From assembly GCA_945875585.1 (NCBI GenBank), contig CAMCLK010000001.1, positions 1 to 64,000 on the forward strand: a stretch of DNA of 64,000 nucleotides, in the 5' to 3' direction. Both the position numbers and the translations under genes were made by a program. The stretch is from Candidatus Kuenenia stuttgartensis. Lineage in GTDB: Bacteria; Planctomycetota; Planctomycetia; Gemmatales; Gemmataceae. Positions 1-64,000 of this stretch are shown here, one piece after another. Numbering within the stretch: position 1 is the first letter of the stretch; every line of letters begins with the position of its first letter. The notes beneath the pieces are model-generated. The model made no database searches and was not told the DNA's origin. It saw only the letters and a program-made list of their open reading frames with translations.

Positions 1-852
1 CCACGATGTCTGGGGGTTGAGTTGTAGGCCTTTCACACCGCCAAGGCGTTCTTTGTACCACTCAAGGATCTGCCGCTTTTTGCCGACGAGTTCGTCGAGC
101 CTTTCCAGTTGTCCAAGGCCCAGCGCCGCCTGGATGTTCGACATCTTATATTTGAAACCGACTTCCGCAATCTGGAATCCAGATCCACCCGGTGCGCGGC
201 CATGTTCGTTGTAAAACTTCATCCGCTCAAATAATGTTTTGCTGGATGTCACAGCCATACCACCTTCACCGGTGGTCATGATCTTGGCGCCCTGAAAGCT
301 GAAGCAGGCAATGTCGCCTAGGCTGCCCACTGGCTGTTCACCTTCGGGTGTGCTGATGGTCGCACCCAAGGCAGGTGCTGCATCTTCAATGATCGCAAGG
401 CCACGTGATCGAGCCAGTGGCACAAGTTTGTTCATGTTGGCTGGTTGGCCGTACAAATGCACCGGGATCATGGCACGTGTGCGAGGGGTAATTGCCTGCT
501 CGGCCAAATTCGGGTCCATGCACCAAGTGTCGGGTTCTACATCCACCATCACTGGGGTGGCTCCCACGTAGGTCACGGCACTTGCCGTGGCGACCCAAGT
601 GGATTCAGGTACCAGCACTTCGTGGCCTGGACCTATTTCAAGGGCTTTGAGAGCCAAGTGCAGTGCGCCTGTGCAGGAACTGGTCGATAATGCATGCGAC
701 ACGCCAACGCGTTCCGCGAAGGCATCTTCAAACCGGCGAATGTATAGATTCCAGTCCTCGTTCCACCCGTGCTCGACAGCATCGAGTACATAAGCGATCT
801 CGCGACGAGTGATGGATGGACCTGCCGTCAAAATGGTTTTCTGGCTGCTCAC
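1..852 (-). CDS. DegT/DnrJ/EryC1-family sugar aminotransferase (C-terminus cut by window edge)
   Basis: A PLP-dependent aminotransferase that puts an amino group on a nucleotide-linked keto sugar in the cytoplasm. The first 284 codons are present. The PLP-lysine motif FSFQGAKIMTTGEGG is intact, and the upstream IEDAAPALGA segment supplies the PLP-binding Asp, so this is an aminotransferase rather than an RfbH-type 3-dehydrase, in which the Lys is His. The start is taken as GTG at 852 with GGAG about 9 bases upstream. It lies 26 bases after rfbG in an rfbF-rfbG operon, so the natural substrate would be CDP-4-keto-6-deoxyglucose (inference). The fold resembles perosamine synthases. Confidence 0.88.
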   Translation of the reverse strand, partial: MSSQKTILTAGPSITRREIAYVLDAVEHGWNEDWNLYIRRFEDAFAERVGVSHALSTSSCTGALHLALKALEIGPGHEVLVPESTWVATASAVTYVGATPVMVDVEPDTWCMDPNLAEQAITPRTRAMIPVHLYGQPANMNKLVPLARSRGLAIIEDAAPALGATISTPEGEQPVGSLGDIACFSFQGAKIMTTGEGGMAVTSSKTLFERMKFYNEHGRAPGGSGFQIAEVGFKYKMSNIQAALGLGQLERLDELVGKKRQILEWYKERLGGVKGLQLNPQTSW

Positions 853-878
853 GGTGCGGGCTCCGGTTGGATAGGTGA

Positions 879-1925
879 TCAGGCGGCACAGATCTCAAAA
901 GATGTGGAATCGGCTGCGTCGGCTTCGGCGCGCGTCAGGTGTGCCCGGTACCAAGCCATTGTTTCTAGCAGGGCTTCATCGAGGCCGTGGCGTGGTCGCC
1001 AGCCGAGGCTGTCGCGTGCTTTAGCACTGTCCACTTCCTGATGGGGAATCTCATTGGGCGCGTTCGCCAACACACGTGGGGCATGCCGGCCACCTGCCAA
1101 GCGCGTCAGTCTTTCTACCATTTCCATGGCACTTAGGCGGAAACCAGCGGAAAAATTAAACGCTTCGCCATGAATCGACCTGTCTTCTGCCATCCGTCGG
1201 GACAGCAGCAAGTAGGCTTCCGCGCCATCTTTGACATAGAAATAGTCGCGTACTGGTGCCCCGCTGGATCGAAGAACCGGTGGGCGGTCTTCCAGAAGGC
1301 TGCGCACGGTTCCCGGCACCAGACGGTTCCAGTTGAGGTCGCCGCCGCCAAAGAAATTGCCGCACCGGGTAACACAAACAGGCAGGCCATAAGTTACCGT
1401 GTAAGCGCGGCCGATCATGTCGGCGCACGCCTTGCTGACATCGTAAGGATGTACTGCCCGCAGCGGTGTATCTTCGCTGTAGGCATCGCCTTGCTGGTCT
1501 CCGTAAGCCTTGTCTGAACTGGCAAGCACCACATCCGGGTTCAGGCCGCTGCGTCTGGCTGCTTCCAGAAGGTGGTAGGTGCCGCGGATGTTGGCTTCAA
1601 ATGTTGCTAATGGAGATCGGTTTGCTGTACCAACAATGGTCTGGGCAGCCAAGTGAATGATGGTCTGGATTTCATATTCGTTGACGGTGCGTTCCAGAAG
1701 TGGAAGGTCTTCCAGATCGCCATGAACGCGGTCGATACGTCGCATCAGGCCGGAGCGCATAAGATCGCTGCCGGGAACGCGATCGCGTACCAATCCCACC
1801 ACATGTGCCCCACGGGCTACCAGAAGCCGTGTGGTCCAAGAGCCCACTAGACCGGTGCAGCCTGTTACCAGAACGCGCCGGCCACGCCAAAAGGTGGTTT
1901 CCGATGACGGAATCATGGGCGACAT
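879..1925 (-). CDS. rfbG: CDP-glucose 4,6-dehydratase (SDR family)
   Basis: Converts CDP-glucose to CDP-4-keto-6-deoxyglucose with bound NAD. It is an extended SDR: the N-terminal FWRGRRVLVTGCTGLVGSW holds the GxxGxxG dinucleotide site, followed by ASSDKAYGD and the catalytic YxxxK in HPYDVSKA. At 348 aa it is close to the usual size of the family. The start is chosen at 1925 because AAGGAGG lies 4 bases upstream; an upstream in-frame Met at 2009 would overlap rfbF deeply. The start overlaps the rfbF stop by 13 bases, indicating translational coupling. GDP-mannose dehydratase is a less likely alternative given the rfbF neighbour. Confidence 0.85.
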   Translation of the reverse strand: MSPMIPSSETTFWRGRRVLVTGCTGLVGSWTTRLLVARGAHVVGLVRDRVPGSDLMRSGLMRRIDRVHGDLEDLPLLERTVNEYEIQTIIHLAAQTIVGTANRSPLATFEANIRGTYHLLEAARRSGLNPDVVLASSDKAYGDQQGDAYSEDTPLRAVHPYDVSKACADMIGRAYTVTYGLPVCVTRCGNFFGGGDLNWNRLVPGTVRSLLEDRPPVLRSSGAPVRDYFYVKDGAEAYLLLSRRMAEDRSIHGEAFNFSAGFRLSAMEMVERLTRLAGGRHAPRVLANAPNEIPHQEVDSAKARDSLGWRPRHGLDEALLETMAWYRAHLTRAEADAADSTSFEICAA

Positions 1926-2752
1926 GCTGCCTCCTTGTTGGGAATTCGATGGGTGCGTGCGCGGGTAGAACGGTCCCACGTGAGCCACGGGGCACTGCCT
2001 GATTCCCACATTCTATTGAGGTCAAGATAATCTTTAGTTGTGTCCATCGCGTGCCAGAAACCATCGTGGGCAAACGCGCGCAACTGATCGGTCTCTGCCA
2101 AATGTTCCAGAGGTTCCCGTTCCCAAACCAATGACGGGTTATCGTCTAGCCTGTCGAGCACACCGCGGTCGAGCATGAAGTATCCGCCGTTGATCCGCCC
2201 CGCGGCATGGCGTGGCTTTTCTTGAAAAGCTTGCACGGCATCGCCATCAAGTGTGAGTTCGCCAAAGCGGCCGGGAGGTGCCACGGCGGTGAGCGTTGCC
2301 AAGCGGCCGTGGCCTTTGTGGAACTGTTCCAGTGCGCCAATGTCCACGTCTGAAAGGCCATCGGCATAAGTGAAGAGGAAGCGCTCTCCTCGAATGTGGT
2401 GCGCCACCCGGTTCAGCCGTCCACCGGTCATGGTGTGCTCACCGGTTTCCGCGAGGGTGACCAGCCAGTCTTCATCGTCCCCGTGGCCGGGGTGGATCTC
2501 CACCTGATCAGGCCGCCCAAGTCGCACAGTAAGGTCGCGTTCACGCAGGTGATAATCGAGAAACCAACGCTTGATTTCGTGGCCCTTATAGCCAAGGCAG
2601 AGAATAAACTCCCGTATGCCATGGCTGGCACAATGCTTCATGACGTGCCAGAGAATGGGCTTACCGCCCACTGGGACCATTGGTTTGGGTAAATGTTCGG
2701 AGGTGTCGCGCAGCCGGGTGCCTTGCCCACCGCACAGGATAACCGCTTGCAT
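1913..2752 (-). CDS. rfbF: Glucose-1-phosphate cytidylyltransferase
   Basis: Makes CDP-glucose from CTP and glucose-1-phosphate, the entry step to CDP-linked deoxysugars for surface polysaccharide. The nucleotidyltransferase signature GGQGTRLRD followed by LPKPMVPVGGKPILWH is present near the N-terminus. FTYADGLSDVDI carries the metal-binding Asp, followed by GGYFMLDRGVLD and the WHAMDTTKD segment typical of RfbF. It has 279 aa, about 20 more than common RfbF proteins, the excess being a C-terminal tail. It is the first gene of the leftward operon with rfbG and the DegT aminotransferase. Confidence 0.9.
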   Translation of the reverse strand: MQAVILCGGQGTRLRDTSEHLPKPMVPVGGKPILWHVMKHCASHGIREFILCLGYKGHEIKRWFLDYHLRERDLTVRLGRPDQVEIHPGHGDDEDWLVTLAETGEHTMTGGRLNRVAHHIRGERFLFTYADGLSDVDIGALEQFHKGHGRLATLTAVAPPGRFGELTLDGDAVQAFQEKPRHAAGRINGGYFMLDRGVLDRLDDNPSLVWEREPLEHLAETDQLRAFAHDGFWHAMDTTKDYLDLNRMWESGSAPWLTWDRSTRARTHRIPNKEAACRP

Positions 2753-2789
2753 GGCGGGTAAGCCCTTCCTTGAGCTGCGAATCCTGGTG

Positions 2790-2808
2790 ACCGGGCATCT
2801 TGCCCGGT
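2790..2808. other. Hairpin in the rfbF leader
   Basis: A perfect inverted repeat of 8 bp (ACCGGGCA / TGCCCGGT) with a 3-base loop, about 38 bases upstream of the rfbF start. It has no U tract. It could be a 5' UTR structure of the nucleotide-sugar operon or chance in this GC-rich spot. Confidence 0.4.
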
Positions 2809-2961
2809 AGCCGGCACGCCAATGCCGACAAACACACCCAGATACCCGACCGGGGTTTCAAGAATCAACTCCCATTTGAAAACCTCAAGCCTTGGCATTT
2901 ATCCCAAACGGCCTCCGTGGGTATGGTCCCGCTCCAACAGGTATTTCTCAGGAGGCGTGGC

Positions 2962-3828
2962 ATGCGCAGAATTGCAATCATCAATCAAAAGGGGGGCGTG
3001 GGCAAAACCACGACTGCCGTCAACCTTGCCGCAGCCATTGCTGGTGCCGGACAGCGCGTTTGCCTTGTGGACCTCGACCCGCAGGCCCACGCATCCGCCC
3101 ATGTCGGAGCAGGTCCAGATGGCCGATCTCCTTCTGTGTATTCGATGCTGACGCAAGGCGTGGCTTGGTCTCGTGTTCGCCGGCCCGTGGAAACCAACCT
3201 CGAGGTGGTACCCGCCGAGCTGAACCTTGCTGCTGCCGAGGTAGAACTTTCTGGGGTTGTCGGCCGAGAGCTCATTCTGCGCGACCTGATTCATGCGGAG
3301 CCGGATGCCTGTGATGTTCTGATCATGGATTGCGGACCATCACTGGGTGTGCTGACACTCAATGCCCTTGCAGCTGCAACAGAAGTCATCATTCCTCTGC
3401 AACCACACTTTCTGGCCCTGCATGGATTGGCCAAGCTGTTTGAAACCACCGGTCTGGTCACTCGCCGCCTGAACCCGGGCCTGCGCGTCAGTGCCGTTGT
3501 GCTCACACTTTGCGATGCCAACACACGCTTGGCGCAGGAAGTCATCACCGATCTTTCCGCGTTTCTGGAGCGCGCCCGTACCACCAACACGCCTTGGAGT
3601 CAGGCGCGGCTGATGGGTTCTCGTATCCGCCGCAACATCAAACTGGCCGAATGCCCAAGCTTCGGTCGCTCCATTTTTGCCTACGCTCCTACCAGCCATG
3701 GGGCAGAAGACTACGCCCGTCTGGCACACGAGGTACTGGCGCTGGTGCCACCCGTGCTGGCTGGATCGACAGAACCGAACCGCCTCGATGTGGCGAAGCC
3801 TACTTCTGGTCTGGTTGTGGGAGTCTGA
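2962..3828 (+). CDS. ParA/MinD-type ATPase (Soj-like)
   Basis: A deviant Walker-A ATPase of the ParA family, which dimerises on ATP and positions chromosomes, plasmids or protein complexes on the nucleoid or membrane. The N-terminus MRRIAIINQKGGVGKTTTAV carries the KGGVGKTT motif with the signature Lys at residue 10. VDLDPQAH (Walker A prime) and LIMDCGPSLG (Walker B) follow. It has 288 aa. The ATG at 2962 has GGAGG 8 bases upstream, and longer upstream in-frame extensions do not look coding. No ParB gene or recognisable parS cluster is in the window, so the cargo is unknown. ybeY follows after 3 bases. Confidence 0.85.
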   Translation: MRRIAIINQKGGVGKTTTAVNLAAAIAGAGQRVCLVDLDPQAHASAHVGAGPDGRSPSVYSMLTQGVAWSRVRRPVETNLEVVPAELNLAAAEVELSGVVGRELILRDLIHAEPDACDVLIMDCGPSLGVLTLNALAAATEVIIPLQPHFLALHGLAKLFETTGLVTRRLNPGLRVSAVVLTLCDANTRLAQEVITDLSAFLERARTTNTPWSQARLMGSRIRRNIKLAECPSFGRSIFAYAPTSHGAEDYARLAHEVLALVPPVLAGSTEPNRLDVAKPTSGLVVGV

Positions 3829-3831
3829 GAC

Positions 3832-4266
3832 GTGCCCAAGGTCAGCATTGCCTCGCCACAGGAATTGGTAAAACTCGATCGGCCACGCCTGCGCGAAATT
3901 GTCAGGCAGGTGATGGCCGAAGAAGACATCAAAGATTACGAAATCAGCCTAGCTTTTGTAGACAATCCCACTATCCACGGTATCAACAAGCGCTTTCTCG
4001 AGCACGATGAGCCAACCGATGTGATCACCTTCCCGTATTCATCAGGTAAAGTGCTAGTTGGTGAACTGGTGATAGGTGTCGAGGTGGCGCTCGAACAGGC
4101 CCGCGTCGGCGGGCATGAAGTCGATGCCGAGTTGGCTCTTTATGTCATTCACGGGTTGCTGCACCTTGTCGGTTACGACGACAAGGACGCGCACGACCGC
4201 AAACAAATGCGCGTGCGCGAACGCTACCACCTCAATGGACTCGGCCTGCCAGATATTGGACCGTGA
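3832..4266 (+). CDS. ybeY: Endoribonuclease YbeY (rRNA maturation)
   Basis: A metal-dependent RNase for 16S rRNA 3' maturation and ribosome quality control. At 144 aa it is typical in length. It has the PTDVITFP motif and the HGLLHLVGYD block. The family zinc site is HxxxH plus the His of GYDH. Here the first two are H107 and H111, but the third position is Asp117 (GYDDKDAHD), with a His at 121. The start is GTG, 3 bases after the ParA stop, so the two genes are probably co-transcribed. Confidence 0.88.
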   Translation: MPKVSIASPQELVKLDRPRLREIVRQVMAEEDIKDYEISLAFVDNPTIHGINKRFLEHDEPTDVITFPYSSGKVLVGELVIGVEVALEQARVGGHEVDAELALYVIHGLLHLVGYDDKDAHDRKQMRVRERYHLNGLGLPDIGP

Positions 4267-4293
4267 GCAGGAAACGGGGTGCATCAGCCAAGG

Positions 4294-4319
4294 AAGACCG
4301 GCGGGACGCCGGTCCCACC
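4294..4319 (+). repeat. REP-like palindromic element, left copy
   Basis: A 26-base unit beginning AAGACCGGCGGGACGCC, containing an internal palindrome (GACCGGC...GCCGGTC around a GGGAC/GTCCC core). Its exact reverse complement lies at 4383-4408, so the two units face each other across 63 bases between the convergent ybeY and HAD genes. The arrangement resembles bacterial interspersed mosaic elements. The paired copies could also form a large bidirectional terminator. Confidence 0.7.
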
Positions 4320-4382
4320 TCATCTGAATCTAGCGCTGGCGATGTGAGGACTATGAATTGCTGTAGGGGAAGTTATTAGGTT

Positions 4383-4408
4383 GGTGGGACCGGCGTCCCG
4401 CCGGTCTT
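4383..4408 (-). repeat. REP-like palindromic element, right copy
   Basis: Exact reverse complement of the unit at 4294-4319. It lies 35 bases past the stop of the leftward HAD gene. The 63 bases between the copies show no gene. Confidence 0.7.
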
Positions 4409-4443
4409 CTTTCGAAATCAATCGCCTGCTTTGTCAAACTCCA

Positions 4444-5067
4444 TTATTTCACGACAACTCCCAGCCGGCTCAGCTCTCCGGCAAGGTCCATTCCTTCTGT
4501 AAAGACAATACCATCCCATCCGACAGCACATGCGCCGGCGACGTTAGCAGCAAGATCGTCCACCAGGATATGCGCGTTGGCATGGTGACCAGTTTGGCGC
4601 TCAACATAGGCGAAAATGCCCGGTTCCGGCTTCCGGTGCCCGGTATCGTGCGACATCACCAGTGTTCCAAACGGTTGTAGGTCTGCTGCCATCCGTTCCA
4701 GAAACCATTGGCTATGAATGGGAGTCGTGTTGCTCAATAATGCCAAAGGTGTGGCGGCAGACAGATTGCGCACCAGTGCGATAACATCGTGTATTGGTTC
4801 AAATATGTCAGCAAATGCCTTGTCGAAAGCCGTGTCGCTACAGGTTATTCCGAAAGCATGGCGCACCCGGGTGCGGAAATCGGCCGGATCCATATGGCCG
4901 CGTTCGAATGTGTCGTCAAGCACGCTACCGAAACAGAATGCCTGAACGGCTGCCGCATCGACATCTTGACCGTGGCTTGCCAGTGCCTCAGCAGCGCGGC
5001 GGTGCGAAAACCGGGCCACCACGTTGCCAAAGTCAAATACCACAACCCGTGTTTGTGTATGTGTCAT
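4444..5067 (-). CDS. HAD-superfamily hydrolase (YihX-like)
   Basis: A probable cytosolic phosphatase or dehalogenase-type HAD enzyme of 207 aa. The nucleophile motif is VVFDFGNVV (Asp12). As in the YihX and epoxide-hydrolase-N groups, the usual second Asp of DxD is replaced by Gly. Motif II is LLSNTTP, motif III TGHRKPEPGIF (Lys), and motif IV ILVDDLAANVAGA. The substrate cannot be read from sequence; sugar phosphates are usual for relatives. It stands alone, with its promoter presumably in the 5068-5233 gap. Confidence 0.82.
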   Translation of the reverse strand: MTHTQTRVVVFDFGNVVARFSHRRAAEALASHGQDVDAAAVQAFCFGSVLDDTFERGHMDPADFRTRVRHAFGITCSDTAFDKAFADIFEPIHDVIALVRNLSAATPLALLSNTTPIHSQWFLERMAADLQPFGTLVMSHDTGHRKPEPGIFAYVERQTGHHANAHILVDDLAANVAGACAVGWDGIVFTEGMDLAGELSRLGVVVK

Positions 5068-5136
5068 TTTCAGCCATGGCCTCTTGTAATTACTCGCGCA
5101 CTTCGATGGTGTGTGATGTCATTCAAGGCATAGTGT

Positions 5137-5161
5137 AGCAGTACCAGAGGGTGGTACTGCT
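5137..5161. other. Perfect hairpin in the 5068-5233 gap
   Basis: AGCAGTACCA and TGGTACTGCT form a perfect 10-bp stem with a 5-base loop. The site is 70 bases upstream of the HAD start and downstream of the actin gene. It could be an operator, a second stop for the actin operon or an mRNA end-stabilising structure. Confidence 0.5.
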
Positions 5162-5175
5162 GTGAACCAATAAGA

Positions 5176-5203
5176 TAGACCTCCAGCTTGCGCCGGAGGT
5201 CTA
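5176..5203 (-). terminator. Terminator-like stem-loop after the actin operon
   Basis: TAGACCTCC and GGAGGTCTA form a perfect 9-bp stem with a 10-base loop, about 30 bases past the actin-like gene stop in the leftward direction. Only a weak T-rich stretch follows (TATCTTATT), so intrinsic termination is plausible but not certain. Confidence 0.5.
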
Positions 5204-5233
5204 CTGAATTTCAAAGTTTTGTAATCACGTTCC

Positions 5234-6367
5234 TTACGCTGCGGCGCGCAACGAAACTTCAACCTTGGGGGCCTGCGGGAACATCAAGGTTTCCGGGCCA
5301 GCAAAGTATGACTGTCCCTTTGCAGTCGACAGTTTTTCCCACTGTGACCCGGGAAGACCCATGGCAAGCTTGAGAGCGCCGATGGCTCCAGCATAAACCG
5401 GATCTGGAACGCGCTTTACCTTGGCTTGGCCGTATTCGCGGAGGCCTTCTTCCAGTGCCCTGTCGAGCCCCTTGATCTGGCTGCCACCACCACCCAGCAG
5501 AATATTGGCCAGCAATCTGGGCTGGAATTCTGGGTCGTGGCGGGCGATCAAGTCGCGAATCCCTTCGATGATAGGGTTTAAAATCCGACGGCAGGCTTCG
5601 CGCACCACACCGGTGACATCGAGTTGGGTTGGCTTGCCCCGGCAAGGCAGCGTGACAATGGCGCGTTCGTTGGTGTCGATCACTCCGCCATGACGTTCTT
5701 TGATTTCGCGCAGCATGGCGCGGGAGAACTGAGCTTCGGGGTGCGCCTGACGCAGCAGTGCCTCGAGGTGCTCATCCACAAAATCGCCGCCCAAAGGAAT
5801 GGTGACCTGCTCATCGTCGGTGGGCAGGGTTCCACGGAGTGGGCAAAGATCGATGGTTCCAGCACCGATATCCACAACCAGGGCATCGGACAGCTTGTTG
5901 CAACCGTAGGCAATGCTGAAAGGTTCCGAAACAATCAGCACGGCGTCGAACGTGGTGGAAGCCGCTTCCAGAATGACAGACTTGCTGGCAATGCTGGCTC
6001 TGCTTGGTGCGCCAATTACGCCAAATATCGGAAGACCTTTGGGTGGACGTGTGATGGCAACAGCATGTTCCACAACCTGCCGTGCCGCGTCTTTGTGGGC
6101 AGCAACCTTGGCGGCATCGAACTTCACATCTTTGCCGTCGAGGTACTTGAGCGCGCCCTTTTCGAATGGGCGAATGATATCGAGCGCAAGGCGATGCTCG
6201 GTGAGGTCGGCACCAAACACTGTGTCGCGACCCAGCAGCGTGCGGGCAACGTGGTCCTTTGGTTTGCCAATGGCGGTAGGGATTACTTCACGCACACCGT
6301 GCGCGGTTGCCACCGCAGTTTTGAATGTGCCCAGATCCATACCGACATAAACAGCGCGATGATCCAT
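5234..6367 (-). CDS. MamK/MreB-like bacterial actin
   Basis: A filament-forming actin-fold ATPase of 377 aa, expected in the cytoplasm along the membrane. Motifs are in order: phosphate-1 VGMDLGTFKT (residues 8-17), connect-1 VSEPFSIAYGC (147-157), phosphate-2 VVDIGAGTIDLC (164-175) and the adenosine loop ILLGGGGSQIKG (289-300). DIGAGT-D with a following LRGTLPTDDEQ is closer, by memory, to magnetosome MamK than to cell-shape MreB (DIGGGT). The start at 6367 has GAGGT 7 bases upstream; a longer upstream reading frame runs into the neighbouring gene. It is the last gene of a leftward operon after two paralogous membrane proteins. No magnetosome genes are in view. Confidence 0.85.
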   Translation of the reverse strand: MDHRAVYVGMDLGTFKTAVATAHGVREVIPTAIGKPKDHVARTLLGRDTVFGADLTEHRLALDIIRPFEKGALKYLDGKDVKFDAAKVAAHKDAARQVVEHAVAITRPPKGLPIFGVIGAPSRASIASKSVILEAASTTFDAVLIVSEPFSIAYGCNKLSDALVVDIGAGTIDLCPLRGTLPTDDEQVTIPLGGDFVDEHLEALLRQAHPEAQFSRAMLREIKERHGGVIDTNERAIVTLPCRGKPTQLDVTGVVREACRRILNPIIEGIRDLIARHDPEFQPRLLANILLGGGGSQIKGLDRALEEGLREYGQAKVKRVPDPVYAGAIGALKLAMGLPGSQWEKLSTAKGQSYFAGPETLMFPQAPKVEVSLRAAA

Positions 6368-6398
6368 GACTGATACCTCGATTAGAGTTAAAGTGACT

Positions 6399-7271
6399 TC
6401 AGGATACAATAGGGGAAGTGGTTGGGGTTGTTTCTTCGGCGGCCTGCGCCATGGCGCCACGCATGGCGACATTCGCATCCACGAGGCCCATAAGCATGGC
6501 ATCGCCAGCTTGCTGAGCCATCAACTGCATTTCTGCCTGTTCCTCTTCGAACGTCGGCCCCATTGTGAAATTGGGCTCGCGGGGAACGTACTCAGCTTCG
6601 GCGGGAGCTGATTTCTTTTTCCGCTTCTTGCGGCGTGGTTCCTGATAAGACCAGCCCATCATCGGGCCAGGGCTCTGCATGGTGGTTGATGTTGTGGGCA
6701 TGGTCACATTCACAATCGGTGCCGACTGCATCGGCCGTGGCCTCATGATGGCTACCAAGGCAAGCATGGTGGCCGCTGATCCAAGGCCAACCGACAACGC
6801 CTGCGCATCTTTGCCCAGTACCACAATCCATTCCCAAATGTCGCGAGGCTCAACCTGAGCAACACTCACGGTGGTCATGTTGGCCCGCGGTGCTTTCACG
6901 GGTTCAGCAGGCTCGCGTACTGGCTTTTCTTCGGCAGGTGCCGGATTGGGAGCTGCAAGTGCCTTGTAAGGTTCGGTTGGTGTCAACAGTGGCATCCACT
7001 GAGGCGTGAATTCACGTTGAGCAGGTCTGTAATCGATTGGCTGCAACGGAGTCGCTGTAGCGATTGGGGTTGGTTCGCTGGCGTCCGCCTTTTTAGCAGC
7101 CGCCTCAGGTTTCGCGGCAGGTGTTTCTTCTACCAGTGCCTTTGGTGCTTCTACAGGAATATTGACCCGTTTCACACCGTAATACTGTTCGACAACCTGA
7201 GCCTGGCTTGCCATGGGCAAGAGTGTCAGGCAGGCGATTGCCAACCATTTGATAACCGGTGCCCGTAACAT
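6399..7271 (-). CDS. Unrecognised membrane protein, paralog B of the actin operon
   Basis: No family recognised. The 290-aa protein has a signal peptide (about 1-24, ending ASQA), a Pro/Ala-rich outer segment (40-140), one membrane span (about 158-176, GLGSAATMLALVAIM) and a Lys/Arg cluster at 212-220, which by the positive-inside rule puts the C-terminus in the cytoplasm. The tail carries NFTMGPTFEEE, then LMGLVDANVAMRGAMA. The span and tail match the upstream gene (7290-8030). GGAGGG lies 5 bases before the ATG. It ends 31 bases before the actin gene. A membrane receptor or adaptor for the actin is the natural guess, but nothing proves it. Confidence 0.8.
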   Translation of the reverse strand: MLRAPVIKWLAIACLTLLPMASQAQVVEQYYGVKRVNIPVEAPKALVEETPAAKPEAAAKKADASEPTPIATATPLQPIDYRPAQREFTPQWMPLLTPTEPYKALAAPNPAPAEEKPVREPAEPVKAPRANMTTVSVAQVEPRDIWEWIVVLGKDAQALSVGLGSAATMLALVAIMRPRPMQSAPIVNVTMPTTSTTMQSPGPMMGWSYQEPRRKKRKKKSAPAEAEYVPREPNFTMGPTFEEEQAEMQLMAQQAGDAMLMGLVDANVAMRGAMAQAAEETTPTTSPIVS

Positions 7272-7289
7272 GATGACCCTCCAAATGAG

Positions 7290-8030
7290 TCAGGAAGTAG
7301 TAACGGTTGTATCGGCTGGTGGGATCGTGGTGGATGAACTAAATCTGCTCTCATTAGCGATTGTGCAAGCTGTAGCGATTGCGATAGGGGATTCTGTAGC
7401 GGGAGGTTCGTTGGTTTCTGCTGGCAGATTGGCTATTGCCGAGCGCATGGCCATGTTGCTTTCAAAAAGTCCCATCAGCAGGGCTTCCTCTGCCTGCTGC
7501 GCTTTTTTTGCCTCTTTAGTACGTTCTTCTTCGAAGCTGGGACCCAGGTCATAATTTTGGTAAACGTGAGAGGCTTTATTGCGCACCTCGTCAGGTGCTT
7601 TTTTCTTGGTTCTTGAGGCTTTACGAAGTTTATCGCGGTTCGTGGCGGGCACATGCACATTGATAACCGGCACAATGTGGGCCGATTTGGAACGTGTCAG
7701 CGCCACAACTGCAAGAACGGTGGCAGCGGAACCCAATGCCAACGAGTAATACGAAGAATCAGTTCGTGGAGCAGCCTGTGCCTCCTGAACTACCTGTATG
7801 GGGGCTGGAGCTGGTGCTTGGTGCACTGCTGATGCGGTGTCATCACCTGTGTGCAGCACACCCAAAACATAGGGGTGTGAAACCGAACCTATTTCTATGG
7901 CTGGGGCAGTGTCTGGTATGTGCTCAAGAGGCTTGAAGCTAATGTGCAAGTCTTGAGCGCCAACGAAAGCACTAATGCCAAGAAGGATTGCAACTGCCAG
8001 GCAAAAATATGTTTGCTTTTGGCGGCGCAT
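7290..8030 (-). CDS. Unrecognised membrane protein, paralog A of the actin operon
   Basis: A 246-aa paralog of the next gene and first in the operon. It has a signal peptide (1-25, ending FVGA), a short outer segment with an Ala/Pro run, a membrane span at about 95-112 (SLALGSAATVLAVVAL), a basic stretch (about 131-151) and the C-terminal block NYDLGPSFEEER followed by LLMGLFESNMAMRSAIA. The 42-residue block is identical to paralog B at 22 positions. A Ser/Thr-rich tail of about 45 residues ends it. AGGAAA lies 6 bases before the ATG, and 18 bases separate it from paralog B. Function unknown; topology and neighbourhood suggest a membrane anchor for the actin-like protein. Confidence 0.78.
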   Translation of the reverse strand: MRRQKQTYFCLAVAILLGISAFVGAQDLHISFKPLEHIPDTAPAIEIGSVSHPYVLGVLHTGDDTASAVHQAPAPAPIQVVQEAQAAPRTDSSYYSLALGSAATVLAVVALTRSKSAHIVPVINVHVPATNRDKLRKASRTKKKAPDEVRNKASHVYQNYDLGPSFEEERTKEAKKAQQAEEALLMGLFESNMAMRSAIANLPAETNEPPATESPIAIATACTIANESRFSSSTTIPPADTTVTTS

Positions 8031-8277
8031 TGTATTTCCTGTTCAGCGATCAAACCGGCTAAACCACCGTGCTACTTGTTTCGGTTGTAACGGTTGTGCG
8101 GGTTGAAAGAATTATGAGTCTGAAATCAGTTTTCAGGCAAACTGCCGGGGTCACAATGAACCAATAGTTGTTCAATTCTGTAATTCGACAGCGTTACTCA
8201 CCACATGGCTTCAATGGGCAAAACCGGCCTTGGCCCATCCAGATCTGGCATTGGTGCAGCTGTACTAGGGTTCATCA

Positions 8278-8307
8278 TTAAGACAACTCAAAAACGATCG
8301 GTATGAT
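8278..8307 (+). promoter_or_regulatory. Possible promoter of the zeta-like gene
   Basis: TTAAGA, 18 bases, then TATGAT at 8302-8307. The ATG at 8314 is only 6 bases after the -10 box, so a transcript from here would be leaderless or nearly so. The rest of the 283-base gap (8031-8313) shows no gene. Confidence 0.35.
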
Positions 8308-8313
8308 GGTGGC

Positions 8314-8904
8314 ATGAGTATTCGGCCAACTGTTTATGTGGTGGCTGGCCCTAATGGGGCCGGAAAAACAACTCTGGCAACCCGTTTCCTTCCCAGATTT
8401 GTCAACTGCCCAATTTTTCTGAATGCCGACCTGATTGCTGCTGGGCTATCCCCATTCGATCCGGCGCGCGAGAGTGTGCGTGCGGGAAAGCTGCTTTTAG
8501 AGCGTATCAACACTTTGACCCAAGAGCGCGCAACATTTGGTTTCGAAACAACCCTGTCTGGCAAAGCCTACGAAGAACGACTGAGGCAAATGCAACTGAG
8601 TGGTTATCGTTTAACCGTGATTTATTTATGGCTTTCCTCCCCTGATACGGCCATTGAGCGGGTAGCCAATCGAGTGGGCCAAGGCGGTCATCACGTGGCA
8701 GCAGATGATATCAAGCGAAGGTACTATTCAGGGTTGCGCCATTTTTTCAACATTTATCAGCAATGCGCAGACCAATGGTGGCTGCTGAATGCCACAAACC
8801 AGACTCCAGATCTAGTGGCTTTCAAGACCGAGGGGACCTTGCTCGTGCAGCAACCAGAGCTATACGATGCCATCAAGAGGCAGGCTTTAGGAGAAACACC
8901 ATGA
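8314..8904 (+). CDS. Zeta-toxin-like P-loop kinase
   Basis: A 196-aa P-loop protein of the zeta toxin/AAA_33 group. Zeta toxins phosphorylate UDP-N-acetylglucosamine and block wall synthesis; chromosomal relatives may use other substrates. Walker A is VVAGPNGAGKTTLATRF (about 8-24), followed by NADLIAAGLSPF, which matches the zeta NxDxxR-like segment, ATFGFETTLSG, IYLWLSSPDTAIERVANRV and the lid region VAADDIKRRYYSG. A small gene overlaps its stop (ATGA), as expected for a toxin-partner pair, although the partner is not an epsilon homologue I can recognise. No clear ribosome site precedes the ATG. Confidence 0.8.
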   Translation: MSIRPTVYVVAGPNGAGKTTLATRFLPRFVNCPIFLNADLIAAGLSPFDPARESVRAGKLLLERINTLTQERATFGFETTLSGKAYEERLRQMQLSGYRLTVIYLWLSSPDTAIERVANRVGQGGHHVAADDIKRRYYSGLRHFFNIYQQCADQWWLLNATNQTPDLVAFKTEGTLLVQQPELYDAIKRQALGETP

Positions 8905-9113
8905 AATCGGAACGGGAGCTCGCCGAGGAGATGAAGCTGGCTCTGGAAGGTGCTTGTATCGAAGCCGGTATTGCTGCCCGGCATGCCAGCCGTAGCACTG
9001 GCACACCACTTATCATCTGCGTGGACGGCGTTGTGGTGAAGATCCCGGCCAGCGAACTGCCACCCGAACCGATGCTGCCGCCCGCGCGCCTTCCGGGTTA
9101 TCCAGGCACCTGA
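8901..9113 (+). CDS. Small unrecognised protein coupled to the zeta-like gene
   Basis: 70 aa, starting inside the stop codon of the zeta-like gene, with GGAG about 8 bases upstream. The N-terminal half is helical (SERELAEEMKLALEGACIEA). The second half has PLIICVDGVVVKIPASELPP, a short beta hairpin with a Pro-rich end. By position it could be an antitoxin or accessory subunit; no family is recognised. Confidence 0.65.
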   Translation: MKSERELAEEMKLALEGACIEAGIAARHASRSTGTPLIICVDGVVVKIPASELPPEPMLPPARLPGYPGT

Positions 9114-9126
9114 CATGGCCGATCTG

Positions 9127-9693
9127 TTATCGTTCCTGAGGGAAAATGGCGGAAACCTGAACCGATAGCCCGTTGATCACTGTGGCTGTGACAGAATCTA
9201 ACATCCCATGGATTTCTGTGCTGCCGTAGCCATTGGGACCCGGCAATGTTGATTGCTCAATGATACAGTGAACGAGGTCCACAACCCAGTATTCGACAAT
9301 GCCGCTGGCAGCGTAAAGGGCGCGCTTGACGCCCGTGTCGAGCTCTAGGGAACTGTCAGCCACCTCGATAAGTAATCCGATATCGCTGGGTATTGGGTGT
9401 TGATAAGGTTGGTGGCGATTTCTGCGTATAATGCAGATGTCTGGTTGTGGCATTCCGAATTGACTTAAAGCCACGGGCTGTTGCTCTCGTATTTGCCAGT
9501 CCTTGAGAAAGCATTGTGACAGCAATTCATGAATCAGTGTCAGTATGTAGGCATGCCTTGGTCCGATAGGGCTCATGGGAACGATTTCACCGTCGAGGAG
9601 TTCGATACGCGCATCGGGCGGGAAGATTCCTACTTCCGCCATGCGCAGAAACTGGTCGCTGCTGAACCGGTGTTTCAACGAAGCGGTGGCCAT
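9127..9693 (-). CDS. Uma2-family putative endonuclease, copy 1
   Basis: A PD-(D/E)xK-fold protein (DUF820/Uma2), 188 aa, of a type common and multi-copy in cyanobacteria and planctomycetes; DNA targets are unknown. It has MPQPDICII (catalytic Asp), then LLIEVADSSLELDTGVKRALYAA and EYWVVDL. GGAGG lies 10 bases upstream of the ATG. It is a tandem duplicate of 9697-10266: the first 45 codons and the last third are nearly the same at DNA level, and the middle is diverged. It starts 3 bases after the stop of its copy. Confidence 0.85.
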   Translation of the reverse strand: MATASLKHRFSSDQFLRMAEVGIFPPDARIELLDGEIVPMSPIGPRHAYILTLIHELLSQCFLKDWQIREQQPVALSQFGMPQPDICIIRRNRHQPYQHPIPSDIGLLIEVADSSLELDTGVKRALYAASGIVEYWVVDLVHCIIEQSTLPGPNGYGSTEIHGMLDSVTATVINGLSVQVSAIFPQER

Positions 9694-9696
9694 GGT

Positions 9697-10266
9697 TTAT
9701 GCCTCCGACGGGAATAGGGCAGAAACGGGTACCGATAGCCCGTTGACCACTGTGGCTGTGACAGAATCTATCATCCCATGAGTTTCTGTGATTCCGTAGC
9801 CACTGGGGCCCGGCAAGGTCGATTGTTCAACAGTGCAGTGAACGAGGTCCACAACCCAGTATTCGATAATGCCGCTGGCAGCATAAAGGGCGCGCTTGAC
9901 GCCCGTGTCGAATTCCAAAGAGCTGTCAGCCACTTCTATTACCAAACCAATATCAGCAGGAGTTGGGTGGTGATTGCCATACCGATCATTTCGCCATTTC
10001 GCTATGCAGAAGTCTGGCTGGGGCATGTCCATTCTACTGAGCTTGATGGGATTCTTAACAGCGACCACCCATCGGCGCCCCAAAGCCTCACAGAGAAGCA
10101 TGGTCAGAATGTTGACGATCCCTGCATGACTGGTTCCGATAGGGCTCATGGGAACGATTTCTCCGTCGAGGAGTTCGATGCGCGCATCGGGCGGGAAGAT
10201 TCCTACTTCCGCCATGCGCAGAAACTGGTCGCTGCTGAACTGGTGTTTCAACGAAGCGGTGGCCAT
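9697..10266 (-). CDS. Uma2-family putative endonuclease, copy 2
   Basis: A 189-aa PD-(D/E)xK-fold protein with MPQPDFCIA, LVIEVADSSLEFDTGVKRALYA and EYWVVDL. The start is set at 10266 by alignment with the neighbour copy (both begin MATASLKH) and by GGGG upstream; an earlier in-frame ATG at 10320 would run into the acyltransferase gene. It follows the acyltransferase by 13 bases, so the three leftward genes may share a transcript. Confidence 0.85.
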   Translation of the reverse strand: MATASLKHQFSSDQFLRMAEVGIFPPDARIELLDGEIVPMSPIGTSHAGIVNILTMLLCEALGRRWVVAVKNPIKLSRMDMPQPDFCIAKWRNDRYGNHHPTPADIGLVIEVADSSLEFDTGVKRALYAASGIIEYWVVDLVHCTVEQSTLPGPSGYGITETHGMIDSVTATVVNGLSVPVSALFPSEA

Positions 10267-10279
10267 GGTCCGGGTCCCC

Positions 10280-11233
10280 TTACTGCGCAACCTTTGCCTT
10301 GTTCCGTTTGGGTGGTTCATGCTTCCACCGCCGGTGGAGCCAAAAATATTGCTCGGGGTAACGGCGGATCAGCCTTTCCAGAGCCGCGGTGTAGGCTTCT
10401 GTCAGTCTTGCAACCGCGCCTGCTTGTTCCTTGAAGCTAGCCGGTTCAAGAATTTCTTCGATTTCCAGTTTGTAACGCAACGGACTGCCCACACGCACAG
10501 CGCCGCAAACAATCACGGGCGCATCGTATTCGAGCGCCATCAATGCCAGCGCCTTATGGGTGCTGGCGGGGCGATTAAAGAACGGCACAAATTGACCGCG
10601 TGGCCCCGCATCTTGATCCGCCAGCGTTGCCAGAATACCTCGACCCGCCAGTACTTCTGTAATGCGGTCGAAATCGCCCTTCTTGGCCAGAATGGTCTGC
10701 CCTGTCCGTTGCCTGAACTTTTTCAAAAACGCTTCCAGCCTAGGGTTATCGAGCACGCGTGCAATAGCAAAACTCTGAAAACCAAGCAGCCCCAGCAGGT
10801 AGCCCGCCATTTCCCAATTGCCAAAATGCCCTGTCGCCAAAATCACCGGCCTACCCGACAGCAGCAGATTCACAAGGTCGCCCGGGCGGTCTCCCAATTC
10901 CACATGCTGCCGGTACACGGTAAGACGACAGAGACGAGGCAACCACACCAACTCCACAATCATACGCGCAAAATGAATGAAGGTTGACCGCGCCAACCGC
11001 TCGCGCCGCTGCTTACCTCCGGGAACGGAATCCGCCATTGTTTCCGGAAACGCAAAGGCCAGATTTTCAGTCGCTACCGTGCGGTGGCGTTTGTCGACAC
11101 GATACGCCAATCGGCCGAGGGCCTCGCCCATGGCCATACCCGTTTTCAACGGCATGGCCTGAATGATGCCAACAACGGCGCGCACAAGAGCGTAAACGCC
11201 GAAGTCGAGCCATGTCGCGCGGCGCTCGCTCAT
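10280..11233 (-). CDS. Lipid A biosynthesis acyltransferase (LpxL/HtrB family)
   Basis: Transfers a secondary acyl chain to lipid A, or a related lipid, at the inner membrane. At 317 aa it matches the family. The catalytic HxxxxE is in LATGHFGNWE (His136, Glu141), followed by RVLDNPRLEAFLKKFRQRTG, LADQDAGPRG with a probable pocket role, and LHRRWKHEPP near the end, typical of LpxL. The N-terminal hydrophobic stretch serves as membrane anchor. It supports an LPS-bearing outer membrane in this organism. Confidence 0.88.
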   Translation of the reverse strand: MSERRATWLDFGVYALVRAVVGIIQAMPLKTGMAMGEALGRLAYRVDKRHRTVATENLAFAFPETMADSVPGGKQRRERLARSTFIHFARMIVELVWLPRLCRLTVYRQHVELGDRPGDLVNLLLSGRPVILATGHFGNWEMAGYLLGLLGFQSFAIARVLDNPRLEAFLKKFRQRTGQTILAKKGDFDRITEVLAGRGILATLADQDAGPRGQFVPFFNRPASTHKALALMALEYDAPVIVCGAVRVGSPLRYKLEIEEILEPASFKEQAGAVARLTEAYTAALERLIRRYPEQYFWLHRRWKHEPPKRNKAKVAQ

Positions 11234-11474
11234 GCTGCTGCCTTGAATAAGGTGGTTGAAATAGCCAAATGAAACTCCGAATTAATCTCTGAGTGCGCTT
11301 GGCCCGTGTCTGCCCTTATTGAAACCCGCCATGCGGGCCAGACAGTACCCGACCTAGCTTCGCACGATCATTTTCGCCTGAAATGCCCGCCATGGGAAGT
11401 GATGATGGCGTATCCATGGTTCGAGTGGCCATGAACTGCTATCATGACAGGCTTTCACCCTTGGGATTCGAACC

Positions 11475-12692
11475 ATGCTTGCCCGGCTATCGGTTCTGAT
11501 GTTCCTGCAATACGCTGTACCAGGGGTTGTTCTGCCCCTATACAGCATGCGGCTCAACGAGCTTGGTTTCTCCCCATGGCAGGTTGCCTTGTGCAGTGCC
11601 ACGCATGGGGTTGCCTCGTTGATGGCGCCATTAGTGGGCCAACTGGCCGATCGTTGGCTGGCGGCGCAGCGATGCTTGGCTATTTGTGGCGTGCTGGCGA
11701 CGTTTGATCTGGCATGGCTGCTAGTGGCTCGCGATTTCTGGTCTGTCCTTGCTGCCACGCAATGCTTCTGGTTGCTGGCGGTTCCCATGATGATGCTGGG
11801 CACGGCTATTACCTTCACGCATCTGGAGCATCCGGAGGCGCAGTTTGGGTTCGTCAGGCTTTGGGGCACCATTGGCTGGATGGCTCCACCGTGGTTGTTG
11901 CTGATGGTTGAGTTGCTGATGGGGCCGGGGGTGGGTGCTGGCGCGGGTGACGCGCTTATTATGGTGGGAATCGCCATTTCGATGATGCTTGCCTTGTACA
12001 CATTCACCCTTCCCAACACGCCGCCGAGGCCCCACGCGACATCGTTGCTTGCGCCGGTAGAGGCGGTGCGGCGTTTGGCGGGCGTTTCGTTTTTCACCTA
12101 CGCGGGGTGCATGGTGGGGCTTTGTATTATTCAGCCTTTCACTATTCAGGGAACGCCACTGCTGTTGCAGAACCTGTTGAATGACGAATTTGGGGAAACG
12201 CGAAGCCGATTGTGGCTGGCACCGCTGCTCACGGTGGCTCAGGCCAGCGAGGTGACTTGTCTTGCATTGCTGCCGGCATTTCTAACGCGCTTGGGGGTGC
12301 GAGGCAGCATGGTGATGGGGCTGTCGATCTGGTGCGTGATTTTGGCGCTTTTAACCATTGGCGGATCCACAGGGTTGGTGACATTGGCGTTGGCGTTGAA
12401 CGGCCCGGTGATTACAGGATTTTTAGTGGTTGGTCAGGTTTATTTGAACAGCCGCGCCCATGGAGATTTGAAAGCGAGCGCGCAATCGCTGATGTTCGCG
12501 GTGCAGGGCACGGGTCTGATCACAGGCCATTTGCTGTTTGGCGCGTTGCGCTCTGAGACCGCCGCCGGCGGCTTGGCGGGCGAATTACCGGGCGTTTTCG
12601 CCATAGGAACGGTCATGGCCATAGGCCTTGCGGTTCTTTTATGGTTAGGCTTTCACCCCGAGCGAGATGTTGTTGGAGACGAGGAAGTGTGA
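11475..12692 (+). CDS. MFS transporter, nucleoside:H+ symporter-like (NupG type)
   Basis: A 405-aa inner-membrane protein with about 12 hydrophobic helices. LPLYSMRLNELGFSPWQVAL, the loop GQLADRWLAAQRCL between helices 2 and 3, and GFVRLWGTIGWM are all like NupG/XapB and the related MFS_1 subgroup. The cargo is a guess: nucleosides or a small sugar derivative. GGGAT lies about 10 bases upstream of the ATG. It is a single gene bounded by a repeat-rich region. Confidence 0.8.
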   Translation: MLARLSVLMFLQYAVPGVVLPLYSMRLNELGFSPWQVALCSATHGVASLMAPLVGQLADRWLAAQRCLAICGVLATFDLAWLLVARDFWSVLAATQCFWLLAVPMMMLGTAITFTHLEHPEAQFGFVRLWGTIGWMAPPWLLLMVELLMGPGVGAGAGDALIMVGIAISMMLALYTFTLPNTPPRPHATSLLAPVEAVRRLAGVSFFTYAGCMVGLCIIQPFTIQGTPLLLQNLLNDEFGETRSRLWLAPLLTVAQASEVTCLALLPAFLTRLGVRGSMVMGLSIWCVILALLTIGGSTGLVTLALALNGPVITGFLVVGQVYLNSRAHGDLKASAQSLMFAVQGTGLITGHLLFGALRSETAAGGLAGELPGVFAIGTVMAIGLAVLLWLGFHPERDVVGDEEV

Positions 12693-12703
12693 GTTCCCTA
12701 TTG

Positions 12704-12774
12704 CCGCGAAAGCAATAGGAAATCACCCCCATGAACCGAAAAACTCCGCGCGACTGAGTAAGGGGCCACAGGCC
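12704..12774 (+). repeat. Dispersed repeat R1
   Basis: A 70-base element: GCGAAAGCAATAGGAAATCA at the left, then the common core CGCGACTGAGTAAGGGGCCAC near the right. The whole unit matches R3 at 13638-13708, and the core also recurs at 13486, 13762 and 13959. Because no gene is read through it, it looks like a non-coding mobile or REP-like element. Confidence 0.75.
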
Positions 12775-13040
12775 AAATATCGGAAACATGAGTATGTGCC
12801 TGTTCCCAAGGGCGTTGCCCTAGGCTTTCTGATTTCGCGCCGTTGAGGCTGCCAAAACCCAGAACCAGAGTTGGCACGGTATTTCCAAAATTAAGCCATA
12901 ATCGAATGGTGAGTCGGTGGATTATGTGGCATTGGCGGATAATAATGCGTAATAATGCTGTCGATTGACATTTAACCGTGATGATGTGCAGCTTGGTGGC
13001 AGAATCTATCTACCACGGATACGCACGGGGAGAAAAACGA
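12775..13040. other. Gene-free stretch before hicA
   Basis: The gap between the MFS stop and hicA is 348 bases (12693-13040), of which R1 covers the left part. The remainder holds the repeat AGGGCGTTGCCCTAGG at 12809-12824 (longer unit to 12830, repeated inverted at 13832-13853) and an AT-rich run with TAATAAT and TTGACA motifs around 12940-12970, the likely hicAB promoter area. I cannot fix a -35/-10 pair. Confidence 0.5.
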
Positions 13041-13235
13041 TTGAAAGTTCAGGAACTGTTAAAATACTTGAGAGAGGACGGCTGGGAGATTGACCGAACG
13101 CGTGGCAGCCATCGCCAATTGGTGCATACGTCCAAGCCGGGCACCGTAACGGTGTCAGGTCATCCGGGTGACGACATTCATCCCAAGACCCTGAAAAGTG
13201 TTTTGCGTCAAGCAGGCCTAGAGGATCAATCATGA
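13041..13235 (+). CDS. hicA: HicA-type mRNA interferase toxin
   Basis: A 64-aa double-stranded-RNA-binding-fold RNase that cleaves mRNA. The catalytic His is in RGSHRQLVH (His24), followed by the TVTVSGHPGDDIHPKTLKSVLRQAG block typical of HicA. The start is set at the TTG at 13041 with GGGGAGA upstream, because the longer frame starting at 12978 adds 21 residues unlike HicA. Its stop overlaps the hicB start (ATGA). Confidence 0.88.
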   Translation: MKVQELLKYLREDGWEIDRTRGSHRQLVHTSKPGTVTVSGHPGDDIHPKTLKSVLRQAGLEDQS

Positions 13236-13450
13236 AGGAATATACGGTTATCTATGAAGCGGGCACGCGGAACTGGTCGGCCTACGTTCCGGACCTACCC
13301 GGCTGCATCGCTACGGGGAAGACACGCTCCATGGTTGAGCAGCAGATCCGTGAAGCCATCGAGTTCCATATCGAGGGTTTGAAAGCCCGAGGAGAAGAAG
13401 TCCCGGAACCGAGCATCGAGGCTGGATGTGTGAGTGTTTCGGTCGATTAA
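13232..13450 (+). CDS. hicB: HicB-type antitoxin
   Basis: A 72-aa partner that neutralises HicA by direct binding. YTVIYEAGTRNWSAYVPDLPGCIATGKT, shown here in outline only, is the degenerate RNase-H-like fold of HicB, with the conserved PDLPGC motif. No C-terminal DNA-binding helix domain is present, so it belongs to the short HicB type and may regulate its operon weakly or through other means. Confidence 0.88.
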   Translation: MKEYTVIYEAGTRNWSAYVPDLPGCIATGKTRSMVEQQIREAIEFHIEGLKARGEEVPEPSIEAGCVSVSVD

Positions 13451-13485
13451 GTATCAAGCATCTTTTCGATGGGCGCCCCCACCAA

Positions 13486-13526
13486 AACCGAAGAGCCCCG
13501 CGCGACTGAGTGAGGGGCCACGGGCC
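13486..13526 (+). repeat. Dispersed repeat R2
   Basis: AACCGAAGAGCCCCGCGCGA followed by CTGAGTGAGGGGCCACGGGCC. It is a core copy in the same orientation as R1 and R3, 35 bases after hicB. The whole gap 13451-14019 contains R2 to R5 and palindromes but no convincing gene. Confidence 0.75.
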
Positions 13527-13637
13527 AAGAAACGGGGTCTAGAACCCCGAATCAAGACGATTCAAATGCCCAAGATTACCGTGTTCAACGAGCGTTCAGG
13601 TTTCTTGGGGTCGCGGAGTACGTCAATCTCGCGATTG

Positions 13638-13708
13638 GCGCAAAAGCTAATAGAAATCACCCCAGTAAAATCGAAGAGCCCCGCACGACTGAGTAAGGGG
13701 CCACAGGC
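13638..13708 (+). repeat. Dispersed repeat R3
   Basis: A full-length 70-base copy like R1. Its right 33 bases (13672-13704) are the reverse complement of R4 (13766-13800) with a single mismatch. The pair could fold into a hairpin with a loop of about 61 bases. Confidence 0.75.
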
Positions 13709-13761
13709 TCCCTGGCCGAAAAGCATCTGGAATATGAAATAGCTTTAGATTCCGTTTCTAG

Positions 13762-13801
13762 GCGCGTGGCCCCTTAGTCAGTCGTGCGGGGCTCTTCGGT
13801 T
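13762..13801 (-). repeat. Dispersed repeat R4
   Basis: An inverted core copy (GGCGCGTGGCCCCTTAG followed by the AGTCGTGCGGGGCTCTTCGG segment), facing R3. The same GGCGCGTGGCCCCTTA start recurs at R5. Confidence 0.75.
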
Positions 13802-13812
13802 CTGTTTGCAAA

Positions 13813-13856
13813 GCCCCAACGGGGCGTGATGAGAAAGCCTAGGGCAACGCCCTAGG
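13813..13856. repeat. Two short palindromes after R4
   Basis: GCCCC-AAC-GGGGC at 13813-13825 and CCTAGGGC-AAC-GCCCTAGG at 13838-13856. The second, with its left flank (13832-13853), is the exact reverse complement of 12809-12830, so this element occurs on both sides of hicAB in inverted orientation. Confidence 0.65.
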
Positions 13857-13958
13857 TTTTGGGTATGCCGTGTTGGTGGTCGGCGTCGTGCTATTCGCGC
13901 CAATCGGGATATTGGTGTGCCCGGGGGCGCCGTTTAATGTGAGGGAGGCCGATGCTTG

Positions 13959-13995
13959 GCGCGTGGCCCCTTACTTCGTGCGGGGCTCTTCGGTT
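13959..13995 (-). repeat. Dispersed repeat R5
   Basis: An inverted core copy lacking a few bases in the middle (TTACTTCGTG instead of TTAGTCAGTCGTG). It ends 25 bases before the stop of the leftward glycosyltransferase gene. Confidence 0.7.
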
Positions 13996-14019
13996 ATCGA
14001 TTCACGGAAAATTTAACGC

Positions 14020-15564
14020 CTAATCCCTCTCCAGCAACACCATTTCCACATGAATCGGTGGCTGCTTTTGCGGGTTTGGTGGCGGGTATTGGAAGTTCAA
14101 GAATCGGGTTTCGCGCCAGCGGGGGTCTTGCGATTTTAGAAATTCCAGCGCGGTTGGGCCCGGCGGCATGGGGCAGCCTTCTTGTGTGAATACCCACACC
14201 CGGTCGTGGGAACGTTCCCCTTGCGGCAATTCGCCGTTCCAGCCCACTTTGGCCGGGGCATGCTGCCATCGCCATGCAAACACACACTCCATCGAATCGC
14301 GGCGATGGTTCACCACCACACTATCGTTTCCGGCCGCTTGTACAGCGTCGTTCATGGTGCCGCGCATCCATACGAAAACCGGATCGCGATAAGGCCACAT
14401 CCAGTCGCGAGCCAGACCTCCACCTCCCACCGCCAGCAAGACCAGCGAAACCAGAACCGCTGGCCACCGCGACGTGCGGGACAGACACGCATCGAGGCCC
14501 AAACCTGCCAATAGGCATACCGATGGGGCGAGAAATTGAGCCAGCCGGCATGAGGCGCCAAACGGATAGCGGTGCACCAACGCTGCCATGAAATTCAGCA
14601 CAAGCGGTAACAGCAGTAACGCCAGAACGGCTTTTGAGCCACTACGCATCCACGTGACAACACCCAGAATGGCCATGAGCACCGTCAGAGTGCTGCCACC
14701 ATTGGCGGCGCCAACGGGATAAGCCATGATCTGCCCGGTAAGTGCCCCCAGAAACCACGGAATCCATCGCAATGGATCCGCGGGCGGAAAGCCGTGGGAC
14801 CAATAGTCCACCATGCCCTGCTGGGTGTCGATTTCCGCTGTTCCGGTGGGCGATGCCAATTGGTTCTGCCCGATCTGAATACTCGCCCAAGCCCCAAAAG
14901 CCGTGGTTCCTACCAGCGCCAGATAAGCCCAACGGGTACTTGGCGCGCCTTTCCATGCGGCGGGCAGCAGCACCAGCAAGGTGCTTCCCGCGATAAACAT
15001 GGCTGGAAACGATGCCAGAAGTGCCACAGGGCTGATGATGGCCAGCAAGGCCATGGCCCAGACCGGGCGGGTGTGAGTCAGTGCGGCGTGGGCGGGCAGC
15101 AGCATCGCCAAGGCAACAAGCAGGTCGGTTGAATAAGGCTTGGTGAGCGTGCTCATGGAGACCGGCCAGATAGCCACGGCCAACAGGGCGATAGCCATGG
15201 CCGCGGCTCGCCCCGGCATAAGCGTCCATGCGAACCAGGCGTGTAGAACCAAAGCCAGACAGCCCGCAATCAACGGAGTGAAGCGGAGCGACAAACCCGA
15301 CGGGCCAGCCGTTTCGTAAAGGAATTTTTCGGCCCACAACCAAAGGGGCGGCGCCACCTGGCAATGGTCGAGGTGGCCTAGTAGCTCGGTATAGCTCTTG
15401 TCAGGAAAATTAAGGGCCACCATGATTTCGTCCCCCCAGATCGGGAAGTCGAGCAGGTAGCGTCCAATGCGCCAGATGAGGCCTAAAGCAATAAAGAGGC
15501 ACGCCACCTTCCACCAAACGGTGCTGGTTTGGGGCTTGGCGAAGAAAAGGGAAGGGTCTGTCAT
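14020..15564 (-). CDS. GT-C type membrane glycosyltransferase (GT39/PMT-like)
   Basis: A 514-aa polytopic inner-membrane enzyme that would use a lipid-linked sugar on the periplasmic side. The first loop after helix 1 has FPIWGDEIMVALN; an acidic Asp-Glu pair in this loop is the catalytic hallmark of the GT-C fold. About ten hydrophobic segments follow, then a soluble C-terminal domain of about 120 aa. The acceptor is unknown (lipid, polysaccharide or protein). No clear ribosome site lies before the ATG. Confidence 0.78.
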   Translation of the reverse strand: MTDPSLFFAKPQTSTVWWKVACLFIALGLIWRIGRYLLDFPIWGDEIMVALNFPDKSYTELLGHLDHCQVAPPLWLWAEKFLYETAGPSGLSLRFTPLIAGCLALVLHAWFAWTLMPGRAAAMAIALLAVAIWPVSMSTLTKPYSTDLLVALAMLLPAHAALTHTRPVWAMALLAIISPVALLASFPAMFIAGSTLLVLLPAAWKGAPSTRWAYLALVGTTAFGAWASIQIGQNQLASPTGTAEIDTQQGMVDYWSHGFPPADPLRWIPWFLGALTGQIMAYPVGAANGGSTLTVLMAILGVVTWMRSGSKAVLALLLLPLVLNFMAALVHRYPFGASCRLAQFLAPSVCLLAGLGLDACLSRTSRWPAVLVSLVLLAVGGGGLARDWMWPYRDPVFVWMRGTMNDAVQAAGNDSVVVNHRRDSMECVFAWRWQHAPAKVGWNGELPQGERSHDRVWVFTQEGCPMPPGPTALEFLKSQDPRWRETRFLNFQYPPPNPQKQPPIHVEMVLLERD

Positions 15565-15729
15565 GGGGGCTTGCTGGGTTTTGGTCAGATACGCATCACG
15601 ATGTTAGTTCTAGTGATCTGTTGCTGAACGGTTTCTGAAAAAACATGAAGGTGTTTGGATTGACACAGGCGGTAGGCAAGACTATCGCCCCACCCCGGAA
15701 GCAGGATCGATTTGGCATGGGGTGCCGCC

Positions 15730-16095
15730 ATGGCGGAAAACTGGTCAGACAACGAAACCACGGTGGGCCAATTGCGGGCCGCGTGGGAACGGTTTGTTTA
15801 CGAGCGCGATTGGCGCCAGTTTCATTGGCCGAAGAATCTGGCCATGGCAGTTGCTGCCGAAAGTGGCGAGCTGTTGGAACCGTTTTTATGGACGAGTGGC
15901 GAGGAAAGCCGCGCCATTCTGGACCAGCCGCAGCAACGGGAAGCGATCGAGGATGAAGTGGCGGATGTGGCGGGCGCGTTGTTGGCGTTCTGCAACGCTT
16001 CAGGAATCGATTTGAGCAGGGCGATTGGCAGGAAGATGGCCAAGAACGCTCTTAAATATCCGGTTGAGAGTTTCAAAGGGCGTTATCGCCTTTAG
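15730..16095 (+). CDS. MazG-like nucleotide pyrophosphohydrolase (dCTPase type)
   Basis: A small all-alpha NTP pyrophosphohydrolase, 121 aa, of the MazG/RS21-C6 group that cleans up dCTP or modified dNTPs. The metal-binding Glu/Asp residues lie in AAESGELLEPF and EDEVADVAGALLAF; KMAKNALKYPVE matches the family end. The ATG at 15730 is preferred (GGGGT upstream) over an in-frame TTG at 15712. Confidence 0.82.
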   Translation: MAENWSDNETTVGQLRAAWERFVYERDWRQFHWPKNLAMAVAAESGELLEPFLWTSGEESRAILDQPQQREAIEDEVADVAGALLAFCNASGIDLSRAIGRKMAKNALKYPVESFKGRYRL

Positions 16096-16321
16096 TTTTG
16101 TGAGGGGTTTCCACCGCGTGAAAGGCAGCTTAGGCGGCCTGAAGTGGTGGAAAAGAGAGGCCAGCAGACTGGATCGTGTCGCAAAAGGCAATGTTCTTCC
16201 GGGGGGGAGACAGGCATTGCCAGAAGCGCGCGGCCCCGAAGCCAGACTTCGGGAAATTGGGGGGATCAAGTGCCGGCCGGGCCAACCCGGTGTTCTGGTA
16301 CTTTATCGTGGAGTGAGTGGA

Positions 16322-16837
16322 ATGGAATTGCATCGATTGGCTATTGCCGTGGGAACCGAGCAGTCTCGGGCGCACATTCGCTGGATGATCCGTCGCGATA
16401 TGTCGGAAGTTCAGAGGATTGAAACCGCCTGTTTCGAACACCCATGGACGGATGAAGACTTTCTCCGTTGCCTGAAACAGCGCAACTGTATCGGGATGGT
16501 AGCCGAAATTGGCGATTCCATTGGTGGGTTCATGATCTATGAACTTCACAAGAACAGGTTGCACATTTTGGATTTTGCCGTGCAGCCAGCATTCCAGAGG
16601 CAGGGCATAGGCCAGCAGATGGTTTCGAAACTGTTGGGCAAGCTATCGAGCCACCGCCGCACGAAGATCACGCTGGAAATTCGCGAAAGCAATCTGGCAG
16701 CGCAGCTTTTTTTCCGGAAGCAAGGATTCAGGGCAACGCGCGTGCTGCATGCTTACTTTGAAGACAACGGCGAAGATGCCTACTTCCTTCAGTATTTACT
16801 GGAGACAAATGAAGGTGATGGCCGATTGGCAGCCTGA
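16322..16837 (+). CDS. rimI: Ribosomal-protein-alanine N-acetyltransferase (RimI-like GNAT)
   Basis: Acetylates the N-terminus of ribosomal protein S18, or a similar target, from acetyl-CoA. It has 171 aa. The GNAT acetyl-CoA loop is VQPAFQRQGIGQQMV (R/Q-x-x-G-x-G/A pattern), followed by TLEIRESNLAAQLFFRKQGF, very typical of RimI. ATG 16322 has GGAG about 7 bases upstream; the frame is open further upstream, but that segment has no RimI-like sequence. About 20 residues precede the usual RimI start. A general GNAT role cannot be excluded. Confidence 0.78.
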   Translation: MELHRLAIAVGTEQSRAHIRWMIRRDMSEVQRIETACFEHPWTDEDFLRCLKQRNCIGMVAEIGDSIGGFMIYELHKNRLHILDFAVQPAFQRQGIGQQMVSKLLGKLSSHRRTKITLEIRESNLAAQLFFRKQGFRATRVLHAYFEDNGEDAYFLQYLLETNEGDGRLAA

Positions 16838-16952
16838 GCGACCGGAATAACCGTTAAAATCGTTACTTCCGGTGTGGATTGCATGTCCCCATTCACTTGC
16901 GTGATCGGGACAATGGCACTAGCGTGAATAATCATCACGCTGGAGTCGCACC

Positions 16953-17489
16953 ATGAGAAGTTTCCTGCTGACGCTTTCCCTGACAGGATTATTGGTAGTT
17001 GTGCCGGCACTTGGCGCGCAATCTACCGATGTGAAGCAGTCGCCCGAGTTGGCGAAAATCGAAGCACTTTCGAAGCAAATCAACGAGCTTGCAGCGTCGA
17101 TCAAGTCTGCTGAATGGGAAGCCCGCATTAAGAAACTGGAATCGGAAGTCCTGAATCTCAAGGACAGCATTATTCGGGTGGAATCGCTGGCCAAAGCAGA
17201 CGAAACCCGCCGTTCCTTCTACACCCCCCCCACTATTGCCGCCAAACCTGTGGTTCCTACCACCGTTGGCACACTTCGGCTGATCAACAGCACAGGATTT
17301 GTGGGTACGGTAACCATCAATGGCAAAGACTACACCGTGCTTCCTTCGCAAACAGTGCTGATCCCTGGAATGCCCACCGGTGAATTCCGATACGAGGCGC
17401 GCGCCGATGGTTTTGGCATTCTCCAACCCACCGTCACTCGCACCCTTGCCACGGCTGAAATGTTCACCATTACCCTTTATCCGCGCTGA
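16953..17489 (+). CDS. Secreted coiled-coil protein of unknown function
   Basis: 178 aa with a signal peptide (1-22, ending ALGA), a helical coiled-coil segment at about 30-85 (ELAKIEALSKQINELAASIK and onwards) and a C-terminal beta-rich domain (about 105-178) that resembles a PEGA-like fold: GTLRLINSTGFVGTVTINGK, then PGMPTGEFRYEARADGF. It would lie in the periplasm or on the outer surface. Its stop overlaps the cmk start (TGATG), so it is the first gene of a cmk-plsC operon. Confidence 0.72.
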   Translation: MRSFLLTLSLTGLLVVVPALGAQSTDVKQSPELAKIEALSKQINELAASIKSAEWEARIKKLESEVLNLKDSIIRVESLAKADETRRSFYTPPTIAAKPVVPTTVGTLRLINSTGFVGTVTINGKDYTVLPSQTVLIPGMPTGEFRYEARADGFGILQPTVTRTLATAEMFTITLYPR

Positions 17490-18181
17490 TGGCAGTACCA
17501 GTTGCAAGACCAACAGTGGTGGTCACGATTGACGGCCCCGCCGGGGCCGGGAAGAGCACCGTAGCGCGGCGCTTGGCCGATCTTCTGGGTTTCGACTACC
17601 TAGACACGGGTGCAATGTACCGAGCGGTAGCCCTGATAGGCCACCGCGATGGCTTGCTCCACGATGCAGAGGCATTGGCGCGTCGTCTGGAAAGCTTGGA
17701 ACTGGTGATATCTGGCGGTGTGGTATTGGTGAATGGTGACGACGTCACCGCACAGCTGCGCGATCCTGAAGTAACCCGATTCAGCAGTGTTGTCGCGGCG
17801 CAACCATCAGTGCGCGCCTTCTTGGTTCGAGCCCAGAGGCAGGCCGCATTTGGCAGACGCATTATCTGCGAAGGCCGAGACCAAGGGACCGTCGTATTTC
17901 CGGATGCCCTATGTAAATTCTTCCTGACTGCCGACCCGCGAGAACGCGCCCGCCGCCGCAGCGAAGATATGGCGCGCCAAGGCAAGGCGGTTCCGGACCT
18001 TGAAGCGCTGGAACGCGAAATATCTGAACGCGACATGCGCGATGCCAACCGCGCGGAAAGCCCTATGGTGGCGGCAGCCGATGCTGATCATGTGGATACA
18101 ACCAGCCTGTTGCTTGAAGACGTGCTGGCGTTATTGTCCGGGCGGATTCAAAAAGCTCTGTCAGGTGGTCTAGAAACATGA
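17489..18181 (+). CDS. cmk: Cytidylate kinase
   Basis: Phosphorylates CMP and dCMP to the diphosphates, feeding CTP for RNA, DNA and phospholipid synthesis. It has 230 aa, with P-loop TIDGPAGAGKSTVARRLA (16-23 being the core), YLDTGAMYRAVA for CMP binding, CEGRDQGTVVFPDA and FFLTADPRERARRR. It starts one base into the stop of the preceding gene and overlaps plsC by 4 bases (ATGA). Confidence 0.93.
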   Translation: MAVPVARPTVVVTIDGPAGAGKSTVARRLADLLGFDYLDTGAMYRAVALIGHRDGLLHDAEALARRLESLELVISGGVVLVNGDDVTAQLRDPEVTRFSSVVAAQPSVRAFLVRAQRQAAFGRRIICEGRDQGTVVFPDALCKFFLTADPRERARRRSEDMARQGKAVPDLEALEREISERDMRDANRAESPMVAAADADHVDTTSLLLEDVLALLSGRIQKALSGGLET

Positions 18182-18876
18182 GCCTTGATGCCCCACCTGT
18201 CCCATCGCCCCGGTGGTACGATTTTTGTCATTTGTCTGTGAATCTGTATTTCAGCGTATTCCACTCGTACCGGGTGTTGACAGGCTGGCGTATGCCAGCC
18301 AAAGGTCCGGTGCTATTGTTGGCCAACCACGCCAGCTATATAGATCCGCCCGTGATTGGCGGAGCCTTGCCAAGGCATATTTTTTACATGGCCCGGCAGA
18401 CGCTGTTCAAAAACAAGACATTCACACGCCTTATTCGCAGTGTGAATGCCATTGCCGTGGATCAGGAAAATGTGGGTGTTGGCGGGCTGAAGGCCTCGGT
18501 TGCCGTGTTGAAGGCCGGTAACGCGTTGCTTGTATTTCCCGAGGGAACGCGTAGCCCGGACGGGGCCATGGCGCCCTTCATGCCCGGTGTGCATCTCATC
18601 ATCAAGCGATGCCCCGAGGCAATGGTTGTGCCGATCGGTGTATCGGGTGCTCACGAAGCTCTTCCATTGGGTGGTTATTTACCAAGACTATCTCCCATGA
18701 TGCTGCCCACTCGGCCTGGTGCCTTGTGTGTGGCGGTGGGTAATCCAGTATCTGGCAGTCAGTTGGCCAACCTTCCCCGTCAAGAAGCCATGGACCAGAT
18801 GACGCGGATGGTTGCCGAGCAACTTGAGCGAGCCCACACATTGAACCGGAACCGCCAGCGGCCACAGCACCGTTAA
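18178..18876 (+). CDS. plsC: 1-acyl-sn-glycerol-3-phosphate acyltransferase
   Basis: Adds the second acyl chain to lysophosphatidic acid at the inner membrane. It has 232 aa, with the HxxxxD motif in LLANHASYIDPP (His51, Asp56), the acceptor-binding FPEGTRSPDG and VPIGVSGAHEAL. The coupling with cmk fits the CTP need of phospholipid synthesis (inference). Confidence 0.9.
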   Translation: MSLDAPPVPSPRWYDFCHLSVNLYFSVFHSYRVLTGWRMPAKGPVLLLANHASYIDPPVIGGALPRHIFYMARQTLFKNKTFTRLIRSVNAIAVDQENVGVGGLKASVAVLKAGNALLVFPEGTRSPDGAMAPFMPGVHLIIKRCPEAMVVPIGVSGAHEALPLGGYLPRLSPMMLPTRPGALCVAVGNPVSGSQLANLPRQEAMDQMTRMVAEQLERAHTLNRNRQRPQHR

Positions 18877-18880
18877 TAAC

Positions 18881-19576
18881 TCACTTTTTCAGATGGCGAA
18901 TGAAGTGCAATGTGCCTTCGTGCCGGGTGCCGTCTTCGTCGGTAACAGCCGTGGCCCGCTTTTCGTGCGATAGCGCTGAATTGGTCAGGGCGCGTGTGAG
19001 GCGGTCACCGCCGGCACGGTTGGGGTCGCTCAGCATGCACATGCCGTCAGGTGCCAATAATGTGGTGATAAGGTTGACGAGCGGCGCGATGTGCCGTTCC
19101 TCGTATACAACATCAGCGGCCAAAATAAGCGGAAACGGTTCGAGTTTTGGCGGAAACCGCCAGTCGAGAGGCATGCAGCGGCCTTGGGCATCTGGCGGAG
19201 CATTGGCCGCTATATTGGTTTGCGCGTATTCCAGCGCTGTAATATCGTAATCGGTCAAGGTGACATCGAGCCCGGCGCACAGCCCGGCAACACCTGCCAA
19301 TCCCAGTCCGCAACCAACTTCCAGTGCCCGCGTTCCGGTAGGCCATGGAGTGGCCAGAACGGCTGCCGCGAGCATGCGTGATGCGGGCCAGAGGTCGGCC
19401 CAATAGGGCATGAATTCATCGCGGTTGAACGCTTCGGTCACATAGGGGTCGTCGAGGAGGAGATTGGCGTCTCCCGGACAGGTGATCTGAAATGTATGCC
19501 CGGGCAGCTTGACGATCTCGACGCGGTCGATTCCGCGTCGAGGCGATCTATAAACCTGTGGATTTCCCTCTACCAT
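18881..19576 (-). CDS. SAM-dependent methyltransferase (Methyltransf_16/Nnt1-like)
   Basis: A class I Rossmann methyltransferase of 231 aa. The SAM motif is ALEVGCGLGLAGVAG. The preceding YWADLWPASRMLA, and LILAADVVYEERHIAPLV further on, are typical of the lysine-methyltransferase METTL/Nnt1 group. The substrate is likely a protein, but it is not identified. It overlaps the phosphoesterase gene by 7 bases and is last in the cupin-phosphoesterase-methyltransferase operon. Confidence 0.82.
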   Translation of the reverse strand: MVEGNPQVYRSPRRGIDRVEIVKLPGHTFQITCPGDANLLLDDPYVTEAFNRDEFMPYWADLWPASRMLAAAVLATPWPTGTRALEVGCGLGLAGVAGLCAGLDVTLTDYDITALEYAQTNIAANAPPDAQGRCMPLDWRFPPKLEPFPLILAADVVYEERHIAPLVNLITTLLAPDGMCMLSDPNRAGGDRLTRALTNSALSHEKRATAVTDEDGTRHEGTLHFIRHLKK

Positions 19577-20415
19577 GTAGATATTCCAGCCTGAATGATC
19601 TCTGTTGTCAGGGGTTCATTAAGTGGGACAAGCAGGCTGCAAGCCGGGCTGGAATGTGTGTCGAGAATGATTTGAAAAGGATTGGGCCATGTGTGGCCAG
19701 TCTCGCAGACAATATGGCCGGTGACCAGCCAATCGGCATCGACGCGCTGACGAAATGCTTCAGCGGCCTGTTCAGACACATCGCGGCTCCACATAAGGCA
19801 GTAGGCCCATCCGCCGGGACGCAGAGCCTCGGTATCCGGTTCTGTTTCGAGCGTGGCCAGACTGAAATCTCCTAATTTGCCAGGCGGAATGATGGTGTGG
19901 CTGGCAAACAGCCTGTTGGGGGTGAGAACAGCCAAGGGCGCCGCATCGATCAGCGCATCGTAGGCAGCCATCACGGTAGAGGCATCTGCCCCGTAAGCTA
20001 CCTCGACTCCTTGCCGGAAGAGTTCGTTGCAGTCGAGTCCTTCGCGTTCCACACGCCTGTTGTGTCTTTGGGCATACTCATGATTTCCTGGCAGGAAATG
20101 GATGCGACCGGGAAACTGGCACGCCAAGGCAGCCACCAGATCGAGCAGTTGATGGCTGCGGTCGCCACCTGCCGGGTACAGTCTCGATCCATGCACCACC
20201 TCTTGAACCAGCAGATGGCGGCCGGGGTTGGCGGTCAGATTGGCCCGTTTGTGGACTTCCCGGAAATTTTCCACGTGGCCGTGCATGTCGCCTGCAATCA
20301 GCAACTCGGTTGCCGTGGGTGGCAGGCGCATCAGGCGGCCATGCCTGCCGGGTGCCGCGCGAAGCAGAGTGGCGGCATGCCGCAGGAGAGTGAGTACTTT
20401 GCTTGGATCGGGCAT
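19570..20415 (-). CDS. Calcineurin-like metallophosphoesterase
   Basis: 281 aa. Dinuclear metal motifs in order are LIAGDMHGHVENF, GGDRSHQLLDL, LPGNHEYAQ and, near the end, LVTGHIV. The fold is that of Ser/Thr phosphatase and diadenosine tetraphosphatase relatives; the substrate is not known. It lies 10 bases after the cupin gene, with a weak ribosome site. Confidence 0.85.
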   Translation of the reverse strand: MPDPSKVLTLLRHAATLLRAAPGRHGRLMRLPPTATELLIAGDMHGHVENFREVHKRANLTANPGRHLLVQEVVHGSRLYPAGGDRSHQLLDLVAALACQFPGRIHFLPGNHEYAQRHNRRVEREGLDCNELFRQGVEVAYGADASTVMAAYDALIDAAPLAVLTPNRLFASHTIIPPGKLGDFSLATLETEPDTEALRPGGWAYCLMWSRDVSEQAAEAFRQRVDADWLVTGHIVCETGHTWPNPFQIILDTHSSPACSLLVPLNEPLTTEIIQAGISTW

Positions 20416-20425
20416 GATTTAGCTT

Positions 20426-20785
20426 TCAATCGAAGTATTCATCGGTTTCGAGGTAAGCGGGGGCTCCTACTATGATGGCCTTTACCCCTTCTTCGCTGCG
20501 CAGCCGATGCCTGACCAAAGGTGGAATGGCGATCACGCTTCCGGGGCGAACGGGCACCCACGTGCCGTCGAGTTCGATCTGGCCAGTTCCTTCAAGAATG
20601 GTGTACACCTCGGTACAGTCCTTGTGGTAATGGCGGGTGGAATCTGTGATGCGTGTGATGTGCAGGTTCATGCCGATGCCATCTGCTGCAGTCAGTGGGC
20701 GCGTTGAAATTCCACATGGACAGGGAACTGAGGGGGCATCGTCGATATGTTTGACCAGCCACCGGTTCTGTGCCAACGAACTCAT
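20426..20785 (-). CDS. Small cupin-domain protein
   Basis: A 119-aa single cupin. Metal ligands are read from TRHYHKDCTEVYTILEG (His, His, Glu) and PPLVRHRL (His). The function may be sugar isomerisation or dioxygenation, or metal sensing; it cannot be decided. ATG 20785 is chosen because GGAGG lies 8 bases upstream; an ATG two codons earlier has too short a spacing. Confidence 0.8.
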   Translation of the reverse strand: MSSLAQNRWLVKHIDDAPSVPCPCGISTRPLTAADGIGMNLHITRITDSTRHYHKDCTEVYTILEGTGQIELDGTWVPVRPGSVIAIPPLVRHRLRSEEGVKAIIVGAPAYLETDEYFD

Positions 20786-20809
20786 GGACATAACCTCCGG
20801 AAAGCGATC

Positions 20810-21628
20810 ATGAACCGACATTTTAGCCGCCGAACCTTCTTTGTCGCAACAACGTTCGCCAGTTCCGTGCTGGGCGTATCGGCGGCGCAAGGCACAATCC
20901 GTATTTCCGGGCGTATTGCCTGGGAAGGTGGATTGCCAGAAGTACCACCGTTTCGCGCCGGAGTCAGTCCATTGGCGGAGAGCCGTGATCGTGCTTTGCG
21001 CGATTGGCCCAATCCCATGGCACCAAAGATCGATCCTGCCACGCGGGGCATGGCGGGGGTATTGGTGCATCTGGAAGGCGCCACTTCTGGCGGGAAGTTG
21101 GCGGCCCTTGATCCAGTTCGAATTATTGCCCGCGACGGTCAGATAGTTCTGATGCAGGGAAAAGAACCAAGGCAGATGGGTGTTGTGCGTCCGGGAGATT
21201 CTGTGGAGCTAGTTTCGGAGCAGGATCGCTTGCAAGTGGTGCGCGCCCGTGGTGCGGCGTTTTGGGCCGCACCTTTGGTGAAGCGCGATCAATCCACTCA
21301 ACGCACCTGCCCCAAGCTTGGTTGGGCCGACCTTTCCAGCGGAGCAGGCCAATACTGGGCACATGCCCATCTGTGGATTACTGAGACGCCATGGGTTACG
21401 TGGACCGATGCCAATGGACGCTTTCAGTTCGATCAGTTGCCTGCCGGTGGTAACTACACCGTGGTGGCGCATGTACCGGACTGGCGGCTTGAAAAGGTCG
21501 ATAGAGATCCAGAATCATTGGAACCAGCGCGCGCCGATTACCGCGTTCCACTGTCGTTCGACGCCGCCGCCAAGCCGGGGGTAGCGACTGTGCTCACCGT
21601 GCCTGCGTCGGCGTTTTCCGGGCGCTGA
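20810..21628 (+). CDS. Tat-like secreted beta-domain protein (carboxypeptidase-regulatory/cupredoxin-like)
   Basis: 272 aa with a twin-arginine-like signal (SRRTFFVATTFASSVLG, cut near SAAQG). The N-terminal half has a Gly/Pro-rich beta region. The C-terminal domain has AHLWITETPWVTWTDANGRF then FDQLPAGGNYTVVAHV, the pattern of carboxypeptidase regulatory-like domains often paired with cupredoxins in planctomycetes. Its start is 24 bases from the cupin start on the other strand. Its 3' end overlaps the end of the facing glycosyltransferase by 91 bases. Confidence 0.68.
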   Translation: MNRHFSRRTFFVATTFASSVLGVSAAQGTIRISGRIAWEGGLPEVPPFRAGVSPLAESRDRALRDWPNPMAPKIDPATRGMAGVLVHLEGATSGGKLAALDPVRIIARDGQIVLMQGKEPRQMGVVRPGDSVELVSEQDRLQVVRARGAAFWAAPLVKRDQSTQRTCPKLGWADLSSGAGQYWAHAHLWITETPWVTWTDANGRFQFDQLPAGGNYTVVAHVPDWRLEKVDRDPESLEPARADYRVPLSFDAAAKPGVATVLTVPASAFSGR

Positions 21629-23286
21629 TTCAACTGCTGGGCCGCTGGGTTGGCTACAAGAACGACATCTGTCCGTCGGTACATATCGTACCGGCGAGCC
21701 ATTTCTTGGGCGCGCGGCACACTTGGACGTAATTCATCCCAAGCCCGGGCAGAGATCGCCAGGTAGGCAGGCAGAGGTTGTTCCAGAAACAACCGGGCTT
21801 CGGTGGATCCTCCAAGTCGGTCCACCCTCCGCTGGGCATAAAAGACCAAACTGGGTTGGAACCAGTCGTACGCTCCCAGCCGAACTTCATGCTTGAGGTG
21901 ATCGGCAGGCAGTGCACCCGCGAGGGCTTCGGCCGCCTTGTACCGATTGAAAGTACGCCCGTTCCAAGCTCCCAAAAGGCCGGTAAATAGGGTGGCTGTG
22001 AATCCCAACGCCAGCAAGGCATTGTTGCGTGATTTACGCCATGTCCAAAGGGCAATAATGGCCCCCAGAATGGGTGCCAAGCCCACCCAAGCCCATTGCT
22101 CAATTCCCGGAAAAGGTTTGAATTTGCCGATGGGGCCCAGTGTTCCGCCTGCAATCAGGAAACCGGCGATCACAGTAAGTCCGGTAAGTGCCACGCCGAC
22201 AAAACCAGATGCCATCCATTTGTTACTGATTTTGATTTCGCCCCGCGCCCAAGCGATCAATCCTCCGGCCAGCAGGAGTGCCGCGGCCGGGTAGCAGGGC
22301 AAAACATAATTGGGGAGCTTGGTGGAACTGATCGAAAAAAGCCCGACAGGTATGACAAACCAGCAGATGAACAGTCGTGTGAGGTCTGGTCGGGCCGATG
22401 CTGCTCCGCGTACGAGCAAGTTTCCAGCCGGCAGCAGGAAAAAGGTCCATGGGAAAAGCCCAGCCAGAAGCACCGGCAGGTAATACCAAAATGGCCCGCC
22501 ATGGCCTTCCATGGGTGATGTGAATCGGCCGACGTTGTGTTCGAAGAAGAAACCTCTGAGCCAGGCGTACTTGGTCTCGGCACCTACCCACAGGTACCAA
22601 GGTGCCGCCACTGCCAGCCACAAGGCAATTCCGGCTCCCAGCCATCGGTTCCATAGGGTGTAAAGCCGTTGTTCCCACGCCAAATGCGCCACAACAATGG
22701 CTCCGGGCAGTGCCAGCCCCACAGGGCCTTTGCCCAGCATGGCCAATCCGGAAAAAAGCGCGGCGGGAATCATCCAAGAGCCACCACCGCCCCGATTAGC
22801 CAGCGCATGGCACGCCACTGTGGCCGTTACCAGTGCGGTCAGCAGGCTGTCTGGATTGGCAAAACGTGCAGAAGCTATGAAAAGTGGGCTGGTGGCCAGA
22901 ACAGTGGCAGCCATCAATCCGCCCGATCGCCCGAGCCAAGTGCGGCCGAGGAACCATGTGGCCACCAACGTGATGAGCGCTGCCAATGCCGAGGGAAGTC
23001 GGGCTGCCAGCTCGCCGTTTCCCACTATGTGGGTGGCCATAATCTGCAACCAATTCAAGAGCGCCGGTTTATCGACGCGCAGCCCATAATTGAACGTGGG
23101 CACCACCCAGTTATTCGAGGCACTCATTTCGCGAGAGGCTTCGGTGTTGTTTCCTTCGTCGATATCCCACAGGTGCGCGCCGCCCAGATACGGAAGTGCA
23201 ACCAGTGCCCAAAGAGCCACAACCACGACCAGTTCAAGCCAACGTGTTGACGATGGTTGATTCGTGTGCGGTTCTGGATTCGACAT
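21538..23286 (-). CDS. ArnT-like GT39 membrane glycosyltransferase
   Basis: A 582-aa polytopic enzyme that would transfer a sugar from a polyprenyl carrier to lipid A or another lipid. The first-loop motif is LWDIDEGNNTEASREM, matching the ArnT DEGRYAEIAREM pattern, followed by RVDKPALLNW and HNVGRFTSPMEGHGGPFWYY, which is the ArnT-type periplasmic loop. ATG 23286 with AAGGA upstream is chosen; the longer frame to 23409 adds unlikely residues. Its last 30 codons overlap the facing gene. Together with the LpxL-type gene it suggests sugar-decorated lipid A (inference). Confidence 0.85.
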   Translation of the reverse strand: MSNPEPHTNQPSSTRWLELVVVVALWALVALPYLGGAHLWDIDEGNNTEASREMSASNNWVVPTFNYGLRVDKPALLNWLQIMATHIVGNGELAARLPSALAALITLVATWFLGRTWLGRSGGLMAATVLATSPLFIASARFANPDSLLTALVTATVACHALANRGGGGSWMIPAALFSGLAMLGKGPVGLALPGAIVVAHLAWEQRLYTLWNRWLGAGIALWLAVAAPWYLWVGAETKYAWLRGFFFEHNVGRFTSPMEGHGGPFWYYLPVLLAGLFPWTFFLLPAGNLLVRGAASARPDLTRLFICWFVIPVGLFSISSTKLPNYVLPCYPAAALLLAGGLIAWARGEIKISNKWMASGFVGVALTGLTVIAGFLIAGGTLGPIGKFKPFPGIEQWAWVGLAPILGAIIALWTWRKSRNNALLALGFTATLFTGLLGAWNGRTFNRYKAAEALAGALPADHLKHEVRLGAYDWFQPSLVFYAQRRVDRLGGSTEARLFLEQPLPAYLAISARAWDELRPSVPRAQEMARRYDMYRRTDVVLVANPAAQQLNQRPENADAGTVSTVATPGLAAASNDSGTR

Positions 23287-23439
23287 GAATCGTGTGTCCT
23301 TGTTCCGTTGGAAAAGTGTGCCGAGTATGCCCAGACTGCCGGGTGGGAAGCGAGGCCAGATTGACCCGGAAGGGCCCTGCCAATTAAGGTTGTTCACCTC
23401 GGGCAGCACTACTTGGCAGACTAATGGAGGGATATCCCC

Positions 23440-25431
23440 ATGACGGCGATCATCCCGCTTGTATTGCTGGTGGTAGGCCAGGCCACCGCGCCGCCGTTGC
23501 CGGTAGCTGTTCCCGATCTACCCACAGATCCTGCGCGCCTGCGCGAAATGCTGCGCGACCGCGCCCAGCCCCGCCTTCAGGCTCAAGCCGCACTCGTTCT
23601 GTTGCAACTCAATGCTGCTGATGCCGACGCTGTCATTCGCCAGGGGCTTGAACAGTCGGAAGATCCGGAAATGTTTTTGGTTCTGGCTTCTGCCATTCGC
23701 CTAGCACGCGACAGCAGGTATGCCGAGGAACTGGTGCGTGCGCTGGCGCGTCAACGTGCCATTGAACGCGCAGGTGCCGCTGAAGCTTTGGCTGCACTCA
23801 TCGACCAGCGTCTGGTGCTGCGTCTCCGCCAGATTACCGACGATCCGCGTGCCGATGTCCGCTCGCGCATTGCGGCGATCGGTTGCCTTGGTCGCAGTGG
23901 CAGGCGGGTTGCTGTCGAGCCGTTGATTGCCGGGTTGGAGTTGGAAGATGAATCGGTGCGTAATGCTGCTGCCGATGCCTTGGCGGAGCTTTCGGGATGG
24001 CGCTATGGCGTCGATGCAGCCAAGTGGCGAGGGTGGTGGGACAGGCACCGTGATATTCCCAACGAACGCTGGCTTGAAATGCGGTTGTCGTTTCAGAACA
24101 GCCGTGTTTCCAGATTGGAAAGCGAGCTGGAAAATGCGCGCGGTCAGACAGTTCGTTTGCACCAGCAGCTCTATGCGCGGTTGGGTGGGGCAGAGCGTCT
24201 AGTCTATATACCGTCGCTATTAGATCATGAAGACCCGGCGGTACGCTTACTGGCAGTCGGTTGGGCCCAGGAAATGCTGGCTTCGCCCGATCAGGGAGTC
24301 CAAAGATCGCTGGGGCCTCTTTTATTGCGGCTTACTGCCGACCCTGCTTTGGAAGTGCAGCGCGCCGCGGTGCTGGCTTTAGGCCGTTTGCAAGATCCCG
24401 CTGCCTTGGTTCGATTACTGGCGTTGGTGACGGCACCGGCGCCAACCATACGGGCGGCAGTGGCGCGGGCCTTGTCTCAGCAGGCCCGGCAGGCATCTCC
24501 CGATGCCGCAATACGTACCAATCAGGTGCTGGGTGCACTGGGCCGGCTTCTTGAAGATCCCATTCTTGAAGTTGTGGTGGAAGCCGCTGAAGACTTGGGA
24601 GGCCTTGGTGTGCCTGAATCCTGGCCCGTGCTGACCGGGCTATTGCGGCATCCGGGTGAATCGGTACGCAAAGCCGCGGCTCAGGCACTGGAGCGTGTGG
24701 CGCAACCTACCGCGCTTGATCAGATCCTGCGCGGGCTAGACGACCCTTCCGGGGCCGTGCGTTTCAGCCTTGTGGGCGCCCTTGGAAATATGGCTGTTTC
24801 TACCACATCCGTTCTTGCGGCTGTCGATTTGACTCGGGTGCTGGCACGTCTGGAAGTTACTCTGCTCAAAGATCCAGAGCCCACGGTAAGGGCCCGTGCT
24901 GCCACGGCGCTGGGTGAATGCGGCTCCGCGCCACTATTGCCGGTGATGTGGCGAGCCTGTCAGGCGGGGGAGGATGTTCGAGTTCAGGAAAAAGCCTGGT
25001 TAGCCATGATCGATATCCTTGCTCGGGGCCGTCAGGTCGCCTTGGTAACAGAATGGGACCGCAACCTGATGGAAGCGAAGCAATCTGCAAGAAGGATCCA
25101 GTTACTTACAGAAGTTCTGGCGCGATGGCAAAGAAGGCCCGAGGCGCGTGCCGATCAGGTGCACCTGCAAGATTTGCTGGTTCCGGTGGCTTTGGAACAA
25201 GGCAAGTGGACCATGGCATTGCCTGTTTTGCGAGATGTCTTAGCAAGGCAGGCAACACCAACGGAGCAGCAGACGCGGTTGCGGTGGTTGCTCCAGGCCG
25301 CTGAACAGGCCTATGCGGAGGGCAATAAAGGAGAAGCGTTGCGTGCCGCGCAGGATGGTCTGACTTTTGCTCCCAAAGGAAGCCCGCTGATTCAGTCGTT
25401 CGAGCAGGTGGTGCGTCGGGCGGGAACGTAG
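23440..25431 (+). CDS. Secreted HEAT-repeat protein
   Basis: 663 aa, with a hydrophobic signal (MTAIIPLVLLVVGQATA) followed by about ten helical HEAT-like repeats across two blocks (about 30-190 and 245-535), e.g. VRNAAADALAELSGWRYG and VRKAAAQALERVAQPTAL. They are interrupted by a coiled-coil section (about 215-240) and end in a TPR-like tail. HEAT arrays are protein-binding scaffolds; PBS-lyase-type HEAT proteins are highly expanded in planctomycetes. The binding partner is unknown. GGAGGG lies 8 bases before the ATG. Confidence 0.82.
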   Translation: MTAIIPLVLLVVGQATAPPLPVAVPDLPTDPARLREMLRDRAQPRLQAQAALVLLQLNAADADAVIRQGLEQSEDPEMFLVLASAIRLARDSRYAEELVRALARQRAIERAGAAEALAALIDQRLVLRLRQITDDPRADVRSRIAAIGCLGRSGRRVAVEPLIAGLELEDESVRNAAADALAELSGWRYGVDAAKWRGWWDRHRDIPNERWLEMRLSFQNSRVSRLESELENARGQTVRLHQQLYARLGGAERLVYIPSLLDHEDPAVRLLAVGWAQEMLASPDQGVQRSLGPLLLRLTADPALEVQRAAVLALGRLQDPAALVRLLALVTAPAPTIRAAVARALSQQARQASPDAAIRTNQVLGALGRLLEDPILEVVVEAAEDLGGLGVPESWPVLTGLLRHPGESVRKAAAQALERVAQPTALDQILRGLDDPSGAVRFSLVGALGNMAVSTTSVLAAVDLTRVLARLEVTLLKDPEPTVRARAATALGECGSAPLLPVMWRACQAGEDVRVQEKAWLAMIDILARGRQVALVTEWDRNLMEAKQSARRIQLLTEVLARWQRRPEARADQVHLQDLLVPVALEQGKWTMALPVLRDVLARQATPTEQQTRLRWLLQAAEQAYAEGNKGEALRAAQDGLTFAPKGSPLIQSFEQVVRRAGT

Positions 25432-25492
25432 AAAGGTTTGACCATCAAACCAGTATCCAAACATTGCACAGTAGAATCAGCAAAAACATTTC

Positions 25493-25521
25493 AAGTATGG
25501 GCTCGCAGGAAGCCCATGCTT
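25493..25521. terminator. Stem-loop between convergent genes
   Basis: AAGTATGGGCT and AGCCCATGCTT form an 11-bp stem with one G-T pair and a 7-base loop, about 50 bases from the cadherin-like gene stop and 60 from the HEAT gene stop. It is probably a bidirectional terminator; the minus-strand side is followed by an A/T-rich stretch ending TTTTT. Confidence 0.5.
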
Positions 25522-25571
25522 AACAATGCCATGCTGGGCCTGAGCAATTAATGTAATTTTGTCGTTTTCTG

Positions 25572-28500
25572 TCAGGCTACAAAGCCTGTCAGATTGATTG
25601 AATTGGCGCTACTCAGCAGGTTTCCAGCTCGGTCTACAACACGAGATCCAGCAACCATACTTGTGGTGTCCAACCCAATAGTGATAGCGCCAGGTGCCGC
25701 CACACGGAACCGAAATCCCCATCCAGACCGTGACCCTGTCACATGGACTGTCACAGGTATCCCGTTAAGGGTTACGTTGATCATGGCTGGTTTAAAATTT
25801 GTGACCATTTCGCTGAAGACAACACTGACATTGACAAACTGACCAACCGCACCGCTTCCGCTGGTTATTTCAAGGATTGCCGTGGGAGCTTTGGCGTCAC
25901 GCGTCCAGCGTAGAATGGCCGATTCCTTAAAGGAGTTGCCATAAGTGTCTGTAATCGCACCATCATTAAGCCTGATAGAAACCTCGCCTGAATCGGTGGG
26001 AGATCCCGAAGAATTGATGGTGGCATCCACTAGGATGGTGCGTCCAACAATGTCTACACTCGTGATGGTGCATCCAACCACAGCAAAATCATAAGGCGAT
26101 GTAAGGTTAACACTTCCTGCATCGATATCCTGCGGAAACGTGAAAACGAGGTCATTAAGTGCTGTGGTGCTTCCGGAAATGAACCCCGTGGGGTTGGTGC
26201 CACTACTTATGCGCGGTGTGAGAGAGGTGGACCTGAAGACAGATATGGTCTGGGTCGTGGAAGGCAGACTGTTGGGTCCATTCCATCCCCCTTTGACAAG
26301 GGATGTCACAGTAACCGGTGCTGAACCGATGCTAGGCTGAATGACAACTTCAAATTTAAGGGGGTTCGAGCTGTCTTGTGTTACTGACATCACTTTGGCT
26401 TTGGTCACCAGAAAATCCTTGGTAGATGGATTTTTGGTAGGCGTGGCACTGTAATTGGCGATGTATGTGAGTTGGGTATCGCGGGATTTGGTGCCACCGC
26501 TAGTAGTGATTTCGTCGGATTTCAAGGCCCACGACACAGATGCTTCAGTGGCATCGGTTACTGTCACAGCCATGTCTTTGGTTGCGATATTGGTGCCGTC
26601 GCTGACCCTAACTGTGACCAGATAAACGTTATTGGCGCCACTGTCTGTCGGTGCTTCGAAATTAGGAGCGGTGGTGAATGTCAGGTTGCCTGAACTTGAA
26701 ATGGAAAACTTTGATCCATCGATATTGTTGCCGGTGTAGGTGTTGAGAATGGAGTAAGTGAACGTTGTGTTGGCATCGGTATCGGTTGCAGTGACTGGAA
26801 TAACGGCTGTTGTATTTTCTGGAACTGAGGTGGTGGCAGCACTGGTGATAACGGGCGCGGCTTCGTTGACGTTGGTGACCGTAACAATAATATCTCGTGT
26901 CACATTGTTGGTGCCATCACTAACCACGAGGGTAATCAGGTATGTGTTGTTGGCATCGCTGTCGGTTGGCGCTTCGAAGTTAGGTGCTGACTTAAATGTT
27001 AGCACCCCCAAATCAGAAAGGTTGAACTTGTTGCCATCCGCGTTTCCGTCGGAATAGGTACTGGGAATGGAATACGTAAGTATTGCCCCCGCATCCTGAT
27101 CTGTTGCAGCAGGATTAAGGACCTGTGATGTGTTTTCAGCGACGGAAATGGAGCCTGGAACCACAGGCGCTTCGTTGACAGGGGTTACAGTAACGGTGAT
27201 GTTGCGTGTCACCGTAAAGGTTCCATCACTTACCTGAACTGTGACCAGATAGATGTTGTCTGAACCATTGTCCGTTGGCGCTTCAAAGTTTGGAGCAGCG
27301 GCGAAAGTAAGAATGCCGGTGCTTGATATTCTAAATTTGGAACCATCAACATTGGCGCCGGTGGTGACGGCCGGAATGGAATAGGTGAGGCCAGCATTGG
27401 CATCAGCATCTGTCGAAGTGAAAGTCAGGACTGTTCCTGAGGTGTTTTCCGCCACGGTGGCTGTAACAACGATAGGTACGTTTGGGGGGATCTCATCGAT
27501 ATTGGTCACGGTCACGATGATATTTTGGGTGACATCTGTGCTGCCATCGGAGACCTTGACAGTAACCAAATAGACGTTGTTGGAATCGGTGTCGGTGCGC
27601 ACCTCAAAATCAGGTGCCGTAATAAATGTCAGAACGCCTGAATCGGAAATCGCGAATTTCGACCTATCGGCGTTGGCAGGACTATCCGTGGTAGAAATTG
27701 AATAGGAGAGAGCAGTTCCAGCGTCTGGATCTGTTGCCAGAACTGTTAATACTGCCGTGGTGTTTTCTGGAACAGTGGCGTTGGCGGGGCTGGAAAATGT
27801 GGTTGGTTCGTTGACATTGGTGACAGTGACAATGATATTCTGCGCGGTTGAATTGAATCCATCGGAAACCGTCACAGTGACAAGGTATGTGTTGTTGGAA
27901 TCGTTATCGGAAGGCGATTCGAAATTGCGACCCGTGACAAATGCAAGGGCACCGGTATTTGAGATGGTGAACTTGCTGCCATCCAGATTTCCTCCGGTGT
28001 AGTTGGTGGAGATCGAGTAAATAAGAGTACCGGAGTTAGAATCGGTATCCGTTGCCGTCACCGTGAGAACGGCTGTTGTGTTCTCAGGAATACTTTTGGT
28101 GTTTGAGCTGGTAAATGTGGGCGCGACTTCATCGATATTGGCAACTGTCACCGTAATGTTTTGAATAACAAGATTGGTGCCATCGGAGACCTGCACCGAT
28201 ACAAGATAACTGTTATTGGTGTCGCTGTCGGAAGGCGCCTCAAAATTGGGTGCTGCCACGAATGTCAGAACGCCAGAACTGGAGACTGCAAACTTTGCCC
28301 CATCTACATTGTTACCGGTGTAGGTGCTGGGTATGGAGTACGTGAGTGTCGCGCCACCATCTGGATCCGTTGCTCGCACTGTTTGGACCGAAGTGGAGTT
28401 TTCGATCGTATTGGCGGTGGTCGCGCTTGTGAATGTTGGTGCTTCATTGACGTTGGTGACAGTGATGGTAAGGTTTTGTGTAACCGTGTTTATGCCATCT

Positions 28501-28883
28501 TTCACTTGAATGGCGACTAAATAGACGTTGTCGGCGTCATTATCTGTTGGTGCTTCATAATTAGGGGCGGCTTTAAATGATATAATTCCGGATCCTGTTA
28601 TTGAAAATTTGCCTCCGTCTATATTCGTGCCCGTTTTACTGGCCTTGATTGAATAGGTAAGTGTCGAGCCTGGATCGCTATCGGTGGCTGTTGCGGATAG
28701 CACAGCGGTGGTATTTTCCGGAACAGATACCGTTGCCACTGATGTAAAAACAGGCGATGCAGGTGTCAGTCGGTCTTCTAATGTTTGCAGTTCTAGCCGC
28801 AACCTATTGGCAGATAATGTGTTGCGAGTGAAACGAGTGAGGGCATTGCCCCAAAATGGGAGCAATTGAGCGAGCTTCAGCAT
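25572..28883 (-). CDS. Large extracellular cadherin-like repeat protein
   Basis: 1103 aa. The N-terminus carries LQTLEDRLTPASP, the LEDRLTP-type motif of planctomycete extracellular proteins (Planc_extracel family). Seven tandem cadherin-like repeats of about 105 aa follow (about 44-785), each with PENTTAV-, APNFEAPTD-, YLVTVQVSDGT- and TVTVTNVNE-type segments. The C-terminal 300 aa are a different Ig-like part, including DAKAPTAILEITSGSG and a bacterial-Ig-like beta region. It is probably a surface adhesion or matrix protein, with Ca sites at the acidic repeat junctions (inference). Base composition looks lower in G+C than its neighbours. GAGGAT lies 6 bases before the ATG. Confidence 0.85.
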   Translation of the reverse strand: MLKLAQLLPFWGNALTRFTRNTLSANRLRLELQTLEDRLTPASPVFTSVATVSVPENTTAVLSATATDSDPGSTLTYSIKASKTGTNIDGGKFSITGSGIISFKAAPNYEAPTDNDADNVYLVAIQVKDGINTVTQNLTITVTNVNEAPTFTSATTANTIENSTSVQTVRATDPDGGATLTYSIPSTYTGNNVDGAKFAVSSSGVLTFVAAPNFEAPSDSDTNNSYLVSVQVSDGTNLVIQNITVTVANIDEVAPTFTSSNTKSIPENTTAVLTVTATDTDSNSGTLIYSISTNYTGGNLDGSKFTISNTGALAFVTGRNFESPSDNDSNNTYLVTVTVSDGFNSTAQNIIVTVTNVNEPTTFSSPANATVPENTTAVLTVLATDPDAGTALSYSISTTDSPANADRSKFAISDSGVLTFITAPDFEVRTDTDSNNVYLVTVKVSDGSTDVTQNIIVTVTNIDEIPPNVPIVVTATVAENTSGTVLTFTSTDADANAGLTYSIPAVTTGANVDGSKFRISSTGILTFAAAPNFEAPTDNGSDNIYLVTVQVSDGTFTVTRNITVTVTPVNEAPVVPGSISVAENTSQVLNPAATDQDAGAILTYSIPSTYSDGNADGNKFNLSDLGVLTFKSAPNFEAPTDSDANNTYLITLVVSDGTNNVTRDIIVTVTNVNEAAPVITSAATTSVPENTTAVIPVTATDTDANTTFTYSILNTYTGNNIDGSKFSISSSGNLTFTTAPNFEAPTDSGANNVYLVTVRVSDGTNIATKDMAVTVTDATEASVSWALKSDEITTSGGTKSRDTQLTYIANYSATPTKNPSTKDFLVTKAKVMSVTQDSSNPLKFEVVIQPSIGSAPVTVTSLVKGGWNGPNSLPSTTQTISVFRSTSLTPRISSGTNPTGFISGSTTALNDLVFTFPQDIDAGSVNLTSPYDFAVVGCTITSVDIVGRTILVDATINSSGSPTDSGEVSIRLNDGAITDTYGNSFKESAILRWTRDAKAPTAILEITSGSGAVGQFVNVSVVFSEMVTNFKPAMINVTLNGIPVTVHVTGSRSGWGFRFRVAAPGAITIGLDTTSMVAGSRVVDRAGNLLSSANSINLTGFVA

Positions 28884-29038
28884 GGGACGATCCTCGTGGA
28901 CTCGAGGCTTTCAGTTTTCTTTCAGGAATGATGGCACGGATGAGAAGAGAGTGCAATAGGCAAAAAATCATACGAGCCGGAAGATCCGATCGAATGGGGG
29001 CAATTTTTTATTAATGAAGAATGGTAAAGCTAAGAGTC

Positions 29039-30091
29039 TTAATTAAGCGGTGGTACGACCCATACTGTTTTGTTACTGTCATCCGGAATAGGCCCGGAAA
29101 TGTAAGGATTCCGAATACCGGGCAATACCTGTACATCAAACACTTCTTCCACGCCACTGGCGAATTCCAGATGCCCTTCCTGCTTGCCAGTGCGCAAATC
29201 CACAATACCGACTCCGCATTTAAGTTCCTCACGGCGCTCTGCGATGGGAATCCCGCCAAAAACAGAGGTTTCACGGATGCGGCTGAGCCCAACCAACGCG
29301 TAAGATCCAATAAAAGCCAGACCGCGTGTGTAACCGGGGAATCGTGTCACTTCCTGCCATTTTCCAGTATCCGTATCGATGAGTGCCAAAGTTCCCCTTC
29401 CCGAATCGAGCACCCACAATCGCCCACCATGTAAACGGGGTGAGTGTGGCATGGCGAACCCCTGTGCGACCACGTTGCCGGACGGTACTTCTAGCACGCA
29501 CCCAGTGGTGGCTTTGTCTGGCCGCCAACCTCCGGGCGTATTGGTTTGTGCCATTACGGTGACATATCTTGGTATTCCCTGATCAGTTGCCATACCGTTG
29601 AGATGGCAACGATCTTCAGCTGCTAAGGCTGAAATGAAAGGTGGCTTCCAGCGTGGGATAAAGTTGAATTCTTCGCTGATATGGGAAAGGCAGCTGAAGA
29701 GGGTGGTCACCTGCCATAAGCCTACAGGTCCAAATGCCAGTTCGTGGCCATGAACCTCACCCGTGAATCTGCTGGAACGGGTTAGAAAACAAGCATCGTG
29801 AGTACCGGGTTCTCCGACTTGCGGAGCCAAATCGGGCACGTTCAGCATCATCCAGACCTGACGTTTGCTACCGATTGCCAAACGGTTATTCGCAACGGCT
29901 ATACCCATGGCTTGTTCAAACTGGTTAATCGAGAACCGAATCGTGCCCGCATGGGTTCCCACAGCCACCAGTTGACCTGCTTGATACGTGCTAATGAGGA
30001 TTGAAGCGTTGAGCGATTCCAGCAGGCTGGGGAGGTTGCCTGAATGGTTGAATCGGGCTTCGGTCAAATTGGGCTTGGTGGTTTCTGCCAT
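29039..30091 (-). CDS. TIGR03032-family protein (DUF4915)
   Basis: A 350-aa beta-propeller-like protein with the TIGR03032 signatures SILISTYQAGQL, LNGMATDQGIPRYVT, GWRPDKATTG, MPHSPRLHGGRLWVLDSGRG and SYALVGLSRIRET. The family is widespread in planctomycetes and cyanobacteria with unknown role. ATG 30091 is chosen with AAGGG 10 bases upstream; the earlier in-frame ATG at 30112 lies next to no such site. It is divergent from the GT41 gene across 157 bases. Confidence 0.85.
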   Translation of the reverse strand: MAETTKPNLTEARFNHSGNLPSLLESLNASILISTYQAGQLVAVGTHAGTIRFSINQFEQAMGIAVANNRLAIGSKRQVWMMLNVPDLAPQVGEPGTHDACFLTRSSRFTGEVHGHELAFGPVGLWQVTTLFSCLSHISEEFNFIPRWKPPFISALAAEDRCHLNGMATDQGIPRYVTVMAQTNTPGGWRPDKATTGCVLEVPSGNVVAQGFAMPHSPRLHGGRLWVLDSGRGTLALIDTDTGKWQEVTRFPGYTRGLAFIGSYALVGLSRIRETSVFGGIPIAERREELKCGVGIVDLRTGKQEGHLEFASGVEEVFDVQVLPGIRNPYISGPIPDDSNKTVWVVPPLN

Positions 30092-30248
30092 GGTAGTACA
30101 CCCTTGAAACAATGATCGCTTAGTCGACTGAAATTCAGCAATATCAGGTGGCGAACGATAGTGCCCAACACCATCAGCGCAATGATGGATATACTATGAA
30201 ATTAAGAAGTTGGATCGACTAAACACAATTCAGTTACAGGTTCCATTC

Positions 30249-32258
30249 ATGTCTAGTATCGACCCGGTTGTCGTTGCCTTGCAGGCCGTCAAGTCGCATC
30301 CGGATTCCCCTGATGCATTCAACGATTTGGGTATTGCTTATGGCCGTTCCGGGCGAATTGTCGAAGCTGAGCAAGCCTTGAGGCAAGCCGTTTCTTTGCG
30401 CCCTGAACATGCCAATGGTTGGCATAATCTCGGCAATGTTTTGAAAATGCTTAAACGGATCGACGAAGCTGAGCGCGCTTATCTGGTATCTGTGGCGCTT
30501 GCTCCCAACGACGCCGAGTTGCACCTTTCGCTGGGGCTTTTTTGGCGCATGTGCGGCCGAACGATGCAGGCTATGGCAGCACTGGCCAATTCCGTCAGAC
30601 TGTCGCCGCAATGTTTGGATGCGCTCATCGGTTTAGGGGGCATTCTTTCCGATCTGAACCGGCCAGCAGAAGCCTTGCCCTACTTGGAAGCGGCGGCACG
30701 CTTGGACCCGGACCGCTCTCAATTGCAAATGGATCTAGGTTTTGCATACCGTCAGTTGGATCGGGATAATGAAGCTGAGCAGGCGTTTGCCGCTGCCGTG
30801 CGACTGGCTCCTCAAGCTTCAGACAGTCATGCCAATCTGGCCAGCTTGTTTGTAGAGCAGGGTCGATTTGACGAAGCTTTGCGATGTGCTCGTACCGCCA
30901 CAAAGCTTAGTGGCAACAGCCGGCTTCATGTTCTTTCGGCCACCATGATGCCGGTAATCTGCGACTCTGTCGAAGCTATCGAAACAGCCCGCCACCGGTT
31001 TGATGGTGAAACACGTGAAATGCTGGATGCTGGCATCCGGATGGATCCAACTTCATATCCAGTTCCCAACCATTTTTATCTGGCCTATCACGGCCTCGAC
31101 GACCGCGCGCTCATGGAGCGTGCCGCGGCTCTTTCAGATGGTCCGCGTGCCAACCGGATTGAATATGCCAGCCCCCCGGCTCGAGACCGAATCCGAGTGG
31201 GTATCGCATCCAAATTGTTCAAGGCGCACACCATCGGACAGCTCAACCGAGGCTTGATTTCACGGATCAACCGTAAGGAATTTGAAATTGTTGTCGTCAT
31301 GATCGGAGGCTTGACCGACTCGATTTCCACGGAGATTGCTCGTTATGCGGACCAGGTGATCAATGTCATGCCACCAGTTCCTGCCGCCATGAAGGCATTG
31401 GCTGACGCCCAATTCGATATTCTGTTTTATCCGGAAATCGGCATGGATCCGCTCACTTACACGCTGGCTCACAGCCGTCTGGCGCCTGTTCAGGCCATGA
31501 CGTGGGGGCATCCTGAGACATCGGGCCTGCGCACTATACACTATTTTCTGTCCACTAATGACCTAGATCCTCCCGGAAATGATAAATACTATACGGAGCG
31601 TCTGCATCGTCTTCCATGTTTAGGCACGTGGTATGAGAGGCCTGTTCCTCCAACCAATGCCCGTCGCGAGGAGTTTGGGCTGCCAACATCGGGTATTCTG
31701 TTTGGCTGCCCGCAGTCGCTGTTCAAATTCCATCCGGATTTCGATTCCGTTTTGAAGCGGATTCTAGAAGAGGTGCCGGGAAGCTATCTGGTTCTTCTGG
31801 AAGGTACCAAGCCACACTGGCGTGAGTTGTTGCAAGCACGTTTTCAACGAACGCTGGGTCTGCTCGCGGAACGTGTGGTATGGGTTGGGCGTTGCCCGCG
31901 TGATGCGTTCCTGCGCCTGAACGCCTGCTGCGACATCATGCTGGATCCCCTTCATTTTGGAGGAGGAAACACCACCTACGAGGCACTGTCGCTTGGTAAG
32001 CCTGTGGTCACTTGGCCTTCGCAGTTCCTACGGGGCAGGTTGAGTCTGGCCATGTACCGGCAGATGGGTTATCTCGAAATGGTCACGGATAGCGCGGAGG
32101 CGTTTGGAACTATGGCGGTTCGGTTGGCGCGCGATGCCGAATTCCGTAACCACGCCTCAATGACAATCCGTGAGAAATCCGCCGTTTTGTTCCGCGACGA
32201 TGAAGCGGTTCGTGGCGTGGAACAGTTTTTCCGGGAAGCTGCCGGCCGGCAGGTCTGA
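30249..32258 (+). CDS. TPR protein with O-GlcNAc-transferase-like glycosyltransferase domain (GT41)
   Basis: 669 aa: TPRs over about 10-250 (AFNDLGIAYGRSGRIVEAEQ and repeats), then the catalytic GT-B part, with IRVGIASKLFKAHTIG, ILFYPEIGMDPLTYTLAHSR, VQAMTWGHPETSG, FGCPQSLFKFHPDFD and DPLHFGGGNTTYEALSLGKP, all of which match SPINDLY/OGT-type enzymes. It would transfer a sugar, probably GlcNAc-like, to Ser/Thr of proteins. The ATG at 30249 is preferred over an in-frame TTG at 30210. The protein ends 5 bases before the sulfatase stop on the other strand. Confidence 0.86.
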   Translation: MSSIDPVVVALQAVKSHPDSPDAFNDLGIAYGRSGRIVEAEQALRQAVSLRPEHANGWHNLGNVLKMLKRIDEAERAYLVSVALAPNDAELHLSLGLFWRMCGRTMQAMAALANSVRLSPQCLDALIGLGGILSDLNRPAEALPYLEAAARLDPDRSQLQMDLGFAYRQLDRDNEAEQAFAAAVRLAPQASDSHANLASLFVEQGRFDEALRCARTATKLSGNSRLHVLSATMMPVICDSVEAIETARHRFDGETREMLDAGIRMDPTSYPVPNHFYLAYHGLDDRALMERAAALSDGPRANRIEYASPPARDRIRVGIASKLFKAHTIGQLNRGLISRINRKEFEIVVVMIGGLTDSISTEIARYADQVINVMPPVPAAMKALADAQFDILFYPEIGMDPLTYTLAHSRLAPVQAMTWGHPETSGLRTIHYFLSTNDLDPPGNDKYYTERLHRLPCLGTWYERPVPPTNARREEFGLPTSGILFGCPQSLFKFHPDFDSVLKRILEEVPGSYLVLLEGTKPHWRELLQARFQRTLGLLAERVVWVGRCPRDAFLRLNACCDIMLDPLHFGGGNTTYEALSLGKPVVTWPSQFLRGRLSLAMYRQMGYLEMVTDSAEAFGTMAVRLARDAEFRNHASMTIREKSAVLFRDDEAVRGVEQFFREAAGRQV

Positions 32259-32263
32259 TCCAT

Positions 32264-33838
32264 TTATTTGTTTTCAGGCAGTCGGGCATCTTTCTGAAAT
32301 TGGGCCCACTGCGACTCCCACAATGTGGCAAGTTTGTCAGCTTCGTTTGGACGTGTAGCCGCCAGATTGGTTGTTTCGGCGCGGTCGTGGGCCAAGTCGT
32401 AAAGCTCCCATGGTTGCCCTTTCGCGCGCACAAGTTTCAAATTGCCTTGGCTAACCGCAGCGTTGCCTTCATGCAGCCACCATAGTGCGGTATTCCGCGC
32501 CACTTCTGATTCATTCCTGAGCGCGGGGAGCAGGTTCACGCCGGGCTGCTGAGGCTGCCCGGGTTTCAATGGGTGCGGTTCGATTCCTGCCGCGGCCAAC
32601 ACTGTTGGAACAATGTCAACCAGGTGCGCAGGTGTTCTGTTCCAGCTTCCTTTTGCAGACAAGCCTTTGGGCCAACGGACGACGCACGAGGTGGCGATTC
32701 CACCTTCATGGACCCACGTCTTGTGCTTACGAAAAGGCGTGTTGGCCACGGTAGACCAACCTGGCCCTAGGCACAGGTACGAGGCGGCTGATCCGGGAGG
32801 AGCAGCAGGATCGTGCCCATCGCCCCTGACCATGATCTCGGCACTGGCTCCGTTGTCAGAAAGAAAGACGACAAGGGTGTTATCGAGAGCTTTCATAGAT
32901 TTGATAGTGTTGATGATGCGTCCGACTTGGGAGTCGAGAATCTCTACCATGGCGGCATGAACTGCCATTTTGTCGGCCTGAAAGGCTTTCTGTTTGTCGG
33001 TAAGGGTGTCCCATGGCAATGGCAGGTTGATTTCTCCAGCACCCAATTTCTCAAGTGCTTTGGGAAATGGATAAGGTGGCCCCTGATTGCGTTCCACAAG
33101 CGAAATCTCACCCGCCAAAACATTGAATGCCTTCTGTTTTGTCCATCGCGCCTGACGCGCCTTTTCCCATCCGTCTAGGTACCGCTGACGATGGCGTGTT
33201 ACCGCATCGGCGGGAGCCATCAGCGGGAAATGAGGCGCGGTGAAGGCCACGTAGGAAAAGAATGGTGAGTCTTGATGGTGTTTAGCATGGTCGCCTAGGC
33301 ACTTGATGGCATGATTGGCAATGGTTTCTGTTACGTATTCCGGTTTAGCCGGATCGACAGGAGGTAGTTTCCGGTCGTCTTCAAAGTGGTTGCGGGGCGA
33401 GAAGTAATGATCGTGATCTTCAAGGCTGTAGGATCTGTCGAAACCAGATGGAAGCCGGAGGCCATCGACATGCCACTTTCCGGAGTGGTAGCTGCGGTAA
33501 CCTGCTGGCTTGAGCATAGCGGGAAGTAGGGGTGCCCAGTCGGGTCTTTTCCCTTGCCCTCCTGAAGGTGTGACACCCGGTACGGTATCGCGGCGGATCT
33601 GCTGGGCATAGTAACCTGTCAGCAAGGCGGAACGAGACGGCCAGCAACGTGCCGTGTTGTACATCCGGCTCATGCGGATACCGGATGCAGCCAAGGCATC
33701 GAGGTGAGGCGTGGGAATTTCGCCGCCATAGCAGCCTAAATCCGAAAACCCGAGGTCATCAGCCAAAATGACCAATACATTCGGCTTGGCTGAAGGATCA
33801 GCAGCCAAGACAAGCATGGCGAACAGACTGGTCAGCAT
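32264..33838 (-). CDS. Secreted sulfatase (arylsulfatase family)
   Basis: 524 aa with a signal peptide (about 1-13). It hydrolyses sulfate esters, probably from sulfated polysaccharides. VLVILADDLGFSDLGCYGG gives the metal Asp pair. The active site ARCWPSRSALLTGYY has Cys65 and Arg69 of CxPSR, converted to formylglycine. HDPAAPPG and HKTWVHEGGIA follow, with a C-terminal KLVRAKGQPWELYDLAHDRAE-type segment. The modifying enzyme is not in the window. It has its own start downstream of the cytochrome terminator. Confidence 0.93.
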   Translation of the reverse strand: MLTSLFAMLVLAADPSAKPNVLVILADDLGFSDLGCYGGEIPTPHLDALAASGIRMSRMYNTARCWPSRSALLTGYYAQQIRRDTVPGVTPSGGQGKRPDWAPLLPAMLKPAGYRSYHSGKWHVDGLRLPSGFDRSYSLEDHDHYFSPRNHFEDDRKLPPVDPAKPEYVTETIANHAIKCLGDHAKHHQDSPFFSYVAFTAPHFPLMAPADAVTRHRQRYLDGWEKARQARWTKQKAFNVLAGEISLVERNQGPPYPFPKALEKLGAGEINLPLPWDTLTDKQKAFQADKMAVHAAMVEILDSQVGRIINTIKSMKALDNTLVVFLSDNGASAEIMVRGDGHDPAAPPGSAASYLCLGPGWSTVANTPFRKHKTWVHEGGIATSCVVRWPKGLSAKGSWNRTPAHLVDIVPTVLAAAGIEPHPLKPGQPQQPGVNLLPALRNESEVARNTALWWLHEGNAAVSQGNLKLVRAKGQPWELYDLAHDRAETTNLAATRPNEADKLATLWESQWAQFQKDARLPENK

Positions 33839-33861
33839 TGGCTCGCATCCCCGTTAATGAC

Positions 33862-33894
33862 AAAAAAGGGAATGGACCTCTTGGATCCATTCCC
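33862..33894 (-). terminator. Intrinsic terminator of the cytochrome gene
   Basis: On the minus strand, a 9-bp stem GGGAATGGA/TCCATTCCC with a 9-base loop is followed by TTTTTTG. It stands 22 bases past the cytochrome stop, which fits the rho-independent pattern. Confidence 0.82.
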
Positions 33895-33916
33895 TGCAAT
33901 TCAGACGATAATAATA

Positions 33917-34261
33917 TTACTTGCCTTTGTGCAGGTTGTGGCAGCCCTTGCAGTCCGTGCCAACCTTGAATCCGCCCTTTTCGCCAGCTTCAGCTTCCTT
34001 GAGGATGGAGGCGGTGCGGGTCTTCCATGCTTCTGCGTCACCCTTCTTGGGGGTGTTTTCCCACAGACCCTTCACGAGTGCAACCAGTTCCTTCTTTTCT
34101 TCGTCGGTACCTTCGCCCTTGTTGACCTTGCCAACAAGCTTGGGGTACTTCTTCATGATTTCCTTGATGGTCCACTTGGGCTTGCTGTCCTGAGCCTGTG
34201 CGCTCCAAGAAAGAACGGCCAGACCCAAAGCCATAACACTCAATACTGCCCACTTCTTCAT
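33917..34261 (-). CDS. Small periplasmic c-type cytochrome
   Basis: 114 aa with a signal peptide (1-23, ending SAQA). The haem site CKGCH is at residues 104-108, close to the C-terminus, as in cytochrome c-prime-like or planctomycete single-haem proteins, with a Lys-rich helical body. The iron's sixth ligand is not evident. The ATG at 34261 has GGAG 9 bases upstream. It probably acts in periplasmic electron transfer. Confidence 0.85.
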   Translation of the reverse strand: MKKWAVLSVMALGLAVLSWSAQAQDSKPKWTIKEIMKKYPKLVGKVNKGEGTDEEKKELVALVKGLWENTPKKGDAEAWKTRTASILKEAEAGEKGGFKVGTDCKGCHNLHKGK

Positions 34262-34452
34262 GTGCGAAAACTCCAAATTCCGATGGCCCCGTCAGACATT
34301 CACGCGACCGCGCAACGCATGGGGAATAGATAATCTAATCACGTTTTCTGCGAAAACAATCAATTCCTTCAATCTTCATTTGTTTCCGCAAGCGATTGCA
34401 CAGCCAGTTCCTTACAGGTTAAACTGGCAATCCCACCTACCGAGACACTATT

Positions 34453-36459
34453 ATGCAGCTTTTTTACACACTTATGCTGGTTTCCTGCCAAACGGCATAT
34501 CCGCAGGTAACCCATGCCATGCCTGCAGCGGTTGCTATCGGAAGCCGTTCCGAAGTGGAAATTTTTGCCAGTCCGGGCAATTTGGGTAATACGAGGCAGG
34601 TGGTTTTTCAAGGCGAAGGCTTGAGCGCGGAAGTCCTACCAACTGATCCCAAGCTGAAACCGAAACCTGGCACTGTGCGCCTCAAAGTGACGGTTGATGC
34701 CAAAGCCACGCCCGGACCGCGCGAATTTCGCATGGTGACCTCCGAAGGCGTTTCCACGGTCGGCCAACTGCTGGTGGTGGATGCTCCTGTGCAGCTGGAA
34801 TCTCCCGGCGTTCACGGCACACCGGACAAGGCCCATCCTCTCAAGGTGGGTACCGTCGTTTGCGGTCAGGTCGCGGTGCGAGAAGAAGTCGATGCCTACA
34901 GGATCGACCTTCGCTCCGGACAGGAAGTTACCTTTGCCGTGACCTCCTTCCGTTTTTTCTTTAAGCGCCACAATCAAACAGCTCCCATTGATCCGGTGCT
35001 GACGCTCCTCGATTCCACTGGCCGTGAGGTTGCCGGTGCCGATGACGTTGCCTTGGCTGATCCGATCCTGCGTTTTGTGTGCACCAAGGCGGGAACCTAC
35101 ACATTAATTGTCCGCGATGTTGATTATGCAGGCATGACCAACGCCCCGTACATTCTGGAAGCGCGCGAAGGGCCGTGGGTCCGCGTTCCATCGGTTGCTG
35201 CGGCACCACTGGTAGCTACCAGCACACTAGCCGCCAATGGCTGGGGCATTCCATCAGGGCCGTTGCCTTGTGATGGACTGGGGCCTGTTTCAGCACCCTG
35301 TATCAGCCTTGCACGATTTCATGTGCCGGATGGCCCATCGGCACGCTGGACCAATCCAGTAGCCGTTTGGCGTACTGGCTTGAACATTGTTTCGGAGAAG
35401 TCTGCCAATCCCATCAAGCCGGGTGTTTGTGTGGTGGGGCGCTTGGCCAAGCCTGGTGAAATCGATATTTATAAAATCGAGCTGGCCAAGGGGCAGTCAA
35501 TTAGCGCGCAGGTTCATTCCCGCAAACTGGGCACACCACTGGATGCGCACCTAAGCATCATTGGCAGCGCGGGAAAACCAGTCGCATCTAACGATGACGC
35601 CTCCACAAGCAGCAAAGACTCGGGACTAACCTACACGGCAACAACTGCTGGTACTTATGAGATTCGCCTGCGTGATCTATTGGGCCGCGGCGGCGATGAT
35701 TTCGTTTATGCCCTTGAGATTGATGCGGTAACACCCGGTTTCACAGTAACCTGCGACGATGACAAAGCGGGCGTTCTGCCCGGGGGTGCCGCACCGTGGT
35801 TTGTACGGGTCACGCGCACAGGGGGCTTTACCGGGCCTGTTGTTGTGCGCGCTGAAGGGCTGGCACCCGGCCTTTTTGCAGAACCGTGCACTATTCAGGG
35901 AAACCAAAAAGATGGCCTGATACTGCTGCGTGCCAAACCCGGCGCGGTTCCAGCAGCTTCAGCGGTAAGGTTGATCGCCACTGGAGAGGGGGTACCAAAA
36001 ACAGTGGCGGTAACTCCGCTTACCGACCTGACCATGCCAGGGGGAGGACGGAATACTTGGCCAGTTAACTTCCAAGTGGCAGCCATCACGCCCGATGGCG
36101 ACATCGATAACGTATCGGTAACCCCTGCCTCCATTCGCCTGAAGCCGGGGCAAAGCCAAACGTTGAATGTGTCTGTCAAACGCGCATCGCGATATACGGG
36201 GCGTATTTCTTTGGACATGAAACTTCAGCACCTAGGGGCGCAATTTGGAAATCCCCTGCCAATGGGCGTCACCGTCGATGAAAATGCCAGCAAGCTGGTT
36301 CTGTCCGAAACGGGTACCAGCGGCACTATTGTTCTGAAAGCAGCCGCAGATGCTCCAGCATCTACCACCACATTGGCGGCACATGCCAATGTGTCGATCA
36401 GTTTCACCATCAAGCGCGCTTATTCCAGCGCCCCATTTATTCTGACGGTGGAGAAGTAG
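34453..36459 (+). CDS. Secreted PPC-domain protein
   Basis: 668 aa with a signal-like N-terminus. It holds two bacterial pre-peptidase C-terminal (PPC) domains. The first is at about 135-255 (DAYRIDLRSGQEVTFAV, AGTYTLIVRDVDYAG). The second is at about 325-430 (IDIYKIELAKGQSISAQV, AGTYEIRLRDLLGRGGDDF). A further beta-rich part (VRAEGLAPGLF, LKPGQSQTLNVSVKRASRY) follows. PPC domains are common in planctomycete outer proteins of unknown function; no peptidase domain is seen. It is divergent from the cytochrome gene and ends 23 bases inside the HD gene. Confidence 0.78.
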   Translation: MQLFYTLMLVSCQTAYPQVTHAMPAAVAIGSRSEVEIFASPGNLGNTRQVVFQGEGLSAEVLPTDPKLKPKPGTVRLKVTVDAKATPGPREFRMVTSEGVSTVGQLLVVDAPVQLESPGVHGTPDKAHPLKVGTVVCGQVAVREEVDAYRIDLRSGQEVTFAVTSFRFFFKRHNQTAPIDPVLTLLDSTGREVAGADDVALADPILRFVCTKAGTYTLIVRDVDYAGMTNAPYILEAREGPWVRVPSVAAAPLVATSTLAANGWGIPSGPLPCDGLGPVSAPCISLARFHVPDGPSARWTNPVAVWRTGLNIVSEKSANPIKPGVCVVGRLAKPGEIDIYKIELAKGQSISAQVHSRKLGTPLDAHLSIIGSAGKPVASNDDASTSSKDSGLTYTATTAGTYEIRLRDLLGRGGDDFVYALEIDAVTPGFTVTCDDDKAGVLPGGAAPWFVRVTRTGGFTGPVVVRAEGLAPGLFAEPCTIQGNQKDGLILLRAKPGAVPAASAVRLIATGEGVPKTVAVTPLTDLTMPGGGRNTWPVNFQVAAITPDGDIDNVSVTPASIRLKPGQSQTLNVSVKRASRYTGRISLDMKLQHLGAQFGNPLPMGVTVDENASKLVLSETGTSGTIVLKAAADAPASTTTLAAHANVSISFTIKRAYSSAPFILTVEK

Positions 36460-37141
36460 GCCCGTTCCACATGGTTGCTGCGGGAGCCTCGAGAAACAGC
36501 TCGTGGGCAATTTGTTCAACATAGTATCTCAAAAATGCGATCCGTGGTTTTGCTAGTTCCCTTGCCGCGGCGGAATGGAATGTATCGGGCAGGCGAAATA
36601 GCTTGCGTGCCAAGTGGTCGAGACTGTATCGGCGGTCGTCCAGTTGGCGGGCAACAGCAAATGGATCTTCTGGATGGAACAGAGCTGCCTCCATTTCAAC
36701 GCCTGTGGCGATGCAACGGGCAAGACCAATGGCACCCAAGGCATCCAGCCTGTCGGCATCCTGAAGCAGCGCGGCTTCTGGCGTGGTGGGAACCTTTCCC
36801 GCGGACCATCCGTGCTGGCTGATGCAGGAAGCCACGCTTTGTGCGGTTGTCTCATCGATACCCAATGAAATGAGCAGATCGCTGGCAGCGATAGCACAGT
36901 CGTGTCCAGACAATGGGGAGCGTTCATGATGCTTGGGATGGTTGACCAATTCATGAAGGACTGCCGAAGCCAGCAACACGGTTCGGTTGCAAGACTCGCT
37001 ATCGGCCAGCCGGGAGGCCAACCGGGTTACGCGTTCAACATGTCCAAAGTCGTGGCCAGCATTGCGCCCATCACATGCTTGACGGGCAGCATGAATCAAA
37101 GCGCTAGTTATCGGTTCGGACCATCCAATCCCCGAAAGCAT
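36437..37141 (-). CDS. HD-domain phosphohydrolase (YedJ-like)
   Basis: A 234-aa metal-dependent phosphohydrolase-like protein. HDFGHVERVTRLA carries the first His, VLHELVNHPKHHERSP the usual HD position, and LQDADRLDALGAIGLAR the last Asp. The central motif is His63-Glu64 rather than His-Asp. The fold otherwise agrees well with the YedJ group of the HD superfamily; substrate unknown. Its 3' end overlaps the facing PPC gene by 23 bases. Confidence 0.8.
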   Translation of the reverse strand: MLSGIGWSEPITSALIHAARQACDGRNAGHDFGHVERVTRLASRLADSESCNRTVLLASAVLHELVNHPKHHERSPLSGHDCAIAASDLLISLGIDETTAQSVASCISQHGWSAGKVPTTPEAALLQDADRLDALGAIGLARCIATGVEMEAALFHPEDPFAVARQLDDRRYSLDHLARKLFRLPDTFHSAAARELAKPRIAFLRYYVEQIAHELFLEAPAATMWNGPTSPPSE

Positions 37142-37196
37142 GGTTTCATTCCACCCAAGCCAGTGTCGTACCCATACTGCTTTATATGATCAGTGC

Positions 37197-38087
37197 ATGA
37201 ACCAAGCTGTCGATTCACCGTGGATGGGCCGATTGTTGCTGATGGCTGCAGCCATGCTTTGGAGCCTTTCTGGGGCCTTTAGCAAATTGCTCAGCCAGCC
37301 GTGCGATTGGTGGCCGGGTCCGGCGCTGCACGATCCGCCGCTGGCTCCCCTTGCTGTGGCTTTTTGGCGTGTATTTCTGGGTGGTGTGGTGCTGACGGCA
37401 TTCCTTCCAGGAACCAATCGCTGGCCCCAGTGGCGTCAGGTGCCGGTGGCATTATCGTTTGCCTTCATGAATGCCACATTTGTGGGAGCCTTGGTGCTGG
37501 GACCAGCGGCTACAGCCACGCTGCTTCAATATTCTGCGCCGTTCTGGATCATTCTTGTTGGTCCATGGCTGTTGCGGGAGGCAGTGACACGCAGCGCTCT
37601 GATAGGGCTGGCGATTGCGTTGCCGGGTGTTGCTATTCTTGTGTGGGGCAGTTGGGGGGAGGAGAGGGCGCTTCCTGCTTTCTTGGCCTTGGCCAGCGGG
37701 TTTGGATTTGCCGGTGTGCTTGTGGGGCTCCGTTATTTACGTGATCTTCCCGAATCGCTGATTACCAAGGTGAATCTTCTGGTGGCGTCAGTGGTTCTTG
37801 TGCCGGTGGTGGTTTTCCTGCCACTGCCAACCTATTCGCAATTGGCAACATTGATGCTTTTTGGTGTTGTCCAGATGGCTATTCCGTACCTGATGGCGGC
37901 GAGAGGCCTGAAGTCGGTCACAGCAGGCGAGGCCGGGCTCATCACCTTAATAGAGCCTGTGGCGTCTCCTTTGTGGGCGTATATGGTGTCGCCGGCAACA
38001 GAGACCCCCACGTGGACCACCCTTATGGGAGGCGTGTTCATTGTCGCGGCCTTGGCGGCGCATGCTATTTTTTCTAGAGACCGATAA
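37197..38087 (+). CDS. EamA-family drug/metabolite exporter
   Basis: A 296-aa inner-membrane protein with ten hydrophobic helices and two EamA halves (MAAAMLWSLSGAFSKLL at the first, SGFGFAGVLVGLRYLRDLP and AGEAGLITLIEPVASPLWAY in the second). The latter GEA-LxxL-P motif is typical of RhaT/EamA transporters. Substrate unknown. It is divergent from the HD gene (55 bases); an earlier in-frame ATG at 37140 is within that gene, so 37197 is preferred. Confidence 0.82.
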   Translation: MNQAVDSPWMGRLLLMAAAMLWSLSGAFSKLLSQPCDWWPGPALHDPPLAPLAVAFWRVFLGGVVLTAFLPGTNRWPQWRQVPVALSFAFMNATFVGALVLGPAATATLLQYSAPFWIILVGPWLLREAVTRSALIGLAIALPGVAILVWGSWGEERALPAFLALASGFGFAGVLVGLRYLRDLPESLITKVNLLVASVVLVPVVVFLPLPTYSQLATLMLFGVVQMAIPYLMAARGLKSVTAGEAGLITLIEPVASPLWAYMVSPATETPTWTTLMGGVFIVAALAAHAIFSRDR

Positions 38088-38104
38088 GCGATTGTTCCCG
38101 CGTT

Positions 38105-40279
38105 TTATTTTGTTGTCATATGCATCTCGCCGATCCAATCGTTCCCCGGAGGATGCGCCTCAAGGCCGGCGCACCTTTCAATGAATAATCGCGCAAGGTG
38201 ATCTTCTCCAGTTTCCGCGATGACACTGGCATAACAAAGCCGCGATTCTTTGAACTGTTTGGCAATGTAATGATTCCAACCTTGCGTCGTCAGTTCGATC
38301 TTGCGGAGTAACCGGGCGGAAATTTGGCCGGATTGTCCTATCAGTTCATGCACCATAATGGCGTTGGATTTGCCTTTGACAGCAACAAGGTCGATCGGCC
38401 GGGTTTCAATGCCGCTCCCCGCGGCGATCTTTGTTGACTCAGATATCATAATTGTTGTGCCATACTGTTTGTTGGCGCCTTCAAGCCTGCTGGCAAGGTT
38501 CACGGTGTCTCCCATGGCGGTGTAATTCATGCGGTCTTCACTGCCTACGTTGCCGACAAGAGCAATACCGGTATGAATACCGATGCGCGCGCGAATGGCT
38601 GGAAGTCCCGACTCGGCGGAACGGGAGTTAATCTGGTCGATGGCTTGAACGCAATCCAGTGCGGCAAGGCACGCAAGCAACGCGTGGTCTTGCTGAGGCA
38701 GAGGGGCGTTCCAAAACGCCATCACTGAGTCACCGATAAATTTATCGACGTTTCCACGGCGTAGTTGAATAGCCCGGGCGAAAGACGCCAAGAAATCACT
38801 GGTCAAACTTAGCATCTGATTGGGAAGAAGCGTCTCGCAAATCGATGTGAACCCTTCGATATCAGAAAAGAAAAGCGTTAAATCAAGTCTTTCAACGAAT
38901 AACTGGGCTTCGCGGCGGGTCCGGATCATTTGGTCGACCAGCTCGTGGGGACTGTACCGTCGCAGTGTGATTAGTCCGGCCTTCAGAATTTCGATGCCAC
39001 GACTCAATTCCGCGATTTCACGTATATTGGTATCAATCGAGCCTGATGGGCGAATATCGCCTTGGCAAATAGCGGCAATATCGACGGCGAGCGCCTCCAT
39101 TGGTTTAGCCATGCGACCAGCCAACTTCCAACCAATAGCACCACCTACCAGCAAAATGAAGGTTATGATAGCTCCCTGCATTTTCACATGGAGATGCGTG
39201 TTAGCCAGCAACAAGTTCTGTTTTGCCATCGTTACGATCAAACAGTCTGGTTTGTCATCAGTGAGCGCGCTTTTGATCACGCAATCCCACGCGCTTCCGT
39301 CGTCATTCCGGATCGATATGAATTTGACGTCAGTCATGTTGAATAAATCTTCATCTGTCTTTGAGGAGGCAGTCAATACTTTTTCAATAGCACGAACCCG
39401 GCTGTCGGGGTGCTCTGCGGGAGTGAAAATCAATCGGGATTCATCAATGATTGGCGCTTTAACATTCGATGTGCCACCGAGAATAGAGATCTTTCCAAAC
39501 CGGTTTCGCTCGGCAATAATAACGCATCCATCATATCCAATTAAACTACTTTGTTTTGCGAGTAGCTCATGAAAAAACTGTATGCTGATATTGATAGAGG
39601 CAAGACCCATAGGTGAACCATCTACATTTTTCAGCATGAAAAGGTAACTGAAAATATGGCTAACGCTTCCAGCAGGTCCTTCGTTAATCTGCCGCATATC
39701 GCTCCATCCGCGAAGCATGGAGGCCCTTGCGGCTTGGTAGATTTTGCCTTCGCGTGGATCGGACACTTCAATAGGGGTGAAAACGAGCTTGTTCGAAAAT
39801 ATGTCACCTAAGTAGGAGGTTGATTGGAATTTTCCGGAAGCTGGGTTTTTTTTCGATATCTGAGTGATGACTTGTTCCGCCTTTTTCATGATAAGCACGC
39901 TCGTGCCTGTCAGTTCGTCGATAAACTCCATGGAATTAATGAATGGTTGGTCCATTACAAACCCGTAGCTCAGTTGGGATAATTTTTCTTCCGTGGGAAA
40001 GTGTTTGAGCAGTTTGTTCCCACTCATGCTGATTGAGTCGCCGATAGATTGGATATTGGTAAGGAACGTCTCCACGGTGTTGTTGGTGTCGAGTGCCAAA
40101 AGCGATAGTATCTGTTTTCCCTTCCCGCTGGCTTCATTTGATTCCACCCAGAAACCGAACAGGGCTATGGTGCCACCGGTGACAATGACCAGAAAAACAA
40201 ACAGGCTCAAGATGTAAGTCCTGAGCCGTAGAATTGTCGGGAAAAAGGCGGGTTTTAATTTAGCTTTGGCATGGTCCAT
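38105..40279 (-). CDS. Membrane class III adenylate cyclase with HAMP domain
   Basis: 724 aa: membrane span at about 21-45, a large outer sensor part (46-367) with Cache-like patterns, a second span at about 368-388, HAMP (388-440), then the cyclase domain (463-645). Catalytic metals are Asp473 (LFFSDIEGF) and Asp517 (KFIGDSVMAF). Lys513 and Thr587 mark ATP rather than GTP as substrate. Asn594 and Arg598 are the transition-state residues. It makes cAMP upon an outside signal. It lies 23 bases after the MFS gene, so it may be third in a metabolic operon. Confidence 0.88.
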   Translation of the reverse strand: MDHAKAKLKPAFFPTILRLRTYILSLFVFLVIVTGGTIALFGFWVESNEASGKGKQILSLLALDTNNTVETFLTNIQSIGDSISMSGNKLLKHFPTEEKLSQLSYGFVMDQPFINSMEFIDELTGTSVLIMKKAEQVITQISKKNPASGKFQSTSYLGDIFSNKLVFTPIEVSDPREGKIYQAARASMLRGWSDMRQINEGPAGSVSHIFSYLFMLKNVDGSPMGLASINISIQFFHELLAKQSSLIGYDGCVIIAERNRFGKISILGGTSNVKAPIIDESRLIFTPAEHPDSRVRAIEKVLTASSKTDEDLFNMTDVKFISIRNDDGSAWDCVIKSALTDDKPDCLIVTMAKQNLLLANTHLHVKMQGAIITFILLVGGAIGWKLAGRMAKPMEALAVDIAAICQGDIRPSGSIDTNIREIAELSRGIEILKAGLITLRRYSPHELVDQMIRTRREAQLFVERLDLTLFFSDIEGFTSICETLLPNQMLSLTSDFLASFARAIQLRRGNVDKFIGDSVMAFWNAPLPQQDHALLACLAALDCVQAIDQINSRSAESGLPAIRARIGIHTGIALVGNVGSEDRMNYTAMGDTVNLASRLEGANKQYGTTIMISESTKIAAGSGIETRPIDLVAVKGKSNAIMVHELIGQSGQISARLLRKIELTTQGWNHYIAKQFKESRLCYASVIAETGEDHLARLFIERCAGLEAHPPGNDWIGEMHMTTK

Positions 40280-40302
40280 GGAAAAGTCACCTGCTGAAAT
40301 TA

Positions 40303-41568
40303 TCAGGTTTTGTGTGGGTCATCCAATGCCAGTTCAGGCAGCAACCATCCAACCACCACGGACGCCAGAAACGGTACCCCTGCCCAGAAAAGCGCCTCGC
40401 GCATGTCATTGACTGGCAGGTAAATAAGCAACACTGTGCCCGCAGCAGCAGCAAGCCTACCAAAATTGTAGCAGAAGCCCGCTCCTGTTGTCCGCAACAA
40501 GGTCGGGAATAATGGAGGCAGATACATGGTGAAAAGCCCGAACATGCCTTGGCCTAGTCCCATAGGAATCAGCCACCATGTCATTTCAGCAGAACTTCTT
40601 ACGACTCCGTAAGCACTGAACAATGATAATGCGTAATAAATACCAATCGACAGTATGGCCTTGCGGTATCCGATGATCCGTGCCATTGCTCCGGCCATGA
40701 AGTTACCGGCAATACTGGAGCCCATCAAAACCGCGAATGAAAACGATTTGCGCTGTTGAACTTCTGAATTGATGGCTACGGTATCTGTTTGGCCTTGCTC
40801 CTTCATTTCAATTTTGGCCAAGGTTCCAATCTGCTGCAGAGACCAGAAGGTGAAAGCCCAGTGTCCAGATAGTGACAAACCACACACAATCAGGGTCACC
40901 ACGGTTGTGCGACGCAACGAAGGGCCGAACAGGTCGCTGATGCGCGCTGGTTCACGCTCGGAGGCGTTGGCCCAAACTTCTGGTTCGGGAACGGCTTTGC
41001 GGATCCAGAGCACCAGAAATGCGGGGAGAACTCCCACCAAGAAAATATAATTGTGTGGCAGGCCGGCCATCAACCAGCCGGCAACAGTGGCTAGCAGCAC
41101 TCCGATATTGACGGCGCTTTGGAGCACGGCGGCCATCCATGGTCGCCACCTCGCAGGCCATGTTTCCGACAAAAGGGATGCTCCAACCGCCCATTCGCCT
41201 CCGATTCCAAGAGCCGCGAGAAACCTGCAGATCATCAGTTGCCACCAGGTTTGGGCAAAAAACGATAAGCCGGTGAACAGAGCATAGGTCAAAATGGTGA
41301 GCATCAGCGCGCGGCTACGGCCCAAACGGTCGCCCACCACACCGAAGAAGGCACCGCCCACAGCCCAACCCACAAGAAACGATGCCTGAATGAACCCTGC
41401 TTTTTCCTTGACCTCAAAGCTGTCTTCAGCCACGCCCCCCAGAAGCAGTGCCACAAAAGGCACGGCTACAAGGGTATAAAGGTGCATGTCCAAGCCGTCG
41501 AACATCCAGCCAAGCCATGCAGCGATACCGCTTTTAATACGGGTCGCATCGAGAGGTTGTTCCGACAT
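40303..41568 (-). CDS. MFS transporter (metabolite:H+ symporter type)
   Basis: A 421-aa inner-membrane carrier with 12 helices. AWLGWMFDGLDMHLYTLVAV in helix 1 and GVVGDRLGRSRALM between helices 2 and 3 match the sialate/shikimate/aromatic acid H+ symporter group, as does FLAALGIGGEWAVGASLLSE. It begins 8 bases after the gluconolactonase stop, so sugar acid or lactone uptake is the best guess. The ATG at 41568 is chosen over 41673, which would run into the preceding gene. Confidence 0.83.
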   Translation of the reverse strand: MSEQPLDATRIKSGIAAWLGWMFDGLDMHLYTLVAVPFVALLLGGVAEDSFEVKEKAGFIQASFLVGWAVGGAFFGVVGDRLGRSRALMLTILTYALFTGLSFFAQTWWQLMICRFLAALGIGGEWAVGASLLSETWPARWRPWMAAVLQSAVNIGVLLATVAGWLMAGLPHNYIFLVGVLPAFLVLWIRKAVPEPEVWANASEREPARISDLFGPSLRRTTVVTLIVCGLSLSGHWAFTFWSLQQIGTLAKIEMKEQGQTDTVAINSEVQQRKSFSFAVLMGSSIAGNFMAGAMARIIGYRKAILSIGIYYALSLFSAYGVVRSSAEMTWWLIPMGLGQGMFGLFTMYLPPLFPTLLRTTGAGFCYNFGRLAAAAGTVLLIYLPVNDMREALFWAGVPFLASVVVGWLLPELALDDPHKT

Positions 41569-41576
41569 GGGGGGTC

Positions 41577-42659
41577 TCAAGTGTAGTGCGCGCCGCGTGC
41601 TTCCACGTACACGGCATAAACCGACTGGCTGGCAGTCATGTAAAGCTTGTTTCGCCTTGGGCCGCCAAAGCAAACATTGCTGCAGATCTCTGGAAGGCGA
41701 ATCTGGCCAATGCGTACGCCGTCTGGCGCAAATACATGCACGCCATCGTAACCAGCACCCACCCAGCCGGCGCTCGCCCAGACATTACCGTCGGTATCGC
41801 AACGAATGCCGTCAGCCATGCCCGCTACCTTCTTGCCATCCAGTTCCATGGCCATCGAAGTGAATTCAGAGGCTTTACCAAGAGTTGTTTCGCTGTTCAC
41901 TTGATACTTGAGGATGTTCTTCGGTGCCTTAGGATAATGAGACGACCCGGTATCCGCCACGTAGAGCGTTTTCAGGTCTGGTGAAAAACAGAGCCCGTTC
42001 GGTTTGAATACTTCATCGGTAACCATGTGCACGGTTCCGGTCTTGGAATCGATACGGTACACGGCTTCTTTCAATTCAAGTGGGCCTTTCTGGCCTTCGT
42101 AATCTCCAAGTGAGCCATAACCCGGATCTGTAAACCAAATATCGCCGGTTACCGGATGAACGACAGCATCGTTGGGTGCATTGAAACGCTTGCCGTTGAA
42201 CTCCTTGGCCAGCACCGTGAACGTGCCATCGTATTCGTAACGCACAACACGCCGGTTGCCGTGTTCGCAAGAAATCTGGCGGCCTTGGCCATCAAACGTG
42301 TTGCCATTGCTGAAGCCAGCTGGCTTTCGCAAGACGCTGACATGGCCATCTTCGTCGAGGAGGCGCATCTGCCGATCGTTGGGTATGTCGCTCCACATGA
42401 GGTAGCGCCCTACGCCGTTCCAGGCTGGGCCTTCTGCCCAAAGAAACCCGGTGGCAACCCGCTGGATGGGGGCATTACCAATCGCATATTTCTTGAAACG
42501 GGGATCGAGGGTCAAAATGTCGGGGTCTGGGTATCGGACAGGGGAAGCATTCGGCCCGAAGTCCCGAGGTGCCGTTTGGGCACGTAAGGCAAGCGCGCCA
42601 ACAGAGCCGGCGGCTAAGGACATGAGCGCACGGCGATCCATGTTTAGGGGGAGAGTCAT
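41577..42659 (-). CDS. SMP-30/gluconolactonase-like protein (Tat signal)
   Basis: A 360-aa six-bladed propeller that hydrolyses sugar lactones in the periplasm. The Tat-type signal is NMDRRALMSLAAGSVGALA. Metal-site segments are LWAEGPAWNG, KRFNAPNDAVVHPVTGDIWF (Asn/Asp) and VAGMADGIRCDTDGN. The ATG at 42659 is preferred with GAGG 10 bases upstream. It is first of the gluconolactonase-MFS-cyclase run. Confidence 0.86.
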   Translation of the reverse strand: MTLPLNMDRRALMSLAAGSVGALALRAQTAPRDFGPNASPVRYPDPDILTLDPRFKKYAIGNAPIQRVATGFLWAEGPAWNGVGRYLMWSDIPNDRQMRLLDEDGHVSVLRKPAGFSNGNTFDGQGRQISCEHGNRRVVRYEYDGTFTVLAKEFNGKRFNAPNDAVVHPVTGDIWFTDPGYGSLGDYEGQKGPLELKEAVYRIDSKTGTVHMVTDEVFKPNGLCFSPDLKTLYVADTGSSHYPKAPKNILKYQVNSETTLGKASEFTSMAMELDGKKVAGMADGIRCDTDGNVWASAGWVGAGYDGVHVFAPDGVRIGQIRLPEICSNVCFGGPRRNKLYMTASQSVYAVYVEARGAHYT

Positions 42660-42796
42660 GATCGGAATCCTCACGGTGGTGGGCTAGGATCAAGAATAGA
42701 AAATCACGGGCACAATTCAAGTCGATGCAAGCCGGTGCCGCTATTTATTCATACGATGACATTGCTTGCATTGTTTCACGCTGGAGGTGCGCCAAG

Positions 42797-43453
42797 ATGC
42801 TCTATGCCGTTGAAATAAATATCAACCTGAACGAAACCATCGGCAGGGTGCTGGTGGGTGTCATTCTGTTCGGCTGCACCACCGTGTTGTCTCTTCTGAT
42901 TGGCAAATGGTGGGGGCATTATCAGGCCCAAAAGCAACTGGATGCTCTGCATTTCTTTGATATTGTCAATGTTGGGTTCAATCTTCTGAACGATGGATCG
43001 CTGCGTATTCGCACCATTTTCGAAACCAACCTAGACCAGATCTACCGCAATAAGATCCAGATTGAAACGCTTAAAAAGCTCGCCAAAAAAACCACCGCCG
43101 ATCATCCCCTCATCGACATCCCCGCGGACGATGCTTGGTATTACCTCAATTTTCTACTCAATGCTTTGGCTGAAAAATTCACGGAAGGTAACGCCCGGGA
43201 GGCGTGCGGGTTGCCGGTTACCAAAACACGCTTCAGCCTTTTCCTCACATGCGAGAAGGTTGGAGCCGACAGACTCCACAAAATTCGCGCCATGCTTGTA
43301 AGGCAAGATTTGCTCGAAAACTTCCCTTACAACGACACGCTTCCAGCCCTGGAGAAGGAATATCACAAAGACAGGATTCTGACCCTGCGGAGTGCAGCCA
43401 AGGCTTACCGCACCAAACCGTACCTATTCCTGCCTTTTGAAATCGTACTTTAA
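42797..43453 (+). CDS. Unrecognised single-span membrane protein
   Basis: 218 aa; no family recognised. There is one membrane span at about 18-38 (VLVGVILFGCTTVLSLLIGKWW) after a short outer N-terminus, then a soluble, mostly helical cytoplasmic part with many Lys, Asp and Tyr residues (QLDALHFFDIVNVGFNLLND, SLRIRTIFETNLDQIYRNK). The start at 42797 has GGAGG 10 bases upstream. Its end overlaps the facing DUF1445 gene by 4 bases. Confidence 0.7.
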   Translation: MLYAVEININLNETIGRVLVGVILFGCTTVLSLLIGKWWGHYQAQKQLDALHFFDIVNVGFNLLNDGSLRIRTIFETNLDQIYRNKIQIETLKKLAKKTTADHPLIDIPADDAWYYLNFLLNALAEKFTEGNAREACGLPVTKTRFSLFLTCEKVGADRLHKIRAMLVRQDLLENFPYNDTLPALEKEYHKDRILTLRSAAKAYRTKPYLFLPFEIVL

Positions 43454-44226
43454 TTGCCTGTATCAATAAGGTCTGTCACGAACATGTGTCCGGGGGCATG
43501 GGTGATGGCCATGTCGATTCCGGCTTCCGCAATGGCTGCCTGAGGTGTCACTCCGCATGCCCAAAAAACCGGGATCTCCCCGGGGCGCACGGATACTGCT
43601 TCACCGTAATCCGGATGTTCCAAGGAAACGATGCCAATGGTGGCCGGGTTGCCAACGTGGACTGGCCCGCCATGGCTCCTAGGAAATGCGGCGGATAAAC
43701 GGGTAGCCACTTCTGCCTGTGATGGAGTCATGGGGCGCATGGAAACAACCAATGGACCGCGAAACCGACCAGCCGGGGTGGTGGGTATGTTGGTGCGGTA
43801 CATGGGCACGTTGCGGCCCTCCTCGACATGGCGTGGAATTATTCCCGCAGCGGCGAGTGCATGGTCGAAGGTGAAGCTGCAGCCTAGCAGGAATCCGACC
43901 GAATCTGGTTGCCATAAATTAAAAATGTCTGTGGTTTCTGTGAATGATTGGCCGGATCGATACACACGGTAAAGTGGTAGATCGCAGCGCAGGTCGGCGC
44001 CGGGTGCCACGCGCAGAGGTTCCGGATCTCCAGCATCGGTTACGTCTAGAATCGGGCACGGTTTTGGATTGCGTTGACAAAACAGAAAGAATTCAAACGC
44101 GCAATCCCTTGGAAGTACCACCAGATTGGCTTGGGCGTATCCGGGAGCCACACCGGCTGTTGGTTTGCTCCACAGCCCGGTACGGGCACGTTCGCGCAGC
44201 GCTTTTCCCGTTGAAGGAATAGTCAC
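43450..44226 (-). CDS. D-glutamate cyclase-like protein, N-terminal half (DUF1445)
   Basis: 258 aa, of the UPF0317/DUF1445 family, with GYAQANLVVLPRDCAFEFF, GFLLGCSFTFDHALAAAGI, VEEGRNVPMYRTNIPT, SHGGPVHVGNP and IPVFWACGVTPQAA. In animals this domain is fused to DUF4392 in D-glutamate cyclase (DGLUCY), which forms 5-oxo-D-proline. Here it follows a DUF4392 gene with an ATGA overlap, so the two together likely make the split enzyme. Confidence 0.85.
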   Translation of the reverse strand: MTIPSTGKALRERARTGLWSKPTAGVAPGYAQANLVVLPRDCAFEFFLFCQRNPKPCPILDVTDAGDPEPLRVAPGADLRCDLPLYRVYRSGQSFTETTDIFNLWQPDSVGFLLGCSFTFDHALAAAGIIPRHVEEGRNVPMYRTNIPTTPAGRFRGPLVVSMRPMTPSQAEVATRLSAAFPRSHGGPVHVGNPATIGIVSLEHPDYGEAVSVRPGEIPVFWACGVTPQAAIAEAGIDMAITHAPGHMFVTDLIDTGN

Positions 44227-45218
44227 CTAAGAGCCTCCACGATTTGGCAGTACACGCGGGCGTGGTGGTACCAAGCCAGACCGTCGACCGTTGCCAGCCG
44301 CCGGCCGGTGACACCATCAACAAGCGGGCCTTCCCGTGCCATCAGTTCGAGAATATCGGATTCTTCACGCACGCCGGGAAGTGGAGGAATTCCCGCCAGC
44401 TTGCGCCAAAGGCCTGCAAGGGCCCAAGCGCCCCAGTTGCTGACGCCAGCCACAATGGTGTGTTGCGTTGCCACGCGGCAAGCAATGCGCCCGCCTTGCG
44501 GGATGTTCTGGTGGATTACATCCCAACCGATGGTTCCCATACCAATTTCATTGCCACCATCACCAATGCCTATTGTGGGCACATCAGCTTTTTCAAAAAG
44601 AAAGTGTGCCGGGCGAACATGCCCTGTCACATCGAGGCCTCGCATGGACAGGCAGCGTTCGCGTGCTTCAGGAGGAGCGGCCTTGCGGAATTCTGGCAGC
44701 AAGTTCTCGAACTCGCTGCCGGCCCATGTGCTGAAAGTAGATTCTGAATGTGTTGGACCAACCCGTTCAACAGCTACCAGATGCGTGAATTTCCCGACCC
44801 TGCGTCGCATAGCTCCTTCAAAATCTCCCTGTGGCAAACCCGCCATATCCACAACCGTGACTGAATCTTTGAGGCGCAGATGTGTTATGGCGACAGCCAA
44901 GGCTCGTGCTGAAGATCCCTCCGATGCAAGGATTGCCCTGCCACCGGCAGCAACGGCAGAGCGCGCCAGGGCGATGGCGCCGGGCGGTCCATCCGTTTCA
45001 CCTGTACCGGGTGGATCGGCAGCCAAAATCGGGAATCCTGTGACAATCAGCAGGCAAGGGGAAGAAGATTGGGCAAGTAACGATCCTGCTTGGCACAGAT
45101 GGCCGCTGGAGTTTGTCAACAGGTTGCGGCCCGGAACGCGGGCCAAACCCCGGCCACCCGCGTCCACGCCAATGATTCCTTCCAGAATGGTTCCCAACTT
45201 TTGGGCTGCCTCGGTCAT
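44223..45218 (-). CDS. D-glutamate cyclase-like protein, C-terminal half (DUF4392)
   Basis: 331 aa. It has LLTNSSGHLCQAGSLL, CLLIVTGFPI, AETDGPPGAIALARSA-type and DGGNEIGMGTIGWDVI segments, the signature of the DUF4392 half of DGLUCY. The start is set at 45218 inside the stop of the rluA-like gene (ATGA) with GAGG 8 bases upstream; longer frames would be within the upstream gene. It is coupled with the DUF1445 gene. Confidence 0.82.
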   Translation of the reverse strand: MTEAAQKLGTILEGIIGVDAGGRGLARVPGRNLLTNSSGHLCQAGSLLAQSSSPCLLIVTGFPILAADPPGTGETDGPPGAIALARSAVAAGGRAILASEGSSARALAVAITHLRLKDSVTVVDMAGLPQGDFEGAMRRRVGKFTHLVAVERVGPTHSESTFSTWAGSEFENLLPEFRKAAPPEARERCLSMRGLDVTGHVRPAHFLFEKADVPTIGIGDGGNEIGMGTIGWDVIHQNIPQGGRIACRVATQHTIVAGVSNWGAWALAGLWRKLAGIPPLPGVREESDILELMAREGPLVDGVTGRRLATVDGLAWYHHARVYCQIVEALR

Positions 45219-45928
45219 AAGAGCCCTCCGCGTTCCACCAGCATTCCGGCATGTTTGTGCCAAGCCTGCGGAACTCTGGCGGTGATAACGACCTGCTCTG
45301 GACGAGTGGGATGAGGCAGTTCCAGTGCCAAAGCATGTAGGCCTATGGAGTATTGCTGCCATGGTGCTTCGTGGCCTTCTCCATACCTGTCGTCCCCGGC
45401 AATGGGCCATCCGCGTACTGCCAGCTGCACCCGGATCTGGTGTGTCCGGCCCGTGGTTGGACGCACTTCCAGAAGCGATAAACCGTGGTGTCTGGCCATT
45501 ACCCGGTAGGTGAGCGCAGCCCGTTTGGGGTCGGGATCGCCCCGGTGTGCTAGGCGTGTTCTTCTGACACCTGTCACCGCTCCCTCGGTAACAAGATCGT
45601 CGATCAGTTCGGCGCCATCGTTGGGTGGTTCGCCCGTTACCACCGCCAGATAGGTTTTGAGCGCTTTACCCAACCGCCAAGAGTCGGCAATGCGCGATGC
45701 TGCTTTTCCAGTGCGGGCAAAGAGCAAAACCCCGCTGGTAGGTCGATCCAGTCGGTGGACAACACCCAGATAAACATTCCCGGGTTTGGCATGGCGCAAT
45801 TTCAGGAAAGCGCAGGCCCAATCGGCAGCAGTGTTGGCTGAAGCGGGAGGGGCGGTTGGCATACCCGCGGGTTTGTCGATGGCCAGAAGGTGATTGTCTT
45901 CCAGCAGAATTGTCGGGGAGTCAAGCAT
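45215..45928 (-). CDS. RluA-family pseudouridine synthase
   Basis: 237 aa; isomerises uridine to pseudouridine in rRNA or tRNA. The catalytic Asp61 is in VVHRLDRPTSG, followed by RTGKAASRI, KTYLAVV and PTTGRTHQIRVQLA. There is no S4 domain. The start at 45928 is chosen (LDSPTILLEDNHLLAIDKPAG begins there); an ATG at 45955 is also possible. The exact RNA site is not known. Confidence 0.86.
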   Translation of the reverse strand: MLDSPTILLEDNHLLAIDKPAGMPTAPPASANTAADWACAFLKLRHAKPGNVYLGVVHRLDRPTSGVLLFARTGKAASRIADSWRLGKALKTYLAVVTGEPPNDGAELIDDLVTEGAVTGVRRTRLAHRGDPDPKRAALTYRVMARHHGLSLLEVRPTTGRTHQIRVQLAVRGWPIAGDDRYGEGHEAPWQQYSIGLHALALELPHPTRPEQVVITARVPQAWHKHAGMLVERGGLL

Positions 45929-45996
45929 GAACAATGGCCATCCAGAGTTTGGCATCGGACCGTGTAGGGAAGCAGTGTCTGTGGTACTATAAGGGA

Positions 45997-47388
45997 ATGA
46001 ATGAAATAGAAGCAGTTTCCACGCATCAACCATCCGTCACTTACCACGGCGCCGCGCGCATGGTGACTGGCACCATGCATTTGGTCCATGCAGCAGGTAA
46101 GCGCATTCTGCTGGACTGTGGCAGTATTTCAGGCGGAAGCCGGGATCAGGATCCGTTCGACCTGCCTTTCCCGTTCGATCCTGCCGAAATCGACGCTGTT
46201 GTTCTGACACATTGCCACCAAGACCATTGCGGCCGCTTGGCGTCTTTGGTGATGCAGGGTTTTGATGGCCCCATTTATACAACGCAGCCCAGCCGCGACA
46301 TTCTGGAAGTGCTGTTGTTCGATACAGCACGTATCCGCGAGCAGGAATTGATGATGCGGGGCCGCAAACATCATGGCGGCCCGCGTCCGAAAGTTCGCTT
46401 TGGCACAGCAGAAGCGCACCACACGCTCGATCTTGTCGAGGTCACCCCGCTTGGCAAGCCAGTGGTTATTGATGGCGACATAGAACTGACACTGCTTGAA
46501 GCGGGCCATATTCTTGGTTCGGCCATGGTTCATTTGGCTTGGCAAGAACTTGGGCGAACTTGGCGGTTGACCTTTACAGGCGACTTGGGCCGCAGTGGCT
46601 TTCCATTCCAGCATCCGCATGTGGCACTTCCCCCGGCTGATTTGCTGCTGTGCGAAAGTACTTACGGTGGCGAAGCGCACGACACAGCCGAAATGATGGC
46701 ACAAAACATGGCGCGTGCCATCCGCCGCGCAGCATCAGAGGGTGGCAAGATCCTGATCCCCGCCTTCAGCCTTGGGCGTACGCACATCATTCTTCACTAC
46801 CTGCGCAAGTGGATGAATCAGGGGGTGATTCCCAATTTGCCGATCCACGTAGACAGCCCACTTGGTCGCAAACTTCACAAGGTGTTTTTGCGTTATCCAG
46901 GAGAGTTCTCCGAGAAGTACCGCGACGACTTGGAAGTCGACTGGCTCGAAGGCCGCGATGATGCCACAGATGTTTCGTTCCGTGAGGGTGCGCGCATTAT
47001 TGTGGCCTCCGGCGGAATGCTAGAAGGTGGACGCATTCTGCATCATCTACGTTTTCACATCGATGATCCACGCGCCACGCTGCTGCTGGTGAGTTACCAA
47101 GCGCCCGGCACGCTGGGCGAACAGATCCTTGAAAAGGGCGACTCGGTCCGTTTCAATGGCCGCCGATGGAACAAGTGGATCGATGTTGTTCAGGTCCGAG
47201 GCTTTTCTGGGCATGCTGACCACAAAGATCTTCTTGCAGCGATAGAACCGTTGGCTGGAAATGTGCGCCAGATTCGTTTGGTGCACGGTGAGCCAGACCG
47301 AGCTGAAGCCTTGGCTAAAGCGTTGGTTGCCCGCGGATTCAACGATGTCCGCTTACCAGAAATGCATGAGACAACACAACTGTCATGA
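45997..47388 (+). CDS. Metallo-beta-lactamase fold RNase (beta-CASP family)
   Basis: 463 aa; a Zn-dependent ribonuclease of the CPSF-73/RNase J-like group. It has the metal motif LTHCHQDHCGRLA (His72, His74, Asp76, His77), the beta-CASP motifs LIPAFSLGRTHIIL and SGGMLEGGRILHHL, and FSGHADHKDLL. The N-terminus HGAARMVTGTMHL is very typical. AAGGG lies just before the ATG, so spacing is short. Its stop overlaps the next gene (ATGA). Confidence 0.88.
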   Translation: MNEIEAVSTHQPSVTYHGAARMVTGTMHLVHAAGKRILLDCGSISGGSRDQDPFDLPFPFDPAEIDAVVLTHCHQDHCGRLASLVMQGFDGPIYTTQPSRDILEVLLFDTARIREQELMMRGRKHHGGPRPKVRFGTAEAHHTLDLVEVTPLGKPVVIDGDIELTLLEAGHILGSAMVHLAWQELGRTWRLTFTGDLGRSGFPFQHPHVALPPADLLLCESTYGGEAHDTAEMMAQNMARAIRRAASEGGKILIPAFSLGRTHIILHYLRKWMNQGVIPNLPIHVDSPLGRKLHKVFLRYPGEFSEKYRDDLEVDWLEGRDDATDVSFREGARIIVASGGMLEGGRILHHLRFHIDDPRATLLLVSYQAPGTLGEQILEKGDSVRFNGRRWNKWIDVVQVRGFSGHADHKDLLAAIEPLAGNVRQIRLVHGEPDRAEALAKALVARGFNDVRLPEMHETTQLS

Positions 47389-48095
47389 ACCCTCCCGCCT
47401 GGCCACCTCCTGTCCGACGCAGGCTCTGGCTGATGCGTCATGGCAGCGTGGCTTATTTCGGGCCGGGTTCTACTACTTCTTTCGGCGACGCCGTACTCAC
47501 CGAACAAGGGTGCCATCAGGCGGATGGTGCTAGGGAATTTCTTTCCAACCGATCGATCGACCTCGTGATCACGAGTGGATTGCCAAGGGCCATGCAAACC
47601 GCCAGCCGCGTGAGGCCGGGCCAGCAGGCTACAACTGATACCCGTTGGCGTGAAATTGAACCCGGCCAGTGGCCTGCCGCGGCAGCATCAGGGCTTAACG
47701 ATAAGCTCCAGCTTACTCATGCTTTGAACACACTGGGGCCTGGGCTTACCCGGGACAGCCAGTTCATGGGTGGCGAAACATTTGGCAGCCTTGAGGACAG
47801 GGTTGGCGCGGCACTCAAATCATTGCTTGAAGACACATCGTGGACCGAAGCGCTTCTGGTGGCACATAGCGTTGCCTTGCGCTGCACACTAGCCCGCTGT
47901 TTGGGTGGAAATCTGGATACGATCTGTCGCATCGAGCAGGATGCAGGATGTTTGAATCTGGTGGAGTTTGATCCAGCGGGTTGGCCTTTGGTGCGTTTGG
48001 TGAATCACACGCCGCCCGATGCGGTGAAGTCGTCCATGCGGATGAGCAGTCTGGAAGAATTGCTGGCCCAAGCACTCAAGCACGGGTCGGCCTGA
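47385..48095 (+). CDS. Histidine phosphatase (phosphoglycerate mutase superfamily)
   Basis: A 236-aa phosphatase-like protein. The RHG motif is LWLMRHGS (Arg18, His19, Gly20), followed by a second Arg/His set in TSGLPRAMQTA and LLVAHSVALR. The substrate (sugar phosphate, phosphoprotein or lipid) cannot be told. It is translationally coupled with the beta-CASP RNase gene. Confidence 0.84.
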   Translation: MNPPAWPPPVRRRLWLMRHGSVAYFGPGSTTSFGDAVLTEQGCHQADGAREFLSNRSIDLVITSGLPRAMQTASRVRPGQQATTDTRWREIEPGQWPAAAASGLNDKLQLTHALNTLGPGLTRDSQFMGGETFGSLEDRVGAALKSLLEDTSWTEALLVAHSVALRCTLARCLGGNLDTICRIEQDAGCLNLVEFDPAGWPLVRLVNHTPPDAVKSSMRMSSLEELLAQALKHGSA

Positions 48096-48231
48096 AAACT
48101 GCCTGCTTGGATTATCTTATCCATCTTTACACATATAACCCACATTCCCTGTACCTTCGGCACATGCCGACTCTTGGGATCTTCCGATCTAGACTGAGTG
48201 GAGCAAGGCCTTGCGCTTGGGGGATCGGTAC

Positions 48232-49395
48232 ATGTCCAAATTGCAACGTCGGCTCAGGGCCCTGTCATTCATCGCGGTGGGTACGATTGGGTGCCAAAAT
48301 ACTCCCGTTGCGCGGCCTATGCCCGGTGGATTTGGCGGAGAGCCAGTGCCATTGGTTCGTTGCGCTTACCCAGACGAGTCGCAAGAAAGCGCACTCGATT
48401 CGCGAAGTTTGCTTGCATTGGTAGCAGCGCACACCCCCGCGTTGGAGAGCGCTCGGGCACTTGAAGGTGAAGCCGCCCTGCGCAGGCAAAAGGCAGCAAC
48501 TCCCGGTTGGTTCAAACATTTAAGCAGTGAAGAACGTCTTTGGCTTTCAGGTGCCATGGCGCAAGATGCTCAGGCTGCGACCAAGGCAGCCGATGCCATT
48601 TACAAGGCTCAGAGTGAAGTCAGCGAGCTATTGATTGATTTGCGCGCAGTCAGAGAGGCGATGGCGCATATCAATGATTCCGAGGCGCAGTTGAAAAAGG
48701 TGCTGGAGCGAGCAGAAAATGCGCGCAAGGCCAGCGAAGCTGCGGCACCATTGGTTGAAGCGATCAAGGCAGACTTGGCAGGCCGGGAGACGGCGCGTGC
48801 CCGCCTCGCGCAACAAGACAGCGCGGCTAGGGCTCGCATTCGTCATTTGGCGGGAATGGATCCAGCAGGTGAATTAGTAATCGATTTACAGCCTCTGGAT
48901 AATCCACGTTGGTTGAATGGGGATCTGACCCCCTCCTCTTGCGCCGAGGAAGCAGCTACCCGGGGACCGGGTGTAAGCCAAGCTGAACATCTGGTATCCA
49001 CGTTGCGCGAGTGTGTTTCCATGCTCGAAGGCCAACCCCTTGTGGGCCGCAAGCAACTGGCCGAGAAAAAAGTAGACTTTCAGGGGGCGTTGTTTCAGGC
49101 CATCGCTGCCCGCAGGGAACTGGATGGGAAATTGAGGCTGGGGGCGGTTGAGGCGGCCGAAGCGATTGGCGCGAGCACGCGTCAGGCAACGGCGGCAGCT
49201 AAACTGCTTACCTTGGCCAAGGCAGCCAACCGGATGATTGATGATCGGGTCGAAATGAACGCGCCTGGATTTACGGCCAAGGAAATGTTTGAAACCGCGG
49301 GAGCCGTGGAGTTGGCGCGAACCGAAGAATTGAAATCGCGCTTGGCGCGGCACAAGGCTCATGCGCGCTTGTGGTTGTTGCTGGGTCAACCGTAA
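48232..49395 (+). CDS. Helical putative lipoprotein, TolC-like
   Basis: 387 aa; no confident family. A hydrophobic N-terminus ends at Cys21 of AVGTIGCQN, a weak lipobox. Most of the rest is long alpha-helix rich in Ala, Glu and Arg (ATKAADAIYKAQSEVSELLI, ARKASEAAAPLVEAI), a pattern like outer-membrane efflux (TolC) periplasmic helices, but lacking the beta-strand signature. GGGGGAT lies 7 bases before the ATG. Confidence 0.6.
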   Translation: MSKLQRRLRALSFIAVGTIGCQNTPVARPMPGGFGGEPVPLVRCAYPDESQESALDSRSLLALVAAHTPALESARALEGEAALRRQKAATPGWFKHLSSEERLWLSGAMAQDAQAATKAADAIYKAQSEVSELLIDLRAVREAMAHINDSEAQLKKVLERAENARKASEAAAPLVEAIKADLAGRETARARLAQQDSAARARIRHLAGMDPAGELVIDLQPLDNPRWLNGDLTPSSCAEEAATRGPGVSQAEHLVSTLRECVSMLEGQPLVGRKQLAEKKVDFQGALFQAIAARRELDGKLRLGAVEAAEAIGASTRQATAAAKLLTLAKAANRMIDDRVEMNAPGFTAKEMFETAGAVELARTEELKSRLARHKAHARLWLLLGQP

Positions 49396-49419
49396 TATCG
49401 GAAACGAAGCAATTTTGTA

Positions 49420-50175
49420 TTACCGTTGACCGGTTTGCCTGATCCAGTTTTCGAATCGATCGAACGGTTCTTCCCGTAAAGACCCGGCTTTCAAATCGCC
49501 CAACTCAAGATCACCAATGCTTGTCCGTATCAGCCTTTCAACAGGGTGCCCTACGGCAGCAAGCATGCGGCGGGCTTGTCGGTTGCGGCCTTCTGTAAGA
49601 ACCAGCTCCACTCGGCTGTTGTCACCGCAGATTTCAATCAGCCGTGCTTCTGCTGGCCGGGTTGGTCCATCTTTCAAATCAATTCCGTTGCGCAAGGCTG
49701 CAATGGCTTCTTGTTCCACCCGACCCCGCACGGTGAGCATGTATCGTTTGGGAACATGATGCTCCGGATCGGTCAGGGCATTGGCCAATACTCCTGATGT
49801 TGTCAAAAGCAACAGGCCTTCCGAGTCGGCATCGAGCCTGCCCACAGCGATCAGGCGCGGATAACTGTTGGGAATCAGGCTGAAAACATCCTGCTTGCCT
49901 CGTTCATCGCGTCGGGTGACCACCACGCCTAATGGTTTGTGGATGGAAATCAATCGTTCCGCCGCAGGGGGAGGCGTCATCTGGTCGAGGCTGATGCGTG
50001 TTGTTTCAAGATCGACCCAAGTGAAAGGATCGCGGCAAACCCGGCCATCGACCGAAACCCGACCGGCTGCAATCCACGCCTGACCTTCGCCCCGCGAGCC
50101 CCATCCCAGCTTGCTGATGGCACGGTGCAACTGGACGCGTTTGCCGGGAGGGCCTCCAGAGTGTCTGGTTAGCAT
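49420..50175 (-). CDS. RsuA/RluB-family pseudouridine synthase
   Basis: 251 aa. The S4 RNA-binding domain (about 12-60, LHRAISKLGWGSRGEGQAWI) and the catalytic AVGRLDADSEGLLLLT with Asp115 are clear, followed by LTEGRNRQARRMLAAVGHPV, typical of the family. It modifies one uridine in 16S or 23S rRNA; RluB (23S, 2605) is the nearest guess. Confidence 0.87.
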   Translation of the reverse strand: MLTRHSGGPPGKRVQLHRAISKLGWGSRGEGQAWIAAGRVSVDGRVCRDPFTWVDLETTRISLDQMTPPPAAERLISIHKPLGVVVTRRDERGKQDVFSLIPNSYPRLIAVGRLDADSEGLLLLTTSGVLANALTDPEHHVPKRYMLTVRGRVEQEAIAALRNGIDLKDGPTRPAEARLIEICGDNSRVELVLTEGRNRQARRMLAAVGHPVERLIRTSIGDLELGDLKAGSLREEPFDRFENWIRQTGQR

Positions 50176-50253
50176 GACTGCCTCATGTTAATGTATAATT
50201 TATCCCAATCGTTTTTCATGAAATCATTTCTCCCGGTTGCGTGGATCACAGGT

Positions 50254-51276
50254 ATGTCACTCTTTGTTAGTTGTACAGGATGTTTCAAGCAACTTAAGCT
50301 GCCAGACAATGCTGCTGGCCGCAAAGTGCGCTGCCCCATGTGTCAGACAACATTTCTGGCACAGGGGCCCGCACCTGTCGTTGAAGAGCTTGAAGTGTTG
50401 GAATCGATAGAACCGCCCCCTGTGGCAAAAAGGTCATCTGCAGGTCGTTCATCCGTTCCTCCGCCATCTCCTGGCCGGGCCAAAGCCACGTCTGTTCAGG
50501 ACGCCCTGAAAAAAGCTGCACCCCGTCGATCCGAGCGTGAAGAAGAACCGCCAGAAGAGGACATGGCATCGAGTCAGGAAAGCAGCACGCCGGGAGGCAA
50601 CCGCGCTGCCTGGCGCAAGGTGCACTCCGGCCTCGGACTGATTTTGGTTTCAATCATTCTTTCGATTGTCGGTTCGCTGCTGCTGGTCGGCATGACTTTT
50701 CTCATGAGAATGATCGCCTTTTCCAATGCCCAGGTGCCCGGAAACCCCATGCCCATGGGAATGGGGCGGGATTCGTCTCCGAGTATGGCGGCGGGCTTCG
50801 GCATGATCGGTGCGGCGGCACTGGTGCCCCTGTTCATGGTCGTACTCGTTCTGACAATCATGATTTTGTTTTTGGTGGGACACGCGTTTTGCATGCTGGT
50901 ACCCGCAGCCAAGGGCAATGGTGGTTTCGCCCGGGGGCTTTCGATAGCGGCTTTCTGCTCATTTTCGAGCCTTTTCGGGTCTTTTGTTGGGATAATTCTC
51001 CATTATTTCTTTTTGTGGAGCGTTTGTCATGCCCTGAAAAAGCCGTCTCTGGCAGGCACAGTGTCCAATTTCATGTACGCGCATGTGATTCTGGTGATTG
51101 GCACATTTGTCGGGCTCCTTTTGTCCATTTTGCTTGGTGTTTTGAATTTGACGGTCTTGGCAGGCTTTGGGATCATGGGTGTCTTATTCCTGAATGGATT
51201 AGGTTCACTGGGCCTGTTCATATGGTATCTGGTTTTGCTGGTACAAATACGGTCTGCTGTGGAGCCCAATATCTGA
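50254..51276 (+). CDS. Zinc-ribbon membrane protein
   Basis: 340 aa. The N-terminal ribbon is SCTGCFKQLKLPDNAAGRKV then CPMCQTTF, the CxxC...CxxC type with PDxAAGKxVRC that recurs in many planctomycete proteins. A Pro/Ser/Glu-rich linker (about 40-115) follows, then six hydrophobic spans. Role unknown. The start at 50254 is chosen so that the ribbon begins near the N-terminus; ATGs at 50218 and 50185 are possible, and no strong ribosome site decides it. Confidence 0.7.
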   Translation: MSLFVSCTGCFKQLKLPDNAAGRKVRCPMCQTTFLAQGPAPVVEELEVLESIEPPPVAKRSSAGRSSVPPPSPGRAKATSVQDALKKAAPRRSEREEEPPEEDMASSQESSTPGGNRAAWRKVHSGLGLILVSIILSIVGSLLLVGMTFLMRMIAFSNAQVPGNPMPMGMGRDSSPSMAAGFGMIGAAALVPLFMVVLVLTIMILFLVGHAFCMLVPAAKGNGGFARGLSIAAFCSFSSLFGSFVGIILHYFFLWSVCHALKKPSLAGTVSNFMYAHVILVIGTFVGLLLSILLGVLNLTVLAGFGIMGVLFLNGLGSLGLFIWYLVLLVQIRSAVEPNI

Positions 51277-51281
51277 CAGGT

Positions 51282-52529
51282 TTACCGGCGCATCAGTACG
51301 AGCAGTGAAACGATAACAGCCAAGACAACTGACACCACGACCGCGATCCAGAGTTTATTTCCGGGAAGGAAACCCTTCCCGGAATCGACTGGGGCTTGGG
51401 GTTCCGGATTGGAAGGCGCTGCCGGGAGGACGGATGTCTTGATGAGTGACCTACTTTGAATGCAAAGGTCGCGAAATTCCGGTAATTGAACCAGCTTTTG
51501 GAAAGGCCCCGATTTTTCCCGCGCCGCGGATACGTGCCCCGCGTCACCCAGCAGTCCCTCGCGTAACGACCGGCGCACCGCTTGCCGGGTGCCTTTAACC
51601 AAACAGTCTCGGCCTGTTTCATCGGCATATTTCAAGTACCAGAGTTCCGGCTCGCCTGGAGCGCGGAGCGGCAGTATCGTTGGTCGGGTGCTTCGCCCCA
51701 ACAGGTCTTCCACAAATTCCCGGCACGAGGCAGGTCGCTGAGCGGGTGTGCCGCTCATGGCTCGGTGAACGGCCCATTCCACGCGTTCGCTGACGATGGG
51801 ATTGCGTGTTCGCACCAACGGTATTTCGTCGTGGACTTTTTTCATCCAAGCGTCCAAAGGGCCGACTCCCTGAAAAGGCGGTTCCCCTGCCAACAGGGCA
51901 TAGAGGGTTGCCCCAAGGCTGTAAATGTCGGCACGCGCATCCGCATCGCGGGCGTTGCGGAACTGTTCTGGAGCCATGAAGTGCGGAGTCCCCAAGCCCC
52001 TTCCCGTTCGGGTAAGGTTCAGGTCGCCTCCTAAGTCCTTGACCAAGCCCATGTCTGTCAGCCGGGCCATTCCTTCGAAGTTCACCAAGATATTGTCGGG
52101 TTTAACGTCGCGGTGAACGATTCCGGTTTTGTGTGCACGGTGCAGTCCTTGTGCTACCTGTGCCACCCAGCGAACGGCATCGATTTCAGGAAGAGGCCCC
52201 TGCCGCTCAATTTTGCGGCTGAGAGTTTCTCCTTCCACAAATTCCATCACCAGATAGGGCAATCCCTCGTGTTCGCCAAAATCCAAGGCGCGCACAATGT
52301 TCGGGTGGGAAATGGAACTGGCGGCACGGAATTCCTGTTCAAAACGTCGCAACAATACTGGATGTCCCAATGCACGCTCGCGCATCAGCTTGATAGCCAC
52401 AACTTGGCCCGTGGCCCTAATTGCGGCTCGGTAAACCGTCCCCATTCCTCCCTCGGCTATTAGGGCTATGAGGTCGTAGGCGCCTAATGGACGAGGAGTG
52501 AAGGCTTGGCTGTTCGGACTTTGTTTCAT
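51282..52529 (-). CDS. Ser/Thr protein kinase with C-terminal membrane anchor
   Basis: A 415-aa Hanks-type kinase. It has the Gly loop AEGGMGTVYRA, Lys47 (VVAIKLMRE), HRDVKPDN with Asp141 and Asn146, and GTPHFMAPEQ. The usual DFG is DMG (Asp159-Met-Gly). After the domain comes a WYLKYADETG segment (about 300 on), seen in planctomycete kinases, and one span near 391-412. The kinase faces the cytoplasm. Its 3' end is 5 bases from the zinc-ribbon gene stop. Confidence 0.88.
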   Translation of the reverse strand: MKQSPNSQAFTPRPLGAYDLIALIAEGGMGTVYRAAIRATGQVVAIKLMRERALGHPVLLRRFEQEFRAASSISHPNIVRALDFGEHEGLPYLVMEFVEGETLSRKIERQGPLPEIDAVRWVAQVAQGLHRAHKTGIVHRDVKPDNILVNFEGMARLTDMGLVKDLGGDLNLTRTGRGLGTPHFMAPEQFRNARDADARADIYSLGATLYALLAGEPPFQGVGPLDAWMKKVHDEIPLVRTRNPIVSERVEWAVHRAMSGTPAQRPASCREFVEDLLGRSTRPTILPLRAPGEPELWYLKYADETGRDCLVKGTRQAVRRSLREGLLGDAGHVSAAREKSGPFQKLVQLPEFRDLCIQSRSLIKTSVLPAAPSNPEPQAPVDSGKGFLPGNKLWIAVVVSVVLAVIVSLLVLMRR

Positions 52530-52797
52530 GGGCAGAGATATCTCCCATCCACCTGCTTACATTATGGTACCAGCGCCTTCAAAACTTGCCACTCGATGAA
52601 ACCAATTCAGCATGAGCAATTGGAAAAGCTGACGCGAACCAACCTTCCCAAGGCACCGGATGGTAAAATGCGCATATGATACCGGCGTGGAAGTGGGTGT
52701 TCGGCTCATTTTTTTAAGACACGCACTGGTTTTATGTGTCATCATTATCTGTGCGCACGCTGATTCATTGTGTATTGAGGAAGGGGACGTTGCATCC

Positions 52798-54063
52798 ATG
52801 AGCTTGCTAGGCAAGATCCTGGCCATCCTCAACCTCTTGACGCTTATTGGCGCCGGGATGTTGAGTACTATGGTCTACGCCCAGCGCCAAAGCTGGACGC
52901 ACACACTATTTCTGGCCAACTTATACCTCGATGGGTTGCCCGTCGACGAGAACGAGGTTGATCGCTCTGGCGCTCCCGTTGCCGAGCGTATTGGCAGCGC
53001 CACGCTGACGGCGATGTTTGGTTCAGCCGATGTGCCAAAAACTCAAGAAGGTTCGGTGCGCGAGGTCGCGCAAGACCTCATTAAGCGTATCAAGGGTGAG
53101 GTCGACCCTGACAAGCAAGCCAACATGGTTCGTGTGTATGCCCAAGCCATCGTCAGTCAACCAGGGGAGTGGGAAGATCTCATTTTAATGATGGAGGCGA
53201 AAGACAACCGTGGTGCGGCTCTTATGGCCTTGGGTTATGTCTGCCGCCCGATCTTCCGCGAACACTTGATGCCAACAGCATTCATCAAAAAAGACCGAAT
53301 CAAGGAACTGATGGGAGATGAGGCTGGTAGTACATCCCTTGCCTCGCCCAATGAATACATTTCGGGTGATACGTTGCTTGCAGACAATGCGGTTTTTGAA
53401 AAGTTGCTCAAATCAGATTCTCCCAAGCGGATTGCCACTTGGGCCATGCTGGCCAAGTTGGATCTTCTTTTTGATTCTGCAGGTATCAGCTTGATGGGTG
53501 CCGATAACAAGCAGGCACAAATTCCAGGATCAGATGGCTCAGCCATTCCACTCGATCCACGGACACGCAAGCTTGTCACAGCTCGACTGTTGACAATTCT
53601 GGGTCTTGCGGGAGATCAGGCAAGCGACAAAATCAATCGCCTCGTATCTGTTGTTGGTCCACGGGCATTCCTTGTCGCCATGGAAGCGGAAGCCGCTGAT
53701 ATGCGCGCCCTGAATACTGAAATTGAATACAGACTGAAGCAGTCGATGGAGCGGTTTGTGGAACGTCACAGTGCCACCATTGAAGAGATTCGCGGTCTTG
53801 ACAGAGAGCACGCACGGTTGCAGACCGATTTGGCAGACATCAAGACGCTCCTTGATAGACAACCCGCCCTGATAGAAGAACGCAAGAAGAATTTGGCTAA
53901 GCTTGAAGCGGACCTGAAGCGCCTAAGGGGTGATTCAGACGGCCTTTTCCAGTCCCTTCAGGCTGGGGCTAAAAACCTGTACCAGAGGCGGCGGGATCTG
54001 CAAGGAATTGTCGAGCACGTGAGCCAGTTGGAAAAACGTGCCCGCGATCTGGAACTGCGCTAA
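52798..54063 (+). CDS. Membrane-anchored coiled-coil protein, cassette gene 1
   Basis: 421 aa; no family recognised. The N-terminal anchor LLGKILAILNLLTLIGAGML is shared in form with the next two genes (GKIL followed by a span). The middle part is soluble and mixed alpha/beta. The C-terminal 120 aa are coiled coil (HSATIEEIRGLDREHARLQ, ALIEERKKNLAKLEADLK). The start at 52798 has AAGGGG upstream; the longer frame to 52660 looks non-coding. The bulk would lie outside the inner membrane. Confidence 0.72.
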   Translation: MSLLGKILAILNLLTLIGAGMLSTMVYAQRQSWTHTLFLANLYLDGLPVDENEVDRSGAPVAERIGSATLTAMFGSADVPKTQEGSVREVAQDLIKRIKGEVDPDKQANMVRVYAQAIVSQPGEWEDLILMMEAKDNRGAALMALGYVCRPIFREHLMPTAFIKKDRIKELMGDEAGSTSLASPNEYISGDTLLADNAVFEKLLKSDSPKRIATWAMLAKLDLLFDSAGISLMGADNKQAQIPGSDGSAIPLDPRTRKLVTARLLTILGLAGDQASDKINRLVSVVGPRAFLVAMEAEAADMRALNTEIEYRLKQSMERFVERHSATIEEIRGLDREHARLQTDLADIKTLLDRQPALIEERKKNLAKLEADLKRLRGDSDGLFQSLQAGAKNLYQRRRDLQGIVEHVSQLEKRARDLELR

Positions 54064-54088
54064 ACACCGTGTGTAGGGAACGAATCCA

Positions 54089-54793
54089 ATGACCAGACTT
54101 GGCAAAATTCTCGTTGTCTGTCACACGTTGCTGTGCCTCATGTTTGCCACGGCAGGCGTGGTGCTCAACAGCACAAGGCCACCGTATGCAGATCAAGCCA
54201 AGCAAAAGGTTGATGAAGTCGCATTCATGCGCAAATCGTTGCGCTTGGATGACTCCCTGGCGAGGTTGATGAAGGCGCGCCTTTCGGTAGATTCCCTTGG
54301 CAAAGATTGGCTCAACGCAGAAGCAGTTTATGCCGAACGGTCCCAGCAAGCTCTCGATGCCGAGCTCCCGAATACCATTGTCGAGGTGAAGCGCGACGAA
54401 AAGAACGGGCTGGCAATTGATGACGCCAAGCAGCGGTTTGTGCCGGAATTCAAAACCATCCCGCAGGTCGGCGTGAAAATGTATCGGGAAAAGCTACTCC
54501 CTGCTGACGGTGTTGCCGTTGAAGAAGCTCAGCAGCAGTTTCAAGAAAAGAAAAAGGAAGCACTGCTTTTGACGGAAAAAGCGTCAGGAACTGATGGCAA
54601 GGGCGGAGTCACGGCAGAGATTATCGGTGAAAACGAGAAAATTTCGCAGATGAAACTGGAAAAAGGTGTTTACGAAGCGGATCTGGCGATCGCCTCCCAA
54701 GATATTGATCGGGTCAAAGCCCGCTTGTCTTATGTCATTGGTTACCTCAAGTCTCTTGAGCGTTTTCTGCAAATCCCACCCACTGCCAATTGA
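54089..54793 (+). CDS. Membrane-anchored helical protein, cassette gene 2
   Basis: 234 aa; no family recognised. The N-terminus MTRLGKILVVCHTLLCLMFA is a span of the same type as in gene 1, followed by a helical region with many Lys, Asp and Glu residues (LARLMKARLSVDSLGKDWLN) and a Gln-rich stretch VAVEEAQQQFQEKKKEALLL. 25 bases after gene 1, with GGGAA upstream. Confidence 0.7.
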   Translation: MTRLGKILVVCHTLLCLMFATAGVVLNSTRPPYADQAKQKVDEVAFMRKSLRLDDSLARLMKARLSVDSLGKDWLNAEAVYAERSQQALDAELPNTIVEVKRDEKNGLAIDDAKQRFVPEFKTIPQVGVKMYREKLLPADGVAVEEAQQQFQEKKKEALLLTEKASGTDGKGGVTAEIIGENEKISQMKLEKGVYEADLAIASQDIDRVKARLSYVIGYLKSLERFLQIPPTAN

Positions 54794-54941
54794 TTGGCAG
54801 CCGGCTAGCGGCATAAGATTCACTTGACACGGTCGTAACCTTCGGGCATAGCCCCTCCTCACTGGGAGCGAGCTCTGCGTGCACCTCCATGTTCCATATG
54901 GATGAGGGCATGGGGCTGCGAGCCGACCCGAGGACCTGATC
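54794..54941 (+). promoter_or_regulatory. Possible internal promoter before cassette gene 3
   Basis: The 148-base gap holds TTGACA at 54822-54827, 17 bases, then CATAGC. The -10 is weak. Genes 3 and 4 may therefore have extra expression beyond any read-through. Confidence 0.3.
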
Positions 54942-55889
54942 ATGACAACGTTCGGCAAGATTTTGGCATTCCTGACGCTCCTTATGAGTGGAGCCCTTGG
55001 ATTTATGGCGCTGTCGCTGCATGCGTTGTCAACGCAGCGCAACGAAGAACTGCGGGTGGCCCGCAAGACGTTCGAAGCCAATCAGGCGAATGTCGTGGCT
55101 TATCTCAAAGAAAAAGAAGGATTCGCTCAGGAGCGTAGCAACCTGGAGCGGGACCGTACCGATCTGAAGACCAAGATGGAGAAAATGGAGTTCATCCAGA
55201 AAAACGCGGCGGAAGAAGTGCCCAAACTTCAGTCTCTGCTGCGCCTCACAGCCGACAAGGTTCAGGTACTGACGGCTGAGAAGATTCAGTTACTGGCCGA
55301 AAAGAAGAACCTCGAGACCATGGGCAAATCGTCTGTCATGGAGAAGAATTCCGAAAAGAACTCGAAGGAAATTGCTGAGAAGGATTCCGTTACCCGCTCG
55401 GGCGAACTCGAAAAAGTGCGCATGGATCTTGAAGAGGCCATTAAGTCTCGTCAAGAAATGTTCAATGACCGCACCAAGATGTTCGAGCTGAAAACCCAAG
55501 CCGAGATTCAAGTGATCGCCTTGAAAAACAGGTCTGGCGATATGGAAAAGGAAATCAAGCGCCTCACCTTGGAAAACAAAAGAATCAAGGATTCAGGTGG
55601 TTCTGACAAGACTGTCACGACCGCGGGTGGCAAGCGCAACCCGCCCGGCACACCGCTTGAAGGCAAGGTTCTGCGCGCAGACGCCAGTGGCCTTGTGCAG
55701 ATTTCTCTGGGAAGTGATTTTGGATTAGAGCGGGGCCACACGCTGGAACTCTTCCGCTTGAGCCCGCCCAAGTACATTGGCGTGGTCAAGGTGATTGAAG
55801 TGAACTCCAAGGACGCGGTCGCCCAACCTGTGGGTGCTCTCAACGATCGTCCTCTTGCAGGTGACTCTGTCGCCAGCCAGATCAAGTAA
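54942..55889 (+). CDS. Membrane-anchored coiled-coil protein with C-terminal beta domain, cassette gene 3
   Basis: 315 aa. The anchor TTFGKILAFLTLLMSGALGF is of the same pattern. A long coiled coil follows (about 30-215, ERSNLERDRTDLKTKMEKME, KEIAEKDSVTRSGELEKVRM). The C-terminal domain (about 235-315: PLEGKVLRADASGLVQISLG, DFGLERGHTLELFRL, PPKYIGVVKVIEV, ALNDRPLAGDSVASQ) looks like a small SH3-like or BON-like barrel seen in other planctomycete proteins. Role unknown. Confidence 0.72.
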   Translation: MTTFGKILAFLTLLMSGALGFMALSLHALSTQRNEELRVARKTFEANQANVVAYLKEKEGFAQERSNLERDRTDLKTKMEKMEFIQKNAAEEVPKLQSLLRLTADKVQVLTAEKIQLLAEKKNLETMGKSSVMEKNSEKNSKEIAEKDSVTRSGELEKVRMDLEEAIKSRQEMFNDRTKMFELKTQAEIQVIALKNRSGDMEKEIKRLTLENKRIKDSGGSDKTVTTAGGKRNPPGTPLEGKVLRADASGLVQISLGSDFGLERGHTLELFRLSPPKYIGVVKVIEVNSKDAVAQPVGALNDRPLAGDSVASQIK

Positions 55890-55938
55890 CCAACACGCGG
55901 TCGCATCAATCCATCATTCAGTCGCAAGGAATACGACA

Positions 55939-56160
55939 ATGGCCAAGAAACGCACACCCGCTGACGACCAGCCTGTTTCCGATGTTTACGTAGGTTTGCT
56001 TGCTATTTCGCTGTTGGCCCAGATCGTGGGCATTGTATTTCTGGTGCTTGATTACAACGCACTGAAAAGCTCGCCATTGCCCAAGCTTGAAAAATTCACC
56101 TGGAGCGCTTCCGCGGCAGCCCCTGCCGGTGGCCAACCACAAACTGCCCCCGGCAACTGA
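55939..56160 (+). CDS. Small single-span membrane protein, cassette gene 4
   Basis: 73 aa with one hydrophobic span (about 16-38, VYVGLLAISLLAQIVGIVFL) and a Pro/Ala-rich tail. AAGGA lies 8 bases before the ATG. It has no GKIL start, unlike the first three, and its start is about 50 bases after the gene 3 stop. Confidence 0.65.
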   Translation: MAKKRTPADDQPVSDVYVGLLAISLLAQIVGIVFLVLDYNALKSSPLPKLEKFTWSASAAAPAGGQPQTAPGN

Positions 56161-56266
56161 TAGTTCGGGAGCTTCTTCCGCCTCGAATAGTTTTCGGCAA
56201 TCTTCCGGCTACTTCCTGAGCCTGTGCTAAACTGCATTGAGCCAAGGAATAGAGGAGCCGGGATTC

Positions 56267-57355
56267 ATGGAACGTGTACTGGTCGCCATGAGCGGCGGGG
56301 TTGACAGCTCTGTTGCTGCCTGGATGGTCCGTGAGCAAGGCTACCAGCCCGTTGGCCTGTTTATGCGAACAGGAACATCCCAGCCCGAGGGGCGTGGCAA
56401 CGAACGTAAAAAGGGGTGTTGCAGCGCTGCCGATGCCGCCGACGCCCGTCGTGTGGCCGACATGCTGGACATTCCCTTCCACGCCATCGACTTTGAAGCA
56501 GAGTTCACTCGGATCATCGATTATTTTGCCGACGAATATCTACGCGGCCGTACCCCTAATCCATGCGTGGTTTGCAACAACTGGCTTAAATTCGGCCAAT
56601 TGATGGCCTTTGCCGATGGAATTGGCGCCCGCCATGTCGTCACTGGCCACTATGCCCGGATAGATCGTGGAGTTGATGGGACTGCCCGGCTTCGCCGCGG
56701 GCTGGATCCTGGCAAAGATCAATCCTATGTGCTGCACGGCCTCAAGCGCGCTGTGCTCGATCGTGTTCTTTTCCCGTTGGGCGATTTGCCCAAAGACTCG
56801 GTCCGTGAAAAAGCCCGCGATCTGGGCTTGCCCGTTTCAGATAAGCCAGACAGCGTTGAAATCTGCTTTGTTCCCGACCAAGACCATGTGGGGCTGGTTC
56901 GCCGCTTGAGGCCCGGAGAATCGGTTCCTGGGCGCCTTGTCACGCCCGATGGCGAAGTGGTTGGTACACACGACGGCCTCGAACGCTTCACCATCGGACA
57001 ACGCAAGGGACTTGGTTTGGGAGGGGGCAAGCCCCGGTATGTGTTGGGAATGGTCCCAGCGACGGGCGATGTGGTCGTGGGTGACAAGGCAGAAATGGCG
57101 ACAAGCGGGTTGCGTGCTGGTGGATTCAACTGGTTGATCGATGCCCCGCCGGAAGGTATTCGATGTCTGGCACAAATCAGGTACCGGCACCAACCGGTCT
57201 CGGCCTTAGCGCGATGCGTAGGTCAGACGGGTGAAATAGAAGTTTTGTTTGATACGCCACAGGGAGGCGTGGCACCTGGCCAGGCGGTCGTCCTATACGA
57301 AGGCGACCGTGTCCTGGGAGGCGGATGGATCGAGTCGGCATTGCTGGCCGAATGA
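56267..57355 (+). CDS. mnmA: tRNA-specific 2-thiouridylase MnmA
   Basis: Adds sulfur to U34 of tRNA Lys, Glu and Gln. It has 362 aa, with the PP-loop VAMSGGVDSSVAA (7-17), the catalytic Cys103 in NPCVVCNNWLKFG and Cys200 in SVEICFVPD, and the ligand-binding FTIGQRKGLGLG. ATG 56267 has GAGGAG about 9 bases upstream. It points towards the endonuclease III-like gene and ends 10 bases from it. Confidence 0.95.
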   Translation: MERVLVAMSGGVDSSVAAWMVREQGYQPVGLFMRTGTSQPEGRGNERKKGCCSAADAADARRVADMLDIPFHAIDFEAEFTRIIDYFADEYLRGRTPNPCVVCNNWLKFGQLMAFADGIGARHVVTGHYARIDRGVDGTARLRRGLDPGKDQSYVLHGLKRAVLDRVLFPLGDLPKDSVREKARDLGLPVSDKPDSVEICFVPDQDHVGLVRRLRPGESVPGRLVTPDGEVVGTHDGLERFTIGQRKGLGLGGGKPRYVLGMVPATGDVVVGDKAEMATSGLRAGGFNWLIDAPPEGIRCLAQIRYRHQPVSALARCVGQTGEIEVLFDTPQGGVAPGQAVVLYEGDRVLGGGWIESALLAE

Positions 57356-57365
57356 TCTGGAATGC

Positions 57366-58076
57366 TTATTTGGGTTTGCGTACCCGTGGAGCCGAAGGCG
57401 CCCGGACAGATGGGCAGTCGGCTGCCAATGGGCATGTGCCACATGCAGGATTGCGATCGTGACAAAAATCCAAGGCAATGCGACTCAATTGATCGGTAAA
57501 ATCAACTCCGTGGTTTTTTTCCACCTGTTCATCTAGGCTGGCGCGGGCTTCAACAGCGTTTTCGACAGTGGCATCAAGAAGGCCAAGCCGCTTCAGGCAG
57601 CGCATCATAGGTGCATCGACAGGTACTGTGTGGGCCCGCAAGCTCCGCTGGGAAATCCAAGCCAAGGTGAAATCGGATATGCCTTTGGCATTTTCAAGTT
57701 GCTTGGCGGCACCCTTTACCCCTTTTTTCTGAAGGGACTCAAGGTCGAATCCGTAGGTGGATTCAAAATGTTCCTGCAGGAACGAAATCATCCGTTCGGC
57801 CCGAGCGCGCGGATTTGTCAGCCCTGCCAAGGCTTCAGCCACTTCGCGGGGCGACGATACACGCATTTCGTTCCAGTCGAAAAATCGTGATTGAAGCTGC
57901 CGAAAAACAACTTCTGCTTTTTCTTGGGACGATTCTTCCCGGCAGATTGCAAAAAGAAGGTGCTCCATGACCGTCCATTCTTGGGCGGGTTCTGAAGCAG
58001 GATCAGCAACAACCTCTGCTGCCTTGCGAGAAAGCACCTGACTGATCAGTTTCTGTCGGACCACGGTTAATGGCAT
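57366..58076 (-). CDS. Endonuclease III-like HhH-GPD protein without the catalytic lysine
   Basis: 236 aa; a DNA-glycosylase-fold protein. The Fe-S cluster motif C-x6-C-x2-C-x5-C is intact (FCHDRNPACGTCPLAADC). The HhH segment is AKGISDFTLAWIS, where endonuclease III has GVGRKTA, so the Lys of the AP-lyase reaction is replaced. The conserved Asp remains in VPVDAPMMRCLKRLGL. It may be a monofunctional glycosylase or a DNA-binding protein. It follows rbfA by 80 bases. Confidence 0.78.
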   Translation of the reverse strand: MPLTVVRQKLISQVLSRKAAEVVADPASEPAQEWTVMEHLLFAICREESSQEKAEVVFRQLQSRFFDWNEMRVSSPREVAEALAGLTNPRARAERMISFLQEHFESTYGFDLESLQKKGVKGAAKQLENAKGISDFTLAWISQRSLRAHTVPVDAPMMRCLKRLGLLDATVENAVEARASLDEQVEKNHGVDFTDQLSRIALDFCHDRNPACGTCPLAADCPSVRAPSAPRVRKPK

Positions 58077-58156
58077 GTTGGCACTACTCCCTCATTGCCT
58101 TCCCCTGAATGAACAACCGGTTCCACCGGAAGTCATGGATTAGGCCTTAACTCATC

Positions 58157-58657
58157 TTATCGTTTCGATTCCGAGTCTCCCTCTTCGATCCCATCCTTTT
58201 CAGGTTGGTCGTCGTTCGATTCTTCCTCGGTGTCGTCTTCTTCATCCCCCTCGATGTCATCGGCATCGATTTCTTCTGCCATGGCAGAGTCATCGGGGGG
58301 CTGGTCTTTGGCGTTCCGGCCCAGTGCTTCGCTGATCAACCGGCTGATTTCAATGCTTTGCTTGATGCCATCGTCGAACACAAAGCGAAGGACAGGGGTG
58401 TAGCGCGTGCGCATCCGGTCGCCCAGTTGTGACTGGATAAAACCTGCGGCGTGCTGAAGGCCAACCATGGCCTTCCGTTGTTGGGCAGGCGTGCCCATGA
58501 TGGAAACATAGACCTTCGCATGCTGGAGGTCCGCTGCCACTTCAACCCGAGTCACTGTTACCAGATGAACGCGGGGGTCGCTGATTTTGAACAGAATCGT
58601 TTCACTGGCAACTTCGCGGATAATAGCCGCCACGCGCGCCACGCGGTGATGTTTCAT
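58157..58657 (-). CDS. rbfA: Ribosome-binding factor A
   Basis: Assists 30S maturation by binding the 16S rRNA 5' helix. It has 166 aa. KHHRVARVAAIIREVASE, SDPRVHLVTVTRVEVAADL and HAKVYVSIMG are typical. The last 50 residues are an unusual acidic tail rich in Asp and Glu (EIDADDIEGDEEDDTEEESN). ATG 58657 has GGGAGG 5 bases upstream. It sits last in the nusA-infB-ylxP-rbfA operon. Confidence 0.9.
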   Translation of the reverse strand: MKHHRVARVAAIIREVASETILFKISDPRVHLVTVTRVEVAADLQHAKVYVSIMGTPAQQRKAMVGLQHAAGFIQSQLGDRMRTRYTPVLRFVFDDGIKQSIEISRLISEALGRNAKDQPPDDSAMAEEIDADDIEGDEEDDTEEESNDDQPEKDGIEEGDSESKR

Positions 58658-58691
58658 GACAGCCTCCCGAAGAATCGGCACACGGCCAGAT

Positions 58692-58985
58692 TCATGAATC
58701 CATTGTACGCACGTCCACTTCCATACCCAAAAATTCCGCAACAGGGTGGGAGCGCAACGCGCCTACTACTTGGTCTAACACATTCTGGGCGTGGGAATGA
58801 TCGTTGCTGACGACGGCGAATCCCAAAACCGCCACACGATGATCTTCGAGAGAATCGACTTCCGCAGCCGCTACCCCGAAACTTTGGTGCATTCGCTCCT
58901 TGATACTGCGAACCACCTGTCTTTTGTCTTTCAGACTCCGTGATTCGCGTATCAGAAGTCGCACCTTCAGAGCTCCCACAACCAT
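58692..58985 (-). CDS. YlxP-like protein (DUF503)
   Basis: 97 aa. VVGALKVRLLIRESRSLKDK, RQVVRSIKERMHQSFGVAAA and DHRVAVLGFAVVSND match DUF503/YlxP, which lies between infB and rbfA in many bacteria; function not settled. The ATG at 58985 has GGAG 7 bases upstream. Confidence 0.88.
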   Translation of the reverse strand: MVVGALKVRLLIRESRSLKDKRQVVRSIKERMHQSFGVAAAEVDSLEDHRVAVLGFAVVSNDHSHAQNVLDQVVGALRSHPVAEFLGMEVDVRTMDS

Positions 58986-59008
58986 TGGGACACTCCACAC
59001 TCTTGATG

Positions 59009-62000
59009 TCAGGATAGGGTTCGTTGAATCTTATCGATCCTGAAGGCTTCAATCACATCATCAACCTTAATGTCATCGTAACCGGCAATCCGCAAGCCGC
59101 ATTCAAGGCCTTCACGCACTTCGCGCACGTCGTCCTTAAACCGTTTGAGCGATTCCAGAGATGCCATACGGTCGTTGGGTGGATAAATCACCACGCCACC
59201 ACGAATAAGGCGAATGCGCGCGGAACGCTCGATGGTGCCCTGAGTCACAAAGCAACCAGCAATGGTTCCCACGCGGCTGATCTTGAATACGTCGCGCACC
59301 ACCGTGCGGCCAAGGTGCACAATTTCTTCGCGGGGCTTCAGACGGCCTTCCAGCGCTGCTCTCAGGTCTTCCGTGAGCTTGTAGATAATATCATATTCGC
59401 GAATCGATACGCCGCGCTCGTCTGCAAGGGCCATCGCGCGGTCATCCGCGACCGCATTGAAGCCCACGATAATCGTGTCTTCAGGCGAAGTCAGAGCCAA
59501 CTGCACATCCGATTCTGTCACGCCGCCAACTGCCGCGTGGAGCAAACGAACACGGACTTCAGCATGCTGCAACTTTTCGATTTCTTTGCGGATCGCTTCC
59601 ACTGAACCGCGGAAGTCCGCCTTCAAAATGACCTTCAGTTCAATGATTTCGGCAGTACCGGGCGCGCCGAAGTTCATCGGCATGCGACGGATCTGCAAGG
59701 CTTCCGACTGCGCCGTGTGCCTTTGCTCTGCGATTTCACGCGCGACGTGAAGTTCGGGAACGACTAAGAAGGTGTCGTCCGCATTCGGGACTTCTTCAAG
59801 ACCCATCACAAGGACGGGCATCGAAGGACCAGCTTCGTCGATTGGCCTGCCAAGATCGTCGTACATCATGCGGGCGCGACCGAAGGTCGAACCACACAGT
59901 ATCACGTCGCCCTTACGAAGCGTTCCATCCTGAACAAGGAATGTCGCGGCAATGCCCTGACCTTCACTGACGTGGGCTTCAAGGCACAAACCGGTTGCCC
60001 GGCGTGATGGATTGGCATGCAAATCTTCGAGTTCTGCAACCAAGGCAATCGTTTCCAGCAAATCTTCGATGCCCTTGCCAGTTGCTGCCGAGGTCTGCAC
60101 AAACGGTACTTCACCACCCATGGAGTCTGGGATCAGGCCAAGACCGTAAAGCATCTGCTCCGTTTTCCGGATATTCGCATTCGGAAGATCGATCTTGTTG
60201 ATGGCAACGATGATTTTTACATCCGCCGCCTTGGCATGGTTGATCGCTTCTTCTGTCTGTGGCATCACGCCGTCATCGGCGGCTACCACGATCACGGCAA
60301 TGTCGGTGACATTGGCGCCACGGGCGCGCATCTTCGTGAATGCCTCGTGACCAGGTGTGTCGAGGAACGTTGCAGGCTTACCATTGTGCATGACACGCCA
60401 TGCGCGCAGCACTTGGGTAATACCGCCAGCTTCCGTCGATACCACATTGCTTTTGCGAATCTTGTCCAAGAGCGATGTCTTGCCATGGTCCACGTGACCC
60501 ATAATGGTGACGATCGGTGCCCGAGGTTTCAGATCGCCTTCGTTCGTTTCCTGAACCAATCCCTTGAGCAGCTCTTCTTCGCTCGAGGAGTCGGCCTTCA
60601 CATCCAGCTCAATACCCGCCTCAAGCGCAATCAACTGGGCCATTTCGTTTTCGAGAACGCTATTGATGTTCACCCCGGCCACGCCTTGGCCCATGAGCTT
60701 CATCAACAACTCGCCCGTCTTCATACCGATAGCTTCAGACAGCGATCGAACAGTGATCGGAATCGCAATCGGCACCTTGCCTTTACGCGGCATGACGGCC
60801 TTTACCACATGCCGTGGTTTTCTGCCGAAACGGCGCAGGCGAGGATTGTCTTCCTCGATGTCCCCAATCCGGTTGACGCGGAGATCGGGCGTGCCATCGC
60901 TTCGGCGCGCTACCTGGCGTTCGTTACGCTCGCGATGTCTGTCGGCCCGACCCGCTACTCCGGGCTTGCGGACCGCGCCGGGTGCTGCTGCTCCGGCCTT
61001 CTTCTTGCCATCTTCGTCGTCATCGATGATGACAGGGCCCGCTTCAGCTCGGAGAGATTTTGCCTGAACAGCGCGGGTAACATCTTCAATGCCAATGGGG
61101 CCAGTGCCCGTGCGCTGAAGGTCGGAAGGAATATCGGCAAGTTTGCGAATGCCCGATGGCATGCCTTGCTTGAGTGTTGATTCCGGCGGACGTGGCCTGA
61201 ACATACCGGGGCCGGATTGACCACCACCTTGACCGGGGCCACCAGGACCACCGGGGCCCATGTTTTGGCGCGATGCGACAGGGCGCAATGGCATGGGTGC
61301 GCGGGGCGCTACAGGCGATCCACCCGCCGCATTATTTGGATTATTTCCAGGAACAGGCCGTGCGCCTCCCGGAACTGGGCGCGCTCCGCCATCCATTCGT
61401 ACACGTGAACCGCCCGCAGGAGCTGGGCCTACAGGACCGCGCTGGTTGCCACCGGGGCCACCAGATGACGGACGTCCGCCAAGATCTGGCATTCTGCCAC
61501 TTGGACCAATTGGGCGAACTGGTGTCGAACGCAAGTTGGCAACACCGTCACCTGTACCCACTGGCCGCACAGGTGCGGTAGGTGCATGGGTTGGGCGAAC
61601 CGACGTTGGCTCTTTTGGTGGTACTGGAGCTGGTGCCTGCTCAACTGGAGCAACCACAGGTGCCTGCACCACAGGAGGCGCGACGGCAACTACTTCAGGA
61701 ACAACTGGTGGTTTTTCTTGAGCCGCAACAGGTTCTGGTGCTGCGGTTGGTTTTGGAGTTTCCGCAGCAATCACAGCTACCGGTTCGGGAATACGTTCAA
61801 CAACTGGAACCGGTTTTGGTTTTTCAGCGGCAACTACCGGAGCAACCACAACTGGTTCTACAGCTGCTGGTGCAGGTGTTGCTGCTGGGGCGGCGGGTGC
61901 TGCCGCAACCACAGGCGGAGTCGCAGCCGATGGAATCGATGGAACTTTGGAAGCAACCGGTGCCACTGGCGACGACACGGGTCTGGCAGGAGCAATGGTG

Positions 62001-62302
62001 GGCGGACGAACAGGCTGAGGTATTGGGCGCGGCGGCGCAGGCCTAGCCAATGTCGGTGGACGCAACGGTGTTGGGGCGGCGGGGATCGCCGGACCACGGT
62101 TCTGTTCGGGAGATGGGGCGGGTGCCGGGCGACCGCCACCTCTCTTCACCATCTGTACCAATTGATCGCGCTGCTCGGGTTCAATGGAACTGAGCTGGTT
62201 TTTCACATCCCAGCCTTGGCCTTTGCAAAGATCGATTAAATCTTTGCAATCGACATCCAACTCTTTGGCCAGCAGGTATAAACGAACCTTTTCCTTCTGC
62301 AA
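59009..62302 (-). CDS. infB: Translation initiation factor IF-2
   Basis: Brings fMet-tRNA to the 30S subunit with GTP. It has 1097 aa, longer than E. coli IF-2 (890), because of a Pro/Ala/Val-rich and then Gly-rich linker (about 55-375). The N-terminal IF2_N fold ([19 protein letters not shown]) is present. The GTP site [16 protein letters not shown] begins at about 600, with DTPGHEAF and NKIDLPNA. The start codon is TTG at 62302 with GAGGGG upstream; no closer ATG fits the conserved N-terminus. Confidence 0.95.
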
Positions 62303-62429
62303 GCGCCACCCCTCACAAACTGTACCGACAAATTCCCAGGACGGGATTCGTCCAACTTTAATTCTAAGAGCCTTAACCCGTTTGAAAAGGCCGGAAAACC
62401 CGGCTCAACCGATTCCAACGGCTTCAAGC

Positions 62430-64000
62430 CTACGGCTGGTCCGCTGCTGGAGCATCTGAAACCAACTCTTCAGGTGTCTCGGACGGGGCCGTTGCTTCTT
62501 CGCCAGAGAACAACCCATCAAACGACATGGGTGATTCGGAATCTGGCTGTGAGATCTCAGCCTCTTCTTGCGGAACCTCTTCCTCTTGAAGGGGTTGCCA
62601 CACGCTTTGATCCATCTCGTCGGCCCATTCAGTCACATACTGCATGGCTGATTCGGCATCTTCCTGGGTCAGGGAATTGCCTGAAAGTGAGATCAGGTAA
62701 TCGGGGTCGATCGACCTCAGATCCCGATAGGTAAGAAAGCCTTCTGCCAAAAGCAAACCCGGTAAAGTTTCGCCCAGTCCGGGCACCTGTGGGAACCAGT
62801 GACGTGCTTTTTGCAGTGCCTGATCGTAACCGTCCCGCGTGGTGATGACCGCTTCCCAGCCCGGAAGCCGACCGGTGAACCGTGTCAGGCGATCTTTTTG
62901 AGACTCGGCATCTGCCAGTTGATTTTCGCGGACCTGAACGAGGGCGCGCTTCAAGCGGGGGAACAGGTAAACGTCGGTTTCGTTAACTGTTACACCTTCG
63001 AGATTTTCGACAATGAACTCGATGTCGTCAGACCGTTCCTTGGCAAAAGCAATGATTTCGTCGGCTTCTTCCATGGTGAGCGTGTCTTCGGAAAGCTCTA
63101 CGATTTCCGCCGGATCCATCGAATATCCTAGGTCTTCATAATCGAAGAAGCCTTCAGTGATGATCGATTCGATCAAAGAATCGGGCAGACCGGGGATATG
63201 CTGGAACAGGAGCTGCGACTTGTCGAGGCTGCGGTTCAGCTCGTCGTACGTCATGATTTCGATGTCCCACCCAACCAGCTTGCTGGCCAGACGCACATTC
63301 TGACCACGTTTGCCAATGGCCAGCGACAACTGATCTTCTTGAACCAGAACGATCGCGCGACCAAGCCGAGGGTACAGCTGCACTTCGGCGATACCTGCAG
63401 GTTGCAATGCGTTCGGGATCAGAACCTGAAGGGAGTCGTTCCAGCGAACGATGTCGATCCGCTCGCCATTCAGCTCTTCAACAATGTTTTTGATGCGGCT
63501 GCCCTTCATACCCACGCAGGCGCCCACTGGATCGACCTTCTGGTCGATGCTGCTCACGGCAACCTTGGCGCGGTTTCCGGCTTCCCGGGCCACCGCGCGA
63601 ATTTCAATGGTGTGGTCGGCTACTTCGGGGATTTCTTCTTCGAACAAACGCCTGACAAAGTCGGGGTGCGTGCGTGACAGCACAATTTTCACACGGTTGC
63701 CAACCTTTTTCACTTCCAGAAGTACGGCCTTGATCCGTTCGTTCTCGTGGTGGGTTTCGCCACGGATCTGCTCGGTCAGCGGCATGATGGCTTCAACATT
63801 ACGGTCGTTGTCGAGAACAACTGTGGCCACGTGCCTATCGATTCGCTTCACTTGACCGGTGACCAGATCGCCAATCCGGGGCTTAAATCGTTCGAACACG
63901 TCGTCAGATTCGGCTTCACGGAAGCTTTGGATCATCTGCTGCTTGGCAGATTGCGCGGCAATGCGCCCGAGTTCTTCGGGTGCTAAAACCTTGATGGAGG
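62430..64000 (-). CDS. nusA: Transcription elongation factor NusA (N-terminus cut by window edge)
   Basis: Binds RNA polymerase and controls pausing, termination and antitermination. The gene starts beyond the right edge; the visible part begins in the N-terminal domain ([11 protein letters not shown]). Domains, numbering from the Met at 63935: S1 (about 21-88), KH1 with GMKGSRI (142-148), KH2 with GKRGQNV (208-214), a helix-hairpin-helix part to about 303, then a second copy of the KH2+HhH unit (321-440) whose KH loop is degenerate (ESQKDRL), and an acidic tail. E. coli NusA has only KH1, KH2 and two acidic repeats. Confidence 0.92.

Follow-up and report, generated by a model that had tools for sequence, protein, structure and literature searches.

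A MamK-like actin and its putative single-span membrane anchor in Gemmataceae-like Planctomycetota

Bacterial actins are well known, and few of their partners are. In Magnetospirillum, MamK has the partners McaA and McaB (PMC9512821, PMC13170167); McaA is a signal-peptide, single-span protein that works with MamK via its cytoplasmic side (PMC13170167). Arcadin-2 is encoded with crenactin and carries a conserved C-terminal helix, placed after an unstructured linker, that occupies the actin groove flanked by subdomains IA and IIA; ParR likewise sits in the ParM groove (PMC5173319). Non-magnetosome relatives of MamK exist as well: BeeR is a three-stranded actin of Verrucomicrobiota, for which the accessible part of its report describes no adaptor (PMC11929497). 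Magnetosome genes are already known in Planctomycetes (PMC7449369), and the occurrence of MamK-like actins in planctobacteria has been noted (PMC7203096). In the accessible text of the open full-text literature, no description of the operon or the motif reported here was found.

A three-gene operon with a MamK-like actin

The window, a planctomycete DNA stretch of 64,000 nucleotides, contains three leftward genes separated by gaps of 18 and 31 nt. Inspection of the open reading frames confirmed this predicted operon, which has the following features.

5234–6367, minus strand: MamK-like actin, 377 aa (NCBIfam MamK 373 bits, Pfam MreB_Mbl, Foldseek)
6399–7271, minus strand: putative membrane anchor 2, 290 aa; a signal peptide and a Pro/Ala-rich outer part precede one span, a basic stretch and a conserved tail predicted to be cytoplasmic
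6444–6578, minus strand: conserved, predicted cytoplasmic tail of anchor 2 (tail-profile match 7.9e-20 in its own genome)
6456–6500, minus strand: 15-residue core motif AMLMGLVDANVAMRG of anchor 2, proposed actin-binding helix (phylum-wide motif; coordinates from the ORF)
6744–6800, minus strand: predicted membrane span of anchor 2 (KD 1.99, K/R-rich afterwards)
7290–8030, minus strand: putative membrane anchor 1, 246 aa; genus-specific paralog with a tail like that of anchor 2
7428–7562, minus strand: conserved, predicted cytoplasmic tail of anchor 1 (tail-profile match 1.6e-19 in its own genome)
7440–7484, minus strand: 15-residue core motif ALLMGLFESNMAMRS of anchor 1, proposed actin-binding helix (phylum-wide motif; coordinates from the ORF)
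7695–7751, minus strand: predicted membrane span of anchor 1 (KD 1.62, 12 K/R within the next 40 residues)

The best placement of the actin start is 6367 (MDHRAVYVGMDLGT); a start at 6502 was set aside. Upstream of the operon and divergent from it, the gene at 8314–8904 encodes a P-loop (GPNGAGKTT) and by eye resembles a zeta-toxin-type kinase, and the adjacent genes at 9130–9693 and 9697–10320 encode closely similar paralogs that look, also by eye, like Uma2-type nucleases; none of these has an NCBIfam match.

The actin scores 373.4 bits against the NCBIfam MamK model, far above its scores for BeeR (208.8) and MreB (45.2), and its best match in the PDB is MamK (5ljw, 4e-70). It is thus MamK-like, as had been predicted. 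The score lies below the curated cut-off for each of the three models (400 bits for MamK, NF040964; 530 for BeeR; 293 for MreB), and the Pfam MreB_Mbl cut-off of 27 bits is passed with 52.9. MamK structures are also the best Foldseek matches to a model of the ortholog at locus L029, which is 93% identical to the window actin; the model superimposes on 5ljv with a TM score of 0.93, and the aligned sequences are 38–39% identical. The motifs of the nucleotide site (DLGT, DIGAGT, and GGGGSQ) do not vary within the actin alignment save at one position. From its family and fold, the protein would be expected to polymerise into cytoplasmic filaments. It is the sole MreB/actin-type filament gene found in its genome, where the remaining matches to the MreB model were rejected as Hsp70-type sequences. 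Like BeeR, the window actin is a MamK relative from a non-magnetotactic setting. It differs from BeeR in its low score and in lacking a disordered N-terminal extension of 30–50 aa, since its core starts about seven residues after the start.

The window actin differs from MamK in its genomic surroundings, partner, and phylogenetic position. None of the ten flanking proteins scanned belongs to a magnetosome (Mam) family, in agreement with the original prediction. In the tree, AMB-1 MamK groups with the actins of loci L144 and L106 (support 0.90), whereas the window actin and most other planctomycete actins form a separate clade of 102 sequences (support 0.97). Locus L144 (G483:C33:10100-19100) is a planctomycete magnetosome cluster, with MamE-like (391 bits), MamM-like (331), and MamN-like (336) proteins and a MamK of 404 bits. 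A magnetosome origin of the window actin was therefore rejected, and the best reading remains the one first proposed, a different, non-magnetosome cytoskeletal device. The NF040964 cut-off of 400 bits does not split the two groups, as other planctomycete loci reach 443 bits and the magnetosome-cluster MamK has 404. A match to the NCBIfam MamK model is thus no evidence of magnetosomes. Of 392 planctomycete genomes, 90 have a protein that reaches the cut-off, so that the name may mislead annotation; among the few loci with annotated flanks, magnetosome genes were seen at L144 only.

Putative membrane anchors and their conservation within the order

Hydropathy analysis of both upstream proteins reveals the predicted layout: an N-terminal hydrophobic signal-like stretch, a Pro/Ala-rich outer segment (29–34% P+A), a single span, and a basic stretch. 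The outer segment is long in all anchors, poorly conserved, and without a recognised domain. K/R are more numerous in the 40 residues that follow the span than in the 25 preceding it in almost all of the 15 anchors, which places the tail inside. By this positive-inside rule, the tails are predicted to be cytoplasmic, on the side of the membrane where the original prediction had put them. The layout resembles that of McaA, which contacts MamK and likewise has a signal peptide, an outer part, one span, and a cytoplasmic C terminus, assigned in the window anchors from hydropathy and the positive-inside rule only. McaA and McaB differ from the window anchors in lying within a magnetosome islet; the window anchors also have a much smaller cytoplasmic part and, in Pfam and NCBIfam searches, no periplasmic VWA domain.

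The proposed paralogy of the two anchors is real: their tails are 48% identical over 46 aa, and the likeness extends to the region around the span. Neither protein matches a Pfam or NCBIfam family above cut-off, and a check for membership of an unrelated pathway matched no known family or pathway. Identity between the window and L029 falls from 61% in the tail to 40% in the outer part. Different codons are used at 17 of the 28 identical tail residues, indicating selection on the protein; a DNA-level signal as the cause of the conservation was rejected on this ground.

A scan of genome contigs with the window actin returned the sister MAG only, and whole-genome searches were therefore used. The actin is present in 14 of 102 genomes of the order, with 93% identity to the window in the sister species and 54–60% in the others. 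In all 14, a tail protein is encoded directly upstream. At the 13 loci other than the window, the upstream same-strand gene encodes a protein of anchor layout that is orthologous to anchor 2; two of these proteins score low for the span (1.44 and 1.47). The tail consensus of these loci is EKFDLGPSYxEE...A.LxxILxQNLAL. A 46-residue tail profile matches the 14 actin-bearing genomes and G002, a fragmented assembly from the window's genus that is the sole match among the 88 genomes without the actin; the other 87 contain none (Fisher p = 2.5e-16 for co-occurrence over 102 genomes). The second anchor paralog is confined to the window's genus, being in tandem here and unlinked in the sister genomes G001 and G002.

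L184:5834-6433 (G001): unlinked relative of anchor 1, next to a dipeptidase-like gene
L185:6182-6796 (G002): unlinked relative of anchor 1, next to a dipeptidase-like gene

The distribution of tail matches over the genomes thus defines the conserved unit as one anchor plus the actin, not the anchor pair. Conservation of the operon in other planctomycetes was borne out for this unit, which is kept in 13 other genomes; co-occurrence of all three genes was not, because the second paralog is restricted to the genus. A conserved wider neighbourhood was rejected, as only the actin and its partner recur in nearly all loci. The gene that immediately follows the actin comes from one shared family in five of the 12 family loci; two members of this family were scanned in full and have no Pfam match, and the G010 member looks secreted and Pro-rich.

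L030:5842-6858, L031:7795-9027, L032:5147-6703, L034:5828-7258, L035:7982-9541: members of the shared downstream-gene family

A C-terminal motif across the phylum

The core of the tail corresponds approximately to K[KR]x[LM][LM]xxIFxxN[LV]xL[RQK]. Of 392 sampled Planctomycetota genomes, 143 encode a MamK-like actin. Another 100 loci, each with some 4 kb of flanking sequence, were taken from other families, a sample biased to higher-scoring MamK matches. A 15-residue scoring matrix, trained on tails of the window's family only, was run over the six frames of each locus. The best match falls upstream of the actin, on the same strand and within 1.5 kb, in 66 of the 100 loci, with about nine expected; most such matches lie within 200 nt of the actin. 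An iterated matrix raises the number to 82 (6.4 expected) under five-fold cross-validation, in which folds were random and related loci help each other, the count of 66 being free of other-family training. In the cross-validated set, motif position 10 is Asn in 98%. The motif is usually located some ten residues from the stop codon.

Among the 18 misses are all seven sampled members of family f31 and two from f99. At least L071 and L089 have a strong same-strand match at a different distance from the actin, and the L113 sequence stops within the motif.

L122, L128, L138, L141, L142, L147, L165: f31 loci, actin without a detectable motif nearby

The partners in other families mostly lack the membrane span. 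A strong hydrophobic segment was found in one of 78 scanned, at its extreme N terminus. Many contain coiled-coil-like stretches (by eye) and 11 match the GGDEF family, although the GGDEF signature is present in no partner, these 11 included. The motif is thus found phylum-wide and mostly on span-less partners, suggesting a general adaptor of which membrane tethering is one application. A ParA/MinD-like gene is found near 19 of the 100 loci, for example:

L107:5979-6758: ParA/MinD-like ATPase gene
L077:6282-7019: ParA/MinD-like ATPase gene
L094:2249-3022: ParA/MinD-like ATPase gene

The pairing also occurs in a virus. A 49.8-kb viral contig (IMGVR_UViG_3300009370_000045, locus L186) encodes a MamK-like actin between phage genes for a major head protein and terminase, directly preceding the latter. 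Two genes upstream of the actin is a motif-bearing partner of 161 aa that ends in KKLELLKVVFEENKQLRKDLSGE. This is the only such contig found in the viral scans; no relative was found on plasmids or in annotated phage records. At the magnetosome cluster L144, a motif scan of the locus, serving as a control for specificity, found no motif beside MamK.

Partner and actin lie in one frame at three family loci and more than 20 others, so that natural DNA read through the stops gives tail, linker, and actin as one chain. Such readthrough chains from two distant loci, L029 and L068 (the latter from another family), were modelled with AlphaFold2. In the L029 model, the tail helix spans residues 12–52 with pLDDT blocks of up to 93, followed by a linker at 30–40 (pTM 0.81). 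In the L068 model, the helix spans residues 24–48 at 88–92 in its core blocks, with a linker at 32–39 (pTM 0.79). Motif-helix blocks over both models have a pLDDT of 87–93; a lone helix can also score a high pLDDT. The actin accounts for about 353 of 454 (L029) and 337 of 439 (L068) residues, for which the estimated pTM is about 0.73 with the actin alone placed and about 0.79–0.80 with a perfectly placed actin. The observed values exceed the estimate for the placed actin alone by about 0.06–0.08, and thus the helix seems to be placed as well. For the complex of tail and actin whose modelling had been proposed, pLDDT and pTM of the natural fusions are indirectly consistent with docking.

Probable tethering of the filament and alternative readings

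From the precedents of McaA and arcadin-2, we infer that a helix of the anchor docks on the MamK-like filament, which is thereby held at the inner membrane. The motif is probably an actin-binding C-terminal helix that, in Gemmataceae-like bacteria, serves this tie. The actin would form cytoplasmic filaments, and a dedicated single-span protein, inserted through its signal peptide with the Pro/Ala-rich arm outside and the tail inside, would fix them to the inner membrane or to infoldings of it. Contact would be made by the amphipathic tail helix, most likely, by analogy with arcadin-2 on crenactin and ParR on ParM, in the hydrophobic groove of the actin. The window anchors resemble arcadin-2 in that a variable linker leads to a short conserved helix at the C terminus, and in both the crenactin and ParM systems the partner is encoded with the actin. 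Arcadin-2 depolymerises its actin and ParR acts as an adaptor in plasmid segregation; for the window tail, groove binding is a prediction only. The cargo positioned in the cell could be membrane infoldings, envelope machinery, or the nucleoid. To our knowledge, the window tail has no sequence relation to arcadin-2 or ParR.

The tail may instead bind actin monomers and control polymerisation, the partner being a membrane-held sequesterer, capper, or nucleator and not a tether. Arcadin-2, the nearest structural analogue, has a similar layout and depolymerises crenactin (PMC5173319). However, the membrane anchor is the constant feature of the window's family, and ParR, also groove-binding, is described as an adaptor (PMC5173319), which makes control of polymerisation an unlikely role. 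It is also highly unlikely that anchor and actin build an envelope-spanning complex with its main job outside, in which the actin serves as an inner clamp or positioner for an arm that touches the cell wall or the outer membrane. The long Pro/Ala-rich segment of all anchors, the downstream family with its secreted-looking member, and the signal peptide, outer domain, span, and inner region of the MamK partner McaA (PMC13170167) would fit such a complex, but the segment is poorly conserved without a recognised domain, and partners elsewhere in the phylum have no span and hence no outer part.

The motif could also serve a non-actin role such as partner oligomerisation, the genes being linked by co-expression only. 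Many partners look coiled-coil-like and the motif is predicted to be helical. Hardly any weight can be given to this reading, since the motif co-occurs with the actin across the phylum and in a phage, is absent beside the MamK of a true magnetosome cluster, and persists in partners whose N-terminal regions differ. Some points count against the tether: the actin is patchy (14 of 102 genomes) and thus not a core function of the order, the seven f31 loci have an actin without the motif, and a conserved motif on a neighbour could bind something besides actin.

Tethering of the filament to the membrane, originally ascribed to the pair of anchors, is still the best reading, with the unit reduced to one anchor and the actin. 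The window's genus has added a second anchor. For the span-less partners, the motif would be a shared plug and the remainder of the partner would set the destination of the filament. On balance, we lean towards such a plug-in code for a MamK-sister actin in Planctomycetota and at least one phage, whereby adaptors sharing little but the 15-residue C-terminal helix carry membrane anchors, degenerate GGDEF domains, or coiled coils and so address filaments to different cell sites. A motif that predicts the actin partner across the phylum offers a handle on the role of filaments in bacteria with internal membranes, and the non-magnetosome pair is a natural comparison for the recruitment of MamK to magnetosomes.

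In the planctomycete magnetosome cluster, the gene upstream of mamK, which has no NCBIfam match, encodes a 624-aa acidic-repeat protein reminiscent of MamJ.
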